Source of the DNA: Planktothrix sp. PCC 11201
GTDB taxonomy: Bacteria; Cyanobacteriota; Cyanobacteriia; Cyanobacteriales; Microcoleaceae
Direction: 5' to 3'
Length of the DNA stretch: 64,000 nt
NCBI RefSeq assembly: GCF_900009135.1
Contig: NZ_LT797693.1
Location: 518,787-582,786 of the forward strand
Numbering within the stretch: the stretch's first letter is position 1; each line of letters opens with the position of its first letter. Under the pieces are notes generated by a model. That model saw nothing but the letters and a program-made list of their open reading frames with translations. It was not told the origin of the DNA and did no database searches. The translations under genes and the position numbers were made by a program. Below are positions 1-64,000 of the stretch, in pieces.

Positions 1-94
1 GGGGGAGCAGGGGAGGTGGGTTACTTTTTGCTAGGGGGTACACTGTTTGTTTTGCCTGCTTTGTAGTTGTCAATACTGGACTGGTTTAAGGATT

Positions 95-1507
95 ATGCCA
101 AATAGTTTAGAGACAGAAAAGATAAAACTATCTGTGATTATTCCCTTCTGGCAACAGGGGGATTTTTTATTAGATATAATTAGGAGTTTAGAGTATAATT
201 TAGAGATCAGTTATGAATTTATTGTTTTAGTAAATCGAAATTTACTTGATTTTGAGTTAGCTGATATTCTGAATTATTTAAACTTGCAAGAGCATCAGAT
301 TTTATATTTTGAACCTGCTTTTAATAGTCAGGATATTTTTAATCAAGCCATTGCCCAAGCCCGGGGTAATTATATTGTTTGGCTACAATATCCGGTGATC
401 TTGTATCCGAAAGGTTTGGCAGAAGCTATTAATATTTTAGATAATAATTTAGAGGTTGATGGAGTTAATCAGATTCAACAATTCATAGATTTTGAAGATG
501 AGCGAGAAGGGGTAAAAATTGGATCTGTTTTTAGAAAGGCAATTTGGGAAACGGAAATTATATTAAAAACTCGGTTTCTTGAAGAAACTGGGTTTTTGGG
601 ATTTAGAAATAGTCAAAAAGATTTAATTATTAATCAACTTTCTGAAAAAATATGTGAGGTTAAATTTAATTATAGTTTTAATCCAGAATTACCTTTAGTT
701 AGTGTTTGTATTCCGAGTTATAATGGAGAAAAATTTATTGCTGAAGCGATATCTAGTATTTTATCTCAAACCTATTCAGCAATAGAATTAATTATTTCTG
801 ATGATCATTCCTCCGATAATACGATCGCGATCGCCCAATCTTTTAAAAATCAAACTTCTATTCCCATTAATATTTTAACTCATCAGACTTTAGGATTAGC
901 TGAAAATAGCAATTTTTGTATTAATCAATCCCAGGGTAAATATATTAAATTTGTCTATCAAGATGATATTTTAATGCCTAATTGTATTGAAAAAATGGTT
1001 GATTTAGCCGAAACTGATCCCGATATTGGATTAGTTTTTTCCCCTAGGGAAATGTTTTTTCTTGAGCAAGAAAATATTAATTTAGAATTAATTGCAGTTT
1101 ATCAACAATTTGCTAATTTACATCAAAGTTGGTCTAATTTAAAATCAATTCAATGGGGAAAAGAACTTCTAAACGATCCGAATTTATGGCAACATCCGAT
1201 TAATAAAATTGGAGAACCCAGCACCGTTTTATTAAGAAAATCCTTATTTAAAACCGTCGCAGGTTTTGACCCGCAATTAAATCAATTAGTCGATTTAGAT
1301 TTATGGTGGAGAATATTGGCACAATTTAAAGTCGGTTTTGTCGAAGAAACTCTATCTTATTTTCGACTCCATACTCAACAAAAAACCTGTCAAAATATGT
1401 TTGAAGGACAAGCAAACGATCAAAATTTTTATGATAAAATCTATTCCCATCCCGATTATCAGCTATTTCCTCCCCAATTTCGAGCCTCAAGCGGTATTGA
1501 TCTATAA
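95..1507 (+). CDS. Two-domain GT2 family glycosyltransferase
   Basis: Likely transfers sugars from nucleotide-sugar donors to a surface glycan or protein. Two GT-A-like units are visible. The first, about residues 10-150, begins with a degenerate SVIIPFW block. The second begins near residue 197 with the canonical PLVSVCIPSYNGE and IISDDHSSDNT motifs and has a metal-binding QDD near residue 288. The ATG at 95 is preferred over an in-frame start at 47 because the first 16 residues (MFCLLCSC...) do not resemble the family and a weak AAGGA lies just upstream. It is first in a plus-strand run with an RTX protein, a HEAT protein and a SPINDLY-type transferase. The acceptor is unknown; the first domain may be inactive because I see no clear DXD in it. 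Confidence 0.85.
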   Translation: MPNSLETEKIKLSVIIPFWQQGDFLLDIIRSLEYNLEISYEFIVLVNRNLLDFELADILNYLNLQEHQILYFEPAFNSQDIFNQAIAQARGNYIVWLQYPVILYPKGLAEAINILDNNLEVDGVNQIQQFIDFEDEREGVKIGSVFRKAIWETEIILKTRFLEETGFLGFRNSQKDLIINQLSEKICEVKFNYSFNPELPLVSVCIPSYNGEKFIAEAISSILSQTYSAIELIISDDHSSDNTIAIAQSFKNQTSIPINILTHQTLGLAENSNFCINQSQGKYIKFVYQDDILMPNCIEKMVDLAETDPDIGLVFSPREMFFLEQENINLELIAVYQQFANLHQSWSNLKSIQWGKELLNDPNLWQHPINKIGEPSTVLLRKSLFKTVAGFDPQLNQLVDLDLWWRILAQFKVGFVEETLSYFRLHTQQKTCQNMFEGQANDQNFYDKIYSHPDYQLFPPQFRASSGIDL

Positions 1508-1584
1508 TTCTATCCCATGGGGTTTGCTAACCTAACCAAAACCCTGTAAGGTTTATTCAGAAATAACTTAGGACTGTTTTAACT

Positions 1585-2379
1585 ATGGCTAATTTTCTCA
1601 CTCCTAGCACAATTCCTGGTGTATTTGCCCTTTTAGCAAGTCCCCAAGATGATAATGTTCTTCTATTTTCTGGACAGGTTTCCGCCTATCCAGACGGTGT
1701 ACTATTATTGGCAGGAAATGATAATTTACAGAGTTCTAACATCAGCGATAATTTACTAATTAATGGCAATCAAGGAAATGATACTCTGGTGGCATCCAAT
1801 GGATTTGATACCCTCTTTGGTGGACAAGATAATGATCGGATTTTTGCAGGTGCTGGTAATGATTTAATCTTCGGAAATTTCGGGGATGATGTCTTAGAAG
1901 GTGGGTTTAATGCCGATAGTATTTATGGCGGTCAAGGTAATGATAGTCTTTATGGTGACGAAGATGGAGATATACTATTTGGTGACCTGGGAAATGATAT
2001 TGTAGATGGGGATGCCGGGGTTGATACATTAATCGGTGGTTTAGGAAATGATACCTTTATTTTTGACCCGGGTGAAGCCAGTGTTCGGGTTCGGAATGTG
2101 GATGAAATTCAACAATTTGAACCGGGAACCAGTCCGTTTAATGGAGATAAAATTGCGGTTCCGCTAGGAACTCAAATTGATCCGAATTCCTTATTTAGAG
2201 ATCGGTTTGATTTGTTACCCCAAGAAAATGATCTCAATGGCGATGGCTTAAATGATATTATCGTGGAATTATTAGACGGACGAATTTTGGGTGTAGTGAT
2301 TAACGATGGATTTTTACCTGCCCAGTTAACCTTCGATTTGGATTTCGTTTTTAGTAACGGATTTGATTTTAATTTATAA
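1585..2379 (+). CDS. RTX-type calcium-binding repeat protein
   Basis: A 264-residue acidic protein with about ten glycine/aspartate-rich nonapeptide repeats of the hemolysin type (GGxGxD-like, such as GGQGNDSLYGD and GGLGNDTFIFD) between about residues 55 and 160. These repeats bind calcium in a parallel beta-roll, typical of type I secreted and surface proteins. There is no N-terminal signal peptide, which fits type I secretion through a C-terminal signal, although no transporter genes are nearby. The C-terminal 100 residues contain DLNGDGLND, a likely extra calcium loop. A TTAGGA upstream of the ATG is a plausible ribosome site. Neighbouring glycosyltransferase-type genes suggest it could be a glycosylated envelope protein; that is inference. 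Confidence 0.85.
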   Translation: MANFLTPSTIPGVFALLASPQDDNVLLFSGQVSAYPDGVLLLAGNDNLQSSNISDNLLINGNQGNDTLVASNGFDTLFGGQDNDRIFAGAGNDLIFGNFGDDVLEGGFNADSIYGGQGNDSLYGDEDGDILFGDLGNDIVDGDAGVDTLIGGLGNDTFIFDPGEASVRVRNVDEIQQFEPGTSPFNGDKIAVPLGTQIDPNSLFRDRFDLLPQENDLNGDGLNDIIVELLDGRILGVVINDGFLPAQLTFDLDFVFSNGFDFNL

Positions 2380-2399
2380 ACAAAATTTGGGAACTTTTT

Positions 2400-3320
2400 A
2401 TGGAAACCAACACCAAATTTAATGGGTTTTATTCCGCAAAACTAGCATTATTATGTTTATCAATGGTGCTATTGTTTGCAGGGAAAGCTCAAACCCAAGC
2501 TATGACCACCACGGCGGTGATTGATCAGTTACAAAAATTAACTGATACTAACCGACACAACCGTTTAGAAGCCATCAAAACCTTAAAAACCTTGGGTTCT
2601 CCGGCGATTCCGATTTTAGTCGAAGCCTTGAGCGATGACCACGAAGGCATTCGTCGGGGGGCGGCTTTTGCCTTGGGGGCGATGGCCCAGGATGCGGTGG
2701 ATGCGGTTCCGGCGTTGCTGGCGACCTTAAAAGATCCGGTATCGGCGGTGCGGATGGATGTTGCTGTTGCCCTGAAACAAATTACCGTAGCCTCCCCAGA
2801 GGCTTTACAGCAAGCGGTTCAGGAGTTGACAGCCGGATTAAACCATCCTGAGAGTGCCGTTCGTCAGGGGGCAGCTTTGGGCTTGGGAGTCATCGGTTCC
2901 GAGGCCCCAAATACCATCCCTCCGTTAATTCAGGCGTTACAAGATACCGATGAGGAAGTCCGACTGGCCGCCGCAATCGCCCTTAAACGCATGGGTACGG
3001 TGGCGGTTCCGGCTTTGAAAGAGGCGTTGAATGACCCGGATGCAGGAGTGCGGGCTCGGGCGGCGTTTGCTTTGGGGAATATTCAGGCGTCGGGGATTAC
3101 GGGTGTAACCCAAGCCTTACAAAATAGCGATCGCCAAATTCGTCAAACGGTGGCGATGAAGTTGGATCAACTCACCTCCGATCAATTACTGGTTCAACGG
3201 CAAAATCAGCCTGGGGTCAGTCCTCAAGGAAATCAACCCGGAAATCGACCCCTGGGAAATCGACCCCTAGGAAATCGCCCTGTGCCTCTGGGGAATCAGC
3301 CCCAGCGTATGGGTTCTTAA
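2400..3320 (+). CDS. Exported HEAT-repeat protein
   Basis: 306 residues. The N-terminus has a hydrophobic segment ending near AQTQA, about residues 14-36, that looks like a signal peptide. It is followed by at least five HEAT or PBS-lyase-like repeats, about residues 45-255, of the form AVPALLATLKDPVSAVRMDVAVAL. The last 40 residues are a low-complexity tail repeating GNRPLGNRP. HEAT solenoids are protein-binding scaffolds, so the likely role is periplasmic or surface binding, with no catalytic residues to suggest more. It starts 20 bp after the RTX gene and probably shares its transcript. GC content seems higher here than in neighbouring genes. Confidence 0.85.
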   Translation: METNTKFNGFYSAKLALLCLSMVLLFAGKAQTQAMTTTAVIDQLQKLTDTNRHNRLEAIKTLKTLGSPAIPILVEALSDDHEGIRRGAAFALGAMAQDAVDAVPALLATLKDPVSAVRMDVAVALKQITVASPEALQQAVQELTAGLNHPESAVRQGAALGLGVIGSEAPNTIPPLIQALQDTDEEVRLAAAIALKRMGTVAVPALKEALNDPDAGVRARAAFALGNIQASGITGVTQALQNSDRQIRQTVAMKLDQLTSDQLLVQRQNQPGVSPQGNQPGNRPLGNRPLGNRPVPLGNQPQRMGS

Positions 3321-3385
3321 CTTTTTTGGTATAGCAGTTGCCATCAAGATTAGGACAGGGTGCGTGTACTTTTTTGACGTACCCT

Positions 3386-5716
3386 ATGAATGGTTTTCAG
3401 AATATGAATGATCCTCGATCTAGTATTATTCAAGGGCTATATGCCTCGGCATTAGCCTTAGAACAGGCGGGATATTTTGAGTCTGCACAGGCGAAATATC
3501 AAAGTATTTTAGAGTTGGATAAGGATAATATTCAGGCGTTGCAAGGTTTGGCTAGGGTATATTTTTACTATGAGAAATATGATCAAGTATTGGAAATTTT
3601 AGAACGTTGCTTATTGTTAGATGGAACCCAAGGAAGTCAATATTATAGTCTGGGTTGGGTTTGGGAAAAACTGGGGAATATTACCGAAGCAATTTCAGCC
3701 TATAAATGGGCGATTGATTTAGACAAGGAAGGGATAGATGGGTGTTTGAAATTGGGTGATTTGTTAGCAGAATTGGGAGAATTTCAAACCGCACAATTCT
3801 ATTATCAGCAAGGGATAGATCGACAACCCTATACAGCTAGGGGATATTTAAAGTTAGGGAATCTTTTTTTAGGACAAAATCGGGTAGAAGATGCGATCGC
3901 TCTTTATGAAACAGCCTTAAATATTCATCCCCATGATTCTGATTTATTATATCAGATGGGATTAGCATTCAGGGTTAATCAAAATTCTGAAAGGGCGGAT
4001 TTCTATTTGGGATTGGCGGCGGAATTTCAAGATCAGTATGAAACAGCTATTCAATTTTATCATAATATTTTACAGACTCCATTAGCAACAGTTGAAATTT
4101 ATTTAAGATTGGGAAACTGTTATCAAAATTTAGAGCAATGGTGGGAGGCGGTTGCTATTTATGAACAGGCTTTGCCACGGTTTCCTGATGGGATAGAATT
4201 ATATTTAGCTTTAATTTCAGCTTGGCAAAATTTGGGAGAAATTCAAACGGCATTGCAAATAGCTGAACAGTCTATTGATAGGTTTCCGAATCATATTTCT
4301 GTCAAATTTGCCAAACAATCTTTGTTACCGATTTTATATGATCATTCTCCAGAAATTTTTAAGTATCGACAACATTTTACTGAAGAATTAGTTAAATTAA
4401 TTGAACAAACAGATTTAGAGGATTCAGAAGTTAAACAACAGGCGTTAACCGCTATTGCTAGGGGAACTCATTTTTATTTACAATATCAGGGATATGATGA
4501 TTTAGAGCTACAAAAACAATATGGTGGATTTGTCCATCGAATTATGCAAGCAAATTATCCTGAATGGACAAAACCTTTATTATTGCCCCCTTTAACTGCT
4601 AGTCAAAAAATCAAAGTTGGTTATATTTCCTCCCATTTAACCTGGCATACGGTCGGGTTAGTATTTTTAGGATGGTTGAGAGATTGCGATCGCACTAAAT
4701 TTGAAATCCATTGTTATTATACCGGAAAAGAAACCGATGCCATTACTAATTTATTTCAGCTTTATAGTGATCAATTCTATCATAATTATGGCAATTTAGA
4801 GCCGATTGTTGAGCAAATTTTAGCGGATCAAGTCCAGATTCTGGTATTTTTAGATATTGGGATGTGCCCTCAACTAACCCAGATAGCCGGGTTACGAGTT
4901 GCTCCAATTCAATGTGCGGCTTGGGGACATCCGATTACTACGGGTTTACCGACGATTGACTATTTTATTTCTGCGGAATTATTAGAACCTCCCAGGGCTG
5001 AAAACCATTATTCAGAGCGGTTATTTTGTTTGCCGAATTTAGGAATTAATTATGCTCAACCTCCGTTATTAGAACTGCAAAAAACCCGTTTAGATTTTGG
5101 ATTAAAAGAGGATGCTATTTTATACTTATCCTGTCAATCTTTATTTAAGTATTTGCCAGATTTTGATTTAATATTAGTGGCGATCGCTAAACAGATAAAA
5201 TCCGCTCAATTTGTATTTATAGCCCATTGGAATGCTGCAATTACCGAAAAGTTTAAACAACGGTTAAACCGCTCTTTTGCCGAACATAACTTAGATATTC
5301 AAGAATATTGTGTGATTTTACCCCGTTTAGATAAACTAGATTATTTACAACTTAATAACTTAGCTAATATTGGCTTAGATACTCTGCAATTTACTGGTTT
5401 TTTAACCACTTTAGATAGTTTATCCTGTTGTCTTCCCCTAGTTACCTGTGAGGGAGAATGGATGAGAAGTCGTCAGTCTGCGGGCATATTAAACCGATTA
5501 GGAATCACAGAAACCATTGCCCAAAATCGAGAAGATTATATTAAAATAGCAATAAAGTTAGGATTAGATTTAGAATGGAGATTAGCAATTAGAGAAAAAA
5601 TCAAACAAAATCAATGGAAACTCTATGAGGATAAAAGTTGTGTCCCAGCATTAGAAAAATTTTATCAACAAACTATTCACAATTTTAATAATATCCCCCT
5701 AAATCCCCCTAATTAA
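3386..5716 (+). CDS. TPR protein with SPINDLY/O-GlcNAc transferase-like domain
   Basis: About 776 residues. Roughly residues 1-310 are tandem tetratricopeptide repeats (AKYQSILELDKDNIQALQGLA and similar). From about residue 400 comes a GT41-type domain: KIKVGYISSHLTWHTVGLVF is the first half and QCAAWGHPITTG, near residue 510, is the characteristic loop. This family moves sugars, classically GlcNAc, onto protein Ser/Thr; bacterial members often modify surface proteins. The in-frame ORF opens with TTG at 3338, but that stretch overlaps a small inverted repeat, so the ATG at 3386 or 3404 is more likely. Together with the upstream GT2 gene and RTX protein it suggests a glycoprotein locus. The donor and target cannot be told from sequence. 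Confidence 0.85.
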   Translation: MNGFQNMNDPRSSIIQGLYASALALEQAGYFESAQAKYQSILELDKDNIQALQGLARVYFYYEKYDQVLEILERCLLLDGTQGSQYYSLGWVWEKLGNITEAISAYKWAIDLDKEGIDGCLKLGDLLAELGEFQTAQFYYQQGIDRQPYTARGYLKLGNLFLGQNRVEDAIALYETALNIHPHDSDLLYQMGLAFRVNQNSERADFYLGLAAEFQDQYETAIQFYHNILQTPLATVEIYLRLGNCYQNLEQWWEAVAIYEQALPRFPDGIELYLALISAWQNLGEIQTALQIAEQSIDRFPNHISVKFAKQSLLPILYDHSPEIFKYRQHFTEELVKLIEQTDLEDSEVKQQALTAIARGTHFYLQYQGYDDLELQKQYGGFVHRIMQANYPEWTKPLLLPPLTASQKIKVGYISSHLTWHTVGLVFLGWLRDCDRTKFEIHCYYTGKETDAITNLFQLYSDQFYHNYGNLEPIVEQILADQVQILVFLDIGMCPQLTQIAGLRVAPIQCAAWGHPITTGLPTIDYFISAELLEPPRAENHYSERLFCLPNLGINYAQPPLLELQKTRLDFGLKEDAILYLSCQSLFKYLPDFDLILVAIAKQIKSAQFVFIAHWNAAITEKFKQRLNRSFAEHNLDIQEYCVILPRLDKLDYLQLNNLANIGLDTLQFTGFLTTLDSLSCCLPLVTCEGEWMRSRQSAGILNRLGITETIAQNREDYIKIAIKLGLDLEWRLAIREKIKQNQWKLYEDKSCVPALEKFYQQTIHNFNNIPLNPPN

Positions 5717-5740
5717 AGGAGACTTTAACAACTAATTCGC

Positions 5741-5778
5741 CCTATTCCCTGTTCCCTGTTCCCTGTTCCCTGTTCCCT
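5741..5778. repeat. Heptanucleotide tandem repeat (CCCTGTT)n
   Basis: Five or so copies of CCCTGTT sit directly upstream of the next gene's ATG. Short tandem heptamers of this kind are common in Oscillatoriales and Nostocales genomes. This one occupies the place where a ribosome site would be expected for the gene at 5785. Confidence 0.9.
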
Positions 5779-5784
5779 TTTTAT

Positions 5785-6258
5785 ATGAGTCAAGCAATTT
5801 TAATTAACCTCAAAGAAGCATTTTTTCATGCTCCAGGATTTTGGCAAACTCGGTTTTTAATCAAAACTGGAAATTGGTGTAAATTAGTCGATGGTTTGGA
5901 TAAAAGTCGCACCGATGGTTATTCTATTTTAGGTAGTTTTGTGAATCAATGTGATCAATTATCCACCCAACAACCCGGATTATATTTATTTTGTGAAAAA
6001 AAGAAACAAAAACAGAATGTTACGGAACGATTATATACTTTATTTATCTTAGAACCCGATGGAAGTGTGGAAGTATTAAACGAATTAAAAACCGGGAGTA
6101 AAGATTGGGGGGTGCAATTATGGCCTGAAATTGATGCCTATTTTATTAGACAGCAAGACTCTGGAGAAAAAAGACGTCAACAATTAATGCAGGAAATTCA
6201 ACAACTAGAGTTTGAATTAAAACAACGTCGCGCCGAATTAGCTGCGTTAGATAGGTAA
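5785..6258 (+). CDS. Conserved cyanobacterial hypothetical protein with C-terminal coiled coil
   Basis: 157 residues; I do not recognise a named family. The N-terminal 110 residues look globular, mixed alpha/beta (FHAPGFWQTRFLIKTGNWCKLVDGLD). The last 30 residues (RRQQLMQEIQQLEFELKQRR) form a charged heptad pattern typical of a short coiled coil, so oligomerisation or partner binding is likely. There is no signal peptide or membrane segment, so it is probably cytoplasmic. It is convergent with the SGNH hydrolase on the other strand, 18 bp away. Its upstream sequence is a CCCTGTT repeat rather than a clear ribosome site. Confidence 0.7.
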   Translation: MSQAILINLKEAFFHAPGFWQTRFLIKTGNWCKLVDGLDKSRTDGYSILGSFVNQCDQLSTQQPGLYLFCEKKKQKQNVTERLYTLFILEPDGSVEVLNELKTGSKDWGVQLWPEIDAYFIRQQDSGEKRRQQLMQEIQQLEFELKQRRAELAALDR

Positions 6259-6276
6259 AGGATTAAATTAAACCTA

Positions 6277-7605
6277 TTAGGGACTGGGTTGCTTTTTCAG
6301 CGTATTGACAATTGAATCCGCAACAAAATTCGATAAAATATTTTCTCCTATTTTCTGATAATGGCAACAGTTATCAATATAAGCTGGTTCTTTAGTATCA
6401 TCGAGAATAGATACCCCATCAAAGAAATTAATTTGATTAGCTTTGAGTTCTTTCACCTCTTTTAACAAAAAGGGATATCCTTTTTTGACAGCATCTTGAT
6501 AGGGACTATCTTGACTAAAGGCAACTTTTTTTTCCGCTTCACTAAACACTCGCTGGGTGGGATAATATTGATTAGGTTGTAAAATATGGAAATAGGGAAT
6601 ATTATTTTCTTTTAAAACTTCATGGATTAAAATAGAACTTTTAGCCCAATGATTAGCAATTTTTGGGAATAGTTTGGCATCGGTTAAAATGGGATATTGC
6701 ATATAAAAATAAATCACACTCTCCGCCGAACTACCATCCTCCGAGGGTTTCTGGCGATACCGTTCAAATCGTGCCACATCTCGGCGATAGTTGTTAACTA
6801 AGTCTTCAACATACAGGGACATGACCGCATTACAAGAAGCCAGGGGACAATCTTTTAAGGTCTCTAAGGCATTTTTGATTTTAGGTTTATTATCTTTAAT
6901 TCTTAATAGGGTTTTGAGTGCCCGAGTGGATAGACTATTATTAGCTAAACCCGTTAAGGCTTGAACATGGGATGAACTGGGCATGGCAAATTCTAATCCA
7001 TTTTGATTATTAATATTAGCGAGGGCAACTTCATTAAAGCCATCAATATTAATCACCAGATCAAATTTTTGCCCCAAGGAGAGTAGATAATTTAAAGTAA
7101 TTAACTGTTGGGGTTGTTTATACCCGCCAATGGCTAAAGAGATAATAATTAATTCTTTGCCTTTAAATTGAGGGAGTTGTTGGAGTTTTTTCTCTAAAAT
7201 CTTATTTTGAACTTCATAAATTGAGTAATTACCCGCAACGGAGCCACCCAAAACTCCAACAATTACTTGATTTTTATTGGTTTTTATGTAGGGGTAATCG
7301 TAGGGAGAAATAAACCCATAGTTATTATACTTAAATCCGGGTCTAAAATCGGGGCCGGGTTTCTGCACATAACCAAAATAAGGATGTAATCTCTCGACTA
7401 CAGATTCCCCAACTCTCACCCCTTCTAAATTAATCCCTAAGTTCTGTAAATCCTCTGTACGTTCCCGGGTATAGTAGAATTGTTTATGCTTGGAATAATA
7501 AAAAATTAATGAGCCAATTTCTAAAAGAACGAATAAAACAACTAAGTTAATTAACCCTATTTTTAGACCTTGTTTAACTTGAGGCAAGAATTTAAAATTT
7601 TTCAT
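6277..7605 (-). CDS. Membrane-anchored SGNH hydrolase-like protein
   Basis: 442 residues with one N-terminal transmembrane helix, about residues 15-36. The GDSL/SGNH blocks are recognisable but divergent: GVLGGSVAGNY gives the block I Ser, SLAIGGYKQPQ the block II Gly, NIDGFNEVA the block III Asn, and DNCCHYQKIGENI a block V Asp-x-x-x-His. Such enzymes add or remove acyl groups on glycans or lipids; the anchor suggests action at the outer face of the plasma membrane. It is the most divergent of three consecutive SGNH genes at the end of the carbamoyltransferase cassette, 98 bp after the previous one. The substrate is unknown. Confidence 0.75.
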   Translation of the reverse strand: MKNFKFLPQVKQGLKIGLINLVVLFVLLEIGSLIFYYSKHKQFYYTRERTEDLQNLGINLEGVRVGESVVERLHPYFGYVQKPGPDFRPGFKYNNYGFISPYDYPYIKTNKNQVIVGVLGGSVAGNYSIYEVQNKILEKKLQQLPQFKGKELIIISLAIGGYKQPQQLITLNYLLSLGQKFDLVINIDGFNEVALANINNQNGLEFAMPSSSHVQALTGLANNSLSTRALKTLLRIKDNKPKIKNALETLKDCPLASCNAVMSLYVEDLVNNYRRDVARFERYRQKPSEDGSSAESVIYFYMQYPILTDAKLFPKIANHWAKSSILIHEVLKENNIPYFHILQPNQYYPTQRVFSEAEKKVAFSQDSPYQDAVKKGYPFLLKEVKELKANQINFFDGVSILDDTKEPAYIDNCCHYQKIGENILSNFVADSIVNTLKKQPSP

Positions 7606-7703
7606 AGTAATAAGAGAAAATTAAAACCAAAACAATTAAAATTTTTGACGAGGCACAAACACCGTTACATTATTATATAACAATTACGAGAGCAATTTTA
7701 ATT

Positions 7704-8930
7704 TTACGGTTGAGACTTTTGGGTTTGACCCATCAGTTGTTGACAAACTTGACTAGCCATTAATTCCCCTGCGACGCGATTTCCTTGAACGTTCCAATGT
7801 CCTCCACAGACTTCTGCATTCTCAAATCCATGTAAACAATTTCCGGTTCTTTCTGCTTCTTTTCGTAGGGGTTCTGCTAACTGTAAAACCGGAAATCCCT
7901 TTTGTTTTCCTAACGCTTCAATTCGCTTATTCGGGTAGAATAAATCTTGAATTTGATGTTTCTGCATAAATTCTTGACGTTTTTTGGGGTCGGGCAGAAC
8001 TTGAAAAGAGTCACTTACCATTATTAGCATAAAATCCTTTCCCTGAGCTTTAACTTCATCCTTGAGTAGTGTAATTAACTGTTCTGTAATTTTCCAAGCT
8101 TGTTGCCAATTTTGATCGGGGGGTTCCTTATAAAAATTAATCTCCGTTTCCCGATAGTCTTTTTGCAACTGACGACGTTTAGATTCCATTTCCGCTTGTC
8201 TCATCACTTGTAATATTCGAGAATTTGTCATTAATGGATAAGGTAATTGATCCATTTTAGAAAATAAATAATAATCTCGTTCAATACTATTAGGGTTTAA
8301 TTTTCTAAAGGATACATCTTCCACAAGCTGACCATTTGTTTCCACAAAATAGGGACGTAAATGATCATGTTCTAAGGCACGAAAATTATTGGTGATATCA
8401 TTCCCAGGATAGAAACCCAAAATTACTAAATCGGGAGAAAATTGTTGGGCATGATGTCGCCAAGTCATTAATTCTTGGGCAGTCCCGTAACCCTGAACTC
8501 CAAAATTTAAGACTTCAATGTTTTTTCCCTTTAAAATGGGGCAGGTTTTTAATTGAGTCTCCATGATTGATAATGCCGTTTTTTCTAGGGGAACGTGCAA
8601 TGCTTCCATAAAAGAATCCCCTAGTACAGCAATGCGATAACTATTAGTGGGTTTTTCTAAAGTTCGTTCGCGATCGCGCATTCCAAAACTGTTCATTTTC
8701 ACTTCTGAAACCTCTCCTTCCCCCGCCCAAACTGTTTTAGCATTCGGTCGAGGTGACCAACCCCGCTCGGGATCATTGACGGTGTAAGCGAGAGATTTTG
8801 AGTCCGCCGGAAGGGGCGGTTGATGTTCAATTCCCGCAATTCTTAATCCCACTTCTCCCAAAACAATTGCTAAGACTAAACTCCCAAAAACTAGGCTCGT
8901 ATTTAAAATTAACGATTTCCAAATCTTCAT
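7704..8930 (-). CDS. SGNH/GDSL hydrolase (SxtL-like), copy 2
   Basis: 408 residues with a single N-terminal membrane helix (LVFGSLVLAIVLGEVGLRI). The SGNH motifs are clear: IAVLGDSFMEA is block I, NFGVQGYGTAQE is block II, FYPGNDITNN is block III and CGGHWNVQGN contains the catalytic His. The usual Asp three residues before that His is replaced by Cys, as in its neighbour. It overlaps the upstream paralog by 4 bp (ATGA), so the two are translationally coupled. Both share the same architecture and look like a tandem duplication. Likely an acyl esterase or acyltransferase acting on a carbamoylated or acylated product; this is inferred from context. Confidence 0.85.
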   Translation of the reverse strand: MKIWKSLILNTSLVFGSLVLAIVLGEVGLRIAGIEHQPPLPADSKSLAYTVNDPERGWSPRPNAKTVWAGEGEVSEVKMNSFGMRDRERTLEKPTNSYRIAVLGDSFMEALHVPLEKTALSIMETQLKTCPILKGKNIEVLNFGVQGYGTAQELMTWRHHAQQFSPDLVILGFYPGNDITNNFRALEHDHLRPYFVETNGQLVEDVSFRKLNPNSIERDYYLFSKMDQLPYPLMTNSRILQVMRQAEMESKRRQLQKDYRETEINFYKEPPDQNWQQAWKITEQLITLLKDEVKAQGKDFMLIMVSDSFQVLPDPKKRQEFMQKHQIQDLFYPNKRIEALGKQKGFPVLQLAEPLRKEAERTGNCLHGFENAEVCGGHWNVQGNRVAGELMASQVCQQLMGQTQKSQP

Positions 8931-10141
8931 AATCCAGTTTTATTTTCACACAATTGATTAGCAATTAATTCTGCGGCTAAACGATGTCCCTCTGGATTCC
9001 AATGTCCCCCACAAAGCGTACCATTTTTTTCAAACCCATGTAAACAGGTTTGATTTTTGGTGGCATAGGATTGAAAAGCGGGGGCTAAGTCTAAAACAGG
9101 GAAATTATGCCGTTTCCCGATATCTTTTAATCGTTGATTGGGATAATATAAATTATCAATTTTATTAGAGACTTGAAAGAATTTTCTTGTGGCTTCATCT
9201 TTATAAACTTGCATCGGATCGGCAATAATGACTAATAAAAAATTAGCTTCTTTATTTTTGACTTCTTGCTGCATTGAGGTGAGTAAATCTTCTGTAATTT
9301 GCCATGCTTCTTTCCAATTCGCATCTTTAGGTTCTCGAAAGGTGCTAACACTTAATTCGTTAGAGTGTTTAACTAAATTATTTTTGCGATATTCTAATTC
9401 GGCTTTTTTTGCCACCTGTAAAATTCGAGAGTTATTGACTAACCAATCGGGAAAATGATCAACGGTTGTAATCAAATAGCGATTACTATACCCCATTGGT
9501 AAATTACGGAACGAAAAATCCGGTTCTAATTGACCATTTTTATAGACAAAAAACGGCCGATAATAGTTATTTTCTAATTTTCGGGAATTATCAATCACAT
9601 CATTGCCAATAAAAAAGGAAACAATTACTAAATCGGGGTGATATTTTCCTACTTTTTCCCGCAAGGTGATTAATTCTTGGGCTGTGCCATAGCCATCGAC
9701 TCCAAAATTGAGAACTTCAATGTTTTTACCTTGGAATTTGGAGCAGTTACTCAAGGTTTTTTCTAATACCGAAGTATAGTTTTTTTCGGCGGGAACTTGG
9801 GATGCCAAGGTAAAAGAATCTCCTAAAATTGCAATTCTAAAGGTGTTTTTAGGTTTAGCGATCGCATATTCCTTATCCCTCAAACCATCACTATTAACTT
9901 CAACATAGGATTCACCTTCATACTGCCACAATCCCCTAGCCCCAGGTCGATTCGACCAACCGCGATCAGGATCGGATTGGGTAAAAAAGGAAGGAGAAAA
10001 AACTGCATGACCCGGTTCAGGAAGTTTTTTTAATCCCTGAATATTGGCTAACCGTAAACCGATTTCTCCGACCGCAAGACCTAGGACTAAACTACCTAAA
10101 GCTAGTCCTAGATTTGATGCCCATGTTTTCCAATGCCCCAT
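8927..10141 (-). CDS. SGNH/GDSL hydrolase (SxtL-like), copy 1
   Basis: 404 residues, closely related to the next gene. It has an N-terminal membrane helix (LGLALGSLVLGLAVGEIGLR), block I ILGDSFTLA, block II NFGVDGYGTAQE, block III FFIGNDVIDN and block V CGGHWNPEGH. It begins 3 bp after the stop of the 54-residue DUF5989-type gene and follows carbamoyltransferase, SxtJ-like and SxtK-like genes, the position held by sxtL in saxitoxin clusters. That conserved order suggests it works on the same product as the carbamoyltransferase. The ATG at 10141 leaves no gap, so translational coupling is likely. Confidence 0.87.
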   Translation of the reverse strand: MGHWKTWASNLGLALGSLVLGLAVGEIGLRLANIQGLKKLPEPGHAVFSPSFFTQSDPDRGWSNRPGARGLWQYEGESYVEVNSDGLRDKEYAIAKPKNTFRIAILGDSFTLASQVPAEKNYTSVLEKTLSNCSKFQGKNIEVLNFGVDGYGTAQELITLREKVGKYHPDLVIVSFFIGNDVIDNSRKLENNYYRPFFVYKNGQLEPDFSFRNLPMGYSNRYLITTVDHFPDWLVNNSRILQVAKKAELEYRKNNLVKHSNELSVSTFREPKDANWKEAWQITEDLLTSMQQEVKNKEANFLLVIIADPMQVYKDEATRKFFQVSNKIDNLYYPNQRLKDIGKRHNFPVLDLAPAFQSYATKNQTCLHGFEKNGTLCGGHWNPEGHRLAAELIANQLCENKTGL

Positions 10142-10144
10142 CGT

Positions 10145-10309
10145 TTAGAACAAAGTATAAATAAATGGTGCGATCGCAGAACCATGGCTTAGAACAATCA
10201 AAGCCCCTAATAAAACCAGTGTGATAATTAGAGGCAATAACCAATACTTTTTGCGTTCTCTCATGAACGCCCAAATATCCTTCAAAAAATCTAATGTTGC
10301 TTCAAACAC
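10145..10309 (-). CDS. DUF5989/SxtK-like small membrane protein (54 aa)
   Basis: A 54-residue protein read from a GTG start. It begins MFEATLDFLKDIWAFMRER and has one membrane helix (about residues 23-41, YWLLPLIITLVLLGALIVL), then the conserved SAIAPFIYTLF end. I recognise this as the DUF5989 family that accompanies carbamoyltransferases, SxtK in saxitoxin clusters. The GTG overlaps the TAG stop of the SxtJ-like gene by one base (TAGTG), which decides the start and implies coupled translation. The stop lies 3 bp before the ATG of the SGNH gene. Its role is unknown; it may be a membrane subunit that helps the carbamoyltransferase or the SGNH enzyme. Confidence 0.88.
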   Translation of the reverse strand: MFEATLDFLKDIWAFMRERKKYWLLPLIITLVLLGALIVLSHGSAIAPFIYTLF

Positions 10310-10722
10310 TAGAACGGTCGCTCCATACTTTCTTTGGGTCTGACTTTACTCGCAACCCGATAGGTTGAGAGGCTGGGATTTAATTCACGCTGCATCGCAT
10401 CAGAACCGAATAGGCGTTTAATAAATCCCATCGGAGCCATCATAACGTAAAAGACGACACCGAGAATAATCTTGCTGTTAATTGCTCCCATGAATAACCC
10501 AAACTTCATCCAGAGGTGATACACGGGATTTAAGGTTTTGGGGGAAATTAAGGCCCAAAGGATCAGGACGGTTCCCAATACCCAAGGCCAAGTGCGGGGG
10601 GGCCAATGTCCCAATAATAAGGGGAACAGTAAACCAAATAAGCCAATAATAATGGCTCCGGTGGTTATTCCGAATTCGCGTAATCCTTTGGCGTCAAGTT
10701 GAGGAATATCGTGATCAGTCAT
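10309..10722 (-). CDS. SxtJ-family membrane protein
   Basis: 137 residues from the ATG at 10722; a longer in-frame start at 10758 exists but its first 12 residues extend into the hairpin-rich spacer and look non-native. Hydrophobic segments lie at about residues 20-38, 45-60 and 75-98 (GAIIIGLFGLLFPLLLG, WVLGTVLILWALI, FGLFMGAINSKIILGVVFYVMM). This matches the small SxtJ family found next to NodU/CmcH carbamoyltransferases. Function is unknown. It lies between the carbamoyltransferase and the DUF5989-type gene, sharing one base with the latter. Confidence 0.85.
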   Translation of the reverse strand: MTDHDIPQLDAKGLREFGITTGAIIIGLFGLLFPLLLGHWPPRTWPWVLGTVLILWALISPKTLNPVYHLWMKFGLFMGAINSKIILGVVFYVMMAPMGFIKRLFGSDAMQRELNPSLSTYRVASKVRPKESMERPF

Positions 10723-10747
10723 AATGTTAATTAAATTCAACCGTAGT

Positions 10748-10853
10748 GAGGCGTTCACGCCTCCTATCTAAAGGGTCGTAGTAAGGCGTTCACGCCTTCT
10801 CTATAGAGGGTGGCAGAGCCACCAATAAAGCATTTCTAGGTAGAACCTAGAAA
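10748..10853. repeat. Array of four short perfect hairpins
   Basis: Four different perfect inverted repeats follow one another in 106 bp: GAGGCG-TTCA-CGCCTC (10748-10763), AAGGCG-TTCA-CGCCTT (10783-10798), GGTGGC-AGA-GCCACC (10809-10823) and TTTCTAGGT-AGA-ACCTAGAAA (10833-10853). They fill the spacer between the carbamoyltransferase and SxtJ-like genes. The first two share a core and a GTAGT-type lead. They could act as mRNA processing or attenuation structures within the cassette, or be repeat-element copies. Confidence 0.8.
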
Positions 10854-10873
10854 CGAGAGGGACGAGGGAAACG

Positions 10874-12805
10874 CTAATCTAATTCAAATTCTTTTTGCCA
10901 AGAATCATCTTTTTGCCAGGGGGTTTGTTCCGTTTTAGCTAATAGGAAATTCTCCAAAACCAGATAATCCATTTCCGTTCGCATAAAACAACGGTAGGCA
11001 TCTTCGGGACTACCAACAATCGGTTCCCCCCGCACGTTAAAAGAGGTATTCACGATTACAGGACAGCCCGTTTGTTTTTCAAAATGATGGATTAAATCAT
11101 AATAACGAGGATTGGTTTCTTTGTGAATGGTTTGTACCCGGGCGGAATAATCAACGTGGGTAATAGAGGGAAGTTCTGAACGGGGAACATTAAGTTTTTC
11201 AATCCCAAATAGTTGTTCCTGTTCCGGGGTCATGGGAATTCTTAAACGCTCTTGAACCGGAGCCACAATTAACATATAGGGACTGGGGCGATCCAATTCA
11301 AAATAATCAGAAACTCGTTCCGCCCTCACCGATGGGGCAAAGGGTCGGAAAGACTCTCTGTATTTGATTTTTAGGTTCATCACCGACTGCATTTTCTGAT
11401 TGCGCGGATCACCAATAATTGAACGTCCGCCCAAGGCTCTCGGCCCAAATTCCATCCGTCCTTGAAACCATCCCACCACGTTTCCTGCGGCTAAAATTTC
11501 TGCTAGACGGGGCATTAATTCGGGATCATCTAAGCGTAAATAGTTCGCCCCAACCTTGTCTAAATACTCCTGAATTTCAGCATCACTAAATTTCGGCCCC
11601 AGATAGGAACCTTGCATATAATCCAAGCGTTTTTGATGGGTTTTTAACGCCACAACCGCAGGTTTTGATCCGGCACTGGTTTCTAATTGTTTTTCCGCCG
11701 AAACATCGAAGGCTAGATCGGTTTCTACATGGCGCGGTTGCTGATGATATTGATACCAAACCGCTAAGGCTGCCCCTAACGCCCCTCCCGCATCTCCCGC
11801 GGCTGGTTGAATCCAAATATCCTTAAAGGGGCCTTCCCGCAAAATCCGGCCGTTAGCCACGCAGTTGAGGGCTACCCCTCCAGCTAAACACAGGTAATCA
11901 ACGTTTAATTCCTTCTGCACACTGCGGGTTAGACGCAACACCACTTCTTCGGTGACCACTTGAATCGAGGCAGCAATGTCCATTTCCCGTTGGCTAATGG
12001 GGGTTTCCGGCTTGCGAGGCGGGCCACCAAACAGTTGATCAAACTTGGTATTGGTCATGGTCAGACCGACGGCATAATTAAAATATTCCAGATTTAATCG
12101 GAATGTACCATCGTCTTTTAAATCAATTAAATGGGTGAGGATTTTATCAACATAAATGGGTTCCCCGTAAGGAGCTAATCCCATTAATTTATATTCCCCG
12201 GAGTTGACTTTGAACCCGGTATAATAGGTAAAAGCTGAATAAAGTAACCCTAAAGAATGGGGAAAATCGATTTCCCAAACCGGGGTTAAACTATTACCAT
12301 CCCCTAACCAAACGGAGGTTGTTGCCCATTCTCCCACACCATCTAAACACATCACCGCCGCTTTTTGAAAGGGACTGGGAAAGAAGGCAGAAGCCGCGTG
12401 GGATTGATGATGTTCAGTAAATAATAAGGGGGGAAGTTTGGCTTTTTTAGCCCCTGCGATCGCGCATAATTCTTTTTTTAATACGGATTTTAGGTAAAGT
12501 TTTTCTTTTAACCAAACGGGCATAGCCTTAATAAAAGAACGAAACCCGCGAGGTGCGTAGCTGAGGTAGGTTTCCAGGAGTCGTTCAAATTTCACCAGGG
12601 GTTTATCATAAAAAACCACCTGATCAATTTCAAAAAAGGTGATGTTCGCTTCCTGAAGACAATAGCGGATGGCGTTGGCGGGAAATCCTGGGTCGTGCTT
12701 TTTGCGCGTAAACCGTTCTTCCTGGGCCGCGGCCACAATCTTACCATCACAGACGAGCGCCGCGGCGCTGTCATGGTAGTAGGCTGAAATTCCAAGTATG
12801 TTCAT
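10874..12805 (-). CDS. NodU/CmcH-family carbamoyltransferase (SxtI-like)
   Basis: 643 residues, the normal length for the family. It transfers the carbamoyl group from carbamoyl phosphate to a hydroxyl on a sugar or secondary metabolite through an enzyme-bound carbamoyl-adenylate. Visible marks are the N-terminal Kae1-like start MNILGISAYYHDSAAAL, the metal-site HHQSHAASAFF, the AGGVALNCVANG nucleotide site, and in the C-terminal domain FQGRMEFGPRALGGRSI and NTSFNVRGEPIV. A GAGGAG ribosome site precedes the ATG at 12805. It heads a minus-strand cassette with SxtJ-, SxtK- and SxtL-like genes. The acceptor is unknown; a polysaccharide or glycolipid is as likely as a small toxin. Confidence 0.93.
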   Translation of the reverse strand: MNILGISAYYHDSAAALVCDGKIVAAAQEERFTRKKHDPGFPANAIRYCLQEANITFFEIDQVVFYDKPLVKFERLLETYLSYAPRGFRSFIKAMPVWLKEKLYLKSVLKKELCAIAGAKKAKLPPLLFTEHHQSHAASAFFPSPFQKAAVMCLDGVGEWATTSVWLGDGNSLTPVWEIDFPHSLGLLYSAFTYYTGFKVNSGEYKLMGLAPYGEPIYVDKILTHLIDLKDDGTFRLNLEYFNYAVGLTMTNTKFDQLFGGPPRKPETPISQREMDIAASIQVVTEEVVLRLTRSVQKELNVDYLCLAGGVALNCVANGRILREGPFKDIWIQPAAGDAGGALGAALAVWYQYHQQPRHVETDLAFDVSAEKQLETSAGSKPAVVALKTHQKRLDYMQGSYLGPKFSDAEIQEYLDKVGANYLRLDDPELMPRLAEILAAGNVVGWFQGRMEFGPRALGGRSIIGDPRNQKMQSVMNLKIKYRESFRPFAPSVRAERVSDYFELDRPSPYMLIVAPVQERLRIPMTPEQEQLFGIEKLNVPRSELPSITHVDYSARVQTIHKETNPRYYDLIHHFEKQTGCPVIVNTSFNVRGEPIVGSPEDAYRCFMRTEMDYLVLENFLLAKTEQTPWQKDDSWQKEFELD

Positions 12806-13021
12806 CGGTGTCTCCTCACTAGGCGCAGTCGAGCCTGTCTGTGATTATAAAGAAAAAAGAAATAATCAAGAGATTATAGCGTTAAGTGGACAATCTGCCG
12901 CATATCTTCTGCTGGAATGGGAAATTTTCAACAATAAAAGCTATTTGTTCGGTATAATAAATGTTTAGGCTTAAAAGATTTCACCTACATAGAATCAGGC
13001 AAAAATGACATTTACGGAACT

Positions 13022-13049
13022 AAGATCATGCTAACCTGATATTGATCTT
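13022..13049. promoter_or_regulatory. Inverted repeat upstream of toxin-antitoxin pair (candidate operator)
   Basis: AAGATCA (13022-13028) and TGATCTT (13043-13049) form perfect 7-bp arms around a 14-bp spacer, ending 33 bp before the antitoxin ATG. RHH antitoxins bind such palindromes to repress their own operon. A TATAAT lies further upstream at 12953-12958. Assignment is by position only. Confidence 0.35.
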
Positions 13050-13082
13050 CAAAAAAATCTAGCTTTATAAATTAAATTGACT

Positions 13083-13346
13083 ATGATCAATATCACGATT
13101 CAAAACTTTGATGATGACCTGAAAAATCGCCTGCAAAAGCGAGCCGAATCCTATGGGCGTTCTCTCGAAGAAGAAGCCAAAGAAATCCTCCGGGTTGTCT
13201 TGACAGAAAATGCTATGGAACCCCTAAATCTTGCCTTAGCTATCGAGCGACGTTTTGCCCATTTTGGTAATTTTGAACTTCCAACTATTCCTAGGGAGCC
13301 TTTACGCGAACCCCCTAATTTTGAGGATTTATATGATTGTACTTGA
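13083..13346 (+). CDS. FitA-type ribbon-helix-helix antitoxin
   Basis: 87 residues from ATG 13083, preferred to an in-frame TTG at 13077. The N-terminal 40 residues, INITIQNFDDDLKNRLQKRA followed by SLEEEAKEILR, match ribbon-helix-helix DNA-binding antitoxins of the FitA/VapB type. The C-terminal tail ending PNFEDLYDC is acidic and aromatic, typical of the part that wraps around a PIN toxin. It overlaps the downstream toxin start by 14 bp. It should neutralise the toxin and repress the operon. Confidence 0.88.
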   Translation: MINITIQNFDDDLKNRLQKRAESYGRSLEEEAKEILRVVLTENAMEPLNLALAIERRFAHFGNFELPTIPREPLREPPNFEDLYDCT

Positions 13347-13755
13347 TACCAATGTATTGTCTGAACTGATGCACTCAAAAGGTTCGTTAGTGGTTCGTCA
13401 ATGGGTAGCAGCACAACCGATAATGAATCTTTTTACAACAACTATCACTCAAGCTGAAATTCTCTATGGAATTGCTTTGTTGCCTTCTGGAAAACGCCAA
13501 ACTGAACTTAGCCAATCTGCTCAATTGATGTTTGCTGAAGATTTTGCCGGGCGGATTTTACCGTTTGATGAAACAGCAGCGAACGCTTTTGCTAGAATTG
13601 CCACGGAAAGAAGACAAATGGGTAAACCAATTTCCCAAGCTGATGCTCAAATAGCCAGTATTTGTTACACTCGCCAAGCTACTCTTGCTACTCGGAATGT
13701 TTCTGATTTTGAAGGGTGTAGTATTACAATTTTTAATCCTTGGGAACCTGATTAA
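13333..13755 (+). CDS. PIN-domain toxin (FitB/VapC family ribonuclease)
   Basis: 140 residues from ATG 13333; a longer upstream reading is an overlap with the antitoxin frame. It starts MIVLDTNVLSELM, the first PIN-domain acidic motif, then carries ITQAEILYGIALLP with the second acidic residue, and ISQADAQIASICYTR plus LATRNVSDFEGC with the remaining aspartates. PIN toxins are Mg-dependent endoribonucleases that cut tRNA or rRNA. Paired with the FitA-type gene, it forms a complete type II toxin-antitoxin module at the edge of an accessory region. Confidence 0.92.
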   Translation: MIVLDTNVLSELMHSKGSLVVRQWVAAQPIMNLFTTTITQAEILYGIALLPSGKRQTELSQSAQLMFAEDFAGRILPFDETAANAFARIATERRQMGKPISQADAQIASICYTRQATLATRNVSDFEGCSITIFNPWEPD

Positions 13756-13922
13756 ACTTAGGGAAAACTCCAATTTCTCTGATTAACCCCTCTGTCTCCT
13801 ATTTAATTCAATTCCGATGATTGTTAATATGTCGAAAGGATAGATATCTGGGGAAATCACGTTACTCGCAAAAGTCCAGGGAATCATACACGAATTCAAT
13901 GGGATATATAAAATTATAGATT

Positions 13923-14108
13923 ATGGATAGACTTAATTATTGGCAGTTACCAGGTTTAGAAAATATCTATCTTGAAGATAGTTATGTATTGGGTATCAAA
14001 ACTGATACTTCTATAGAATTCTTTTTAGAAGCTATTTTGACAGAAAATCATTCGCTTTACACTTCTCCTTTAGTTTTGAAAAAATTAAAGACAGTTATCC
14101 CACTTTAA
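13923..14108 (+). pseudogene. Truncated hypothetical gene joined to a foreign tail
   Basis: The reading frame (MDRLNYWQLPGLENIYLEDS...) runs about 50 residues in a style seen in conserved cyanobacterial hypothetical proteins, then enters a 98-bp repeat out of frame and stops at LKTVIPL. In the adjacent frame the repeat reads FEKIKDSYPTLIDENVKSL, matching the second copy at 15889. The gene therefore appears cut and fused to the tail of another one. A short functional product cannot be ruled out. Confidence 0.55.
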
Positions 14109-14170
14109 TTGATGAAAATGTTAAATCTTTATCAATTAATTTTTCCGTGTTAGCAATGCGTTAAATCATT
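14073..14170 (+). repeat. 98-bp direct repeat, left copy
   Basis: This segment, starting GTTTTGAAAAAATTAAAG, recurs at 15889-15986 in the same orientation with only three transitions (about 95 of 98 identical by eye). The two copies bracket the GT39-type gene. Both encode the same protein tail ending SINFSVLAMR. Confidence 0.92.
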
Positions 14171-14200
14171 GATCAATAATAATAAAATAGGAGTTTTGTT

Positions 14201-15823
14201 ATGCGTTTTTTCCTCCTGATTGTGCTGATATTGGGCATATTTTTTCGCTTTACTAATCTTGACCAGAAAGTTTACTGGTACGATGAAGCCATAACATCTC
14301 TACGAGCTTCTGGTTATACTGAACAAGAAGTTGTTCAGCACTTTTCCCAAAAGTCAGTGGTTAGTGTAACGGAACTCCAGCACTATCAACACCCTGATGG
14401 AACAAAAAGCTTAATTGATACAGTCAAAAGTTTAGTTAAGGAAGACCCGCAGCATCCGCCGTTATACTACATTTTGGCAAATATTTGGTTTCATATAATT
14501 GGTAGTTCACCAACATTATCGAGGTTGTTACCTGCGTTACTCAGCTTGCTGGCATTTCCCAGTGCTTATTGGCTGTGTCAAGAGATATTTATTGAAACAG
14601 GGGTTTTTACTTCCAGGTTGTCTACATATTTAATGATCGGATTAATTGCCGTTTCGCCATTTCACGTCGTTTATGCCCAGGAGTCAAGACAATACAGTCT
14701 ATGGGTTGTAACAACTTTACTTTCAAACGCAGCTTTACTGCGGGCAATACGACTTAATACGGGGATGAGTTGGGGTATTTATTCCTTTACTGTGGTCATC
14801 AATTTTTATACCTTTCTTCTGAGTGTACTAACGATGATTGCTCAGGGTTTATATATTATTCTTGTTTATGGTTTTAGTCATATAAAAATCCTCAGAAACT
14901 ACATTATATCATTATTGGTAAGTGCTATATTTTTTGTCCCTTATATTTGGATTCTAATTGTTAATCAGTCTCAAGCTGAAAAAGGTCTGGAGTGGTCATT
15001 TCTTTATAGCGTTAAACGCTCAGAATTGACGAATATCTGGATTCAGCACCTTGGTCGGATCTTTTTTGATGTCAATCAAGATCCCTGGGATTTTTATATT
15101 CATCGAGTGTTGTTAGTCTTGTGCGTATATGCTCTTTATTGCCTTTGTCGTCAAACGCCTATGTCAGTTTGGTTACTGATTGTCCTTCTGACTGCGAGTA
15201 GCACATTGCCTTTAATGATTCCCGACTGGATTTTAGGAGGAAGGCGCTCGATAACATTACGATATATGATTCCTGGATTATTGGGAGTTCAACTTGCTAT
15301 GGCTTACTTACTAGGGAAACATTTAGCGAATCCTTCGTTAAATTTTTGGCATCATAAATTTTGGCAATTACTTTTAGTTATCCTACTTTCTGGAAGTATC
15401 TTGTCCTGCGCTGTTAGCTCTCAAGCAACAGTTTGGTATAATAAAAGTCTTGGCATTAATGGAGAAAATATAGCTATTGCTAAAATTGTTAATCAGACGA
15501 CTCATCCTCTTTTGATTAGCGATGAAAGAGTAGGTCATCTTTTATCTTTAAGCCATTCACTTAAACCCACTGTACAAATTCTCCTTCAACCTTCCTGCGC
15601 TACCTGTCCAATTCATTCTTCTAGCATATTTGGATCTCAACTACCAGTAGAAGAATTTAATCGCTTTAGTGATGTTTTTTTATACCGATATCCTCCCAGT
15701 AATGAATGGCTTAAGGAATTAGCAAAACAGAAAAATTATAAATTTCAACCTGTTGTATTTGGATTTGTTGAATGGTTAAAAGATAAGCCTGTGCTTTGGA
15801 GAGTGCTCCCAATTGGTACTTAG
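14201..15823 (+). CDS. GT39/ArnT-like membrane glycosyltransferase
   Basis: 540 residues with about ten hydrophobic segments and a soluble C-terminal part. Near residues 25-30 the first outer loop carries YWYDEA, whose acidic pair is the hallmark of polyprenyl-phosphate-dependent GT-C enzymes such as dolichyl-phosphate-mannose mannosyltransferases and ArnT. HPPLYYILANIW and AQESRQYSL are further family-like blocks. It would move a sugar from a lipid carrier to a lipid, glycan or protein outside the membrane. AGGAG lies 9 bp before the ATG. It stands alone between two 98-bp direct repeats, which suggests recent insertion or duplication. The substrate is unknown. Confidence 0.85.
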   Translation: MRFFLLIVLILGIFFRFTNLDQKVYWYDEAITSLRASGYTEQEVVQHFSQKSVVSVTELQHYQHPDGTKSLIDTVKSLVKEDPQHPPLYYILANIWFHIIGSSPTLSRLLPALLSLLAFPSAYWLCQEIFIETGVFTSRLSTYLMIGLIAVSPFHVVYAQESRQYSLWVVTTLLSNAALLRAIRLNTGMSWGIYSFTVVINFYTFLLSVLTMIAQGLYIILVYGFSHIKILRNYIISLLVSAIFFVPYIWILIVNQSQAEKGLEWSFLYSVKRSELTNIWIQHLGRIFFDVNQDPWDFYIHRVLLVLCVYALYCLCRQTPMSVWLLIVLLTASSTLPLMIPDWILGGRRSITLRYMIPGLLGVQLAMAYLLGKHLANPSLNFWHHKFWQLLLVILLSGSILSCAVSSQATVWYNKSLGINGENIAIAKIVNQTTHPLLISDERVGHLLSLSHSLKPTVQILLQPSCATCPIHSSSIFGSQLPVEEFNRFSDVFLYRYPPSNEWLKELAKQKNYKFQPVVFGFVEWLKDKPVLWRVLPIGT

Positions 15824-15839
15824 TAGGTGTAGGACTTTT

Positions 15840-15980
15840 GATTCTAATTTTTCAATAGCTAATAATGACTTTCTGCAAAAAAAGATTGGTTTTGAAAAAA
15901 TTAAAGACAGTTATCCCACTTTAATTGATGAAAATATTAAATCTTTATCAATTAATTTTTCTGTGTTAGCAATGCGTTAA
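15840..15980 (+). pseudogene. C-terminal remnant of an unidentified gene
   Basis: An open frame without a start gives about 46 residues (DSNFSIANNDFLQKKIGFEK then the repeat-encoded tail to SVLAMR and stop). Its second half lies in the right copy of the 98-bp direct repeat, where the frame is intact. It looks like the 3' end of a gene whose body has been lost. I cannot name the family. Confidence 0.5.
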
Positions 15981-15986
15981 ACCATT
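15889..15986 (+). repeat. 98-bp direct repeat, right copy
   Basis: Second copy of the segment at 14073-14170, same orientation. The copies are 1,816 bp apart from start to start. Confidence 0.92.
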
Positions 15987-16101
15987 CTTGATATAAAATC
16001 CAGAAAATATTCCTGATAACCACTATCAATTCGGTTGTTTACGATGAATATTGATCTAAATGGAACTATCGAGCGGTACCTCAACCCACTGATTAATCAA
16101 T

Positions 16102-16323
16102 TTATTGATTTTCTATTTCATCATATAAACTTTCAACTAAATTTTCTAATTTTTCTTCAGAACAACAGTCAATTAACAGATCAAAAGCATCCAGCAGTTT
16201 GGCGGCATTTTCTCCCAAAATGGGACTCATATCCCAAACATCCTGTACCCAGTCTCTAGGGAGTTCATCATCAAAAATCATGCGTTCCAAAAGTTGTCTG
16301 GCTTCGGTTTTACTCAGAGTCAT
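16102..16323 (-). CDS. Small conserved hypothetical protein (73 aa)
   Basis: 73 residues, acidic and helical (KTEARQLLERMIFDDELPRD, then EEKLENLVESLYDEIENQ). There is no membrane segment or signal peptide. The domain family is not recognised; short acidic helical proteins like this occur widely in cyanobacteria. It is favoured over the antisense frame because of regular acidic and leucine periodicity and an ATG start. It ends 137 bp before the start of the gene at 16461 on the same strand is left behind; no operon is evident. Confidence 0.65.
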   Translation of the reverse strand: MTLSKTEARQLLERMIFDDELPRDWVQDVWDMSPILGENAAKLLDAFDLLIDCCSEEKLENLVESLYDEIENQ

Positions 16324-16460
16324 AATACTTCAAAATTATTGAGATTGGCACTTCAACTATGATATCAAATTGTGGTAATTAGTTGGGTTACAGAAGATAC
16401 AACCTAACTTTATTAACCCCTAACAACCACTTTTATAAGTATACTATTAAACGCCTAATT

Positions 16461-17114
16461 TTAATTAGAATTAGAGGTGGGTTTGCCAAAAATTGTAAAA
16501 GACATTTTTCCGGTTAAGCCACTTTTCCAAACCAAGCCATCCCCATCTCGAAAAAAGATTTTTAGATCGGCATCCTGTAACTGGGTTTTGGGGTCAGTGG
16601 TCATCCATAACCAGTCATCCGTAAGACCCTGGGTATTATTAACAATAGATAGCAAATAACGTCCCGCTTCTAATTGAAACGGGATCACCGAACCCACATA
16701 ATTAAATACGGGATGGGAAAACCGTTCAATATTAGTTTTAGTTTGGCGTACTTCCCTTAACTTCACCTCAATTTTAGGGGTAATTTCTGGGACTCTCTCA
16801 ACCATTTTAAAAATTCTCAAGGAAAATTTATCCTTTAAAGGTTGACCCTCGGGGAAATATTGACCATTCCAATCAATTTGATCCACTTCAACTGTTTCAT
16901 GAATGATAAACTCATAACCAATTTGTTGTTGTCCTGAAAAGTATTGACCATCAAAATCACTCAGTAATCCAAAGGAACCATTGCCTTCACCGGAACCAAA
17001 AATCATCTCAGCATTTACCGAAATTAAAGAATAGTTAGCCCAGATAAAACCACTCAAAAATCCTGTCCAAACCATCGCAGATGATTGTAAAAACTTAATT
17101 TTTTTGAACATCAT
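16461..17114 (-). CDS. Exported hypothetical protein
   Basis: 217 residues. The first 35 contain a lysine start and a hydrophobic stretch (SSAMVWTGFLSGFIWANYSLISVNA) resembling a signal peptide. The rest is beta-rich, with YEFIIHETVEVDQIDWNGQYF and a run of alternating hydrophobics typical of a secreted beta-sandwich. There are no catalytic motifs that I recognise. It is divergent from the GAF-domain gene, with about 75 bp between the probable starts. Likely periplasmic or extracellular; function unknown. Confidence 0.7.
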   Translation of the reverse strand: MMFKKIKFLQSSAMVWTGFLSGFIWANYSLISVNAEMIFGSGEGNGSFGLLSDFDGQYFSGQQQIGYEFIIHETVEVDQIDWNGQYFPEGQPLKDKFSLRIFKMVERVPEITPKIEVKLREVRQTKTNIERFSHPVFNYVGSVIPFQLEAGRYLLSIVNNTQGLTDDWLWMTTDPKTQLQDADLKIFFRDGDGLVWKSGLTGKMSFTIFGKPTSNSN

Positions 17115-17188
17115 AAAACTTGATCATTGACCTTAAAAACTAAAATTACGATACAATAGTGACAGTGAACTTCAACTCAATCCTCTCT

Positions 17189-17734
17189 ATGATACCTGCT
17201 CCGATCCCAGACAACGAAAAAGAACGATTAGAGGCCCTGTATGACTATCAAATTCTCGATACCCAAGCGGAACCTTCTTTTGATGAATTAACCCTTCTAG
17301 CGACCTATATTTGCAAAACACCCATTGCTTTGATTAGTTTACTCGATCGCGATCGCCAATGGTTTAAATCGATTATTGGCCCGATGCCACCCGAAACGAC
17401 TCGGGAGATTGCCTTTTCTTCCCATTGTATTTTACAGGATGATTTCATGATTGTTCCCGATACCTTAAAAGATGAACGATTTATTAATAATCCTCTGGTT
17501 ATATCCGAACCTAAAATCCGTTTTTATGGCGGGTTTCCCTTAATCAATAATCAAGGTTTTGCCATTGGAAGTCTATGTGTGATGGATTTTATGCCCCGCA
17601 ATTTAGCCCTAGCTCAAACCGAATCTTTAAAACTGATTAATCATCAAATTATGAGACAGTTAAACACTCGTCGCCATCTTTTTGGGATCAACCAATCTGT
17701 TGATGATTGTTTAAAATCATTGACAGCCAGCTAA
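17189..17734 (+). CDS. GAF-domain protein
   Basis: 181 residues from ATG 17189; a GTG at 17159 is an alternative in the same frame. It starts IPDNEKERLEALYDYQILDT, the standard lead-in of stand-alone GAF proteins, and continues with CKTPIALISLLDRDRQWFK and FYGGFPLINNQGFAIGSLCVMD, the GAF core. These proteins sense small molecules or redox state and are often fused to kinases or cyclases; here there is no output domain. The chromophore-binding cysteine of cyanobacteriochromes is not evident. It lies 31 bp upstream of upp and may be cotranscribed. Confidence 0.88.
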   Translation: MIPAPIPDNEKERLEALYDYQILDTQAEPSFDELTLLATYICKTPIALISLLDRDRQWFKSIIGPMPPETTREIAFSSHCILQDDFMIVPDTLKDERFINNPLVISEPKIRFYGGFPLINNQGFAIGSLCVMDFMPRNLALAQTESLKLINHQIMRQLNTRRHLFGINQSVDDCLKSLTAS

Positions 17735-17765
17735 TTTTTATTAAGATTTTATTACCCCTTAATCT

Positions 17766-18401
17766 ATGTATCCTAACGTTACAATTATTGAGCATCCTTT
17801 GGTTCAACATAAACTCACCTTGATGCGACGAGAACAAACCAGTACCGCTAAATTTAGGCAATTGTTGCGGGAAATTAGTATGTTATTAGCCTATGAAATT
17901 ACCCGGGATTTACCCCTACGAAAAGAGTTAATTCAAACTCCCCTGGCTGCGATGGAAGCGCCAATTTTAGCCTCGGAGAAAAAAATGGTGATTGTATCGA
18001 TCATGCGGGCAGGTCAGGGAATTTTAGATGGAATTTTAGAATTAATTCCTTCGGCAAGAGTCGGACATATTGGTTTATATCGAGACCCTCGAACCTTTAT
18101 CCCCATTGAATATTATTTTAAACTTCCTGATGATATAGAAGAACGGGAAGTTTTAGTGGTTGATCCGATGATTGCTACGGGAAATACAGCCATTGCTGCC
18201 ATCCAAAGATTGAAACAAACTAACCCTTTTTCGGTCAAATTTCTGTGTTTAATTGCCTCTCCAGAGGGGATTAAACATTTTCATTCCTATCACCCTGATG
18301 TTCCTCTATATACTGCGGCTATTGATGATCATTTGGATGAACATGGGTATATTATTCCGGGGTTGGGGGATGCGGGCGATCGCCTATTTGGAACCAAATA
18401 A
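17766..18401 (+). CDS. upp: Uracil phosphoribosyltransferase
   Basis: 211 residues, normal length. It converts uracil and PRPP to UMP in pyrimidine salvage, in the cytoplasm. The PRPP loop [12 protein letters not shown] lies near residues 130-141, and the C-terminal uracil-binding [18 protein letters not shown] closes the protein. [11 protein letters not shown] is another family signature. Well conserved throughout; a confident call. Confidence 0.97.
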
Positions 18402-18473
18402 TAGCGGTTAATTTTAACAGCTTTTACCAGAAAAAGCTCGGTCGAAAGTAAGATTTTTTAGGAAATAGCAAAG

Positions 18474-19952
18474 ATGAAAACAGTTAAAATTTCACCCAAC
18501 TATATTAATGGACAATGGTGTTTATCCCAGGCAACAGAAACCTTAGATATCATCAACCCGGCAACCTTAGAAGTATTAGCAAAAGTTCCTCTTTCTCCAG
18601 CAAGGGAACTGCATCAGATGGCAGAAATCGCCCAAAAATCCTTTGATTCATGGCGACAAACTCCGGTTACAGAAAGGATTCGTTATCTGTTTAAACTGAG
18701 AGAATTACTTGAACAAAATCAACAGGATTTAGCGGAAACTATTACCTTAGAATGTGGAAAAACCCTGGCTGAATCTCTAGGAGAATTACAACGGGCAATT
18801 GAAAATGTGGAAGTGGCTTGTGGTGTTCCTAGCTTAATTCAAGGTTACAATTCTGAAGATATTGCCAGGGGAATTGATGAAATAATGATTCGTCAACCTT
18901 TAGGAGTTGTGGCGATTATTTCCCCATTTAATTTTCCGGGGATGATTCCGTTTTGGTTTTTTCCCTATGCGATCGCTTGCGGCAATACTTGTATTATTAA
19001 ACCCTCGGAAAAAGTTCCCTTAACCATGCAAAAGGTTTTTGCTTTAATTGATCAATTAGGATTACCCCCAGGGGTGATTAATTTAGTCAATGGAGCTAAA
19101 GAAACCGTTGATGCTATTTTAGAAAATCCCCAAATTAAAGCGATTAGTTTTGTCGGTTCCACGGCCGTTGCCAAATATGTCTATAGTCGGGCGGCTGCCC
19201 ATGGCAAAAGGGCGCAATGTCAGGGCGGGGCAAAAAATCCGGTGATTATTTTACCCGATGCTGATTTAGAAATGACCACAAAAATTATTGCTGATAGTGC
19301 CTTTGGTTGTGCCGGACAACGCTGTTTAGCCACCTCAATTGCGATTACAATTGGTCAAGCTAAACAGAGTTTTACCGATGCGATCGCCTCTGCGGCGGAA
19401 ACTCGAATTGTCGGTTATGGATTAGATCCAGGTGTTCAAATGGGAACGGTAATTTCCGCCGAAAGTAAAACTCGAATTGAGGGATTAATTCAACAAGGAA
19501 AACAGGAAGGAGGCAAAATTTTAATTGATGGCAGAAATCCTAAAATTTCCGGTTATGAACAGGGTTATTTTATTCGCCCGACCATTTTACAAGATATTAA
19601 CCCCCAGGGAGAAATTGCCCGCACCGAAATTTTTGGCCCTGTATTAAGTTTAATTCATCTGAATACTCTTGAAGAAGCGATCGCATTGATTAATCAAAGT
19701 GAATATGGCAATATGGCCTGTTTATTTACCCGTAGTGGGGCGGCGGCGCGACAGTTTCGGTATCAAGTTCAAGCGGGAAATATTGGAATTAATATTGGTG
19801 TTGCTGCACCGATGGCATTCTTTCCTTTTAGTGGTTGGAAAAATAGTTTTTTTGGGGATTTACACGGTCAAGGACAGCAGGCGGTTGAGTTTTTTACTCA
19901 AACTAAAGTTGTGGTTGAGCGGTGGTTATCCGACTGGTCACGACAATTTTAA
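18474..19952 (+). CDS. Methylmalonate-semialdehyde dehydrogenase-type aldehyde dehydrogenase (CoA-acylating)
   Basis: 492 residues. The N-terminal [20 protein letters not shown] and [18 protein letters not shown] with [10 protein letters not shown] are typical of the MmsA/IolA branch of the aldehyde dehydrogenase superfamily. The catalytic Cys is in [10 protein letters not shown], near residue 283. The family oxidises methylmalonate or malonate semialdehyde to propionyl- or acetyl-CoA with NAD. No valine or inositol catabolic genes are nearby, so the physiological substrate is uncertain. The ATG has an AGGAAA-like ribosome site upstream. Confidence 0.9.
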
Positions 19953-19984
19953 TTGTAGAGGGCGAGAAGACCTCGCCCCTACGT

Positions 19985-21202
19985 TTAATGGTGGTGGTGG
20001 TGATCGTGACCATGATGATGATGATCATGATCATGACTGTGATTATGGTGATCATCGTGGCTATGAACACTCACCAGGGAAGGATTAACCGCTAGGGCCA
20101 TTTCATTGAATAGCGCTTCAATTTGGGGATTTGCCCAATCTGCGGCCATTTTTAAAAACTCGGGATGGTCGTTAACACACTCCATTTGTACATATTTAAC
20201 ATCCGTATATTTCCGACGTAAACCCTCAATAATATGCTCAACATCTAAGAGGGTTTCATGGTTTTCGGTGGCAAATCCAATGGGCATAAAGACAATCGCT
20301 TTCGCCCCTAATTCAATTAAATTATTCGCCGCTAATTGGGCGTTAGGTTGCGTCCATTCAATTAAGGGAGTATCATGGTTTAACCAACCCACAGAAATTA
20401 ACGGATAACGGTTAATTAAATTTTCCCGAACCTGTTCATATAGGGCTTGACTTTCATCAATTCCAGAAGTAAATCCTTTAGCTTTGTGAGGACAACCATG
20501 ATTCATTAAAACAATCCCAATTTGAGAGGGGAGACAGGATTGAATCAGATCATGTTGAATTTTGTCTTCGACTAACTTTCCGAGTAGTTGAATATAGGCA
20601 GGTTCATTATAAAAAGAGGGGATATACCGTTGACCTTTTACCCAATGTTCACCTTCATCTGCTAATTTTTCCAGGGCTATATTTACCTGTTCCACGGCAA
20701 TTCCACTGGTAAAAATAGAATCAACCACTAACAGAGGATAAATTAACAGTTTATCAAATCCTTCAGCTTGAATTTGAGTTAAAACCTGTTCAGGAAGGAA
20801 AGGCGCACAAAAGTTAAAGGCTTTGAACACTTTAATCTGGTTGCCCCATTTTTCTTGTAAATGTTCCTCAATTCCCGCCCGTTGTTTCTCAAAAATTGCA
20901 TTATGGGGAGAAATAAAATTCCCGTGTTGATGACTCCATTCATGAAGATCAAACATTGCTAAAAGTTTAGCCAAAGGCGGATAAATCCAAGTGGGAACCG
21001 GGGCAAATTTAGCGGTTAAAAGGTTTAAAGCCTGTTCGTTATAATTGGCAAAGTCTTCATAACTTTCGACTTCACCATAGCCCATAAGCAAAACCGCAAC
21101 CCGGTTTTCCCCCTTGGTATCGGTTGGGGCTGAATTAATGATGTCCAGTTTTTCAGGAGTGGCAACCAAGTTTTTGTCCTCACGTTCAAGTGCTACTATC
21201 AA
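19985..21202 (-). CDS. Ferrochelatase-superfamily protein with His-rich C-terminal tail
   Basis: 405 residues. The body resembles ferrochelatase: VLLMGYGEVESYEDF, NHGCPHKAKGFTSGIDES, and FMPIGFATENHETLLDVEH with the catalytic-site Glu. Ferrochelatases insert Fe into protoporphyrin. The last 26 residues contain 17 His plus Asp, a metal-binding tail unusual for HemH and more like CbiX-type cobalt or nickel chelatases and metal chaperones. The C-terminal LHC-like segment of normal cyanobacterial ferrochelatase is absent, so this is probably a paralog. The frame opens with TTG at 21202 and no nearby ATG fits; the first in-frame Met is well inside. It is convergent with the aldehyde dehydrogenase gene. 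Confidence 0.8.
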   Translation of the reverse strand: MIVALEREDKNLVATPEKLDIINSAPTDTKGENRVAVLLMGYGEVESYEDFANYNEQALNLLTAKFAPVPTWIYPPLAKLLAMFDLHEWSHQHGNFISPHNAIFEKQRAGIEEHLQEKWGNQIKVFKAFNFCAPFLPEQVLTQIQAEGFDKLLIYPLLVVDSIFTSGIAVEQVNIALEKLADEGEHWVKGQRYIPSFYNEPAYIQLLGKLVEDKIQHDLIQSCLPSQIGIVLMNHGCPHKAKGFTSGIDESQALYEQVRENLINRYPLISVGWLNHDTPLIEWTQPNAQLAANNLIELGAKAIVFMPIGFATENHETLLDVEHIIEGLRRKYTDVKYVQMECVNDHPEFLKMAADWANPQIEALFNEMALAVNPSLVSVHSHDDHHNHSHDHDHHHHGHDHHHHH

Positions 21203-21282
21203 GTCCTTTGATGAAACTCTCCCTCATGATATTCTCAGGGGGATATTCCATAAAATTACTCTCCCTAATAGTTTAACATCCC

Positions 21283-21345
21283 ATACAGGGGGATAGGGGG
21301 AGGAGAGGTAGGAGCAGGGGGAGCGGGGGAGGTAGGGGGAGTAGT
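21283..21345. repeat. G-rich low-complexity tract
   Basis: A purine-rich tract of GGGGGAG/AGGAG/GAGCAGGGG units upstream of the gene at 21366. Similar G-rich blocks occur at 1-30, 33187-33246 and 44941-44975 in this window. Confidence 0.8.
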
Positions 21346-21365
21346 CACTTAACAACTATCAAAAA

Positions 21366-21911
21366 ATGCTATTAATTTGTCCTGGAGTTCATCCATCGGA
21401 ATTAACGGAATGTTTTTTAAATGGAGTTTTAGAAAATTGGAAAAACCAACAACAATTGGGAGAATTATTAATCTTTCCCACTCAAGATTATTCTGCCTAT
21501 TCTAGTTTTGATATTTTAAATTTTATCGATAAAAATAATCCCAAATCTGCTATAATAATCATAGCTTTTAGTGCTGGAGTTGTCGGGGCAATGGGGGCGG
21601 CTTTAGTTTGGCAACAATGGGGAAAGGAAATTCAAGGATTAATTGCGATCGATGGTTGGGGGGTTCCTTTAGGGGGAAATTTCCCCATTTATCGCATCAG
21701 TCATGATTATTTTACCCACTGGAGTTCGGCATTATTAGGAGGAGGAATAGAGAGCTTTTATGCCGATCCTGCTGTTGAACATTTAGAAATATGGCGATCG
21801 CCCCAAACCACAAAAGGATGGTGGATACATCAAACCTCAACAGGACTAAAAACCGCAACACCCACCAGCGCAGCAACCTTTATTCAAAAGGTATTGAATC
21901 GTTTAAACTAG
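21366..21911 (+). CDS. Conserved cyanobacterial hypothetical, alpha/beta hydrolase-like
   Basis: 181 residues. MLLICPGVHPSELTECFLNG opens a core strand, and IIIIAFSAGVVGAMGAA has a FSAG nucleophile-elbow-like motif; WWIHQTSTGL near the end may supply the His. This suggests a compact alpha/beta hydrolase fold, but the set is not the classical GxSxG. It lies 25 bp upstream of a genuine alpha/beta hydrolase gene and is probably in the same transcript. The substrate is unknown. Confidence 0.7.
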   Translation: MLLICPGVHPSELTECFLNGVLENWKNQQQLGELLIFPTQDYSAYSSFDILNFIDKNNPKSAIIIIAFSAGVVGAMGAALVWQQWGKEIQGLIAIDGWGVPLGGNFPIYRISHDYFTHWSSALLGGGIESFYADPAVEHLEIWRSPQTTKGWWIHQTSTGLKTATPTSAATFIQKVLNRLN

Positions 21912-21936
21912 AGAAACTCATTCAATATTTAGAAAG

Positions 21937-22809
21937 ATGACTGTAGCCACAAACCTAAATAAAACCGTAATTTCTGTTAATGGAGTCGAGCATTATTGTG
22001 AATGGGTAACAACAGCCAATTCCACACCCGGAACCAAACCTATCATGGTCTTTATTCACGGTTGGGGCGGTTCGGGACGCTATTGGGAAAGCACCGCCCA
22101 AGTTTTATCTCCAGAATTTGATTGTTTAATTTATGACTTACGCGGGTTTGGACGGTCTAATGCACCAGAAGTCACGGATAAACCCCCATCAAAACGGTAT
22201 GAATTAATCGAATATGCCGAAGATTTAGTCACTTTATTAGACCAGTTAAATTTAGACAAAGTTTATATCAATGCCCACTCCATGGGCGGCTCTATTGCCA
22301 TGTTATTTTTAAATCGATATCCCCAGCGAGTTGAACGAGCTATTCTAACCTGTAGTGGCATCTTTGAATATGACGAAAAAACCTTTAATACCTTTCACAA
22401 ATTTAGTCGTTATGTCGTCATGTTTCGCCCTAAATGGTTAACCCTAATTCCCGGAATGGATAAAATGTTTATGGCTCGGTTTCTCCACCGTCCAATTCCT
22501 CGTCCCTTGAGTCAAGCCTTTTTAGAAGATTTTCTCCTAGCAGATTTTGATGCCGCCTATGGAACCGTATTAACCTCTGTTTCTAAAGAAGCAACGGAAT
22601 GGCTCCCCGCAGAATTTAAAAAATTAACTGTTCCCACTTTATTAGTCGCCGGAGAATACGACCAAATTATTCCCGCAGAAATGGGACGACAAGCCGCCAC
22701 TTTAAACCCTAACGTTCAGTTAGCAATTCTTAAAGATACTGCCCATTTTCCCATGCTTGAAGATCCCGAAACCTACTTAGAAAAACTGCGAGAATTCCTA
22801 GGAATTTGA
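21937..22809 (+). CDS. Alpha/beta hydrolase
   Basis: 290 residues with a full alpha/beta-hydrolase signature: the oxyanion motif HGWGGSGRYW near residue 40, the nucleophile elbow HSMGGS near residue 114, the acid in GEYDQIIP and the His in DTAHFPMLEDP. Such enzymes hydrolyse esters, epoxides or C-C bonds. There is no signal peptide, so it is cytoplasmic. The preceding gene may encode a related fold. The specific substrate cannot be deduced. Confidence 0.93.
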   Translation: MTVATNLNKTVISVNGVEHYCEWVTTANSTPGTKPIMVFIHGWGGSGRYWESTAQVLSPEFDCLIYDLRGFGRSNAPEVTDKPPSKRYELIEYAEDLVTLLDQLNLDKVYINAHSMGGSIAMLFLNRYPQRVERAILTCSGIFEYDEKTFNTFHKFSRYVVMFRPKWLTLIPGMDKMFMARFLHRPIPRPLSQAFLEDFLLADFDAAYGTVLTSVSKEATEWLPAEFKKLTVPTLLVAGEYDQIIPAEMGRQAATLNPNVQLAILKDTAHFPMLEDPETYLEKLREFLGI

Positions 22810-22925
22810 GTCTGAGGGGAATTAAAGTGACAAGTTTTGGGTTGGCGGTTGTCGCAAACGGATTAGAATACATTAAAATATAAAGAAACCCTGTTTTTGG
22901 TTAAAAACTTAGTTGAGCCGGAACT

Positions 22926-23594
22926 ATGACATCCTATGCAACCTCCACAGCCAGAGCCGAAATGAGCGAACTCCGGCGACTAAAAGGCTTACTTCCTCCT
23001 GAGTTGCAGAGTTGGGTGACGGTGGAAAAAACCGTTGAAGTCAACCCGCCCCTCGTCCGTTGCGAAGAAATTGGCAAGGATCAAGTCGAAATTCAAATTG
23101 ACTTGGTTCGTTGGGAACAGTTGGCAATGGATCAACGCAACCTACTATTTTGGCATGAAGTCGCCCGCATTCAAAATGATACGATTCCTAGAGATGGTTG
23201 GGAAATGGCCGCCCTCGCCATTGGTTTAGGGGGAGCCGTCGGGGAACTCTGGGTACAAGACGGACTACTACTCTTATTAGCCCTAGCATTATGTGGGGTT
23301 TCCGGTTTTCGTCTCTATCAAAAAAATAACGGAGAACGTACATTACAGGAATCCTTAGACGCTGATGAGAAAGCAATTTCTCTGGCTACCCGTTTCGGTT
23401 ATACCTTACCCAACGCCTACAAAAGCCTCGGAAGTGCCCTAAAAACCTTAGTGGATCAAACCCCGAAAAAACGCCAAAAATCCCGTTATGAAGCTCGCTT
23501 ACAAGCTCTCAAACGCAGTGCAACTAAAGCCAAAGCTAGAGTCAAAGGGGGAAGTGACACCGCCTCCTCAAGTTCGGAAAATGTATTTAATTAA
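22926..23594 (+). CDS. DUF3318 domain protein
   Basis: 222 residues, matching the cyanobacterial DUF3318 family. RRLKGLLPPELQSWVTVEK and LLFWHEVARIQNDTIPRDGW are family-typical. Two adjacent hydrophobic stretches (about residues 95-130; AALAIGLGGAVGELW and GLLLLLALALCGVSG) suggest membrane insertion, followed by a basic C-terminal tail (SRYEARLQALKRSATKAKAR) that could bind RNA or phospholipid. Function is unknown. There is a good leader with several promoter-like AT tracts upstream. Confidence 0.85.
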   Translation: MTSYATSTARAEMSELRRLKGLLPPELQSWVTVEKTVEVNPPLVRCEEIGKDQVEIQIDLVRWEQLAMDQRNLLFWHEVARIQNDTIPRDGWEMAALAIGLGGAVGELWVQDGLLLLLALALCGVSGFRLYQKNNGERTLQESLDADEKAISLATRFGYTLPNAYKSLGSALKTLVDQTPKKRQKSRYEARLQALKRSATKAKARVKGGSDTASSSSENVFN

Positions 23595-23689
23595 TTGATA
23601 GTGATCATTCTTTCTAGGGTGCGTTAAATGAACGTTGACGTGCCCCAAATTTTTGGTTTTAAAGTCATAGAAAATAGCGAATAAAGAGG

Positions 23690-23745
23690 ATTACGCAGAT
23701 TAACACCGATGAAAATCCGTGAAATCCGTGAAATCCGTGATCCCC
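23690..23745. repeat. Interspersed repeat with tandem GAAATCCGT units
   Basis: GAGGATTACGCAGATTAACACC followed by three GAAATCCGT-like units. A related, inverted copy with ATTTCACGG units and AATCTGCGTAATCCTC is at 47112-47170. It looks like a dispersed cyanobacterial repeat. Confidence 0.75.
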
Positions 23746-23755
23746 ATCCCCCATT

Positions 23756-24757
23756 ATGTCTATTATTATTGCTGAACAGCTAGGTAAAGTTTATCCCGTC
23801 GCCATCAAAGAACCCGGATTTCAAGGAACCATTCGCCATTTTTTTCAACGCACCTATCAGAATATAGAAGCGGTAAAAGAAGTTTCGTTTAAAATTGAAT
23901 CGGGGGAAGTGGTGGGATTTTTAGGGGCTAATGGAGCCGGGAAAACCACAACTTTAAAAATGTTAACGGGGTTAATTTATCCCTCTAGCGGATTTGTGGA
24001 AGTTGCCCATCATACTCCCTTTAAACGTCAATCTAAGTTTTTACAAAAAATTACCCTGGTTATGGGGCAAAAACAACAGTTAATCTGGGATTTACCCGCC
24101 TTAGATTCTTTAAAAATTAATGCCGCAGTTTATGGAATTTCTGATGGTGAATATCGTCAACGGGTCGGGGAATTAAGCGAGATGTTATCCCTAGAAGGAA
24201 AGTTAAAACAACCGATGCGAAAACTATCTTTAGGGGAACGAATGAAGGCGGAATTAATGGCGGCTTTATTACATCGTCCTCAAGTCTTATTTTTAGATGA
24301 ACCCACCTTGGGATTAGATGTTAATGCCCAAGTCAGTGTCCGGGGGTTTTTAGCTGAATATAATCGTCGTTATCAAGCTACAATTTTGTTAACCAGTCAC
24401 TACATGGCTGATATTACGGCATTGTGTAAACGGGTGATTTTAATTCATCAGGGACAATTGATTTATGATGGCAGTTTAGAGGGTTTATTAGAACAATTTT
24501 CCCCCTACCGAGAAGTTAAAATTGAATTAGAATATTCTTCTGCTGAAGTATTAGAAAGTTGTCGTCAGAAATTATTAACCTATGCAGAAATTGAATCCAT
24601 GGAGGGTCAAGTTGTGCGCTTATTAGTCAAGCGCGATACCTTAACTACAACGGTCGCTAAAATATTAGCTGAATTCAATATCCTGGATTTAACCGTGAGT
24701 GACCCTCCGATTGAAAATGTAATTGGGCGAGTTTTTCGCGCTGGAGTTGTTGATTAA
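23756..24757 (+). CDS. ABC transporter ATP-binding protein
   Basis: 333 residues with a complete ABC ATPase: Walker A GANGAGKTT near residue 57, the signature LSLGERMKAEL near 156, Walker B VLFLDEPTLGLD near 177 and the H-loop LLTSHYMADI. A C-terminal region of about 90 residues after the ATPase resembles ABC-2-type exporters of the DrrA/NatA class. It should couple with a membrane permease to export a small molecule, but no permease gene follows; the next genes run on the other strand, so it is an orphan ATPase here. The upstream repeat lies 10 bp before the start. Confidence 0.93.
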   Translation: MSIIIAEQLGKVYPVAIKEPGFQGTIRHFFQRTYQNIEAVKEVSFKIESGEVVGFLGANGAGKTTTLKMLTGLIYPSSGFVEVAHHTPFKRQSKFLQKITLVMGQKQQLIWDLPALDSLKINAAVYGISDGEYRQRVGELSEMLSLEGKLKQPMRKLSLGERMKAELMAALLHRPQVLFLDEPTLGLDVNAQVSVRGFLAEYNRRYQATILLTSHYMADITALCKRVILIHQGQLIYDGSLEGLLEQFSPYREVKIELEYSSAEVLESCRQKLLTYAEIESMEGQVVRLLVKRDTLTTTVAKILAEFNILDLTVSDPPIENVIGRVFRAGVVD

Positions 24758-24797
24758 AATAGATTCAATATTCCCTGTTACTTCTTAAATTATCGGA

Positions 24798-26057
24798 TTA
24801 ACTCATTATTTCTTTAAAAAATGCGATCGCATCTTTTAGAGCTACAATAAAAACATCAATTTCTTGTTTAGTATTGTAGAAATATAAACTCGCTCTGGCG
24901 GTGGAACTTAAGCCTAAATAACGATGTAAAGGTTGGGTACAGTGATGTCCTGAACGAATCGCCACCCCGGAATCATCTAACATGGTGGATAAATCATTGG
25001 CATGAATCCCATCCACGCTAAAAGACGCTAAGGCGGCTCTCCCTTCTCCCTTAGCATTGGGTTGGGGGCCATAAAGTTTTAATTCAGGAATTTCTCGCAA
25101 TCTTTCAAATAAATAGGCCGTTAATTCATGTTCATAATCTTCTATTTTGTCCATACCAATTGACGTTAAATAATCAATCGCTGCCCCTAAAGCAATTGCT
25201 TCTCCAATCGCCGGAGTTCCCGCTTCAAATTTATGGGGTAATTCCCCCACCGTGAAATGATCTAAAAACACCTCAGCAATCATTTCTCCTCCCCCAAAAA
25301 AGGGCGGCATGGCTTCTAATACCTCTAATTTGCCGTATAAAAAGCCGATACCCGTAGGAGCGCACATTTTATGACCCGATGCCACTAACCAATCACAATC
25401 AATTTTCTGCACATCTAAAGCCTTATGGGGCGCACTTTGGCAAGCATCAATTAATACTTTTGCACCGTATTGATGACTAATTTTAGTAATTTCTTCAATC
25501 GGATTAATACAACCCAACGTATTAGAAATATGAACAATAGAAACTAATTTGGTTTTGTCAGAAATCAATGTTTTAAAATGTTCTAAATCAAATTCTTGAG
25601 TTTCTGTTAACTCGACAAATTTAATCACCGCTCCAGTTTTTTGAGCGACCATTTGCCAAGGAACTAAATTACTATGATGTTCCATTACACTGAGAATAAT
25701 TTCATCTCCGGGTTTTAAAGTATTTAAACCCCAGGAATAGGCTACAATATTAATAGCTTCACTGGCGTTGCGGGTATAGACAATTTCTTTGTAGGATTGA
25801 GCATTAATAAATTGGGCAACTTTTACTCTAGCTGCTTCATAAGCATCCGTGGCTTTTGCACTTAAAACGTGAACCCCTCGATGCACATTAGAATTATACT
25901 TTTGATAATATTCTTGAATGGCATTTAATACCGCTAAAGGTTTCTGAGAAGTGGCGGCATTATCTAAATAAACCAAGGGATAACCGTTGATTTCTTGATG
26001 TAAAATGGGGAAATCTTGACGGACGCTTTCAGCTAATGTTTTTTCTTGAGTTAACAT
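24798..26057 (-). CDS. sufS: SufS cysteine desulfurase
   Basis: 419 residues, the group II cysteine desulfurase. It removes sulfur from cysteine with PLP and supplies it for Fe-S cluster assembly on SufBCD. The PLP lysine is in [10 protein letters not shown] near residue 230 and the catalytic Cys is in [11 protein letters not shown] near residue 372. It is last in the sufB-C-D-S minus-strand operon, 87 bp after sufD across a 14-bp-arm hairpin. Regulation is probably by the divergent SufR. Confidence 0.97.
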
Positions 26058-26096
26058 AATTTTTAATATCCTTTAATACAATTAATAAATCCCTTC

Positions 26097-26142
26097 GTTG
26101 TTGGGCTTTAGCCCACTCTTTTTAGGATTAAAGCCCAACAAC
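26097..26142. repeat. Inverted repeat between sufD and sufS
   Basis: GTTGTTGGGCTTTA (26097-26110) and TAAAGCCCAACAAC (26129-26142) are perfect 14-bp arms with an 18-bp loop. In the transcript this would form a strong hairpin that could tune the sufS level relative to sufBCD. A related arm (CTTCGTTGTTGC/GCAACAACGAAG) at 44571-44625 suggests a dispersed repeat family. Confidence 0.75.
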
Positions 26143-26144
26143 AG

Positions 26145-27524
26145 TTAACTAAAGTCGGTGCGACAGGAAACGCAACGGGATAAAACTTGGGTTAATGTTG
26201 GTGATGGTAATTTACCTAAAATTTCTGCCGCAAAAGCATCAATTAAGAGGTGACGACTCATCTGTTCACTTAACCCCCGACTCCGCAAATAGAAGACTTC
26301 ATCTGCTTCTAATTGACTGACGGTAGCCCCATGGGAACATTTAACATTATCCGCCACAATTTCTAACTGGGGTTTAGTGTCTATTCTTCCTTTGGAAGAT
26401 AGCAATAAATTCCGACTCAGTTGATTAGCATTGGTGAACTGTGCTGTTTGGGGTACAAACACTTTACCATTAAAAATGCCATGAGCCTTGTCGTCAATAA
26501 TACATTTATGCACTTGATTAAATGTACCATGTTGATGATTGAGCATCATGGAACTGTGGGTATCCGCTAACTGTTCACCTCCAATTAATGTTAATCCATT
26601 GAGAGTGGTTTCGGTTCCTTCCCCCCGTTGATAAACTTCTAAATTGTGGCGAGATAGTTTAGATCCTAAACTAATAGCATGGCAAGTATATTGGCTATTT
26701 CGAGCTTGAAAAATAGCATTTTTACCAATATGAAATGCTGATCCTGCACCCCGTTGAACCCTTGTATGGATAACTTGGGCGTTTTCTTCTAGGTAGATTT
26801 CTGTGACTGCATTAGTAAAATATGGTTGAACTTTTACCCGATCTGAACATCCGAAAACTTCGGCGGTTGCATAATGTTCAATTAAGGTAGTTGAACTTCC
26901 GGTTTCTGCTACAATTAATGTTCTGGTTTGATTGATCACCGGCAGGTTATCCGGTAAGGCAATAAATAATAAATGAATTGGGTCTTGAATTATTTTATTT
27001 TTGTCAACCCAGAGGACGGCGGCATCATTTAACCAGGTGGAATTGAGGGTAGCAAAAACGTCTTGATTTCCCTGTTGTTGACTGAGATAGTCAGGAAGAC
27101 GATCTCGAAATTGTTCAGGAAGTTCTCCTAAATTCCCAACAAAAACACCCTCGGGAATTTCTGTAATATCAGATAGATGGGGCGCATAAATTCCATTGAC
27201 AAATACAATTCGTCTATGGGCGGCTTCGGGTAATATTAAAGAAGCGATCGCTTGATGCTCTAACTGAACAAAATTAGCCACCTCAAAGCGATGTTCTAAT
27301 AATGGGGATAAATCGGTAAACCGCCATTCTTCATCCCGTTTAGTAGGAATTTCTAATTCCTTGATCCAAGTTAAAGCGTGATCTCGAATGTTTTGCAATT
27401 GAATGGCAATTTCCGACCCAGGGGGATAGGGAAAAGACCGTTTAGAAAGTCCCTCTTGAATTTGTTCTAACAGATGGTTTAAATAGGAGACTTCCCGTTT
27501 TTCTTTGACTGTAATATTATTCAT
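26145..27524 (-). CDS. sufD: SufD, Fe-S scaffold subunit
   Basis: 459 residues of the SufBD beta-helix fold. SufB, SufC and SufD form the cytoplasmic SufBC2D complex that assembles Fe-S clusters. Family features are the WRFTDLSPLL motif, TLIGGEQLADTHSSM and DNVKCSHGATV near the C-terminus. The start ATG overlaps the sufC stop by one base (TAATG), so the genes are translationally coupled. Length is normal for SufD. Confidence 0.96.
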   Translation of the reverse strand: MNNITVKEKREVSYLNHLLEQIQEGLSKRSFPYPPGSEIAIQLQNIRDHALTWIKELEIPTKRDEEWRFTDLSPLLEHRFEVANFVQLEHQAIASLILPEAAHRRIVFVNGIYAPHLSDITEIPEGVFVGNLGELPEQFRDRLPDYLSQQQGNQDVFATLNSTWLNDAAVLWVDKNKIIQDPIHLLFIALPDNLPVINQTRTLIVAETGSSTTLIEHYATAEVFGCSDRVKVQPYFTNAVTEIYLEENAQVIHTRVQRGAGSAFHIGKNAIFQARNSQYTCHAISLGSKLSRHNLEVYQRGEGTETTLNGLTLIGGEQLADTHSSMMLNHQHGTFNQVHKCIIDDKAHGIFNGKVFVPQTAQFTNANQLSRNLLLSSKGRIDTKPQLEIVADNVKCSHGATVSQLEADEVFYLRSRGLSEQMSRHLLIDAFAAEILGKLPSPTLTQVLSRCVSCRTDFS

Positions 27525-28306
27525 TAAACCCCCACCATAGATTTGGCGACAACATCATCATAACCCTGTTCTTCTAACTCTAAAGCCAGTTCTTTTGTGC
27601 CTGTTTTAATAATCCGTCCGTCTGACACAACATGAACATAATCAGGTACAATATAATCCAGTAACCGTTGATAATGGGTAATCAATAATAGGGCGTTATT
27701 TTCATTCGCTAATTGATTAACTCCACTGGCAACAATTCGCAACGCATCAATATCTAAACCCGAATCTGTTTCATCTAAAATCGCCAATTTAGGCTCTAAT
27801 AAAGCCATTTGTAAGATTTCATTGCGTTTTTTCTCCCCCCCGGAAAAGCCTTCGTTAACACTGCGTTCTAAAAATTCATCCCGCATTTTTACAATATCTA
27901 GTTTTTCTCGGACTAATTCATCAAAATCAAAGGCATCTAATTCTTCGAGTCCTTTGTGTTTTTGATGGGCATTATAAGCTACTCTCAAAAAGTCTAAATT
28001 ACTCACCCCCGGAATTTCAATCGGATATTGAAATGCTAAGAAAATCCCTGCCAAAGCCCGTTCTTCCGGTGCTAATTCTAATAAATCTTGCCCTAGAAAG
28101 GTAATTTCGCCTCCTGTAACTTGGTAGCTAGGATGTCCGCTTAAAACCTTAGAAAAAGTGCTTTTACCCGAACCATTTAAACCCATAATTGCATGGATTT
28201 CTCCGGCTTTGACTTCTAAATTAAAGCCTTTGAGGATTTCTTTATCATCAATATTAGCCGTCAAATTTTTAACGGATAAAATCACTTCGCTGTTCTCTTT
28301 AATCAT
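27524..28306 (-). CDS. sufC: SufC, Fe-S assembly ATPase
   Basis: 260 residues, an ABC-type ATPase that works without a membrane domain. Walker [10 protein letters not shown], the signature FSGGEKKR and Walker [13 protein letters not shown] are visible; [15 protein letters not shown] is specific to SufC. It powers SufBD cluster assembly. Its stop shares a base with the sufD start. The 109-bp gap to sufB holds AACTGATAACTGATG-type repeats. Confidence 0.97.
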
Positions 28307-28366
28307 GGTTGTTTGTTGTTTGTTTTTTGTTGTTGGCGAGCGGGAACCCTCGCACTACTCGACTAA

Positions 28367-28417
28367 AAACTGATCACTAATAACTGATAACTGATGACTG
28401 ATAACTGATAACTGATT
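28367..28417. repeat. Heptanucleotide tandem repeat (ACTGATA)n
   Basis: About seven imperfect copies of AACTGAT (ACTAATAACTGATAACTGATG pattern) fill the sufB-sufC gap. Variants are at 39891-39932 and 55940-55960. Confidence 0.85.
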
Positions 28418-29852
28418 AACCAACGGTTCCTTCTAATTTTAAGCTCAATAATTTATCCGCTTCGACGGCAAATTCCATCGGCAATTTATTGAACACATCT
28501 TTACAGAAACCGCTAATCATCATAGACACAGCATCTTCGGCGGAAATTCCCCGTTGGGAAAAATAGAAAAGTTGGTCTTCTCCAATTTTAGAAGTAGAGG
28601 CTTCGTGTTCAACTTTGGCGGTATTATTTTCCACTTGAATATAGGGAAAAGTATTGGCTTGCGCCCGATCTCCGATTAACATAGAATCACATTGGGAGTA
28701 ATTTCTTGCCCCAGCCGCTTTCGGCCCCATTTTGACTAAACCGCGATAACTATTGGAGGACTTTCCAGCAGAAATTCCTTTAGAAATAATCGTGCTGCGG
28801 GTATTTTTGCCAATATGAATCATTTTAGTTCCGGTGTCTGCTTGTTGTTTATTATTTGTCAGCGCCACAGAATAAAATTCACCCACTGAATTATCCCCAA
28901 CTAATAGACAACTGGGATATTTCCAAGTAATAGCAGACCCGGTTTCTACCTGTGTCCAAGAAATCTTAGAATTGACTCCTTTACATAATCCCCGTTTGGT
29001 GACAAAGTTATAAATTCCGCCCTTGCCTTCTTCATCTCCGGCGTACCAATTTTGCACCGTTGAATATTTGATTTCCGCATTATCTAAAGTCACCAATTCC
29101 ACCACAGCGGCGTGCAGTTGATTCGTGTCAAACATCGGGGCAGTACAGCCTTCTAAATAGGTGACCGAACTGCCTGATTCTGCTACAATTAAGGTGCGTT
29201 CAAACTGCCCCGAATCGCCATTGTTAATCCGAAAATAGGTAGACAAATCCATCGGACATTGTACCCCTTTCGGAATATAAACAAATGACCCATCACTAAA
29301 AACAGCCGAGTTCAAAGCGGCGAAGAAATTATCGCTAATGGGAACCACACTACCCAAATATTTTTCAATCAGTTCAGGATGTTCTTTAACTGCTTCGGAA
29401 ATGGAACAGAAAATCACCCCATCTTCAGCTAATTTTTCTTTAAAGGTGGTGGCAATTGAAACACTATCAAAAACCGCATCTACCGCCACATTAGATAGGC
29501 GCTTTTGTTCGTTTAAAGGGATGCCTAATTTTTCAAAGGTTTCTAATAAAGTCGGGTCAACTTCTTCTAAACTGGTTTTTTTCTTTTCAACTTTGGGCGC
29601 GGAATAGTAGATAATAGATTGATAGTCAATGGCCGGATAGTTGACATGGGGCCAAGTAGGTTCCTCCATCTTCAGCCATTGTCGATAGGCTCTCAGACGG
29701 AAGTTGAGCATAAACTCCGGCTCGTTTTTTTTAGCTGAAATCAGGCGCACAACATCCTCACTCAGTCCCCGAGGGATGGTGTCTGACTCGATATCGGTGA
29801 CAAAGCCGTATTTGTACGGTTGGTTGACCAGGGTTTTAACAGAAGCACTCAT
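28416..29852 (-). CDS. sufB: SufB, Fe-S scaffold subunit
   Basis: 478 residues, normal for SufB. It is the cluster-carrying subunit of the SufBC2D complex; [17 protein letters not shown] and [19 protein letters not shown] are typical. It starts the minus-strand suf operon. Start ATG at 29852, with the divergent sufR 154 bp away and two CAAC-N6-type sites between them. No truncation is seen. Confidence 0.97.
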
Positions 29853-29908
29853 AAGGTTAAATTTAGTGTTCGACGGTTCTCAAAGGATGACAGACGGGTG
29901 GTAGGCTG

Positions 29909-29942
29909 TAGACTTAAGCAACAGATTTGTTACTTAAGTCTA
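29909..29942. promoter_or_regulatory. Candidate SufR operator 1, 34-bp near-perfect palindrome
   Basis: Arms TAGACTTAAGCAACA and TGTTACTTAAGTCTA, 4-bp centre, with one mismatched pair in 15. The core at 29919-29932 is CAAC-N6-GTTA, one base from the CAAC-N6-GTTG consensus reported for SufR of Synechocystis. It lies between sufB and sufR and could let SufR repress both. No promoter element is assigned. Confidence 0.7.
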
Positions 29943-29958
29943 TTTTAGGCTACATTAA

Positions 29959-29972
29959 CAACAAGTGTATTG
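29959..29972. promoter_or_regulatory. Candidate SufR operator 2
   Basis: CAAC-N6-ATTG, one base from CAAC-N6-GTTG. It begins exactly 40 bp after the first core. It is 34 bp upstream of the sufR ATG. The spacing of the two sites may allow cooperative binding. Confidence 0.5.
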
Positions 29973-30006
29973 TCAAAGTCCAAATTCATTAATTTTCGTT
30001 AAGACG

Positions 30007-30735
30007 ATGGCCACCACTCAACACCAGTCCACGAAACATGATATTCTGCAACTTCTCCTGAAACAAGCACAGGCGACGGCTCAGGAGTTAGCAGAAACCC
30101 TTGATATTAGCCCCCAAGCCATTCGTCGCCATCTCAAAGATTTAGAACAGTCGGGGTTAATTGCCTACAACTCGGTGCAGGTGGGGATGGGACGCCCTCA
30201 GCACGTTTATGAATTGACGACTCAAGGACGGGAAGGTTTTCCCAACCGTTATGATGAATTTGCAATTTCCTTTTTGGATACTTTAGCGCAAACCGTCGGA
30301 CATGAACAGGTTAGTCAAATTTTACAGAAACAATGGCAACGAAAAGCAATAGAATATCGGGAAAAAGTTGGCAAGGGTTCGTTAAAAGAACGGGTGGAAA
30401 AATTGGTAGAATTAAGAAAAGCTGAAGGGTATATGGCGGAGTGGTATTTGGTGGAGTCAGAACAACCGGATATTCAGCGAGAACGTTATATTTTAACTGA
30501 ACATCATTGTGCAATTTCTAATGTGGCGGAATCCTTTCCGAGTGTTTGTGGCCATGAGTTAGAAATGTTTGAGGAAATCTTAGAAGATTGTACGGTAGAA
30601 AGAACCCATTGGATTGTGAATGGGGAACATCGTTGTGGCTATTTAATTATCGGAGGGAACAGGGAACAGGGACGGGGAACACCGGAGGAAAAGACAGACA
30701 CAAGCCTGGGTTTATTAAATCAGTCTTTGTCATAA
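30007..30735 (+). CDS. sufR: SufR, Fe-S-sensing repressor
   Basis: 242 residues from the ATG at 30007; the in-frame start at 29965 would add a leader overlapping operator 2. An N-terminal winged helix, about residues 10-65, reads LLKQAQATAQELAETLDISPQA style. The C-terminal half has cysteines in HHCAISN, SVCGHE, EDCTVER and HRCGYLI, the likely [4Fe-4S] ligands. With its cluster bound, SufR represses sufBCDS; cluster loss relieves it. Divergent from sufB with shared palindromes, as in other cyanobacteria. A confident call. Confidence 0.95.
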   Translation: MATTQHQSTKHDILQLLLKQAQATAQELAETLDISPQAIRRHLKDLEQSGLIAYNSVQVGMGRPQHVYELTTQGREGFPNRYDEFAISFLDTLAQTVGHEQVSQILQKQWQRKAIEYREKVGKGSLKERVEKLVELRKAEGYMAEWYLVESEQPDIQRERYILTEHHCAISNVAESFPSVCGHELEMFEEILEDCTVERTHWIVNGEHRCGYLIIGGNREQGRGTPEEKTDTSLGLLNQSLS

Positions 30736-30777
30736 CCGTGTTGCCGCAATTGCTATATTAAATAATTAAGTAAAACT

Positions 30778-31158
30778 ATGGAATTTTTAACCGAGGACGA
30801 GGCAATTCAAGTGGATGCGGCGTTATTATCTTCTAAGGAGAAGTTTTCAACGCGGTTAGCGATTTATGCGTTACGGTGTTTGAAGGAAATTGCTGAAACT
30901 CAAGATATTAAAATTGACAATATTAAACCAGAACAAGTTCAATATTGGGTTAAAAATGATGATAGTTTTAAAGAAAAATTAGAATTAGATAGTAATTTTC
31001 ATGATTTTTTTAGTAAATTAGTGATTTCTTCATTAAAGCCTTTAAAACAAGCGTCTCAAGCTGAAAATATTCCTATTCAAGATTTAACAGTTAAACAGTT
31101 AATTCAATGGTTTGAGCAACAATCTAAAAATAATTTAGCTCAAGAATCACCCATATAG
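30778..31158 (+). CDS. Conserved hypothetical protein, helical
   Basis: 126 residues, highly charged and alpha-helical; no signal peptide or membrane segment. Segments such as STRLAIYALRCLKEIAETQD and FHDFFSKLVISSLKPLKQAS suggest a helical bundle. I do not recognise the family. It follows sufR by 42 bp but the context does not say whether they are cotranscribed. It is followed by a hairpin (31157-31188) that may end transcription. Confidence 0.65.
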   Translation: MEFLTEDEAIQVDAALLSSKEKFSTRLAIYALRCLKEIAETQDIKIDNIKPEQVQYWVKNDDSFKEKLELDSNFHDFFSKLVISSLKPLKQASQAENIPIQDLTVKQLIQWFEQQSKNNLAQESPI

Positions 31159-31188
31159 CAACCCTATTTATACAGGATTGCTATAGAT
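31155..31188. terminator. Inverted repeat, possible bidirectional terminator
   Basis: TATAGCAACCCT and AGGATTGCTATA form a near-perfect stem (one mismatch) between the convergent genes ending at 31158 and 31205. There is no strong T-run, so it may instead be a small dispersed repeat. Confidence 0.45.
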
Positions 31189-31204
31189 TCAATTGCTGTT
31201 TAAA

Positions 31205-31999
31205 TTAGTGTGTAATCCGACCTTCTAAGTGACCATATTGGGTATAATGGGAGAACGCACTGGTAATAACTCCACTGTTAATAGCTTGTGCCACATCAGG
31301 ATTATGTGCTAAATAAGCTCCTGTGTTAAACTGGTTGCTGGGGTTTCGTCCTTCATCAGCCCCCGACATGACAAAATGTTCAAAACCCGAAGTAAATGCA
31401 CCCGCTTGGACGGCATTTGCCACATCGGGATTTGTATTTAAGTAGTAGGATTCATCAAAGAATTGATTCGGTGAACGTCCTTCTGTTTCCCCCGATTTAA
31501 GATACTGTTGTAAACCCGAAGATAAGGTTCCTTGAGAGATGGCTGCATTGACATCAGGATTAGTATTACGATAATATTCCTCATCAAATATTTCAGTTAA
31601 ATTCTGTTGATATTGAGGATTTTTCAGGACATCATCCCAATGGGTTCCAGTCAAATTATCCCAACCATTATTATCAGAAACACCCGTTATTGGATTAACA
31701 CCAGTTGCGGGAGTTATTGAGGTAGCACCTGTTGCTGCAAGGGATTTATAATAATCATCTGAACTATTGTTATCCCAGCTATTATCATAATACAGACCCG
31801 TTGTTGGATTAACACCAGTTGCGGGAGTTATTGAGGTAGCACCCGTTACCGCCAGGGATTTATAATAATCATCTGAAGTGTTGTTATCCCAACTATTATC
31901 ATAATAAAGACCCGTTGTTGGGTTAACGCCTGATACGGTCATGGATTTATAATTATCATCTGAACTATTGTTATCATTATTAGATTCATACAGACTCAT
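31205..31999 (-). CDS. Repeat protein with two internal repeat types
   Basis: 264 residues. The N-terminal 130 residues hold roughly three copies of a 38-residue unit built around TGLYYDNSWDNNSSDDYYKS and TGATSITPATGVNP. The C-terminal half has three 42-residue units of the form FDEEYYRNTNPDVNAAIS ending SGETEGRSP, the NPDV repeat common in cyanobacterial secreted proteins next to RTX or DUF4214 parts. There is no signal peptide. Near-identical DNA repeats suggest recent slippage expansion. It follows the dioxygenase gene by 110 bp on the same strand. A surface or exported role is likely but unproven. Confidence 0.75.
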   Translation of the reverse strand: MSLYESNNDNNSSDDNYKSMTVSGVNPTTGLYYDNSWDNNTSDDYYKSLAVTGATSITPATGVNPTTGLYYDNSWDNNSSDDYYKSLAATGATSITPATGVNPITGVSDNNGWDNLTGTHWDDVLKNPQYQQNLTEIFDEEYYRNTNPDVNAAISQGTLSSGLQQYLKSGETEGRSPNQFFDESYYLNTNPDVANAVQAGAFTSGFEHFVMSGADEGRNPSNQFNTGAYLAHNPDVAQAINSGVITSAFSHYTQYGHLEGRITH

Positions 32000-32109
32000 G
32001 ATGTTTTCTCCCGTTGCGTTTAAATCGAAAATATGTGAGAATTTGAGAATAAAGCCCCGATGTGTACAGAAGTTTGATAAAACTCCCCTACATTTAAATT
32101 AGATTTGGG

Positions 32110-32781
32110 TTAAATATCAGCCCATTTTCGCAATAAATTTGCGTGACTTTTGGCAATTAAGTCAAATTCTATAGTCTTGCCATATTGTTGGAAAATACTT
32201 CTACGGGCGGTATCTAAATCAAACAATATTTCTCGTTGGGATGGGTCACGAACTAAACTTTGAATCCAAGTAACCGCCGCCCACCGAGTCCCTTCAGTTA
32301 CCGTTTCCACGCGATGCAAAGTCGAAGACGGATAAACAATCGCCGAACCTGCATCTAACTTAAAACTCTGTTCCCCTAGTGAAGTTTCAATCACTAATTC
32401 TCCTCCTTGATAGGTGTCAGGGTCAGAGAGAAATAGAGTTAATGAAACATCGGTTCGAGAGATAGATTCATCCCCCATAATCGCATTATCGAAATGGGAA
32501 CCATAATACATTCCCACATCATAACGACTGAAAATAATCGGGCGGATTATTTTAGGACGTGCCGCTACTTTAAACAGTTCGTTACGTTTTAAAGCTTCGA
32601 GAACAATATTTCTCAGGTCAGAAGTAATCTCAGTATCGGTTTTAATTTGTTGATTATTTTTAACTTCTTTGACGTACCGACCAGCCGTTGTTTTCCCATC
32701 TATAAACTCAGCTTGTTGCAGTAGCGTCAAAGTTGTTTCTAGTTCTTCGGGTGTGAGAACATCTGCGATACAAAAAATCAT
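32110..32781 (-). CDS. PKHD-type Fe(II)/2-oxoglutarate dioxygenase (PiuC-like)
   Basis: 223 residues, matching the PKHD hydroxylase family. SHFDNAIM gives the His-x-Asp iron ligands and TLHRVETVTEGTRWAAVTW supplies the distal His and the 2-oxoglutarate-binding Arg. Start MIFCIADVLTPEELETTLTLLQ is typical. PiuC/YbiX relatives hydroxylate unknown substrates and are often tied to iron uptake. It begins 6 bp after the stop of a small exported Lys/Asp/Gly-rich protein, so the two are likely coupled. No TonB receptor is nearby. The substrate is unknown. Confidence 0.93.
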   Translation of the reverse strand: MIFCIADVLTPEELETTLTLLQQAEFIDGKTTAGRYVKEVKNNQQIKTDTEITSDLRNIVLEALKRNELFKVAARPKIIRPIIFSRYDVGMYYGSHFDNAIMGDESISRTDVSLTLFLSDPDTYQGGELVIETSLGEQSFKLDAGSAIVYPSSTLHRVETVTEGTRWAAVTWIQSLVRDPSQREILFDLDTARRSIFQQYGKTIEFDLIAKSHANLLRKWADI

Positions 32782-32787
32782 TGGTTT

Positions 32788-33093
32788 TTAGCCTTCTCCA
32801 CCTTCACCACTTTCTCCGCCTTCATCTTTTTTATCCCCTTTATTGTCTTTTCCTTTATCGTCTTTTTTATCATCTTTATTGTTGGTTGGAGCAGCAGCTT
32901 GTAACATTTCTGAGGAGGTAAAAGTATTCCCAGAAGTTGAAATTCCAGAGGCAATTTCTTGGATAGAATTAGATGCAGATTGGGTTGTAGAAGCATTAGC
33001 AACGTTGCCCAATCCGGCAGTTAAAACATAAGCTCCGACTCCCATCCAAATCTTAGTACGAGTAGACAGACCATTATTTTTGTTGGTATTCAT
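32788..33093 (-). CDS. Small exported Lys/Asp/Gly-rich protein (101 aa)
   Basis: 101 residues from ATG 33093; an in-frame start at 33153 would add 20 residues before a better Met. The first 35 residues carry a charged start and a hydrophobic stretch ending in ANA (GVGAYVLTAGLGNVANA), a probable signal peptide. Residues 70-101 are almost only Lys, Asp, Asn, Gly and Glu and end GGESGEGGEG. There are no cysteines. The PKHD dioxygenase starts 6 bp later, so this may be its substrate, a metal-binding peptide, or a coupled cell-envelope protein; sequence alone does not choose. No known family recognised. Confidence 0.7.
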   Translation of the reverse strand: MNTNKNNGLSTRTKIWMGVGAYVLTAGLGNVANASTTQSASNSIQEIASGISTSGNTFTSSEMLQAAAPTNNKDDKKDDKGKDNKGDKKDEGGESGEGGEG

Positions 33094-33186
33094 GGGTTGA
33101 TTCCTTTGTGATTGATTTGAAACTAACCTCAATTTGCCATGGGATAGTGACAAACTGGTGACGAGAGAAAATTCGTGTTTAGGTGG

Positions 33187-33247
33187 TTAGGAGGTAGAGG
33201 GAGCAGGGGGAGCAGGGGAGGCAGGGGGAGCAGGGGGGGAGCAGGAG
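33187..33247. repeat. G-rich minisatellite (GAGCAGGGG units)
   Basis: Repeats of GGGAGCAGGGGGAGCAGGGG type; the same motif family occurs as the complementary CTCCCCCTG array at 45083-45180. Confidence 0.9.
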
Positions 33248-33262
33248 AAGTCAACTATTACC

Positions 33263-33299
33263 CATTCGTAATTCGTAATTCGTAATTCGTAATTCATAA
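33263..33299. repeat. Heptanucleotide repeat (ATTCGTA)n
   Basis: Four to five copies of ATTCGTA beside the 3' end of the stomatin-like gene. Confidence 0.9.
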
Positions 33300-33304
33300 T
33301 TATT

Positions 33305-34183
33305 CTAGGTTTTTTGAATATTAGGATTAGGTTGAACTTTAGGAACTTGAACTTCTTGTAAATCGGGTAAAATAATCGGAGAAATGGGAGAATTTGTATT
33401 TTCTGAAACACTTTCCATCAGATGAGTAATCGGTTCTGTTAATTGATTAGGGTTCATAAAGATGATTTTTGAATTAGGACTTTCACTTAATTGTTGATTC
33501 GCGTCAACATATTGTTTTGTGATTAAAAATTTTAAAAATTCCTGACTATTGGTTTTTAATCCCAAGGTATCAGCTAAGACTTTAATAGATTGAGCTTGTC
33601 CTTGAGCTTCTAAAATTTCTGCCTGTTTTTGACTCTCCGCAACCCGTTTGCGTTCCATTGACTCCTGTATAGATTTAGGAGGGGTAATATTTTGAATATC
33701 CACCCGAATGATAATAATTCCCCAGGTCTTTGTTCCTTCTGCTAAGGCATATAATAATCTTCTATTAATTTCTTTAATTTTAGATAATAATTCTTCCAGA
33801 TTTGTTAATCCAATTTCTGCACGAAGTGTGGTTAAAACTAAATTAGAAATTGCTTCTTGGGTTTTATCAGTTTCAACGTTATAATAAAAGTTTTTTAAGT
33901 CTTCAATTTTCCAAAAAACCGCCGCATTAATTCTGAGGGTGATTTGATCTTTAGTAATCACTTCTTGCGGGTCAATATCCAATAAGCGTTCACGGTTAGT
34001 ATCATAATAAACAATTTTCTCCGCCACAGGAATAATAAATTGGAGTCCTGGTTTTAGAGTCCGTCTATATTTACCTAATCGTTCAACAATGGCTTGGTCA
34101 CTGGTACTAATCACCTTCACTGAAGAATTCAGTGTAAATCCAATGATGATGGGAAATAAAATACCCAAAATATACTGGAACAT
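33305..34183 (-). CDS. Stomatin/SPFH (Band 7) family membrane protein
   Basis: 292 residues. A single N-terminal hydrophobic anchor (FQYILGILFPIIIGFTL) is followed by an SPFH domain: AIVERLGKYRRTLKPGLQFIIP is the hallmark, then ITLRINAAVFWKIED and WGIIIIRVDIQNITPP. A coiled-coil tail, RVAESQKQAEILEAQGQAQS, promotes oligomerisation. Such proteins form ring scaffolds at membranes and often modulate proteases of the NfeD or FtsH type. No NfeD gene lies nearby. The gene ends beside repeat tracts and its last codons are free of repeats. Confidence 0.93.
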   Translation of the reverse strand: MFQYILGILFPIIIGFTLNSSVKVISTSDQAIVERLGKYRRTLKPGLQFIIPVAEKIVYYDTNRERLLDIDPQEVITKDQITLRINAAVFWKIEDLKNFYYNVETDKTQEAISNLVLTTLRAEIGLTNLEELLSKIKEINRRLLYALAEGTKTWGIIIIRVDIQNITPPKSIQESMERKRVAESQKQAEILEAQGQAQSIKVLADTLGLKTNSQEFLKFLITKQYVDANQQLSESPNSKIIFMNPNQLTEPITHLMESVSENTNSPISPIILPDLQEVQVPKVQPNPNIQKT

Positions 34184-34257
34184 AATTTTTTGAAAAAATT
34201 ATAATTGAGTCGGAGAGTATACCCTGCCATTGTAGCATAATCTTGAGGCAAATCTGT

Positions 34258-34280
34258 CCCTACCCCCTTAAAAAAGGGGG
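34258..34280. terminator. Hairpin downstream of S9 peptidase gene
   Basis: TACCCCCTT and AAGGGGGA arms around an A-rich loop, 13 bp beyond the stop of the minus-strand peptidase gene. It is a likely transcription terminator or a short repeat. Confidence 0.5.
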
Positions 34281-34292
34281 AGATTTTAAAGA

Positions 34293-36179
34293 TTAGGTTG
34301 AGGATTGAATTACACCGGAATGTCCGGTCATTTCTCCGACAGGTTCAAAGCGTCCTCCTAAATATTTAGCCAGAAATTCTTCGGCTACCCCATAGAAATG
34401 TAAGCGATTTTCAGGACGGGCAAATCCATGTCCTTCATCGGTATATAACACATATTCTACAGGTTTACCAGCTTGTTTCATTGCTTCAAAAATCTGCTCA
34501 CTTTCCGCTTGTTTAACCCGGGGGTCATTTGCCCCTTGACCAATCAATAAAGGTTTCTCAATGCGGTCAACAAAAAATAAGGGTGAGCGCTGTTTTAAAA
34601 ATTCCGATTCCGTGTCTAAATTCCCAACTCGATGATAGAAATTCTTGCGAATTGGTTCCCAATAGGGCGGAATACTTTGCATCAAAGTAATAATATTACT
34701 CGGCCCGACAATATCCACACCACAGGCAAAAACTTCGGGAGTAAATGTTAACCCCACTAGGGTCGCATAGCCCCCATAAGACCCGCCCATGATCGCAATT
34801 TTATCCGGTTGGGAAATGCCCTTTTCCACTAACCAATTCACCCCATCAATTAAGTCCTGGTGCATTTTTCCCGCCCATTCTCGGTTGGCGGCATTCAGAA
34901 AGGCTTTCCCATAGCCCGTTGATCCCCGGAAATTGACCTGTAAGACCGCGTAACCTCGGTTCGCTAACCATTGGGCTCGGGAGTCATAACCCCAGGTATC
35001 TCGCGCCCAGGGGCCACCATGAACTAACAGCACCGTCGGGGCGGGCAGGGCAACACCAACGGGTTTAGTTAAATAACCATGAATGGTTAACCCATCAATT
35101 GCGGTGTAAGAAATGGGTTCCATGGAGGCTAAAGATAAGCCTTCTAATTTGGGTTTATTACTGAATAAAAAGCTGTGGGTTTTGGTCGGGCGATCGTAAA
35201 CGTAAAAATAAACTGGGCCGTCATCGGTGACAAAACTAATTAACCATTTTTCATCAGATAATGTTCGACTAATCCCAAATTCCCCCGGACGAATTTGTTT
35301 AATTGCCTCGATATCTTCGGCAATAATAGGATCAATAATTTGCCATTCTTCCTTATCTTTATAAAAAGAAACAGCCTCAATATTGCGGGTGGTGGGATGG
35401 GCTAATAATCCACCAATATCATATTCAGGATCTTCAGCAATTACGGTTTCTTGACGGGTGGATAAATCCAATGCAATTAATCGTTCAGCGTTGGCATCAT
35501 GGTTTCCCACCATATACAAAATTTTGCCATCATTAGAAAATAAAGCCGCCCCGCCTTCTTCATCCGGCCCCCAATGACGCAGGGTTTCCCAAGGATGTTC
35601 GGGGGTTTCTCGATAGAGTAAATCAAACCCACCATCATCGGTGCTAGAACTCGCAGCCCGGATATTAAACTCAGCATCAGCCGTCCAACTAACAATATTC
35701 CCCGGATTTTCGGTATGAAAATCAACGGCGCCATTTTTTAAATTCACCTGATAAACGTCAAAAACCTGCGGATCTCTCAGGTTCATTCCAACTAAAATTT
35801 GATCGGGAAAATTGTGATCTAAATTAATAACTTGTGCCCGCACTCCTTGAAATGGAGTTAAGTCTCGGACAACCTGGGTTTGGACATTCACTAAATATAA
35901 ATGCCAATTTTCATCGCCATCGGAGTCCTGAACATAAATCAGTTGATCCGGGTTATATGTCCAGAAAAAAAATCGAATTCCCCGTTTCGGATCACGGGTT
36001 AAAGATTGAGTTTCTTCTTGTCCAACGGTTTTTAACCAAACCTGTAAAATATTCTTTTCATCGGGGGCAATATAGGCCAGATATTTGCCATCGGGGGACA
36101 AACTGGGGCTAGTGCGTTCCGGGTTGCCAAATAGCAGTTCCCGGGGAATCAAAGGAGGAAGTTCGGTTACAGTGGCCAT
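34293..36179 (-). CDS. S9 family (prolyl oligopeptidase-type) serine peptidase
   Basis: 628 residues. The first 370 or so form a beta-propeller with WD-like SPDGKYLAYI segments; the C-terminal 250 residues are an alpha/beta-hydrolase peptidase domain. The catalytic triad is visible: Ser in MGGSYGGYATL near residue 468, Asp in GANDPRVKQ near 545 and His in DEGHGFARPEN near 580. It cleaves short peptides, often after proline or acyl-peptides, in the cytoplasm. No signal peptide is seen. The acylaminoacyl-peptidase group is the nearest match by eye. Confidence 0.94.
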   Translation of the reverse strand: MATVTELPPLIPRELLFGNPERTSPSLSPDGKYLAYIAPDEKNILQVWLKTVGQEETQSLTRDPKRGIRFFFWTYNPDQLIYVQDSDGDENWHLYLVNVQTQVVRDLTPFQGVRAQVINLDHNFPDQILVGMNLRDPQVFDVYQVNLKNGAVDFHTENPGNIVSWTADAEFNIRAASSSTDDGGFDLLYRETPEHPWETLRHWGPDEEGGAALFSNDGKILYMVGNHDANAERLIALDLSTRQETVIAEDPEYDIGGLLAHPTTRNIEAVSFYKDKEEWQIIDPIIAEDIEAIKQIRPGEFGISRTLSDEKWLISFVTDDGPVYFYVYDRPTKTHSFLFSNKPKLEGLSLASMEPISYTAIDGLTIHGYLTKPVGVALPAPTVLLVHGGPWARDTWGYDSRAQWLANRGYAVLQVNFRGSTGYGKAFLNAANREWAGKMHQDLIDGVNWLVEKGISQPDKIAIMGGSYGGYATLVGLTFTPEVFACGVDIVGPSNIITLMQSIPPYWEPIRKNFYHRVGNLDTESEFLKQRSPLFFVDRIEKPLLIGQGANDPRVKQAESEQIFEAMKQAGKPVEYVLYTDEGHGFARPENRLHFYGVAEEFLAKYLGGRFEPVGEMTGHSGVIQSST

Positions 36180-36307
36180 ACTTTATGTATTCAAAACTTA
36201 ACTTTTTCTATTGTGACTTAATTTTTCTAGGTTGAGGGGGGACTACGCCACCTTATCTTAGGGTTAACCGTTGAGTGTTAAAGGGATCAGCAGCAGTTCA
36301 CTACTTT

Positions 36308-36805
36308 TTATTTGCATCCTTGGACAGAAAGAGTATAACTATATCCCAAGACCTTAATTCCTCCGACATTCAGATTAATTTGATAGGGTTGACTATCTGA
36401 TCGGGGAGTGCCACTAATTTGTTGGGACTGATTTTGATCCAGAGGAATATCGCCTTCAAAGACTTGATCCGCAGTATCATCTGCATATTTTAGGTACATT
36501 TTAATTTTAAATATTCCCGGGTCATTAGATAAAGATTTAATCGTTGCAACATACTCGGTAAAGGCAGCATTGTTCGGAACGATAAAATCTGTGTCCCAGT
36601 TTCCTTGATAACCCACGGGAATGCGAGGAATAGTTCCCACATTGGGAGCAGACACTTGTTTTGTAACACTTGTTCCGTCCCCTTTAACAACCGCTAAAGG
36701 AGTACAGGTTTGGGCATTGACCGATAAACTCATGGGGAGTAATACAGTTAAGATTCCCAAGAAAAATAGAGGTCGAATCATTATTTTTGTAATAGATTTG
36801 ATCAT
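36308..36805 (-). CDS. Exported hypothetical protein
   Basis: 165 residues from ATG 36805 (alternatives at 36850 and 36781). The N-terminus has a clear signal peptide, IRPLFFLGILTVLLPMSLSVNAQT with a likely cut after NAQ. The mature part is beta-rich with two cysteines, in QTCTP and VQGCK, which probably form a disulfide in the periplasm. GYQGNWDTDFIVPNNAAF is the most distinctive stretch. No family is recognised. Confidence 0.75.
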   Translation of the reverse strand: MIKSITKIMIRPLFFLGILTVLLPMSLSVNAQTCTPLAVVKGDGTSVTKQVSAPNVGTIPRIPVGYQGNWDTDFIVPNNAAFTEYVATIKSLSNDPGIFKIKMYLKYADDTADQVFEGDIPLDQNQSQQISGTPRSDSQPYQINLNVGGIKVLGYSYTLSVQGCK

Positions 36806-36972
36806 TAATTGTGATTCTATCGTTTTTTGTATCCTATTTACTAAGGGCAAAACACAGGGAAACCGTAGGATCTATCCCTCTTTTATTACCAAGGGGAATT
36901 TGAAGGAATTTATGCCCTTTTCAGCCTACAGGAAATCAGGCTTTTCCCTCAAAGTGATAAAAGAGGGTTACT

Positions 36973-37233
36973 TTGAGTCGAGCGATGGATCGTCAAAATG
37001 TCACCCGTCCAGAACAAACCTATGAAGCGGTTTTACAAAGTATTTCCCATCCTGGCTTAATTATTGCCATTGACTCGGATGTTCTCTACCAGGTGGTAGA
37101 ACAGCAAGAATTAGCCGATTTGATTCCCCAAGCTGAATTAGTATTTTTGGAATCCTATCACGGTCACGATGCGTTTTTAATGGACATGGAATCTTTGAAT
37201 CGTCTACTCTTAGTCTTTAAAGATCAAATATAA
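36973..37233 (+). pseudogene. C-terminal remnant of homoserine O-acetyltransferase (metX-like)
   Basis: An 86-residue frame matches the last part of MetX: SRAMDRQNVTRPEQTYEAVL, IAIDSDVLYQVVEQQELADLIP and SYHGHDAFLMDMESLNRL, including the catalytic Asp and His of the alpha/beta-hydrolase triad. A stop lies four codons upstream and the nucleophile domain, over 250 residues, is absent. The start is TTG. It appears to be a leftover of a deleted or relocated metX. Methionine biosynthesis presumably uses an intact gene elsewhere. Confidence 0.8.
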
Positions 37234-37372
37234 ATTTCTTCTAATTTGTTAACATGGATGAGGTTTCGGAATATCTGACTGTTTCTGGTTTTTGATGGCA
37301 AGATTATGTCTTTGATAAAACTTAAAATCAAGACCAATATCTTAGAAAATATTAATTTTTTATATAAGGGAT

Positions 37373-37873
37373 ATGAGAGATTTTTCGGTATCTATCTGTC
37401 CGGTTCCCCCTGAACAGCGTCCTGTTAATGAATATCAAGAACTCAAAGAATCTTGGTTTTTTAGCTGGGTGACACTCAACTGGCCCCAATATTTGAGAAA
37501 ATTGCTCTGGGTATGGTTGATTAGCTGGATTATTTTTTGTCCTGTCGCTGCGGTTAGTTTTACACCGAGCAAATATCCGGGTCAATTAATTCTCGGTGCC
37601 GCTTCTGGAGCAACTTTTATTTTAACCTTAGTCGTGATTCGGTTATCTTTAGGCTGGTACTATATTAGATCTCGTCTACTCAGTCCTAGGATTTTCTATG
37701 AAGAATCAGGATGGTATGACGGCCAGACCTGGCTGAAAACCCCGGAATTTTTAGTCCAAGATCAGTTAATTCTCACCCATCAAGTGCAACCAATTCTAAC
37801 TCGATTACGACAAACCTATTATGGAATAGCCGGATTGTTGCTTGGAGGAGGACTAATCTGGGTCTTATTGTAA
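37373..37873 (+). CDS. CGLD27/DUF1230 family membrane protein
   Basis: 166 residues, a family conserved in cyanobacteria, green algae, plants and diatoms. CPVPPEQRPVNEYQEL and FFSWVTLNWPQY are family marks; three membrane segments appear (VWLISWIIFCPVAAVSF, IILGAASGATFILTLVVI, GIAGLLLGGGLIWVLL). In algae the ortholog has been linked to iron-limited photosynthesis; function here is unproven. The start is an ATG just after an AT-rich leader. Confidence 0.92.
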   Translation: MRDFSVSICPVPPEQRPVNEYQELKESWFFSWVTLNWPQYLRKLLWVWLISWIIFCPVAAVSFTPSKYPGQLILGAASGATFILTLVVIRLSLGWYYIRSRLLSPRIFYEESGWYDGQTWLKTPEFLVQDQLILTHQVQPILTRLRQTYYGIAGLLLGGGLIWVLL

Positions 37874-37916
37874 ACAGTTACCGACCTGATCCCATATAAA
37901 CTCTAAATTTTAAAAT

Positions 37917-38870
37917 ATGACACGGGGAAAACGAACACAAGCCAAAGAACTGGAAGTTAGACTCCTGCGGGAAGGACTGGTTGAGTCTACCCATCGGGTG
38001 CAAGCGACTGTCTGTGACCACCGAGGACGGGTGTTATCCGTTGCCGGAAACTCCGACACCGCCACCTTTATCCGTTCTGCCTTAAAACCCTTTCAAGCCT
38101 TAGCCGTGACCACCACAGGCACACTGGAACGATATGATTTAACTGATATTGATTTAGCGATTATTTGTAGTTCCCATCAGGGAACCGTTGAACAGGCTCG
38201 ACAGGCTTTTAATATTCTCTGGCGGGCGGATGTTGAACCCGTACAACTCCAGTGTCCGATTCCTGAAGGGAAAAATAGCCCCCTACAACATGGCTGTTCG
38301 GGAAAACACGCCGGAATGTTAGCGGTTTGTCAACAATGTCATTGGCCCTTAGAAAGCTATTTACAACGGAAACATCCTTTACAACAACTGATTATTGGTA
38401 AAGTCGGAGAATTATTAGGACTACCCCCCGATGAGTTCCTCAGCGCCAGGGATGACTGCGGCGCACCCACCTATTATCTGGAATTGGGTCAAATGGGGAT
38501 ACTATATGCTCAATTGGCTTCTGGAGATAACCTAGACCGGGAACGAATTGTCCGGGCGATGACCCATCATCCTGAAATGGTGGCTGGAGAGGGACATTTT
38601 GATACGGAATTAATGCGTTTAACCGAGGGAGAACTGGTCAGTAAGTCGGGGGCGGAAGGGGTGCAATGTGTGGGACGTATTGGCGAAGGTATGGGATTAG
38701 CAATTAAAGTTATGGATGGGTCACATCGCGCTAAATACGCCACGGCGATTCATCTATTAAAACAAATGGGTTGGATTACACCGACCATCGCGGAAACCCT
38801 CTCGGAAAAATTCCTGACCCTGAGTGATTTTAAGCGTTTGGATGTGATCGGCGAATTATCGTTTTTGTAA
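37917..38870 (+). CDS. Asparaginase family protein (L-asparaginase II type)
   Basis: 317 residues of the pfam06089-type asparaginase group. CSSHQGTVEQARQAF, QHGCSGKHAGMLA and SARDDCGAPTYYLEL are typical motifs. It is predicted to hydrolyse L-asparagine to aspartate and ammonia in the cytoplasm, though biochemical evidence for this branch is thin. It begins 43 bp after the CGLD27 gene, perhaps cotranscribed. It is followed by a MITE-like repeat. Confidence 0.88.
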   Translation: MTRGKRTQAKELEVRLLREGLVESTHRVQATVCDHRGRVLSVAGNSDTATFIRSALKPFQALAVTTTGTLERYDLTDIDLAIICSSHQGTVEQARQAFNILWRADVEPVQLQCPIPEGKNSPLQHGCSGKHAGMLAVCQQCHWPLESYLQRKHPLQQLIIGKVGELLGLPPDEFLSARDDCGAPTYYLELGQMGILYAQLASGDNLDRERIVRAMTHHPEMVAGEGHFDTELMRLTEGELVSKSGAEGVQCVGRIGEGMGLAIKVMDGSHRAKYATAIHLLKQMGWITPTIAETLSEKFLTLSDFKRLDVIGELSFL

Positions 38871-38874
38871 ATCA

Positions 38875-38962
38875 GGACTTACGCATCACCGCCATCAACA
38901 GTAGGGGTAGTTCATGAATTACCCCTACATCTAGGGTTACATCCCCAAATTTGCGTAAGTCC
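38875..38962. mobile_element. MITE-like element with 11-bp terminal inverted repeats
   Basis: The element starts GGACTTACGCA (38875-38885) and ends TGCGTAAGTCC (38952-38962), perfect inverted ends 88 bp apart overall. Inside is a second palindrome, GTAGGGGTAG-TTCATGAA-TTACCCCTAC (38901-38928). It carries no coding capacity. Such non-autonomous elements with GGACTTACGCA ends are common in filamentous cyanobacteria. It begins 4 bp after the asparaginase stop. Confidence 0.8.
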
Positions 38963-39027
38963 CGATTCTTGTTACTGATTTTGACAAAAATTTAATTGGG
39001 GTTTTGAATCAAAAGCCAGAAAGTTAA

Positions 39028-39843
39028 TTAAAATTCATCGGGAAAGTCATCCGTAGGATTTCCTAATAATTTAAGAATAGTCTCAACATTATTTAACTCT
39101 CCAACAATCCGACGGACGGGTTTCGGCCAGACTTTAATTAAGGTGGGGGTGGCGGAAATTTGGTCAGCTTCGGCTAAGTCGGGATGTTTTAAAACATCAA
39201 TCACTTTTAAAGTGTAAGGATCACCAATAGAACCTTCTAAGAGTTGATGTAGGGTTTGTAAGGTTTTTTCTGTCACCAGACTATTACCGGAGACAAATAA
39301 CCGCAAAATATAGCCTTTGGTTTCATGCCGTTGGGGTTGAGGAGATAAATTGAGCTTAAAAGCTGGAGATCGAAGTTCCGATTGATTTTCGGGGGTGATG
39401 GAATCATCACTTAGATTTATTTTTTTGACCTGAACAATCAAATCATGATTTTCCCACAGTTTGGGAAACTGTTCATAGTAAGTCGCAATAATTAAAGGGT
39501 TACAAACTTCTTCGGAATTTTTTGTGGGTTGCCAAACTAAATCCCCAGTATCAAACAGGGTATTTAATAAGGTTTGGTATTGCAGAACTGGGGGATAGGC
39601 TTCTGCGGAAAACTGGATCTCTTGGGTTTGGGGGTTGACCCATTGATCATAGGTGGCGGTATAGCAAGGAATTAAAAAATGAGGCGGTTCAGGCAAACCG
39701 AGAAATTCTTGTAAATAAATACAAAGATCAGAATGCCAATGACGCTGTTTATTGGGGTCGATACAGTAGGCGACATCACCCCCGGGGGTGAACAAAGCGA
39801 TCGCTTTAAATGAATGATTGACCGTAGACTGAAATAAACTCAA
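39028..39843 (-). CDS. KaiB-domain protein with a distinct N-terminal domain
   Basis: 271 residues. About residues 178-258 match KaiB: YILRLFVSGNSLVTEKTL, LKVIDVLKHPDLAEADQIS, ATPTLIKVWPKPVRRIVGEL. KaiB is a thioredoxin-like, fold-switching clock protein that binds KaiC. The first 150 residues (KAIALFTPGGDVAYCIDP, CIYLQEFLGLPEPPHFLIP) are a separate domain that I do not recognise. It is about 2.7 times the length of KaiB and is not next to kaiA or kaiC. It may sense a signal and link it to KaiC or SasA; that is inference. It is followed by the pilT gene on the same strand. Confidence 0.82.
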   Translation of the reverse strand: MSLFQSTVNHSFKAIALFTPGGDVAYCIDPNKQRHWHSDLCIYLQEFLGLPEPPHFLIPCYTATYDQWVNPQTQEIQFSAEAYPPVLQYQTLLNTLFDTGDLVWQPTKNSEEVCNPLIIATYYEQFPKLWENHDLIVQVKKINLSDDSITPENQSELRSPAFKLNLSPQPQRHETKGYILRLFVSGNSLVTEKTLQTLHQLLEGSIGDPYTLKVIDVLKHPDLAEADQISATPTLIKVWPKPVRRIVGELNNVETILKLLGNPTDDFPDEF

Positions 39844-39890
39844 GGTATCATTCCATCTGTAAAAAATGGGTAATGGATAATAGACTAATA

Positions 39891-39932
39891 ACTGTTAACT
39901 GATGACTGTTAACTGATGACTGTTAACTGATG
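39891..39932. repeat. 14-bp tandem repeat (ACTGTTAACTGATG)3
   Basis: Three copies of ACTGTTAACTGATG between the KaiB-type gene and pilT; a relative of the AACTGAT heptamers at 28367. Confidence 0.9.
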
Positions 39933-39935
39933 TTG

Positions 39936-41192
39936 TTAGACTCGCCCGCGCAACATTTGGCTCATCTCGTTGGGGAAAGGAGAAACCTCTAAACAAATCT
40001 CCTCCGTAATTCGTCCTTCCTGATAAAGTGTGTAAAGAGATTTGTTCATAGTCGTCATCCCTTCATAGGTATCTTTGAGCATAATTTGATTGATGTCTTC
40101 AAACTTATCTTTGACGATATATTCCTTAATCACATCCGTGTTGATCAGAACATCGTGAAAAGCAGCCCGTTTACCATCGGTGGTTTTACACAACAATTGA
40201 GCAATAATAGCCACCAAAGATTCGGAAATAGACACTTTAATCGAAGGTTGTTCCTCGGCGGTAAACATATCCAAAATCCGAGTTAAGGTTTTGACCGCAC
40301 TATTGGTGTGTAAGGTTCCAGAAACTAAGTGACCCGTTTGTGCCGCTTTTAAGGCAATTTGCATCGTTTCTTTATCCCGAATTTCTCCCACGAGTAAGAC
40401 ATCTGGATCTTGGCGCAAAGCTCCTTTCAAAGCATTAAAAAACTTCAAGGTATGACGTCCGACTTCTCGGTGTTTAATCAGGGATTTTTTACTTTCGTGA
40501 ACAAATTCTACCGGGTCTTCAATAGTAATAATATTGTAGGCATAGTTGCGGTTCATGTAGTCAATCATGGCCGCTAGGGTCGTAGACTTACCTGACCCCG
40601 TTGGCCCGGTAACTAGAATTAATCCCTTATGATATTGACAGATTTTTTTAAATACCTCTGGTAACTTCAACTGTTCCAAAGTCAAAATCGACGAACCAAT
40701 TAACCGCAACACCAATGAAGGGCCATTGAGGGCGTCAAAAATGCTAATCCGAATTCGCACAAAACCTAAATCCGCCGCGCCGTCAAAGTCTAAGTTTTCC
40801 TGAAATTGCTGGATTTCCTCATCGCTTAATACCTCCATCAACCAACTCATGAAGGTGTTCAAGTCGGTGTTCGGCCACTCCAAAGGCACAATATCCCCCC
40901 GTTTCCGAAAGCGTGGCGGCTCATTTACCCCTAAGTGAACGTCGGAAGCTCCCTCCTCGTTGGCTCGTCTGACAATATCCACTAAAGTTGGGTTTCCCGG
41001 GCTTGGGCCCCTATTTCTGGGTGCGACCATCACCCTTGTGGTTGTCGCGGTAGCCTGAGCCGGTGCAGAAAGAGTGGTTGCAGTGGTCGCGCCCGGAGGT
41101 GGAGGTGCTTTAGGTGCGGGTGGACGGGGTGGAACCCCTGGAACTCCCGGAACAGGTGGACGAGGCACAGGTGGACGCTCTGATTGTGTCAT
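39936..41192 (-). CDS. pilT: PilT-family type IV pilus retraction ATPase
   Basis: 418 residues from ATG 41192; the frame runs upstream to 41297 but that part lacks family similarity. The first 60 residues are a Pro-rich linker (PPVPRPPVPGVPGVPPRPP) as in cyanobacterial PilT2-like proteins. Then comes the PilT core with Walker A VTGPTGSGKSTTLAAM near residue 197, the Asp box TIEDPVEFVHE, Walker B RQDPDVLLVGEIRD and the His box QTGHLVSGTLHTN. It retracts type IV pili, so it affects motility and DNA uptake. No pilB or pilC is adjacent. Confidence 0.92.
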   Translation of the reverse strand: MTQSERPPVPRPPVPGVPGVPPRPPAPKAPPPPGATTATTLSAPAQATATTTRVMVAPRNRGPSPGNPTLVDIVRRANEEGASDVHLGVNEPPRFRKRGDIVPLEWPNTDLNTFMSWLMEVLSDEEIQQFQENLDFDGAADLGFVRIRISIFDALNGPSLVLRLIGSSILTLEQLKLPEVFKKICQYHKGLILVTGPTGSGKSTTLAAMIDYMNRNYAYNIITIEDPVEFVHESKKSLIKHREVGRHTLKFFNALKGALRQDPDVLLVGEIRDKETMQIALKAAQTGHLVSGTLHTNSAVKTLTRILDMFTAEEQPSIKVSISESLVAIIAQLLCKTTDGKRAAFHDVLINTDVIKEYIVKDKFEDINQIMLKDTYEGMTTMNKSLYTLYQEGRITEEICLEVSPFPNEMSQMLRGRV

Positions 41193-41411
41193 ATCGCGTG
41201 ACCTTAGAATAGAAACAATTAATTCTAGCTGAAATAGTAAAATCCCATATCCCCATTTTACCCCCCAATCCTCTGTTGCAGCAAAGAATATCAACAAAAG
41301 TTTGAGAGCGAGGATGTTCAGACTCTATTCTTGTTAGTTTTACCCTGAATAATGATAAACTTCAAGCAGAATCAATGGTTGTTTATCAATAGTTTACTTG
41401 AGTTAATCAGT

Positions 41412-42821
41412 ATGAATTCAGTGGATTTAGCCTTTACTTCTGCCCTAGAACAAGCCCAATTAATTCGCACTAAAGTTATCTCCCCTTTAGAATTAGTTAA
41501 TCTTTATTTAGATCGAATTCAACGGTTAAATCCTCTGTTGGGTTGTTATTTTACCGTGATGGCAGATAGGGCTTTAGCATTGGCGAAAACCCAAACGGAA
41601 CAATTAGTCCAGATTTCAGAGATTAACGATTTACCGCCTTTTTTTGGGGTTCCCATTTCTATTAAAGATCTAAATCCCGTTGCCGGAGTCCCTTGTACCT
41701 ATGGCTCCCGGGCTTTAATGGATAGAATCGCCACCTATGATGATGGGGTGGTCAGCCGGATTCGTCAAGCCGGATTTAATATTTTAGGAAAAACGGCGAC
41801 CTCAGAAATCGGTTCCCTACCCTACACCGAACCCGATGGTTTCCCTCCCGCGCGTAACCCTTGGAATTTAGACCACACCCCCGGAGGCTCCAGTGGCGGG
41901 GCGGCGGCGGCCGTGGCAGCCGGGTTGTCCCCTGTCGCCCATGGGTCGGATGGTGGGGGGTCGGTGCGCGGCCCAGCTTTTTGTTGTGGTTTGGTGGGGA
42001 TTAAACCGACTCGGGGGCGCGTCTCCCATGCTCCGGTGGGGGACTTCCAAAGTGGGATTTCTACCGATGGCCCTTTGGCTCGTACCGTGGCCGATGCCGC
42101 GGCTTTACTTGATATTATGTCGGGATATATTTTGGGTGATCCCTATTGGATAAGCGATCCGAATCCTTCCTTTTTAGCCGCCACTCAACAACCACCCAAG
42201 GCTTTAAAAATTGCGATCGCCCCCTCTATTTTACCCGGTAGTTCCCTCTCCCCAGATTGTGAACAAGCCTTTAAAAATACTGCCCATCTCCTCGAACAAT
42301 TGGGTCATCAAATCGAACCCATTAACCTGGATTTTAGTGATATTCTGGAACCCTTTATTGCGGTTTGGAAATCGGGAGTAGCCGCGGCGGGAATTCCCCC
42401 AGAATATTTAGGCTCAGTGAATCAATGGTTAATGTCAACGGAAATTACCGCCGGACAATATTTGCAAGCGGTGTCTAAAATGCAGGTCGGGGGTCGTCAA
42501 ATTGTGGTGTCTTTAAGTCCCTTTGATGCGGTGCTTTTGCCCACCTATACGCACCCAGCAATTCGGGTGGGAGAATATGCCCAACTTTCCCCCCCAGAAA
42601 CCTTACAACGGATTACGGAATGGATTTCTCCCTGTCCCGGTTTTAATGTCAGTGGCCAACCCGCGATCGCGATTCCCACCGGATTTACCCCAGAAGGTTT
42701 ACCCCTGGGGGTGCAGTTAGTGGGAAAACCAGCCTCCGAAGCCACTTTAATCGCTTTAGCTGCCCAACTTGAAGCGGCACAACCTTTTTCCCACCACCGC
42801 CCCCCGATAGCGATCGGATAA
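41412..42821 (+). CDS. Amidase-signature family amidase
   Basis: 469 residues from ATG 41412; the 41352 start adds 20 residues of doubtful origin. The amidase-signature catalytic triad is present: Lys in VPISIKDLNPV, the cis-Ser in HGSDGGGSVRGPA and the nucleophile Ser in GGSSGGAAAAVAAG. The family cleaves amide bonds of small molecules, from indoleacetamide to GatA's glutamine. It is not GatA itself, because the usual flanks are missing and gatB lies 6 kb away. Substrate unknown. Confidence 0.9.
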   Translation: MNSVDLAFTSALEQAQLIRTKVISPLELVNLYLDRIQRLNPLLGCYFTVMADRALALAKTQTEQLVQISEINDLPPFFGVPISIKDLNPVAGVPCTYGSRALMDRIATYDDGVVSRIRQAGFNILGKTATSEIGSLPYTEPDGFPPARNPWNLDHTPGGSSGGAAAAVAAGLSPVAHGSDGGGSVRGPAFCCGLVGIKPTRGRVSHAPVGDFQSGISTDGPLARTVADAAALLDIMSGYILGDPYWISDPNPSFLAATQQPPKALKIAIAPSILPGSSLSPDCEQAFKNTAHLLEQLGHQIEPINLDFSDILEPFIAVWKSGVAAAGIPPEYLGSVNQWLMSTEITAGQYLQAVSKMQVGGRQIVVSLSPFDAVLLPTYTHPAIRVGEYAQLSPPETLQRITEWISPCPGFNVSGQPAIAIPTGFTPEGLPLGVQLVGKPASEATLIALAAQLEAAQPFSHHRPPIAIG

Positions 42822-42865
42822 TTCGATGCTAGACTTTTGGGATTGTTTAACCTCGATCTTAGATT

Positions 42866-44542
42866 ATGGTTCAAATTCCCCTTTCTGCTTCTGCGCAGCC
42901 CACCAAACGCCAGTGGAAACAATGGTTATTTCCCCTGAGTCTTTTCACAACTACTATTTTAAGTGGTTTTCCTCTGTTTACCCTTCCCCTGCGGGCGGCG
43001 GAATCCGTTGTAATTAGACAGGGATTTGTTTATGCAACGGTTTCCGTCAAAGACTTAAAAGAATTTGCAGAAACGGGGAAAGTTCCCGTGGGTTTATTAG
43101 GTTATTTTAGCTTTTTAAAGCCCGAACAAAAGCAACAGGCTTTAGGAGCGTTAAACATTAAAATTAAAATTAAAAATGAAACCGTTGAAGAAATTGTTAA
43201 TAGTCAGGTGGGAACTAGACTGTTAACCGATATTGATACGATTATTTCTGCGGATAAATCCCAAGGCGGAACCGCGATTAAAACAGCTATTCTGTCTTCA
43301 GCTAAATCTGAACAAGGCCTATCCGTTATTAATTTTTTAGAAAACTATCCTTTGCCGACTATTGAGATTAATCTTCCCCGAGCCTTTGGGGTTTTAACAC
43401 GATTAAATCAAGGATTTTGGCAAACTCAACGCTTGCTTTTAGAAGTCTTACCTAAACTCACCCATGAAGGATCTCAAGCTCCATCAATTCCTTTTGATCC
43501 GAGTCAACCCGGGCCAGGGAAAGTGGAAATTACTCGCCTAGAATTGCTGGACAAACAACGTAATCGCAATATTCCCGTTTATATTTATTCCTCCTCAACC
43601 GCCACACCCGATAAACCCTTAATTCTTTATTCCCATGGTCGAGGTTCCGATTATCAAGAATTACGATATTTAATGGAACATTTAGCCTCCCATGGCTATA
43701 CGGTTATTGTTCCTGAACACCCCGGGAGTAACGCGACTTTTGTGGATAAGAATTTGTTTTTATCTCCCACGGAAATTATCGAACGTCCCCAAGATTTGAT
43801 TTTTACCTTGAATGAATTAGAAAAACTAAATATAAATGATCCCAGATTTAAAGGTAAATTTAATACCAATAATACTTTAGTCTTTGGATACTCCTTTGGC
43901 GGAGCAACGGCCTTAGCTTTAGCTGGAGGCGAGTTCCAAATTGATCAATTAAGGAAAAATTGTGATCAGAGTTTTATTACCTTTAGTTTAGGAAAAGCTA
44001 CCCAATGTTTAGCCGCAGAACTTCCTAAAGATCGCTATAGATTTAGTGATCCACGAATTAAACGGGCGATCGCATTTTCCCCCACCGCTTCGGTTATATT
44101 CGGAAAAACAGGATTAAATCAAGTTCAAGTTCCTACTTTAATTCTCACCCAATCATCTGATAAAGTGACTCCCGCTTTACCTGAACAAATTGCTATTTTT
44201 CCCCAAATTAAAACCGAAAAATTATTATTAGGGATTTTAGGAGCCACCCATTTAAGCGTTAGAGATCCCGGAACTATTGGGGATCAAAGCTGGATTCCTG
44301 TGACTCCCATTTCCGGTGGTGAAATCGTGGGAAATGCCTCACAAGATGTTAAAAATTACGCTAAAGCTATTGTTTTAGCCACCGCCGCCCAACTGACTCC
44401 CGAAGCCGAAAAATATAAGATATTTCTCACTCCAGAATATTATCGATATATCTCAACTCCTGCTTTTCCCGTACGTTTAATTACTGATATTCCCCCGGAA
44501 ACTCAAGTTTTTATTGAAGACTTATTAAAAACTCAGTATTAA
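42866..44542 (+). CDS. DUF1400 alpha/beta hydrolase, exported
   Basis: 558 residues. The N-terminus has a signal-like hydrophobic stretch (WLFPLSLFTTTILSGFPLFTLPL) and a DUF1400 region (VIRQGFVYATVSVKDLKEFAETG), a cyanobacterial extension of unknown role. The C-terminal alpha/beta hydrolase has LYSHGRGSDYQE, the nucleophile in FGYSFGGATAL and LTQSSDKVTPALP plus GATHLSVRDP for the acid and His. It is likely a periplasmic or secreted lipase or esterase. It begins 44 bp after the amidase gene. Confidence 0.9.
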   Translation: MVQIPLSASAQPTKRQWKQWLFPLSLFTTTILSGFPLFTLPLRAAESVVIRQGFVYATVSVKDLKEFAETGKVPVGLLGYFSFLKPEQKQQALGALNIKIKIKNETVEEIVNSQVGTRLLTDIDTIISADKSQGGTAIKTAILSSAKSEQGLSVINFLENYPLPTIEINLPRAFGVLTRLNQGFWQTQRLLLEVLPKLTHEGSQAPSIPFDPSQPGPGKVEITRLELLDKQRNRNIPVYIYSSSTATPDKPLILYSHGRGSDYQELRYLMEHLASHGYTVIVPEHPGSNATFVDKNLFLSPTEIIERPQDLIFTLNELEKLNINDPRFKGKFNTNNTLVFGYSFGGATALALAGGEFQIDQLRKNCDQSFITFSLGKATQCLAAELPKDRYRFSDPRIKRAIAFSPTASVIFGKTGLNQVQVPTLILTQSSDKVTPALPEQIAIFPQIKTEKLLLGILGATHLSVRDPGTIGDQSWIPVTPISGGEIVGNASQDVKNYAKAIVLATAAQLTPEAEKYKIFLTPEYYRYISTPAFPVRLITDIPPETQVFIEDLLKTQY

Positions 44543-44570
44543 TGGGTATAATTGTAATTAAGTTAAAAAA

Positions 44571-44625
44571 CTTCGTTGTTGCGATGCGGCGCACTCTTGT
44601 TAGGGCTTTAGCAGCAACAACGAAG
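44571..44625. repeat. Inverted repeat with 12-bp arms
   Basis: CTTCGTTGTTGC (44571-44582) and GCAACAACGAAG (44614-44625) are perfect complements. The inner TAGGGCTTTAGC resembles the sufD-sufS spacer repeat at 26097, which suggests one dispersed family. Confidence 0.8.
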
Positions 44626-44717
44626 GGATTTCTTGATGTTGACTTATTGAGATGTACAAACCTTTCAAATCTGATTTAAATAAAATCCCATAAATATCCC
44701 TATCTTAAAAATCGCTT

Positions 44718-44942
44718 ATGACTCCTAAAAAAATTCTAGGCTGGGGCGCCGTCGCCTTGGTTGTTTTGTTTATTTCCTCGGGCGATACATTCAAATTTTT
44801 ACCCAAACCCGCCAGAGAAGCGAGCAAGACCAGCCGTGCGTTTGTTGTTAGTTTATGGCCTAAATGGTTAAAACCTAAAGATACTAACGAACAACGGGAG
44901 AAAGAAATTGAAAAACTTGATAAGGGTCAGCCAGTAAAATAG
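44718..44942 (+). CDS. Small single-span membrane protein (74 aa)
   Basis: 74 residues. It has one membrane helix near the N-terminus (ILGWGAVALVVLFISSGDTF) followed by a Lys/Arg-rich tail (WPKWLKPKDTNEQREKEIEK). It looks like a conserved small cyanobacterial protein but I do not know the family. The ATG start is supported by a coherent helix-plus-basic pattern. The G-rich minisatellite begins right after its stop. Confidence 0.65.
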   Translation: MTPKKILGWGAVALVVLFISSGDTFKFLPKPAREASKTSRAFVVSLWPKWLKPKDTNEQREKEIEKLDKGQPVK

Positions 44943-45000
44943 GGAGGCAGGGGGAGCAGGGGAGGCAGGGGAGGGAAGGATTTAGAGTAATTCTATTAAT

Positions 45001-45075
45001 GAGGAGTTAGGAGTTAGGAGTTAGGAGTTAGGAGTTAGGAGTTAGGAGTTAGGAGTTAGGAGTTAGGAGTTAGGA
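45001..45075. repeat. Heptanucleotide repeat (GTTAGGA)n
   Basis: About ten tandem copies of GTTAGGA. It is the longest heptamer array in the window. Confidence 0.95.
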
Positions 45076-45082
45076 ATCATTA

Positions 45083-45180
45083 CTCCCCCTGCTCCCCCTG
45101 CTCCCCCTGCTCCCCTGCTCCCCTGCTCCCCCTGCTCCCCCTGCTCCCCCTGCTCCCCCTGCTCCCCCTCCCCTCCCCCT
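45083..45180. repeat. Pyrimidine-rich minisatellite (CTCCCCCTG)n
   Basis: Nine-base CTCCCCCTG units, with shorter CTCCCCTG variants, reach to within a few bases of the ilvC stop. This is the complement of the G-rich units at 33187. Confidence 0.95.
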
Positions 45181-45183
45181 ACT

Positions 45184-46191
<1,008 letters not shown>

Positions 46192-46336
46192 TCAAGTGCT
46201 GATTGGGTGTGTATACAAAACTTCCATCATATCATTAAAACTAATCCTGGCGCTGACAAGTTAAATAATAGGGGATGGGGAATAGTCCATGGGCTATGGG
46301 CAACATGGGGTTATGGGTTGGTCTGCATAAATCTGT

Positions 46337-47095
46337 CTAATCTGACAATCCTCGTTTTAAATCTATTGCTAATTTGCTAAAACTTAATTTAGAAATTGTT
46401 CCGGTCAGCACCCATTGTCTGACGACTAATCCTAACCAGATTCCGGCTAAAAAAATAATCCAAAATATTAGGATAGATTGGGATTCCAGACCACTGGTTA
46501 AGTTCATGCCAAATACACAGGAAATTGCCGTCAAGGGAAAGAAAATTGAGGCTAAAGTATTAAGCCGATGGGCGGCTTTAGTGGAGGCTTCTGTTTCTTT
46601 AGCAACTTTGAAATCCAGGGCATTTTTTGTGTTAATATAAAGGATGTCTAAGGTGCGTTCAATTTCATAAGCTCCATCTCTTAAATCAATTAGATCTCGA
46701 TCTTGAGGGATGGCTTCTCTAGCAGTTTGTAAGGTAGCGTGCAGGTTTTCTATTGCTAACTGTAAGGGAGTAATCGCTTCTAAGAGTGTAAAATAATCTT
46801 CGGCAGTTTTAGCAATTTTATAGAATTGATTTAATTCTTCTTCGGCTGAATTATACTCTTTAATATGATTGGTTAATTGTTGCAGTGCCACACCACCTTT
46901 ACTACATTCCCAACGACCATCGGGTTTTCGCCAAAATAATACGGCATCTCGCTCGCGATCTCCAGGTTCTGGAGCTTTATGTAATACTAATAATAGATTA
47001 TCTTCCGCTATTATTGCCCGTTGCTTGCCAAAACTTTTTTGACCCAAGCGATCGGAAATTGTGACGGGAAGATTCCAAGTTAGGGGTAATTTCAT
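46337..47095 (-). CDS. CorA-like divalent cation transporter, short
   Basis: 252 residues, shorter than typical CorA because the N-terminal cytoplasmic domain is reduced. The C-terminus has two hydrophobic helices with the diagnostic GMN motif between and around them (CVFGMNLTSG), then LIFWIIFLAGIWLGLVV. The long helical middle (LFEAITPLQLAIENLHATLQ style) matches the funnel helices. Probably transports Mg or Co/Ni; short relatives may not be channels. It lies opposite the ilvC leader. Confidence 0.85.
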   Translation of the reverse strand: MKLPLTWNLPVTISDRLGQKSFGKQRAIIAEDNLLLVLHKAPEPGDRERDAVLFWRKPDGRWECSKGGVALQQLTNHIKEYNSAEEELNQFYKIAKTAEDYFTLLEAITPLQLAIENLHATLQTAREAIPQDRDLIDLRDGAYEIERTLDILYINTKNALDFKVAKETEASTKAAHRLNTLASIFFPLTAISCVFGMNLTSGLESQSILIFWIIFLAGIWLGLVVRQWVLTGTISKLSFSKLAIDLKRGLSD

Positions 47096-47111
47096 AAGGA
47101 AAAGAGGTAAT

Positions 47112-47170
47112 GGGGATCACGGATTTAAGAGGATTTCACGGATTTCACGGATTTTAATCTGCGTAATCCT
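47112..47170. repeat. Interspersed repeat with ATTTCACGG units
   Basis: Inverted relative of the element at 23690-23745; it lies immediately upstream of the 128-bp array. Confidence 0.7.
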
Positions 47171-47173
47171 CTT

Positions 47174-47557
47174 AAATCCTTGATAGGTAATGGGTTTTAG
47201 GAAAAGAGGGAATAATGATTACTACTCTTATTAAAATACTCGAAAAATTCATCACCATTGCCCATTGCCTATTCCCCATTCCCTATTTTAAAGTTATTTT
47301 TAAATCCTTGATAGGTAATGGGTTTTAGGAAAAGAGGGAATAATGATTACTACTCTTATTAAAATACTCGAAAAATTCATCACCATTGCCCATTGCCTAT
47401 TCCCCATTCCCTATTTTAAAGTTATTTTTAAATCCTTCATAGGTAATGGGTTTTAGGAAAAGAGGGAATAATGATTACTGCTCTTATTAAAATACTCGAA
47501 AAATTCATCACCATTGCCCATTGCCTATTCCCCATTCCCTATTTTAAAGTTATTTTT
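47174..47557. repeat. 128-bp unit in three tandem copies
   Basis: Units start at 47174, 47302 and 47430 (each AAATCCTTGATAGGTAATGG or CATAGG variant) and end about 47557. They differ at very few bases. Each includes ATTACTACTCTTATTAAAATAC and CCATTGCCCATTGCC. The third copy runs into the 3' end of the gene at 47550. No ORF in them is convincing. Confidence 0.92.
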
Positions 47558-48071
47558 TATCTTTTTTCCCGTGGGGATTATCTGGTTTGGGTTCGGGTTC
47601 GGAAGATTTTAAGGCTTCATCTAAAACGGCTCTGGCTTCTTCTGCTTTGCCCCTAGCTTCTCGATATCTAAGATTAGAAACTGCGAAATTTTTTAACACC
47701 TTAAAGCCGTCTTTTAACTCGGTTATTTCTTCCACTGTCACAGATTGATCTGTAAACAAAATATCAATAGATTCTCGAACTTTTAAGGCTTCTTCTTTTG
47801 ATTCCATCACCTTCAATTTCAAAGAAGCCAAATTACTCAGAATTTGCACAGCTTCGGAAATAGCATCTTCTTCTTCCAAGGGACTATCATCGGGCTCTTT
47901 AACTTCTATGAACTGTTGGGGACTAAAGCCTTCTTCCAATTCCGTTGGTAGTTTACCCGTATCCATCAATTCCATAAGTTTGTCCATCGCTTTCTCCCTG
48001 GCTTGAGATGAATCTTTGCCACGGACGGTAAGAACGATTTCGGGACTTTGAGCTAGGGTGTAGCGAACCAT
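47550..48071 (-). CDS. Conserved hypothetical protein, coiled-coil-like
   Basis: 173 residues. The first 60 residues (VRYTLAQSPEIVLTVRGKDSSQ, then DKLMELMDTGKLP) look like a small alpha/beta part. The rest is a long helical stretch, SNLASLKLKVMESKEEALKVRE and RYREARGKAEEARAVLDEA, then a Pro/Lys tail (PEPKPDNPHGKKDKK). There is no signal peptide. Function is unknown. Its last codon lies inside the third 128-bp repeat, so the repeat's expansion may have altered the gene's end. Confidence 0.7.
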   Translation of the reverse strand: MVRYTLAQSPEIVLTVRGKDSSQAREKAMDKLMELMDTGKLPTELEEGFSPQQFIEVKEPDDSPLEEEDAISEAVQILSNLASLKLKVMESKEEALKVRESIDILFTDQSVTVEEITELKDGFKVLKNFAVSNLRYREARGKAEEARAVLDEALKSSEPEPKPDNPHGKKDKK

Positions 48072-48234
48072 ATTAACACAGACTGCCTACTATAACTGCT
48101 ATATTCCATTGTAACAAAGATTAGGTTAAGTTTGTCTACAAATTTTGAATTAATATTTGCAAAAAAATCCCGCTAACCCTTAAAATATAATCAAGATCAA
48201 ATAGATTGATATAATTTTTAGTTGAGTTTTAACA

Positions 48235-48486
48235 ATGAAAGAACAATTGATTAAATGGTTAAATCTAGTTTTAGTGGCAAATGTTTTTTTTGTATTATTT
48301 AGTTTTTTTTGGTTAGTCGTTGCGGTTTTAGGCCATTCTTTTAAAGTTAATCTGGGGTTGGATTTATGGTATAAACTTTGGGAACCTGTATTTACTCCTG
48401 CGATCGGAATTTTAATGGGCGGGGCAATTTTGAGTTGGGTGATTAGTAAAGTTAATCAATTATTTTTTACTCCCAAATCTGATTAA
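48235..48486 (+). CDS. Small two-span membrane protein (83 aa)
   Basis: 83 residues with two hydrophobic helices, LNLVLVANVFFVLFSFFWLVVAVLG and PAIGILMGGAILSWVISKV, linked by a short loop. Function is unknown. The leader has AT-rich promoter-like sequence. It is convergent with a 33-aa membrane-protein gene, separated by a bidirectional hairpin. Confidence 0.7.
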   Translation: MKEQLIKWLNLVLVANVFFVLFSFFWLVVAVLGHSFKVNLGLDLWYKLWEPVFTPAIGILMGGAILSWVISKVNQLFFTPKSD

Positions 48487-48497
48487 TCCTAAAATCA

Positions 48498-48529
48498 AGG
48501 TTGGGTTTGATCATCTCTAAACCCAACCT
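48498..48529. terminator. Bidirectional hairpin terminator
   Basis: AGGTTGGGTTT (48498-48508) and AAACCCAACCT (48519-48529) are perfect 11-bp arms with a 10-bp loop, between the convergent genes ending at 48486 and 48552. An AATTTTT run lies on the plus-strand side. Confidence 0.7.
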
Positions 48530-48551
48530 ATTGAGAAAAATTTTTATCCTT

Positions 48552-48653
48552 TTAAGGATAAGGAATAATTAGGAATATTCCCCAAGCTAAGAAAGAAAAA
48601 ATTAAAAGAAAACCCATTCGCCAGTAAAAGCGATCGCGTTCATAGTTTGTCAT
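48552..48653 (-). CDS. 33-aa single-span membrane protein
   Basis: Reads MTNYERDRFYWRMGFLLIFS then FLAWGIFLIIPYP and a TAA. One membrane helix covers about residues 13-30. A strong GGAGG (48663-48667) lies 9 bp before the ATG, the best-placed ribosome site near this gene. The charged N-terminus and hydrophobic rest look like a photosystem- or complex-associated small subunit, but it is not PsbT, PetN, PetL, PsaM or another that I recognise. A hairpin terminator follows. Function is unknown. Confidence 0.75.
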   Translation of the reverse strand: MTNYERDRFYWRMGFLLIFSFLAWGIFLIIPYP

Positions 48654-48722
48654 AGGTTTAAACCTCCTTTTGATCTTGGGGAATTCGGGTAACTCCGTGT
48701 TAACCCAACCTTTAGAAATTCC

Positions 48723-50207
48723 TTATTTTTTGAGTTTTTCTCCTAAGAGTTGATTTGTGAGTTTAGGGTCAGCCCGTCCTCCAGTCTTTTTCATAATTTG
48801 ACCGACAAAAAATCCTTGGAGTTTGGTTTTCCCCGCGTGATATTGCTCTAATTCCTTGGGATTTTCTAGCAAAACTTGATCAATAATTTCTGCTAGTGCT
48901 TTAGGATCGGATAATTGAATTAATCCTTTTGCTTCAACTAATGCTTTAGGAGATCCACCTTGGGTTAAGAGTTCGGGTAATAAATCCTTAGCAATTTTAC
49001 CACTAATAGTTCCCGCTTCAATTAAAGCAATTAACTCCGCTAATCCTTCCGGTTTTAAAGCGACTTCAGTAACACTACATTTTTCATTTTTTATATGGGC
49101 AGTAATATCACCCATAATCCAATTTACCGCTTGTTTAATATTAGCTCCAGCGGCAATTGTGGCTTCAAAATATTTAGAAATAGGGTGATCATCCGTTAAT
49201 ACCCGGGTATCATAGGGTGATAATCCTAATTCTGATTCATAGCGATGGCGTTTTTCTGCCGGGAGTTCAGGTAATTGAGATTTCCAGGTTTTTAATTGTT
49301 CAGCAGATACTTGAATTGGGGGAAGATCGGGTTCAGGAAAATAGCGATAATCGCTTGATCCTTCTTTTTTCCGCATACTAATTGTGCGTTGACTTCCTTC
49401 TTCCCATAAACGGGTTTCTTGAACAATTTCTTCCCCGGTTTCAATTGCCTTAATTTGCCGTTCGATTTCATGATCAATCGCCCGTTGGATAGCACTAAAA
49501 GAGTTCATATTTTTGATTTCAACTTTAGTTCCGAACTCTTTTTGCCCCACCGGACGCACAGAAATATTCACATCACATCGCAGAGAACCCTCTTGCATAT
49601 TGCCATCACTTACGCCCAAATAACGCACAATTCGACGCACTTCTTGGGCATATTCGGCTGCTTCTTGTCCTGAACGAATATCAGGTTCAGAAACAATTTC
49701 AGCTAAAGCAATTCCAGCCCGGTTATAATCCACCATAGAATAGGTGGAACCGGAAAGACGATCACTGCCACCATGAACTAATTTTCCCGCATCTTCTTCA
49801 ATATGTAAGCGAGTAATCCCAATAGTTTTACGAGTTGCACTGCCATCTTCATCGACGATTTCTATTTCTAAATGACCCTTGATGGCAATGGGTAAATCAT
49901 ATTGAGAAATTTGATAATTTTTGGGCAAATCAGGATAAAAATATTGTTTGCGATCAAATTTACTGTAAGGGGCAATTTCACAATTTAGGGCTAACCCGGC
50001 TTTTACCGCATATTCTAAAACTTTTTCATTTAATACAGGTAGCACACCAGGTAGTCCCATACAAATGGGATCAATATTCATATTAGGATCGGCTCCAAAT
50101 TTCGTCGAAGAATTGGAGAAAATCTTGGTTTCGGTGTTCAATTGACAATGGGTTTCTAACCCAATAATCGCTTCGTAATCAGTTTTAACAGGTGCAGTAG
50201 TAGTCAT
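48723..50207 (-). CDS. gatB: Aspartyl/glutamyl-tRNA amidotransferase subunit B
   Basis: 494 residues from ATG 50207 ([10 protein letters not shown]); the longer reading at 50234 is less likely. It is part of GatCAB, which converts misacylated Glu-tRNA(Gln) or Asp-tRNA(Asn). The start [20 protein letters not shown] is diagnostic, followed by [16 protein letters not shown] and [14 protein letters not shown]-terminal YqeY-like tail, [12 protein letters not shown], completes it. A confident call; gatA and gatC are not here. Confidence 0.97.
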
Positions 50208-50335
50208 AGACATCCATCGGAATTTTCTTAACAACTACTCTCTATTGTATAGTAATTTTCGATAGATTGTCATATTTTATCCTAGGATTTGCCAATCCCG
50301 AATTAGGTGAGAATACCAAATTCCTAGAGCATTAA

Positions 50336-51640
50336 TCAATTGATCCAATCTTCTCCGACTCTAATAGTTAAATCCGAGCCAATTTCCCCCGTTGAGGATG
50401 ATTTAAGCTCACCTAAACCTAGGGTTTTTTGCATTAGTTTAGCCGCGCCCAAATCTCCTCCTTGAACAATGATTTGGGTCTTCAGTTGTTGAGTGGATTC
50501 AATCGGAGCTAAATAAACTTGACTAAATCCTTTATCGGCTAAAAAATTGAGCATTTTCTCGGCGGATTTGGGATTACTAGAAACATTTTGAATTGCAATT
50601 TTTAAATCCTTGGATAAAGTTTCATAAGCAGAGGGTTCGTAGGCACTTTTTAAGGTATATCCGGTTGAATCTAAGCGAAAGTATTGATACATGACTCGAT
50701 CGCGTCCCCGTTCATCAATTAACCAATAACTACTCCCAAAATTATTCTCAGAACTAGAACTCCCAGGTAACATTACCATTTTAAAATTCTGAGGTTCCAG
50801 ATTCAAACCAAAATTAACTAAGGTTAAAATTTCCTCAAAGTTTAAATTAGTATCAATATATTTTTGCATAATCCGAATAATTTCAGGAACACGAGGTAAA
50901 ACCGTCGGATCTTTAAGTCGAACTAAAATTGCTTCCATTAACGCTTGTTGACGCTGTACCCGACCTAAATCTCCATAACCATCCCCCCGAAACCGCACAA
51001 ATTGATCCGCTTGTTCGCCATTAATTGTTTGCCAACCGGGAGCTAAATCAATTTTTAATTGTTGACTTTTATCTTGATAGGACATGGGTTGAGGAATATA
51101 AACATCTACTCCTCCTAAAAAATTAACTAATTCTCGAAATGCACCGCTACTAACCCGAATATAACGGTTAACTTCAACTTTATTTAAAATATTTTGAATC
51201 ACTTCCTTTGCTAATTTAGGGCCACCCCAATAATTAGCTTCATTAATTTTTCCCGTACCATAACCCGGAATTTGAACTTGAGTATCCCGGGGTATTGATA
51301 ACAGACTCACGGATTTGTCTTGGGGTTGAAAATTTACAAATAACACCGTATCACTGCGACCTTTAAACAGATCGGGGGAGGAGGAAGAACTATTTGGATT
51401 GCCATCAATTCCCAAAACCAAAATATTAACTGGACGAGATAAACTATATTTAAACCGATGTTGCCATAGCCCATCTAAAATATTTGATTCTGGCTCAGTA
51501 AAATCAAATTTTTCGGGAGCCAATAGGGCTGTCATTGCCCCTAGAATTGCCGAGGTACTAGCCAGAAATAAAACCACAAAACTGAAAAAAAATAACTGGA
51601 GAACTTTAGGCTTTTTTCGAGAAGGGAATGGAGAAGTCAT
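50336..51640 (-). CDS. LytR-CpsA-Psr (LCP) family protein
   Basis: 434 residues from ATG 51640 (alternative 51691). An N-terminal membrane helix (LFFFSFVVLFLASTSAILGAM) anchors an extracytoplasmic LCP domain: ILVLGIDGNPN, GRSDTVLFVNFQPQDK, SIPRDTQVQIPGYGTGKINEA and FVRFRGDGYGDLGRVQRQ. LCP enzymes transfer glycans from polyprenyl carriers to peptidoglycan. A LytR_C-like tail, about residues 340-430, closes it. In cyanobacteria they probably ligate wall polysaccharide; here no capsule genes are adjacent. Confidence 0.92.
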   Translation of the reverse strand: MTSPFPSRKKPKVLQLFFFSFVVLFLASTSAILGAMTALLAPEKFDFTEPESNILDGLWQHRFKYSLSRPVNILVLGIDGNPNSSSSSPDLFKGRSDTVLFVNFQPQDKSVSLLSIPRDTQVQIPGYGTGKINEANYWGGPKLAKEVIQNILNKVEVNRYIRVSSGAFRELVNFLGGVDVYIPQPMSYQDKSQQLKIDLAPGWQTINGEQADQFVRFRGDGYGDLGRVQRQQALMEAILVRLKDPTVLPRVPEIIRIMQKYIDTNLNFEEILTLVNFGLNLEPQNFKMVMLPGSSSSENNFGSSYWLIDERGRDRVMYQYFRLDSTGYTLKSAYEPSAYETLSKDLKIAIQNVSSNPKSAEKMLNFLADKGFSQVYLAPIESTQQLKTQIIVQGGDLGAAKLMQKTLGLGELKSSSTGEIGSDLTIRVGEDWIN

Positions 51641-51766
51641 AGGCTGATTTAACGATAACTTTTGATTTGAACATATAAACTGAAAATCCATCGTCTAACA
51701 GTAGGGTTCATTTGTCAATACGATTGAATCATCTTTGATATTCTCCATTCCCTGTTGATCAAATCC

Positions 51767-52450
51767 TTAAAGTTTTAATCCCGCTTCCTGTAGCCGCTCT
51801 ATAGAAATTTTAGCGGATTCAGCCACGTGGGAATGATGATCTTTGGCTAAATAATTTAAAGCAGAAAGGCTTTTAGGTGTGACTAAATTCCCCAGGGCTT
51901 CGGCTAATCGTTGCCGAACTAACCAATCTTCAGCTTGAGCAAATCGCAGAATTTTATCAACAGATTCAACATCTTTAATTTCTCCGATCGCAGCAATTGC
52001 AGCTTGATGTAAAATCACTTCATCACTATCTAATGCAGCCAATAAAACATCCCGGGCGCGAATATCTTTTAGGTTTCCCAGGGAGACCGCCGCACTAAAT
52101 CTAACCAGCCAATCTGTATCCTCATAAAAAGCTCTAACTAAAGCTTCAAATGCTCGAATATCTCCCAGATATCCCAGGGCTCCTGCGGCATCGGCTCTCA
52201 CCCCATAATCCGGGTCATTTTCTAATAGTTTCACCAACAGAAAATAGCATTCTTCTGTTGGTTTAATTCCCAGGGCAAAAATCGCCATAGAACGGACTTG
52301 TAAACTTTCATCATCTAGCACTTTTTTAATTAAAGGAACCGCATCCTTTGGCGGAACATTTCGCAAAGAAGCTAAGGCTAATAGACGATCTCGTAAATTT
52401 TTGCTATCTAGCTGATCGGCAATATTTTCTAAATCCAATGGTTGACTCAT
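51767..52450 (-). CDS. NblB-like HEAT-repeat protein
   Basis: 227 residues from ATG 52450; a TTG upstream at 52492 exists but is not favoured. It is a chain of HEAT repeats (VRSMAIFALGIKPTEECYFL, VRADAAGALGYLGDIRAFEAL, VRFSAAVSLGNLKDIRARDVL), close in length and style to NblB, the phycobilisome degradation factor related to bilin lyases. NblB acts with NblA during starvation. Other bilin-lyase-like HEAT proteins are possible, so the symbol is withheld. No nblA gene lies nearby. Cytoplasmic, with no signal peptide. Confidence 0.8.
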   Translation of the reverse strand: MSQPLDLENIADQLDSKNLRDRLLALASLRNVPPKDAVPLIKKVLDDESLQVRSMAIFALGIKPTEECYFLLVKLLENDPDYGVRADAAGALGYLGDIRAFEALVRAFYEDTDWLVRFSAAVSLGNLKDIRARDVLLAALDSDEVILHQAAIAAIGEIKDVESVDKILRFAQAEDWLVRQRLAEALGNLVTPKSLSALNYLAKDHHSHVAESAKISIERLQEAGLKL

Positions 52451-52519
52451 TTGTAAATCAGGTTTGGCTAAATCTTTACTTATTATAGTCAAATTAGAAA
52501 AAATTTGCAGAACGAATTG

Positions 52520-53173
52520 TTAGAGTTTTTGATCAACCGCAAAATGTCCCCAATGTTCTTCCCCTTGACGTTTAGGTGTTGATTCATTTACCAGATGCAG
52601 GGAAAGAATCTGAAATTTCCCTTGAAAATACCATCGAATTTCCGCCGGGGTGATCCCAAAAGGTGGCCCTCCGGCAAGGGAATGGGTAAAAAACAACCCG
52701 AATAATTGCCCATCGGGTTTCAGAATTGACTCCACTAAGTCTACATAATCAGCGCGTTTATCTGGGGAAATCGCACAGAAACAAGTATGTTCAATGACAT
52801 AATCAAACTGTCCTAAAAACTCCTGGGGTAAGTCAAAAATATCCTGTTGTAAAAATTGCGCCGAAGTGGGTAAATATTTTCCTGCTCCCTTTAAAATTAA
52901 CGATTTATTGATGAATAATTGTTGATATTCTAATGCGTCTTTAATCGCAGAATCCACAAAATCAAACCCAATTACCTGAAACCCATAACTAGCAAATAAG
53001 AGGGCATCATAACCCCGTCCACAGCCTAAAATCGCCGTTTTTCCGGGAGGTGGAGCCTCAGAAGATTGCAAAAACTTCACAAATGGCGGGGCGGGTTCTC
53101 CTAAGTCCCAGCCTGTGTTTCCTCCTTGATAGCGTTCTTCCCAAAATTTTCTTTCATTAACTGATATAATCAT
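52520..53173 (-). CDS. TPMT-family SAM-dependent methyltransferase
   Basis: 217 residues. FWEERYQGGNTGWDLGEPAP is the TPMT-family start, and AILGCGRGYDALLFASYGF is the SAM-binding motif I, near residue 48. FDYVIEHTCFCAISPDKRADY is also typical. The family methylates sulfur, selenium or tellurium compounds, or thiopurines. The real substrate is unknown. It is followed at 70 bp by the NblB-like gene on the same strand. Confidence 0.9.
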   Translation of the reverse strand: MIISVNERKFWEERYQGGNTGWDLGEPAPPFVKFLQSSEAPPPGKTAILGCGRGYDALLFASYGFQVIGFDFVDSAIKDALEYQQLFINKSLILKGAGKYLPTSAQFLQQDIFDLPQEFLGQFDYVIEHTCFCAISPDKRADYVDLVESILKPDGQLFGLFFTHSLAGGPPFGITPAEIRWYFQGKFQILSLHLVNESTPKRQGEEHWGHFAVDQKL

Positions 53174-53293
53174 AATTATCTGTATTTTTGAATGGAGTTA
53201 AACTGATTAGAGATTTAATAACCTCCTCTCCTGTTAAGTTTCTAAGGTTAAAAATCTTGTGTTTCTTCCCACAAACCCTTTTAGAGTATTGTT

Positions 53294-55123
53294 ATGGAAT
53301 TTTACCAATCTGTGCGCTATTCATCTGCTTTAGAACAAGCCATTGATCGGAATCCATTTATTATAACACCAGAAACTTGTTTGGCAGACGTGATTAAAAT
53401 ACTGGGTCAATCTCAAAATCATTGTCTTTTAAATTCCGGTAGTTCTTTAGTGGAAGAATCCCAGGCAAGCTGTGTTTTAGTCATTGCTCAAGACTCAGAA
53501 AAAATTATTCCTGTACTTCCCGATGAACAACCTCACACGGCTTCGGTTTTAGGAATTATCACCGAACGGGATATTGTTAAGTTAATAGCAACAGAAATTT
53601 CAGATCCTGCCAGAAAAAAAACTCTTAATATAATCAGAGCCGCTGAAATTATGTCTCCAATTTCTGTTAGTTTAACAGAATCAGATGATCAAGACATTTT
53701 TACAGCTTTATCCCTATTTCGGCAATATCAAATTTTACATTTACCCGTTTTAGATATTCGAGGTCAATTAGTGGGAGTGATTACCCCAGAACGAATTCGT
53801 CGTGTTTTACAACCTGCTAATATTTTAAGATTACGACGAGTTGGAGATGAAATGATCACCCAAGTGATTACGGCTCCAGTCACAACATCCGTATTAAGTT
53901 TAGCCCAAATGATGACCGCCCATCAAGCGAGTTATGTAGTGATTTTTCAAGCTGGAACTCAGAAAAAATTAACCCCCATTGGATTAGTAACAGAACAAGA
54001 TATTGTAGAGGCGCAATTTTTAGAATTAGATTTAGCCACAACTTTTGCAACAACGGTAATGAGAAATCTGTCCTTTTCTTTGAAAATCAATGATTCTCTG
54101 TGGATGGCACATCAAGAAATGCAAAAACAACAGGTACAACGACTGATTGTTTGTGGAGATGAAGGGGAGTTATTAGGAATTATTACACAGGTTAGTTTAT
54201 TAAGAATGCTTGACCCGACGGAAATGTATCGAGTGGTTAAACAACTCCAACAATCGGTTCATCAATTGCAAACGGAAAAATTAGAATTGTTAAAAAGCCG
54301 GAATGCTGAACTAGAAAGACAAGTTCAAGAACGCACTTCTAAGGTGGAAGAACTGCAACAGTTAAATATTCTCAAGGATGATTTTTTGAGTACGGTTTCC
54401 CATGAACTCCGCACCCCCTTAGCTAATATGAAAATGGCAATTCATATGTTAAAAATTGTCCCCGATTCAGAGCGAGGTAAAAAATATTTAGAAATATTAG
54501 AATCTGAATGTATGCGAGAAACTAATTTAATTAATGATTTATTAGATTTACAACGTTTGGAATCTTCCGCCACACCTATTCCCCTGGAAAATTTAGATTT
54601 ATTAGAATGGTTTCCTAATATTATTAATCCCTTTTACTCTCGCACTAAAGAACGGAGTCAAGTGCTAAATGTCCAGTATTATCCTAATTTACAATCGATT
54701 AAAACTCACCCGAATAGTTTAGAAAGAATTATAGCAGAATTGTTAAATAATGCCTGTAAATACACTCCCAATGGAGGAGAAATTTTCTTAGGCATTCATT
54801 ATCGTTCTTTATCTAATTGGCTAGAATTAACTTCGACAACTAAAAACAAACGTAAAACGAAGACACAGAATGTTTCTTTACCCTCTCCCCCCATTTCTGA
54901 CCCCTTACAAATTGTGATTCGCAACCCAGCCGAAATTCCTGAACAAGAACTTCCCCGCATTTTTGAGAAATTTTATCGAGTTCCGAATTCAGACCCCTGG
55001 AAACAGGGAGGAACGGGGTTAGGATTAGCTTTGGTTCAAAAGTTGGTGGAACAATTAAACGGGACAATTCAAGTGGAAAGTAGCCAGAATCTCACCACTT
55101 TTACGATTGAATTTCCCCGTTAA
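53294..55123 (+). CDS. CBS-domain sensor histidine kinase
   Basis: 609 residues. The first 310 hold two CBS pairs (four CBS motifs; VLGIITERDIVKLIATE, PVLDIRGQLVGVITPERIR, PIGLVTEQDIVEAQFLE, EGELLGIITQVSLLRML). A coiled coil follows at about residues 320-355, then HisKA with the phospho-His in FLSTVSHELRTPLANMKM near residue 369, and HATPase with NNACKYTPNGG and GGTGLGLALVQKLVEQLNG. It may sense adenine nucleotides or similar through CBS. There is no receiver domain or adjacent response regulator. No membrane segment, so it is soluble. Confidence 0.93.
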   Translation: MEFYQSVRYSSALEQAIDRNPFIITPETCLADVIKILGQSQNHCLLNSGSSLVEESQASCVLVIAQDSEKIIPVLPDEQPHTASVLGIITERDIVKLIATEISDPARKKTLNIIRAAEIMSPISVSLTESDDQDIFTALSLFRQYQILHLPVLDIRGQLVGVITPERIRRVLQPANILRLRRVGDEMITQVITAPVTTSVLSLAQMMTAHQASYVVIFQAGTQKKLTPIGLVTEQDIVEAQFLELDLATTFATTVMRNLSFSLKINDSLWMAHQEMQKQQVQRLIVCGDEGELLGIITQVSLLRMLDPTEMYRVVKQLQQSVHQLQTEKLELLKSRNAELERQVQERTSKVEELQQLNILKDDFLSTVSHELRTPLANMKMAIHMLKIVPDSERGKKYLEILESECMRETNLINDLLDLQRLESSATPIPLENLDLLEWFPNIINPFYSRTKERSQVLNVQYYPNLQSIKTHPNSLERIIAELLNNACKYTPNGGEIFLGIHYRSLSNWLELTSTTKNKRKTKTQNVSLPSPPISDPLQIVIRNPAEIPEQELPRIFEKFYRVPNSDPWKQGGTGLGLALVQKLVEQLNGTIQVESSQNLTTFTIEFPR

Positions 55124-55210
55124 GTGACTGCTGATTAAAAACGGGGTATGATCATCATGTATGATTAAATTTAGACACAGCAACACTGAAAATTTTTATT
55201 TTTGATCCCT

Positions 55211-55951
55211 ATGAAATATTTAGCTTTAGCAACGGATTTTGATGGAACTTTAGCAACGGATGGTAGGGTCGAGGATTCCACCTCAAAATCCTTAGAATTA
55301 TGGCGGGAGTCGGGGAGAAAGTTAATCTTAATTACGGGGAGACAACTGGATAATCTTATCGATCATGTTTCCGTAATTCATCGGTTTGATTGGGTGATTG
55401 CAGAAAATGGGGCGGTTTTATATCAACCCTCGACTCAGGTAGAAAAAATATTAGCGGAGCGCCCTTCTGAAGCGTTTATAAGCTGCCTGCGCGATCGCAT
55501 TCACCAAAAACAACAACAATTACAAAACCAAGCCATTCCCGAGGAATTTTCCCGAATTGTTCAAACCCAAGCCTTAGAAACATTAGGGGTTGGACGAGTA
55601 ATTATTGCCACTTGGGAAGCCTATTTGGAAATCACCCAAAAAACCATTCAAGAGTTAGGGGTTAATCTTAAAATTATTGCCAATAAAGGAGCCGTGATGA
55701 TCCTACCCGAAGGGATTAATAAAGCCTCTGGGTTAAAGGCTCTTGCTGAATTCATAAACCTATCCCCTGATAAAATTGTAGGGGTTGGGGATGCGGAAAA
55801 TGATTGTGATTTTTTAGCAGACTGTGGTTATTCCGTAGCCGTTGCTAATGCCTTACCCCAAGTCAAAGAAAGGGTTAATTGGGTCACGAAAAATAGCCGA
55901 GGATCAGGGGTTAAAGAATTAATCGATCAAATTCTCAATTCAGATAACTGA
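55211..55951 (+). CDS. HAD-superfamily (IIB-type) hydrolase
   Basis: 246 residues from ATG 55211; the TTG at 55202 is less likely. HAD motif I is DFDGTLATDG near residue 8, and motif IV is VGDAENDCDFLADCG near residue 197; LILITGRQLDNLI follows the IIB (Cof-type) cap pattern. It probably dephosphorylates a sugar phosphate such as sucrose or phosphomannose. AACTGATAACTGATT heptamer remnants follow its stop. Confidence 0.88.
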   Translation: MKYLALATDFDGTLATDGRVEDSTSKSLELWRESGRKLILITGRQLDNLIDHVSVIHRFDWVIAENGAVLYQPSTQVEKILAERPSEAFISCLRDRIHQKQQQLQNQAIPEEFSRIVQTQALETLGVGRVIIATWEAYLEITQKTIQELGVNLKIIANKGAVMILPEGINKASGLKALAEFINLSPDKIVGVGDAENDCDFLADCGYSVAVANALPQVKERVNWVTKNSRGSGVKELIDQILNSDN

Positions 55952-55960
55952 TAACTGATT

Positions 55961-56974
55961 ATGAATCGTCGTAATTTTTTAACCGGGTTAACCTTAGCAG
56001 GAATTGCTGCTCAGTTTCCTATTCTGGCTCAATCTTCATCTTCCCAAAGATTAATTAAACCTCCGGCTTTAAAACCAGGAGATACGGTGGGGTTAGTAAC
56101 TCCCGCCAGCCCTATTTTTAAAGAACATTTAAAGTGGATTCAACTGCAATTAGGACAACAGGAACTCGCCGTTAAAGTTGCTCCCCATGTCATGAGTGAA
56201 TATGGCTATTTAGCCGGAACCGATCAACAACGGGTATCAGACATTAATCAAATGTTTGCTGACCCTAATATAAAGGGAATTATTGCGACGGGTGGTGGTT
56301 GGGGAAGTGGTCGAATTTTACCCTTATTAGATTATGATTTAATTCGCAAAAACCCTAAAATTTTTCTAGGTTATAGTGATATTACCGCTTTATTATTAGG
56401 ATTATATAGTCAAACCGGATTAGTTACCTTTCATGGATTATTAGGAACTTCCGTCTGGAATCCCTATTCGGTCAGTTGGCTAAAAAAAGTCCTATTTGAA
56501 GGACAAGCTGTAACCTTTAAAAATACCAATAATGTTCGGGTTGAAACAATTTATCCCGGTCAAGCCCAAGGGAGGTTAATCGGAGGAAATTTATCAGTTT
56601 TATCCGCTTTAGTCGGTTCTAAATATTTACCAAATTGGCAGAATACAATCCTATTTGTGGAGGATGTCGGCGAGGATATTTACCGAGTTGATCGAATGTT
56701 AACCCATTTAAAACTAGCTGGAATTTTAGATCAAATTTCCGGGTTTATTTTTAGTCAATGTACCGCCTGCACTAAAGGCGAGGGAAATGAACCCTCTTTA
56801 ACCTTATTGCAAGTATTAACTGATCTCATTCAACCGTTAGAAATTCCAGCTTGGTATGGTTCAATGATCGGCCATATTCGAGATCAATTTACAGTTCCTT
56901 TGGGAGTACCAGTAAAAATTAATACCAGTCAAGGAAGCATCGCAATGCTTGAAAATGCTGTAATCTACAAATAA
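55961..56974 (+). CDS. LD-carboxypeptidase (peptidase S66) with signal sequence
   Basis: 337 residues. The N-terminus, MNRRNFLTGLTLAGIAAQFP, has a twin-arginine-like RRNFL motif followed by a hydrophobic helix, so it is probably exported. The S66 core begins with LKPGDTVGLVTPASPI and carries ATGGGWGSGRILPLLDYDLI with the nucleophile Ser, as in LdcA. IGHIRDQFTVPLGVPVKIN at the end has the catalytic His. It trims D-alanine from murein tetrapeptides in recycling. It starts 9 bp after the HAD gene. Confidence 0.92.
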   Translation: MNRRNFLTGLTLAGIAAQFPILAQSSSSQRLIKPPALKPGDTVGLVTPASPIFKEHLKWIQLQLGQQELAVKVAPHVMSEYGYLAGTDQQRVSDINQMFADPNIKGIIATGGGWGSGRILPLLDYDLIRKNPKIFLGYSDITALLLGLYSQTGLVTFHGLLGTSVWNPYSVSWLKKVLFEGQAVTFKNTNNVRVETIYPGQAQGRLIGGNLSVLSALVGSKYLPNWQNTILFVEDVGEDIYRVDRMLTHLKLAGILDQISGFIFSQCTACTKGEGNEPSLTLLQVLTDLIQPLEIPAWYGSMIGHIRDQFTVPLGVPVKINTSQGSIAMLENAVIYK

Positions 56975-57415
56975 AATAAAAATAAAGACGTATTAATTTT
57001 TACATTATTTGCGTTAGAATTAAAATTAAGAATTTTCCCGAATCACGACAAATTTCAAATTTTGATGAGTTTTGTTACCTATGTCGTTTCTTTTGTTCGC
57101 TTTTTGCTCGAAATTGTGAATACTTGTATCGAAAAGCGATCGGTTTCTTAAACGGAGGTTAAATTTTCTCAACAATATAATAAGTTTTGTATTTTAAAAT
57201 ACTAGATTTTTAGTAAAAATTTAATAAATTTAAAATCTTTCAAAAAAGTATAGAAATTCTTTATAAAAATTGGCAGACATTGTGGTTTAAGTTGACTACA
57301 CTTAAGCCAGACTGTAAACCGTAGAATTTAGTTAATTACAATTCTCGCAATTCTGCTTTTGCTAATCTATTCCTAAATCCTCTAATGAACCTATATTTCA
57401 AGGAAGCGAACTTTT
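56975..57415. other. 441-bp AT-rich gap, no gene supported
   Basis: AT-rich sequence with AAAATTTAATAAATTTAAAATC-type tracts. A weak -35-like TTGACT lies at 57292, with TAAACC 17 bp later, before the gene at 57416. A 28-codon frame at 57065 (MSFVTYVVSFVRFLLEIV...) has no ribosome site and is not called. I see no other structure. Confidence 0.6.
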
Positions 57416-58459
57416 ATGATGTTCTCCCAGTCTCAAGAACAACTGAATGCCGTACCTAGTAGTTCCGTTGATCGAACTGAAATGACACGGATGGCGGTTC
57501 AATGGGCGCAGAAATATTATGCTAAAGCAGCTGCTCATCATCCCCGGACTCCCCATCATTTCTTCTTAGAAAATCATGAAGTTGATGTTACCGAATTTGA
57601 TCAGGATCGTTCCCGCACTGTGGCAGAGTTAATGAAAAATATAAGCCTGTTGGGAACCCTGGCTTGGAATAAAGTAGGAACTATTTTAGGGATTGACTGG
57701 AATCGTTATCCGGTGAATAAACTATGTTTACAGGACACAGACACACTGATTCAAGATGTGTGTAATTTATATCATCAAGCCTTAGAAGTTTTTGCTCAAT
57801 ATGAATACCCCTTTCGTTTGTCAGTTTCTCTAGGGAGAGAAACCGTAAAACTGCGTCGCAAATACTCCCAAACTGAACCCTTAATGTTGGTTTTAGTCCA
57901 GTTGCAATTCCACTATATGGGTCGAATGTTGTTAGAGTGGATGTCGATGAAAGAACGAACAGTTTTCTTTCTCTACTTCAAAACTTTGGAGGATTATTTA
58001 TATTCTCCCCTGGGGGAAGTTAATGATTTAGCTGGAAAACATTTATCGGATTCTCCAGCCTTAATTGCGGTTCAACAATTACTCCCCATCCTGACCACCG
58101 TTGCCCATCAGGTTTACCACACAGTACATCACTTAAACCCTGGGTATTGCAGTATCAGCGGAAATGTCAAAAATCATATCCTGCAATATTCGAGTACCCG
58201 TGATATTGAGTTATTTCAAATTTATCTTTGCTGGTGCGTCTTAGAGAATAGTTTACGTCCCATCCAACGAGAATTATTTCCCATGTGTGTGATTTTATAT
58301 CCTCGACTCCATATTAGTTGGAAATTAATTCAGGATATGTTAGATGCCCTGTCAGATGCATTGGAAAATCGGTTACTTCCTCAAAATTTTGCCGTCTTTT
58401 CTCCCTATCTTCAAGTATTATCAGAAATATTTTCTGATCAGGTTGTGCAATCTGTATAA
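57416..58459 (+). CDS. Conserved hypothetical protein, helical
   Basis: 347 residues; no named family recognised. It is rich in helices and aromatic residues (MVLVLVQLQFHYMGRMLLEW, SMKERTVFFLYFKTLEDYL). No signal peptide, no true membrane helix and no catalytic motif that I know. HHPRTPHHFFLENHEVDV near residue 40 has a His cluster that might bind metal or a cofactor. A long AT-rich leader precedes it, and a hairpin with AACCGGG/CCCGGTT arms lies downstream. Function is open. Confidence 0.7.
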   Translation: MMFSQSQEQLNAVPSSSVDRTEMTRMAVQWAQKYYAKAAAHHPRTPHHFFLENHEVDVTEFDQDRSRTVAELMKNISLLGTLAWNKVGTILGIDWNRYPVNKLCLQDTDTLIQDVCNLYHQALEVFAQYEYPFRLSVSLGRETVKLRRKYSQTEPLMLVLVQLQFHYMGRMLLEWMSMKERTVFFLYFKTLEDYLYSPLGEVNDLAGKHLSDSPALIAVQQLLPILTTVAHQVYHTVHHLNPGYCSISGNVKNHILQYSSTRDIELFQIYLCWCVLENSLRPIQRELFPMCVILYPRLHISWKLIQDMLDALSDALENRLLPQNFAVFSPYLQVLSEIFSDQVVQSV

Positions 58460-58466
58460 TCACAAA

Positions 58467-58530
58467 AACCGGGTTTTTTAAAGAATTAATTTTTGATTTT
58501 AGCCCATAGATAATAGTGAAAAACCCGGTT
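58467..58530. terminator. Inverted repeat between convergent genes
   Basis: AACCGGGTTTTT (58467-58478) and AAAAACCCGGTT (58519-58530) form a 12-bp stem with a 40-bp loop. It sits between the genes ending at 58459 and 58544. T-runs on both sides make it a candidate bidirectional terminator. Confidence 0.6.
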
Positions 58531-58543
58531 CCTTATTTAACAG

Positions 58544-59932
58544 TTAGGATTTCCACTTTCCTAATTCATACCAATGTTGAAAGGCTAACCAAATTCCTGA
58601 TAACAACCCAGCTACACTTAACGTGATCCCACTATAGGGAACTAATAAACCAAATATTGGTAATATTCCCCCAGAAATTGTACAAATAATTGCGACCCAA
58701 GAGGCTTGACGGTTTTTCCCTAATCCCCAAACTGCTAATAATAATACTGGAGAAATTACTGTCCAAGCGAGTTTTGCATCAATCAAACGACTGCTATAGG
58801 TTAGGGTTAATAAACAGGCAAAAAATAGTCCGGCGACAATCGCAACATCTCCCAAGGTTAAGGGTAAAGACAGATATAGTAAAATGATCCACCACAAAAA
58901 GATAGCTGGAGCTAATAATAATAATCGCGGGATCACACCTGTATTACGAATCGGAGCGGTGGCGGTAAATATTCCTAATGGATTTTTAACGGAAATATTG
59001 CCTTCATAAATCCAAGAAAGTTGTCGATTTTCCCCGCCTTCTTTGGTGATGGTTGGCACTGCCCCGGCAAATTCTGCATCGGGAAAATTAGCTAAAACAT
59101 TTAAGCTAAAATTTGATAATAATTGCTCTCCAGGTTGATAAACCCAACGGGGGGCACCTTGAGCTTGATAAGTCACCTTGAAATTTGTAGTTTCCCCAGG
59201 AGGTAATTTAAACGGAAATCCATAATCTCCCGGGTTGACTTGTACTAAGGATTTTCCATTTTGTTCGACTTGGAAATCTTGTAATAATAAATAACCGTAA
59301 GGTGGGGGAACTTCAAAGAAAAAGTCTGAGATACCTTTGAGTTGATTTTTTACTTGATATTCTCCCACAAAATCAACACTATAAATCCATTGTTTGGTTT
59401 CGGGACTGGTAGTTTGATTGATTTTAACCTGGATTTTTGATCCAGATAAAGTCATCCAACGGGGTACAATCCTGGTACTTTTAATTTCAATAGTTTTACC
59501 CTCAATATATTTATAATCGGTAAAAGGTTCTTCAATTTCATAACGAATTTTAGGTGCTGTTTGTTCTAAACGTTCTCCAGCAACGGTGGTGGCAATTTGA
59601 GTAATACGTTGTTGTTCCCAATTATGATAGCGATTAGCCAAGGTAGAACAGAGAAAAAATCCACTGGTAATTACCAGAACAATTAGAATTAAATGCGGTA
59701 AAGTTTGCATCCATTTCAGATATTGTTCTAAGGCTGTTTTAATAGCAGGAATAGAAATAGAATCCCCCGGTTTTTTCATCGACCAGTTAATTAGGGATAA
59801 TATTACACCAATTGCTATTAAAAAAATAGCCAATTTCATCAGGATTTTAATCACTATTGATCCCAATTCCATTAATTCATTAGGATGGGTCAAATCAGGA
59901 ATACTGGGAATACTGCTAAACAAAATATCCAT
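58544..59932 (-). CDS. Membrane protein with large extracytoplasmic domain
   Basis: 462 residues from ATG 59932 (MDILFSSIP), supported by an AAAGG upstream; a longer start at 59986 is possible. Two N-terminal membrane helices (ILMKLAIFLIAIGVILSLINW, HLILIVLVITSGFFLCSTLA) precede a beta-rich region, about residues 110-300 (YSVDFVGEYQVKNQLKGISDF), then five or so hydrophobic helices toward the C-terminus (LLLLAPAIFLWWIILLYLSLP and more). This suggests a membrane protein with an extracytoplasmic beta domain. I do not recognise the family. Function is unknown. Confidence 0.75.
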   Translation of the reverse strand: MDILFSSIPSIPDLTHPNELMELGSIVIKILMKLAIFLIAIGVILSLINWSMKKPGDSISIPAIKTALEQYLKWMQTLPHLILIVLVITSGFFLCSTLANRYHNWEQQRITQIATTVAGERLEQTAPKIRYEIEEPFTDYKYIEGKTIEIKSTRIVPRWMTLSGSKIQVKINQTTSPETKQWIYSVDFVGEYQVKNQLKGISDFFFEVPPPYGYLLLQDFQVEQNGKSLVQVNPGDYGFPFKLPPGETTNFKVTYQAQGAPRWVYQPGEQLLSNFSLNVLANFPDAEFAGAVPTITKEGGENRQLSWIYEGNISVKNPLGIFTATAPIRNTGVIPRLLLLAPAIFLWWIILLYLSLPLTLGDVAIVAGLFFACLLTLTYSSRLIDAKLAWTVISPVLLLAVWGLGKNRQASWVAIICTISGGILPIFGLLVPYSGITLSVAGLLSGIWLAFQHWYELGKWKS

Positions 59933-60025
59933 ACAACCTTTCAAACTCAATAGAGTGGGTAAAAAGCCGAAGTAGTTCTTACCCATCCTACAAGACTAAT
60001 TATTAATTTTCCGAATTAATTCAAA

Positions 60026-60868
60026 TTAATCCAGATTTAATAGGGTGTAACTGCCAAAAACTTTCAAGGTTTCTGTAAAGGTTTTTAATTCCGCTAAAGC
60101 TAATTGTACCGAGGGTTCATGACTATCCGCTTCTAAATCCATAAAAAATAGATAATCTCCCAATGAGCGCTTACTAGGACGGGATTCAATTCGGCTTAAA
60201 TTAATTCCTCTATCGGCAAAAATTGCTAAAGGTTTTGCTAATGCTCCCGGAACATTTGCTGGAACACTAAAGCCTAAAGAGGTATATTTTCCCGATCCTG
60301 AAGGTTGTAGACTTACTACCAAAAATTTTGTACAATTATCGGGATAATCATTAATAGGATGGGCGAGAACAGGTAATTGATAGAGTTCTGCTGCTCTTAA
60401 AGATGCGATCGCGGCTGAATCCGTTTCATCTCTAACTGATTGTAGGGCTTCTGTGGTTGAATTTTTAGAAATTAATGGCACATCACAAAGGTGTTTTTCT
60501 AACCATCCTTGACACTGAGCTAGGGCTTGCGGATGGGAATAAACCACTTGAATCTTAGCAAAATTTTTAGCTTGAGAAATTAACGCATGGCTAATAGGAA
60601 GGATTAACGCCTGTTGAATTTGAAGACAGCCAATTTGCCACAATGTATCTAGGGTCATAGTAACACTTCCTTCAATGGAATTTTCAACAGGAACTACCCC
60701 AATATTGGCATCCCCTTTGGCAACTGTCCATAAAGTTTGACTAATACTTGAACATGGGCATAACATTGCTTCTTCCCCGGTTTTTTGGGTGAGATATTGA
60801 GCATAAGCTAGGGCTGCGGCCTCTGCATAAGTTCCCGATGGGCCAAGATGGGCAATAGAAACAGTCAT
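60026..60868 (-). CDS. pheA: Prephenate dehydratase
   Basis: 280 residues, normal for a monofunctional enzyme. It converts prephenate to phenylpyruvate in phenylalanine synthesis. The start LGPSGTYAEAAALAYAQYL, NIGVVPVENSIEGSVTMTL and NSTTEALQSVRDE are catalytic-domain marks. The C-terminal ACT domain (SLGFSVPANVPGALAKPL, then NLSRIESRPSKRSLGDYLFF) binds phenylalanine for feedback control. No chorismate mutase domain is present. Confidence 0.96.
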   Translation of the reverse strand: MTVSIAHLGPSGTYAEAAALAYAQYLTQKTGEEAMLCPCSSISQTLWTVAKGDANIGVVPVENSIEGSVTMTLDTLWQIGCLQIQQALILPISHALISQAKNFAKIQVVYSHPQALAQCQGWLEKHLCDVPLISKNSTTEALQSVRDETDSAAIASLRAAELYQLPVLAHPINDYPDNCTKFLVVSLQPSGSGKYTSLGFSVPANVPGALAKPLAIFADRGINLSRIESRPSKRSLGDYLFFMDLEADSHEPSVQLALAELKTFTETLKVFGSYTLLNLD

Positions 60869-61086
60869 AATTTTAGTTCCGTAAATAATAAATGGATAGA
60901 AAGGGACGTTACAATTATTTATATTATTCTCATCAACCTTACCATTATGATCAAGCGACTACCTATTTTTTAGGGAATACACGCCATTATTCTTGATCGG
61001 TGACTCTTGATTGATGAAAATAGTTTGAATAACTCTTAAATTATATTAAGATAAGTTAAAATTAGTAGACTTTTATAACTTTCTAT

Positions 61087-61671
61087 ATGTATACCCACTT
61101 TCAAGCCTCCCAAACCGTTGAAATGGCTGTACCAGAGCCAAATTTAATTCACCATTATCTGCGTCAACCGAAACGCTTGGTCAAGGCGCTAGTTGATCCG
61201 ACCCGTTTAGATGCCTTAGCAGAGGACATTTACCGCCTAAAAATGCGTCCTTTGCAGTTTATGATGTTTAGTTTACAACCAACGGTAGACTTGAAACTGT
61301 GGATACAGTCCGATGGCACCCTAAACTTAAAATCTGTCGGATGCGAAATTCGTGGAATTGAATATATTAATCAACGGTTTTCCTTAAATTTAGTCGGAAA
61401 ATTATATCCGGTTGAATTGCAAGGAATTACCTATTTAAAAGGTCAATCTGATTTAAAAGTTAAAGTGGAACTTCCCCCGCCATTATGGTTAACACCCCAA
61501 CCAATTTTGGAAACAACAGGAAACGGATTATTAAAGAGTGTGTTAATGACGGTTAGACACCGATTAGTTCATAATTTATTATCGGATTATTCCCATTGGT
61601 CTGCTGAACAATTAGGGGATGTGGCTCCACAGCCCCAATCTGTTATTCAAGTTTCAAGTGCTGAATGTTAG
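61087..61671 (+). CDS. DUF1997 family protein
   Basis: 194 residues of the DUF1997 family, found in cyanobacteria and plastids. LVDPTRLDALAEDIYRLKM, RPLQFMMFSLQPTVDLKLWI and VELPPPLWLTPQPILETTGN match. It has no signal peptide or membrane helix. The fold is probably START-like, so it might bind a lipid or pigment, but this is not shown. It is followed by the Rpn-type gene with only 19 bp between. Confidence 0.88.
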   Translation: MYTHFQASQTVEMAVPEPNLIHHYLRQPKRLVKALVDPTRLDALAEDIYRLKMRPLQFMMFSLQPTVDLKLWIQSDGTLNLKSVGCEIRGIEYINQRFSLNLVGKLYPVELQGITYLKGQSDLKVKVELPPPLWLTPQPILETTGNGLLKSVLMTVRHRLVHNLLSDYSHWSAEQLGDVAPQPQSVIQVSSAEC

Positions 61672-61690
61672 GGGTTAAATCAGGATTAAA

Positions 61691-62659
61691 ATGACTGAAA
61701 ATTCAGAACGGGTAATTGAACATGATCGATTATTTAAAGAATTGCTATCGACGTTTTTTTGGGAATTTTTAGAATTATTTTTTCCTGATTTAATTCCCTA
61801 TATTGATCAATCCTCTATTACCTTTTTACCCCAGGAAGTATTTATTGATATTACATCGGGGAATCGTCGAGAGGTCGATCTATTAGCAAAAGTTAGATTT
61901 CGAGAACAGGAAAGTTTTTTCCTCATCCATACCGAAACTCAATCCTACGCTCAAGCGGATTTTGCCCGGCGGATGTTCCATTATTTTGCTAGACTAGACG
62001 AAAAATATGCACTTCCGGTTTATCCGATTGCACTATTTTCTTTCGATACCCCCCAACGTCTGGAACCCAATAACTATCAAGTTGAATTTCCCGACCGGAA
62101 GGTATTAGAATTTAGCTATGCAGCGATCCAACTGAATCGTTTAAACTGGCGGGATTTTTTACGTCAGCAAAATCCAGTGGCGGCTGCATTAATGGCTAAA
62201 ATGAGAATAGAACCCCAGGATCGACCCCAAGTTAAAGCGGAGTGTTTACGCTTGTTAGTAACGTTGCGGTTAGATCCAGCTAGAAATCAATTAATTTCGG
62301 GGTTTATCGACTCCTATTTGCGCTTAAATTCTAGCGAAGAAGTCGTTTTTACCGAAGAACTCAATCGCTTAGGATTAATTCAGGAGGAAAGATTTATGGA
62401 AATTGTTACAAGTTGGATGGAACAGGGAATTGAACAGGGAATTGAACAGGGAATTGAACAGGGAATTGAACAGGGGTTACGACGAGAAATAACGTTCATT
62501 TTGCGTTTGCTAAGTCGTCGTTTAGGAACAATTAACCCCGAAATTTCAGAACAAATCCGCGGTCTTCCGATTGAACTAGTTGAACAACTAGGAGAAGCAT
62601 TATTAGATTTTGAAACGGATTCAGATTTGTTAACTTGGTTAGCTGAAAATTGTTCCTAA
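61691..62659 (+). CDS. Rpn/PD-(D/E)XK nuclease-type protein with DUF4351 tail
   Basis: 322 residues of the Rpn recombination-promoting nuclease type common in cyanobacteria. HDRLFKELLSTFFWEFLELF is the usual start; the catalytic set is in EVDLLAKVRFREQE and FLIHTETQSYAQ. The C-terminus, about residues 270-320, is DUF4351-like (LRLLSRRLGTINPEISEQIRGL). A tandem EQGI repeat of five units precedes it. Probably a mobile-linked DNA nuclease. GC and codon use look ordinary. Confidence 0.87.
   Translation: MTENSERVIEHDRLFKELLSTFFWEFLELFFPDLIPYIDQSSITFLPQEVFIDITSGNRREVDLLAKVRFREQESFFLIHTETQSYAQADFARRMFHYFARLDEKYALPVYPIALFSFDTPQRLEPNNYQVEFPDRKVLEFSYAAIQLNRLNWRDFLRQQNPVAAALMAKMRIEPQDRPQVKAECLRLLVTLRLDPARNQLISGFIDSYLRLNSSEEVVFTEELNRLGLIQEERFMEIVTSWMEQGIEQGIEQGIEQGIEQGLRREITFILRLLSRRLGTINPEISEQIRGLPIELVEQLGEALLDFETDSDLLTWLAENCS
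62420..62479 (+). repeat. 12-bp coding repeat (GAACAGGGAATT)5
   Basis: Five in-frame units encode EQGI repeats inside the Rpn-type gene. The last unit diverges. Slippage here would change the repeat number without a frameshift. Confidence 0.95.
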
Positions 62660-63267
62660 TTTGATAACGGTAAGGATAATTGACAACACCCGAAAGATTG
62701 ACGATGTTGGCAAGTAATACCATAATCTTGGATCGCTTGACGGTGTTTTGCGGTTCCGTAACCTTTGTTTTGTTTTAAATCATATTCAGGATATTTTTTA
62801 GCTAAACGAGTGATTAATTGATCTCGCCAAACTTTTGCCACAATACTAGCGGCTGCAATTGCAATAGATGTACTATCTCCTTTAATGATAGTTTGTTGTG
62901 GAATTAATAATTGTGGAATCTTCTGATTTCCGTCAATTAAACAGAGTTCGGGTTGAGGATTTAACCTTAAAATTGCCCGTTTCATGGCTAATAATGTCGC
63001 TTGTAAAATATTAAAGCGATCAATTTCTTTAACGGACGCCCAACCGATTTTACAATCAATGGCGATCGCTTTAATTTCAATCGCTAACCGAGAACGAATC
63101 CCTGGAGTTAATTTTTTACTATCTTTAACTCCAGCGCTGGTTAATTGAGCCATACCATCCTCCGACAAAATTACCGCCGCCGCCACCACAGGGCCAAATA
63201 AAGCCCCCCGACCTACTTCATCCACTCCCGCAATTAAAATAGAAGTTAGAGCCTGATATTCTGTCAT
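62656..63267 (-). CDS. rnhB: Ribonuclease HII
   Basis: 203 residues, normal length. It removes RNA from RNA-DNA hybrids and single ribonucleotides from DNA. The start ILIAGVDEVGRGALFGPVVAA holds the first catalytic Asp and Glu; CLIDGNQKIP and AAASIVAKVWRDQLI supply later acidic residues. It overlaps the Rpn-type gene by 4 bp, end to end on opposite strands. A confident call. Confidence 0.96.
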   Translation of the reverse strand: MTEYQALTSILIAGVDEVGRGALFGPVVAAAVILSEDGMAQLTSAGVKDSKKLTPGIRSRLAIEIKAIAIDCKIGWASVKEIDRFNILQATLLAMKRAILRLNPQPELCLIDGNQKIPQLLIPQQTIIKGDSTSIAIAAASIVAKVWRDQLITRLAKKYPEYDLKQNKGYGTAKHRQAIQDYGITCQHRQSFGCCQLSLPLSN

Positions 63268-63336
63268 TTAATTTTAATTTAGAATTGCTATAATTATCAA
63301 TAATAGATTAAAACGAATCGTTTAAAAATAGAGTTT

Positions 63337-64000
63337 ATGAAAAAGATTGTTTTAATTGCTGGGTTTGAGTCTTTTAATGCTGAGTTATATCGCATAGCCG
63401 CCCAGTTAGCCAGCGCTCGTTGTCCAGAATTAGAGATTTGTGTGTTTAGCGATCGCGCGATTTCTGATCAACCGGATACTGTCGCCATGGCCATAAAAAA
63501 TGCCGATGTTTTTTTTGCTAGTTTATTATTTGATTATGATCAAGTATTATGGTTACGAGAGCGGGTACAAAATATTCCGATTCGGTTAGTTTTTGAATCC
63601 GCTTTAGAATTAATGAGTTTAACTCAAATTGGAGCGTTTAAAATTGGGGATAAACCCAAAGGAATGCCCAAACCTGTACAATTTATTCTCAGTAAATTTT
63701 CTAGTGGCAAAGAAGAAGATAAACTGGCAGGTTATATTAGTTTTCTCAAAACAGGCCCGAAATTATTAAAATTTATTCCCGTTCAAAAAGTTCAAGACCT
63801 GCGTAACTGGTTAATTATTTATGGGTATTGGAATGCCGGAGGCACAGAAAATGTCGTGGCGATGTTCTGGACAATTGCTACTAATTATTTAGGGTTAACC
63901 GTTGGCGAAATTCCCCCTCCGATAGAAACCCCTAATATGGGATTATTACACCCAGATTATAACGGTTATTTTGAATCACCAAAAGCCTATTTAGATTGGT
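63337..64000 (+). CDS. chlH: Magnesium chelatase subunit H (partial, N-terminal)
   Basis: The first 221 residues only; the frame is open at the window edge and the full protein should be about 1,330 residues. ChlH inserts Mg into protoporphyrin IX with ChlI and ChlD, the first step of chlorophyll synthesis. The start MKKIVLIAGFESFNAELYR and the blocks LVFESALELMSLTQIGAFKI, RNWLIIYGYWNAGGTENV and GEIPPPIETPNMGLLHPDY identify it. It marks the organism as oxygenic and phototrophic. Confidence 0.96.
   Translation, partial: MKKIVLIAGFESFNAELYRIAAQLASARCPELEICVFSDRAISDQPDTVAMAIKNADVFFASLLFDYDQVLWLRERVQNIPIRLVFESALELMSLTQIGAFKIGDKPKGMPKPVQFILSKFSSGKEEDKLAGYISFLKTGPKLLKFIPVQKVQDLRNWLIIYGYWNAGGTENVVAMFWTIATNYLGLTVGEIPPPIETPNMGLLHPDYNGYFESPKAYLDW

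Follow-up and report, generated by a model that had tools for sequence, protein, structure and literature searches.

The small exported protein and the adjacent dioxygenase encoded in a 64,000-nucleotide stretch from Planktothrix sp. PCC 11201 (the window) probably form a dedicated protein-modification pair. The dioxygenase would recognize the leader of the small protein and hydroxylate its Gly-Glu core, and the product would then be exported and would probably serve iron handling. We put the probability of this reading at about 0.6. As in the original prediction, made from the sequence of the window, three ORFs are found in a row on the minus strand. The 101-aa small protein (the carrier) ends with GGESGEGGEG, its gene is separated by 6 bp from the gene of the dioxygenase, and the latter is followed after 110 bp by a gene encoding an NPDV repeat protein. 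The features, in window coordinates, are:

32788-33093, minus strand: carrier, 101 aa from ATG, predicted to be exported; leader/signal peptide at the N-terminus, then a variable linker that includes a Lys/Asp stretch, and Gly-Glu units at the C-terminus
33034-33054, minus strand: leader motif KIWMGVG, residues 14-20 of the carrier (W-type leader pattern)
32791-32820, minus strand: C-terminal core GGESGEGGEG, residues 92-101 of the carrier; three Gly-Glu-x units with mixed synonymous Gly codons
32110-32781, minus strand: PKHD-type Fe(II)/2-oxoglutarate dioxygenase, 223 aa (PF13640, PF18331, NF003974; PDB relatives 3dkq and PiuC)
32284-32496, minus strand: stretch with the predicted iron ligands and the 2-oxoglutarate arginine of the dioxygenase, invariant in 14 aligned relatives
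31205-31999, minus strand: NPDV repeat protein, 264 aa, with N-terminal low-complexity repeats and C-terminal NPDV repeats (from the ORF and a comparison within the genus)

No Pfam or NCBIfam family scores above its cut-off with the carrier or the NPDV protein. In line with the lack of TonB genes noted earlier for this region, a profile search of the whole genome gave no match to the TonB plug domain PF07715. The locus adjoins what we take to be a sufBCDS-like cluster with a SufR-like HTH regulator (24798-30735), of which the HTH protein alone was run against profiles. A SufR-like gene is also found near the PKHD locus in L092, and other genes occupy that place in L038. G-rich repeats of the GGGGGAGCAG type lie just upstream of the carrier gene (33187-33250); in frame they would encode Gly-Glu-Gln and may provide raw material for new tails.

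The dioxygenase combines a 2OG-Fe(II) oxygenase domain (57.3 bits against PF13640 in Pfam, cut-off 27) with the PKHD C-terminal domain (25.5 bits against PF18331, PKHD_C, cut-off 22), which places it among the PKHD-type hydroxylases. It also scores 303.6 bits against the NCBIfam family NF003974, 'Fe2+-dependent dioxygenase' (cut-off 143). Residues H96 (32494-32496), D98 (32488-32490), H156 (32314-32316) and R166 (32284-32286) are invariant in the 14 aligned relatives. From family knowledge, we take the first three to be the HxD...H iron triad and R166 to be the 2-oxoglutarate arginine, and the active site typical of the PKHD family is thus predicted to be intact. The nearest solved structures, 3dkq and PiuC, match the protein over its full length. 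No substrate of PKHD dioxygenases was found in the literature surveyed.

Homologues of the carrier (E<0.01) were identified in 15 of 98 related genomes, and in each of the 15 one of them adjoins a PKHD gene. The two genes are on the same strand in nine genomes of the genus and in G065, and divergent in the remaining five. Six further weak matches (E 0.17-0.28; G036, G039, G041, G049, G051, G055) are likewise located beside PKHD genes. One more match at E<0.01, to the leader only (G007:C112:610377), is not; its sequence includes an ambiguous base, and it appears to be a join made in assembly.

The linkage was also analyzed in 80 named loci, collected with the dioxygenase alone, homology to the small protein not being used. 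ORFs with at least three Gly-Glu-x units lie at most 2 kb from the PKHD gene in 51 of these loci (44/71 cyanobacterial, 7/9 proteobacterial) and at most 500 bp from it in 46, and none was found at distances of 2-10 kb (911 kb). A count of Gly-Glu repeats at the DNA level had been uninformative, since G-rich intergenic repeats fit the pattern, and was replaced by this protein-level test. The carrier of the Halomonas locus L168 overlaps the PKHD gene and is not counted by the GE-only rule. A looser motif, G[ED]x, yields a single far ORF, in the same locus (GDRGEAGDR, 6.5 kb away), compared to none with the GE-only rule.

Under a relaxed rule, written after the data had been seen, 116 of the 141 distinct PKHD loci have a carrier within 2 kb, compared to 87 under the strict rule; in 25 loci none was found in that range, and no carrier ORF is found in 888 kb beyond 2.5 kb from PKHD. 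The 141 loci comprise the distinct PKHD sequences of every locus outside the gammaproteobacterial sample and were not delimited as a clade of the tree. This rule also accepts the GDVRGDV repeat of L124, where an oppositely oriented 81-aa ORF, located upstream of PKHD, has a W-type leader (KLWVGVGAFVLT) and a GDVRGDVRGDIRGDV repeat instead of Gly-Glu-x.

The pairing thus recurs across cyanobacteria and in some alpha- and gammaproteobacteria. The original prediction had stated in advance that rare co-occurrence elsewhere would make the pairing an accident; the pair was found together instead, in 15/15 genomes with a homologue and in 51/80 loci. Its proposal of a maturation pair is well supported as far as the pairing goes, by this recurrence and by the shared leaders described below, whereas the modification itself is something we infer. 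Among viral contigs, 19 matches to the pattern were seen, none of them confirmed as a relative. The genome of the window also encodes a carrier away from any PKHD gene (G000:C24:148663-148932, L266), a 90-aa lipoprotein with an F-type leader that ends with DDEGGEGGEG; the only PKHD match of the genome lies elsewhere. A relative of this protein, in L262, also has no PKHD gene nearby, and its genome holds one PKHD.

PKHD genes are present in 65 of 229 gammaproteobacterial genomes, and the loci of the best-scoring 30 of these 65, not a random sample, were read. A Gly-Glu ORF was seen in one of them, the Halomonas genome that served as the centre of the sample, and a GE carrier in none of the 29 loci outside the GE-linked subfamily. 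In the PKHD tree (151 rows with identical sequences removed, of which four were set aside because the flank was too short; FastTree as the single method), all 82 GE-linked PKHDs fall among 123 rows that are split from 28 gammaproteobacterial rows with support 98. Judging by these loci, the GE linkage is specific to one PKHD subfamily. By parsimony, the tree as a whole requires 25 changes of the linkage label, which changes often within the 123 rows, and therefore gain and loss of the Gly-Glu neighbour, as read from the tree, is common.

The Lys/Asp stretch of the carrier, stressed in the original prediction, turned out to vary even within the genus and is absent from most relatives. What is conserved is the leader at the N-terminus and the Gly-Glu-x units. 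Two leader patterns, drawn up after the carriers had been seen, were compared with control ORFs that have hydrophobic N-termini and lie more than 2 kb away from PKHD. Within the first 75 residues of both sets, the W type (K/R-[LIMV]-W) is found in 30 of 59 carriers and in none of 256 controls, and the F type (K-x-x-LFLALG, lipoproteins) in 22/59 and 12/256, respectively. Within 40 residues, the corresponding values are 26/59 and 0/256 for the W type, and 22/59 and 11/256 for the F type. A precursor with a conserved leader and a core, encoded next to a putative modifying enzyme, is the arrangement expected of a RiPP-like system, and it is the one seen here.

Beyond the leader and the Gly-Glu units, carriers vary: nothing else is present in the window protein, and others bear EfeO/imelysin, histidine-phosphatase or GHL domains or RTX calcium repeats. 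Five RTX carriers keep TKIWTGVG or TKIWTSIG without a hydrophobic core (best 13-residue mean from -0.25 to 0.01), and RTX carriers in L104, L254 and L256 have a shortened F-type leader that matches the leader of the adjoining small carrier. GHL, an unnamed all-helical domain of about 205 residues with invariant H/E/D positions (L214-L240), is not matched by any Pfam or NCBIfam family in those members that were scanned. It is carried by lipoproteins, in many of which an HhH-like region precedes it, and occurs in genomes of a single cyanobacterial order and in a few others. Its predicted fold (pLDDT 97.8) yields only weak matches in a fold search, and no profile match to imelysins was obtained.

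GHL proteins provide a natural control, for which 30 loci were sampled from 68 GHL-bearing genomes out of 386. In 27 GHL proteins without PKHD in the 1.5-kb flanks, neither Gly-Glu units nor either leader pattern was found; two of these 27 genomes (G188, G220) hold a PKHD gene elsewhere. Two GHL proteins with Gly-Glu units have PKHD at most 2 kb away, one of them being truncated by a contig end. Since RTX carriers keep a non-hydrophobic leader, and since GHL proteins without a nearby PKHD lack both the leader and the Gly-Glu units, the leader patterns suggest a function of the leader for the enzyme in addition to one in export.

The smallest form of the pair is observed in one small-genome cyanobacterial family, presumably Prochlorococcus and marine Synechococcus, in which 21 of 23 genomes with PKHD matches were read. 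In 16 of the 21, a peptide of 75-85 residues that ends with C[IV]P[IV]GEGENCW is encoded 49-95 bp downstream of PKHD. Thirteen of these peptides have the F-type leader pattern, and the leaders of the other three are similar by eye. All 16 loci contain, divergently upstream of PKHD, a gene with a GRHYNTD motif that we take to be FutA/IdiA-like. As for the other genomes that were read, four have Gly-Glu carriers and one has none that could be seen.

Neighbouring genes were compared using two samples, 140 of 199 ORFs located at most 1.5 kb from PKHD and 140 of 256 ORFs located farther off. Near PKHD, there are seven PepSY_TM proteins, seven solute-binding proteins, three DHOR proteins and three Cu-oxidases, with at most one of each among the far ORFs; histidine kinases (HATPase_c) are mildly more common near PKHD (six versus three). 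Moreover, in several carriers from other genomes the Gly-Glu region is part of an EfeO or imelysin protein. In L263 the gene order is, by resemblance to profile-tested loci, presumably FutA-like, PKHD, Gly-Glu imelysin and DHOR-like. To judge by these neighbours, the PKHD loci of several lineages have an iron context. Fur boxes are not enriched in PKHD-locus regions (10/138, compared to 26/465 in controls), and the upstream region of the window carrier has a Fur-box score of 11 of 19 (p 0.79).

The part of the original prediction that concerned the NPDV protein holds for the gene downstream, and the partnership was observed only within the genus and in one other genome of the order. The NPDV gene follows PKHD in seven of eight loci of the genus with enough downstream sequence (the exception is L032; L037 was left out, as its sequence ends too early). 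The protein also follows PKHD in L040, with GESGESGES repeats in the corresponding region, and by its position it may represent a second substrate specific to the lineage. In its N-terminal half, the NPDV protein of the window consists of a low-complexity repeat (DNSWDNNSSDDYY..VTGV.PTT) with a copy number that varies from species to species. This half is predicted to be disordered, and the mean pLDDT of the whole protein, 43.6, is too low for assigning a fold.

The structure of the tails bears on two other explanations. Repeats of the GGGGAGCAG type are common in these genomes and fit the GE-x pattern at the DNA level, one being situated just upstream of the carrier gene, and Gly-Glu tails might arise beside PKHD from such G-rich cyanobacterial repeats by chance. 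Among adjacent Gly-Glu units, 163 of 340 have the same Gly and Glu codons, which is above the expectation, and therefore some repeat expansion, as seen in the codons, does occur in the tails. However, the other 177 differ in synonymous Gly or Glu codons, and an artefact would leave unexplained the distribution of distances and the shared leaders; these three observations refute accident as a full explanation, and we consider it extremely improbable. The glycine period of three, present in many carriers, might instead point to a collagen-like structural protein with Gly-x-y stretches, PKHD acting as a lysyl or prolyl hydroxylase. The window dioxygenase does match procollagen-proline dioxygenase (E 0.048), and there are weak collagen matches of L104 (17.1 bits against a cut-off of 27.2) and of L040 to SclB (E 1.4e-5, but 24.3 bits against 325). 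Yet Glu, instead of Pro or Lys, is the residue that stays constant, the number of units in many cores is just three, picocyanobacteria have GEGENCW as their core, and the window protein has no collagen match up to E 1 in Pfam or NCBIfam, which makes a collagen-like protein very improbable.

The chief rival is that carriers and PKHD are merely co-regulated neighbours under iron stress, the carriers binding metal by plain Glu repeats and PKHD acting elsewhere, for instance on an imported iron complex. Relatives of PKHD are indeed iron-regulated: according to the accessible part of one study, a PKHD gene that adjoins a TonB receptor gene in Caulobacter is up 15.65-fold when iron is low and 26.39-fold when fur is mutated (PMC3751524), and piuC is termed a direct Fur target in the portion available of another (PMC9561280). 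Many cores space Glu as ExxE, and iron is bound by D/ExxE motifs in HbpS, with such motifs implicated also in Ftr1p and PmrB, as stated in the available text of PMC3754957. The picocyanobacterial core has GEGE and not ExxE, and therefore one iron-ligand geometry does not fit all carriers. Co-regulation leaves unexplained that RTX carriers keep a non-hydrophobic leader, that leader types match between adjoining carriers, and that the GHL domain has neither Gly-Glu units nor leader where PKHD is not nearby; we regard it as unlikely, yet as an alternative to be taken seriously.

If carrier and dioxygenase are a modification pair, PKHD would bind the conserved leader (KIWxGxG here, K-x-x-LFLALG elsewhere) of the newly made carrier in the cytoplasm and hydroxylate the Gly-Glu-x core before export, most likely at the constant Glu or at its Gly. 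The carrier would then leave by the Sec or the lipoprotein route, and RTX and NPDV carriers probably by type I secretion. Outside the cytoplasm, it would most likely bind iron or pass it on, either as a short tail alone, as in the window, or fused to an uptake domain such as EfeO/imelysin. A more specific version, which we consider possible but doubtful, is that the cores are ribosomally made iron ligands: PKHD would hydroxylate Glu of exported cores, e.g. to 3- or 4-hydroxyglutamate, creating siderophore-like hydroxycarboxylate sites, in picocyanobacteria via the GEGENCW peptide beside the FutA-like gene. In that case, short peptides, lipoproteins, and EfeO/imelysin and RTX proteins would all carry siderophore-like sites.

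PKHD dioxygenases are widespread, several of them being iron-regulated, and the linkage names candidate substrates, a candidate recognition leader and a candidate target motif for them. It also accounts for carrier proteins and an unnamed domain that have no description in Pfam or NCBIfam. If correct, the proposed modification would add a 2-oxoglutarate-dependent, iron-linked class to the exported modified proteins, reaching small-genome picocyanobacteria. The pair is not described in the literature found by a search that largely left out subscription papers and preprints.

Several known systems are similar to the pair in part. The PiuC/YbiX PKHD hydroxylases (PF13640 and PF18331; NF003972-NF003975) belong to the same family, have the same predicted active-site residues and are iron-regulated in Caulobacter and Pseudomonas. 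The window PKHD, in contrast, falls into a separate subfamily linked to Gly-Glu carriers, which the 29 gammaproteobacterial relatives lack. Moreover, a PiuC-type gene lies beside a TonB-dependent receptor, and the plug domain PF07715 is missing from this genome. The EfeO/imelysin domain (PF09375, NF041757) is found on several carriers elsewhere, and the window carrier has no PF09375. Collagen-like proteins share the period-3 glycine beside a distantly similar dioxygenase, whereas the window tail is short and has Glu as its constant residue.

Closest among the known systems are the bufferins, Sec-exported RiPPs that are modified by MNIO enzymes and bind copper, for which preliminary evidence that the signal peptide belongs to the recognition sequence is mentioned in the accessible part of PMC12452194. 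So far as that part describes them, bufferins resemble the pair in the exported precursor adjoining an iron oxidative enzyme, the Sec or lipoprotein signal peptide as the leader, the link to a metal and occasional fusions to larger domains. The differences are the 2-oxoglutarate dioxygenase, the core without Cys in most carriers and the iron context. A bufferin is defined by an MNIO/DUF692 enzyme with a Cys-containing precursor of the DUF2282 type; the window has a PKHD partner and a Cys-free carrier without a family match. By analogy, the pair appears to work in the same way as bufferins with an enzyme of another family, without being a bufferin itself.
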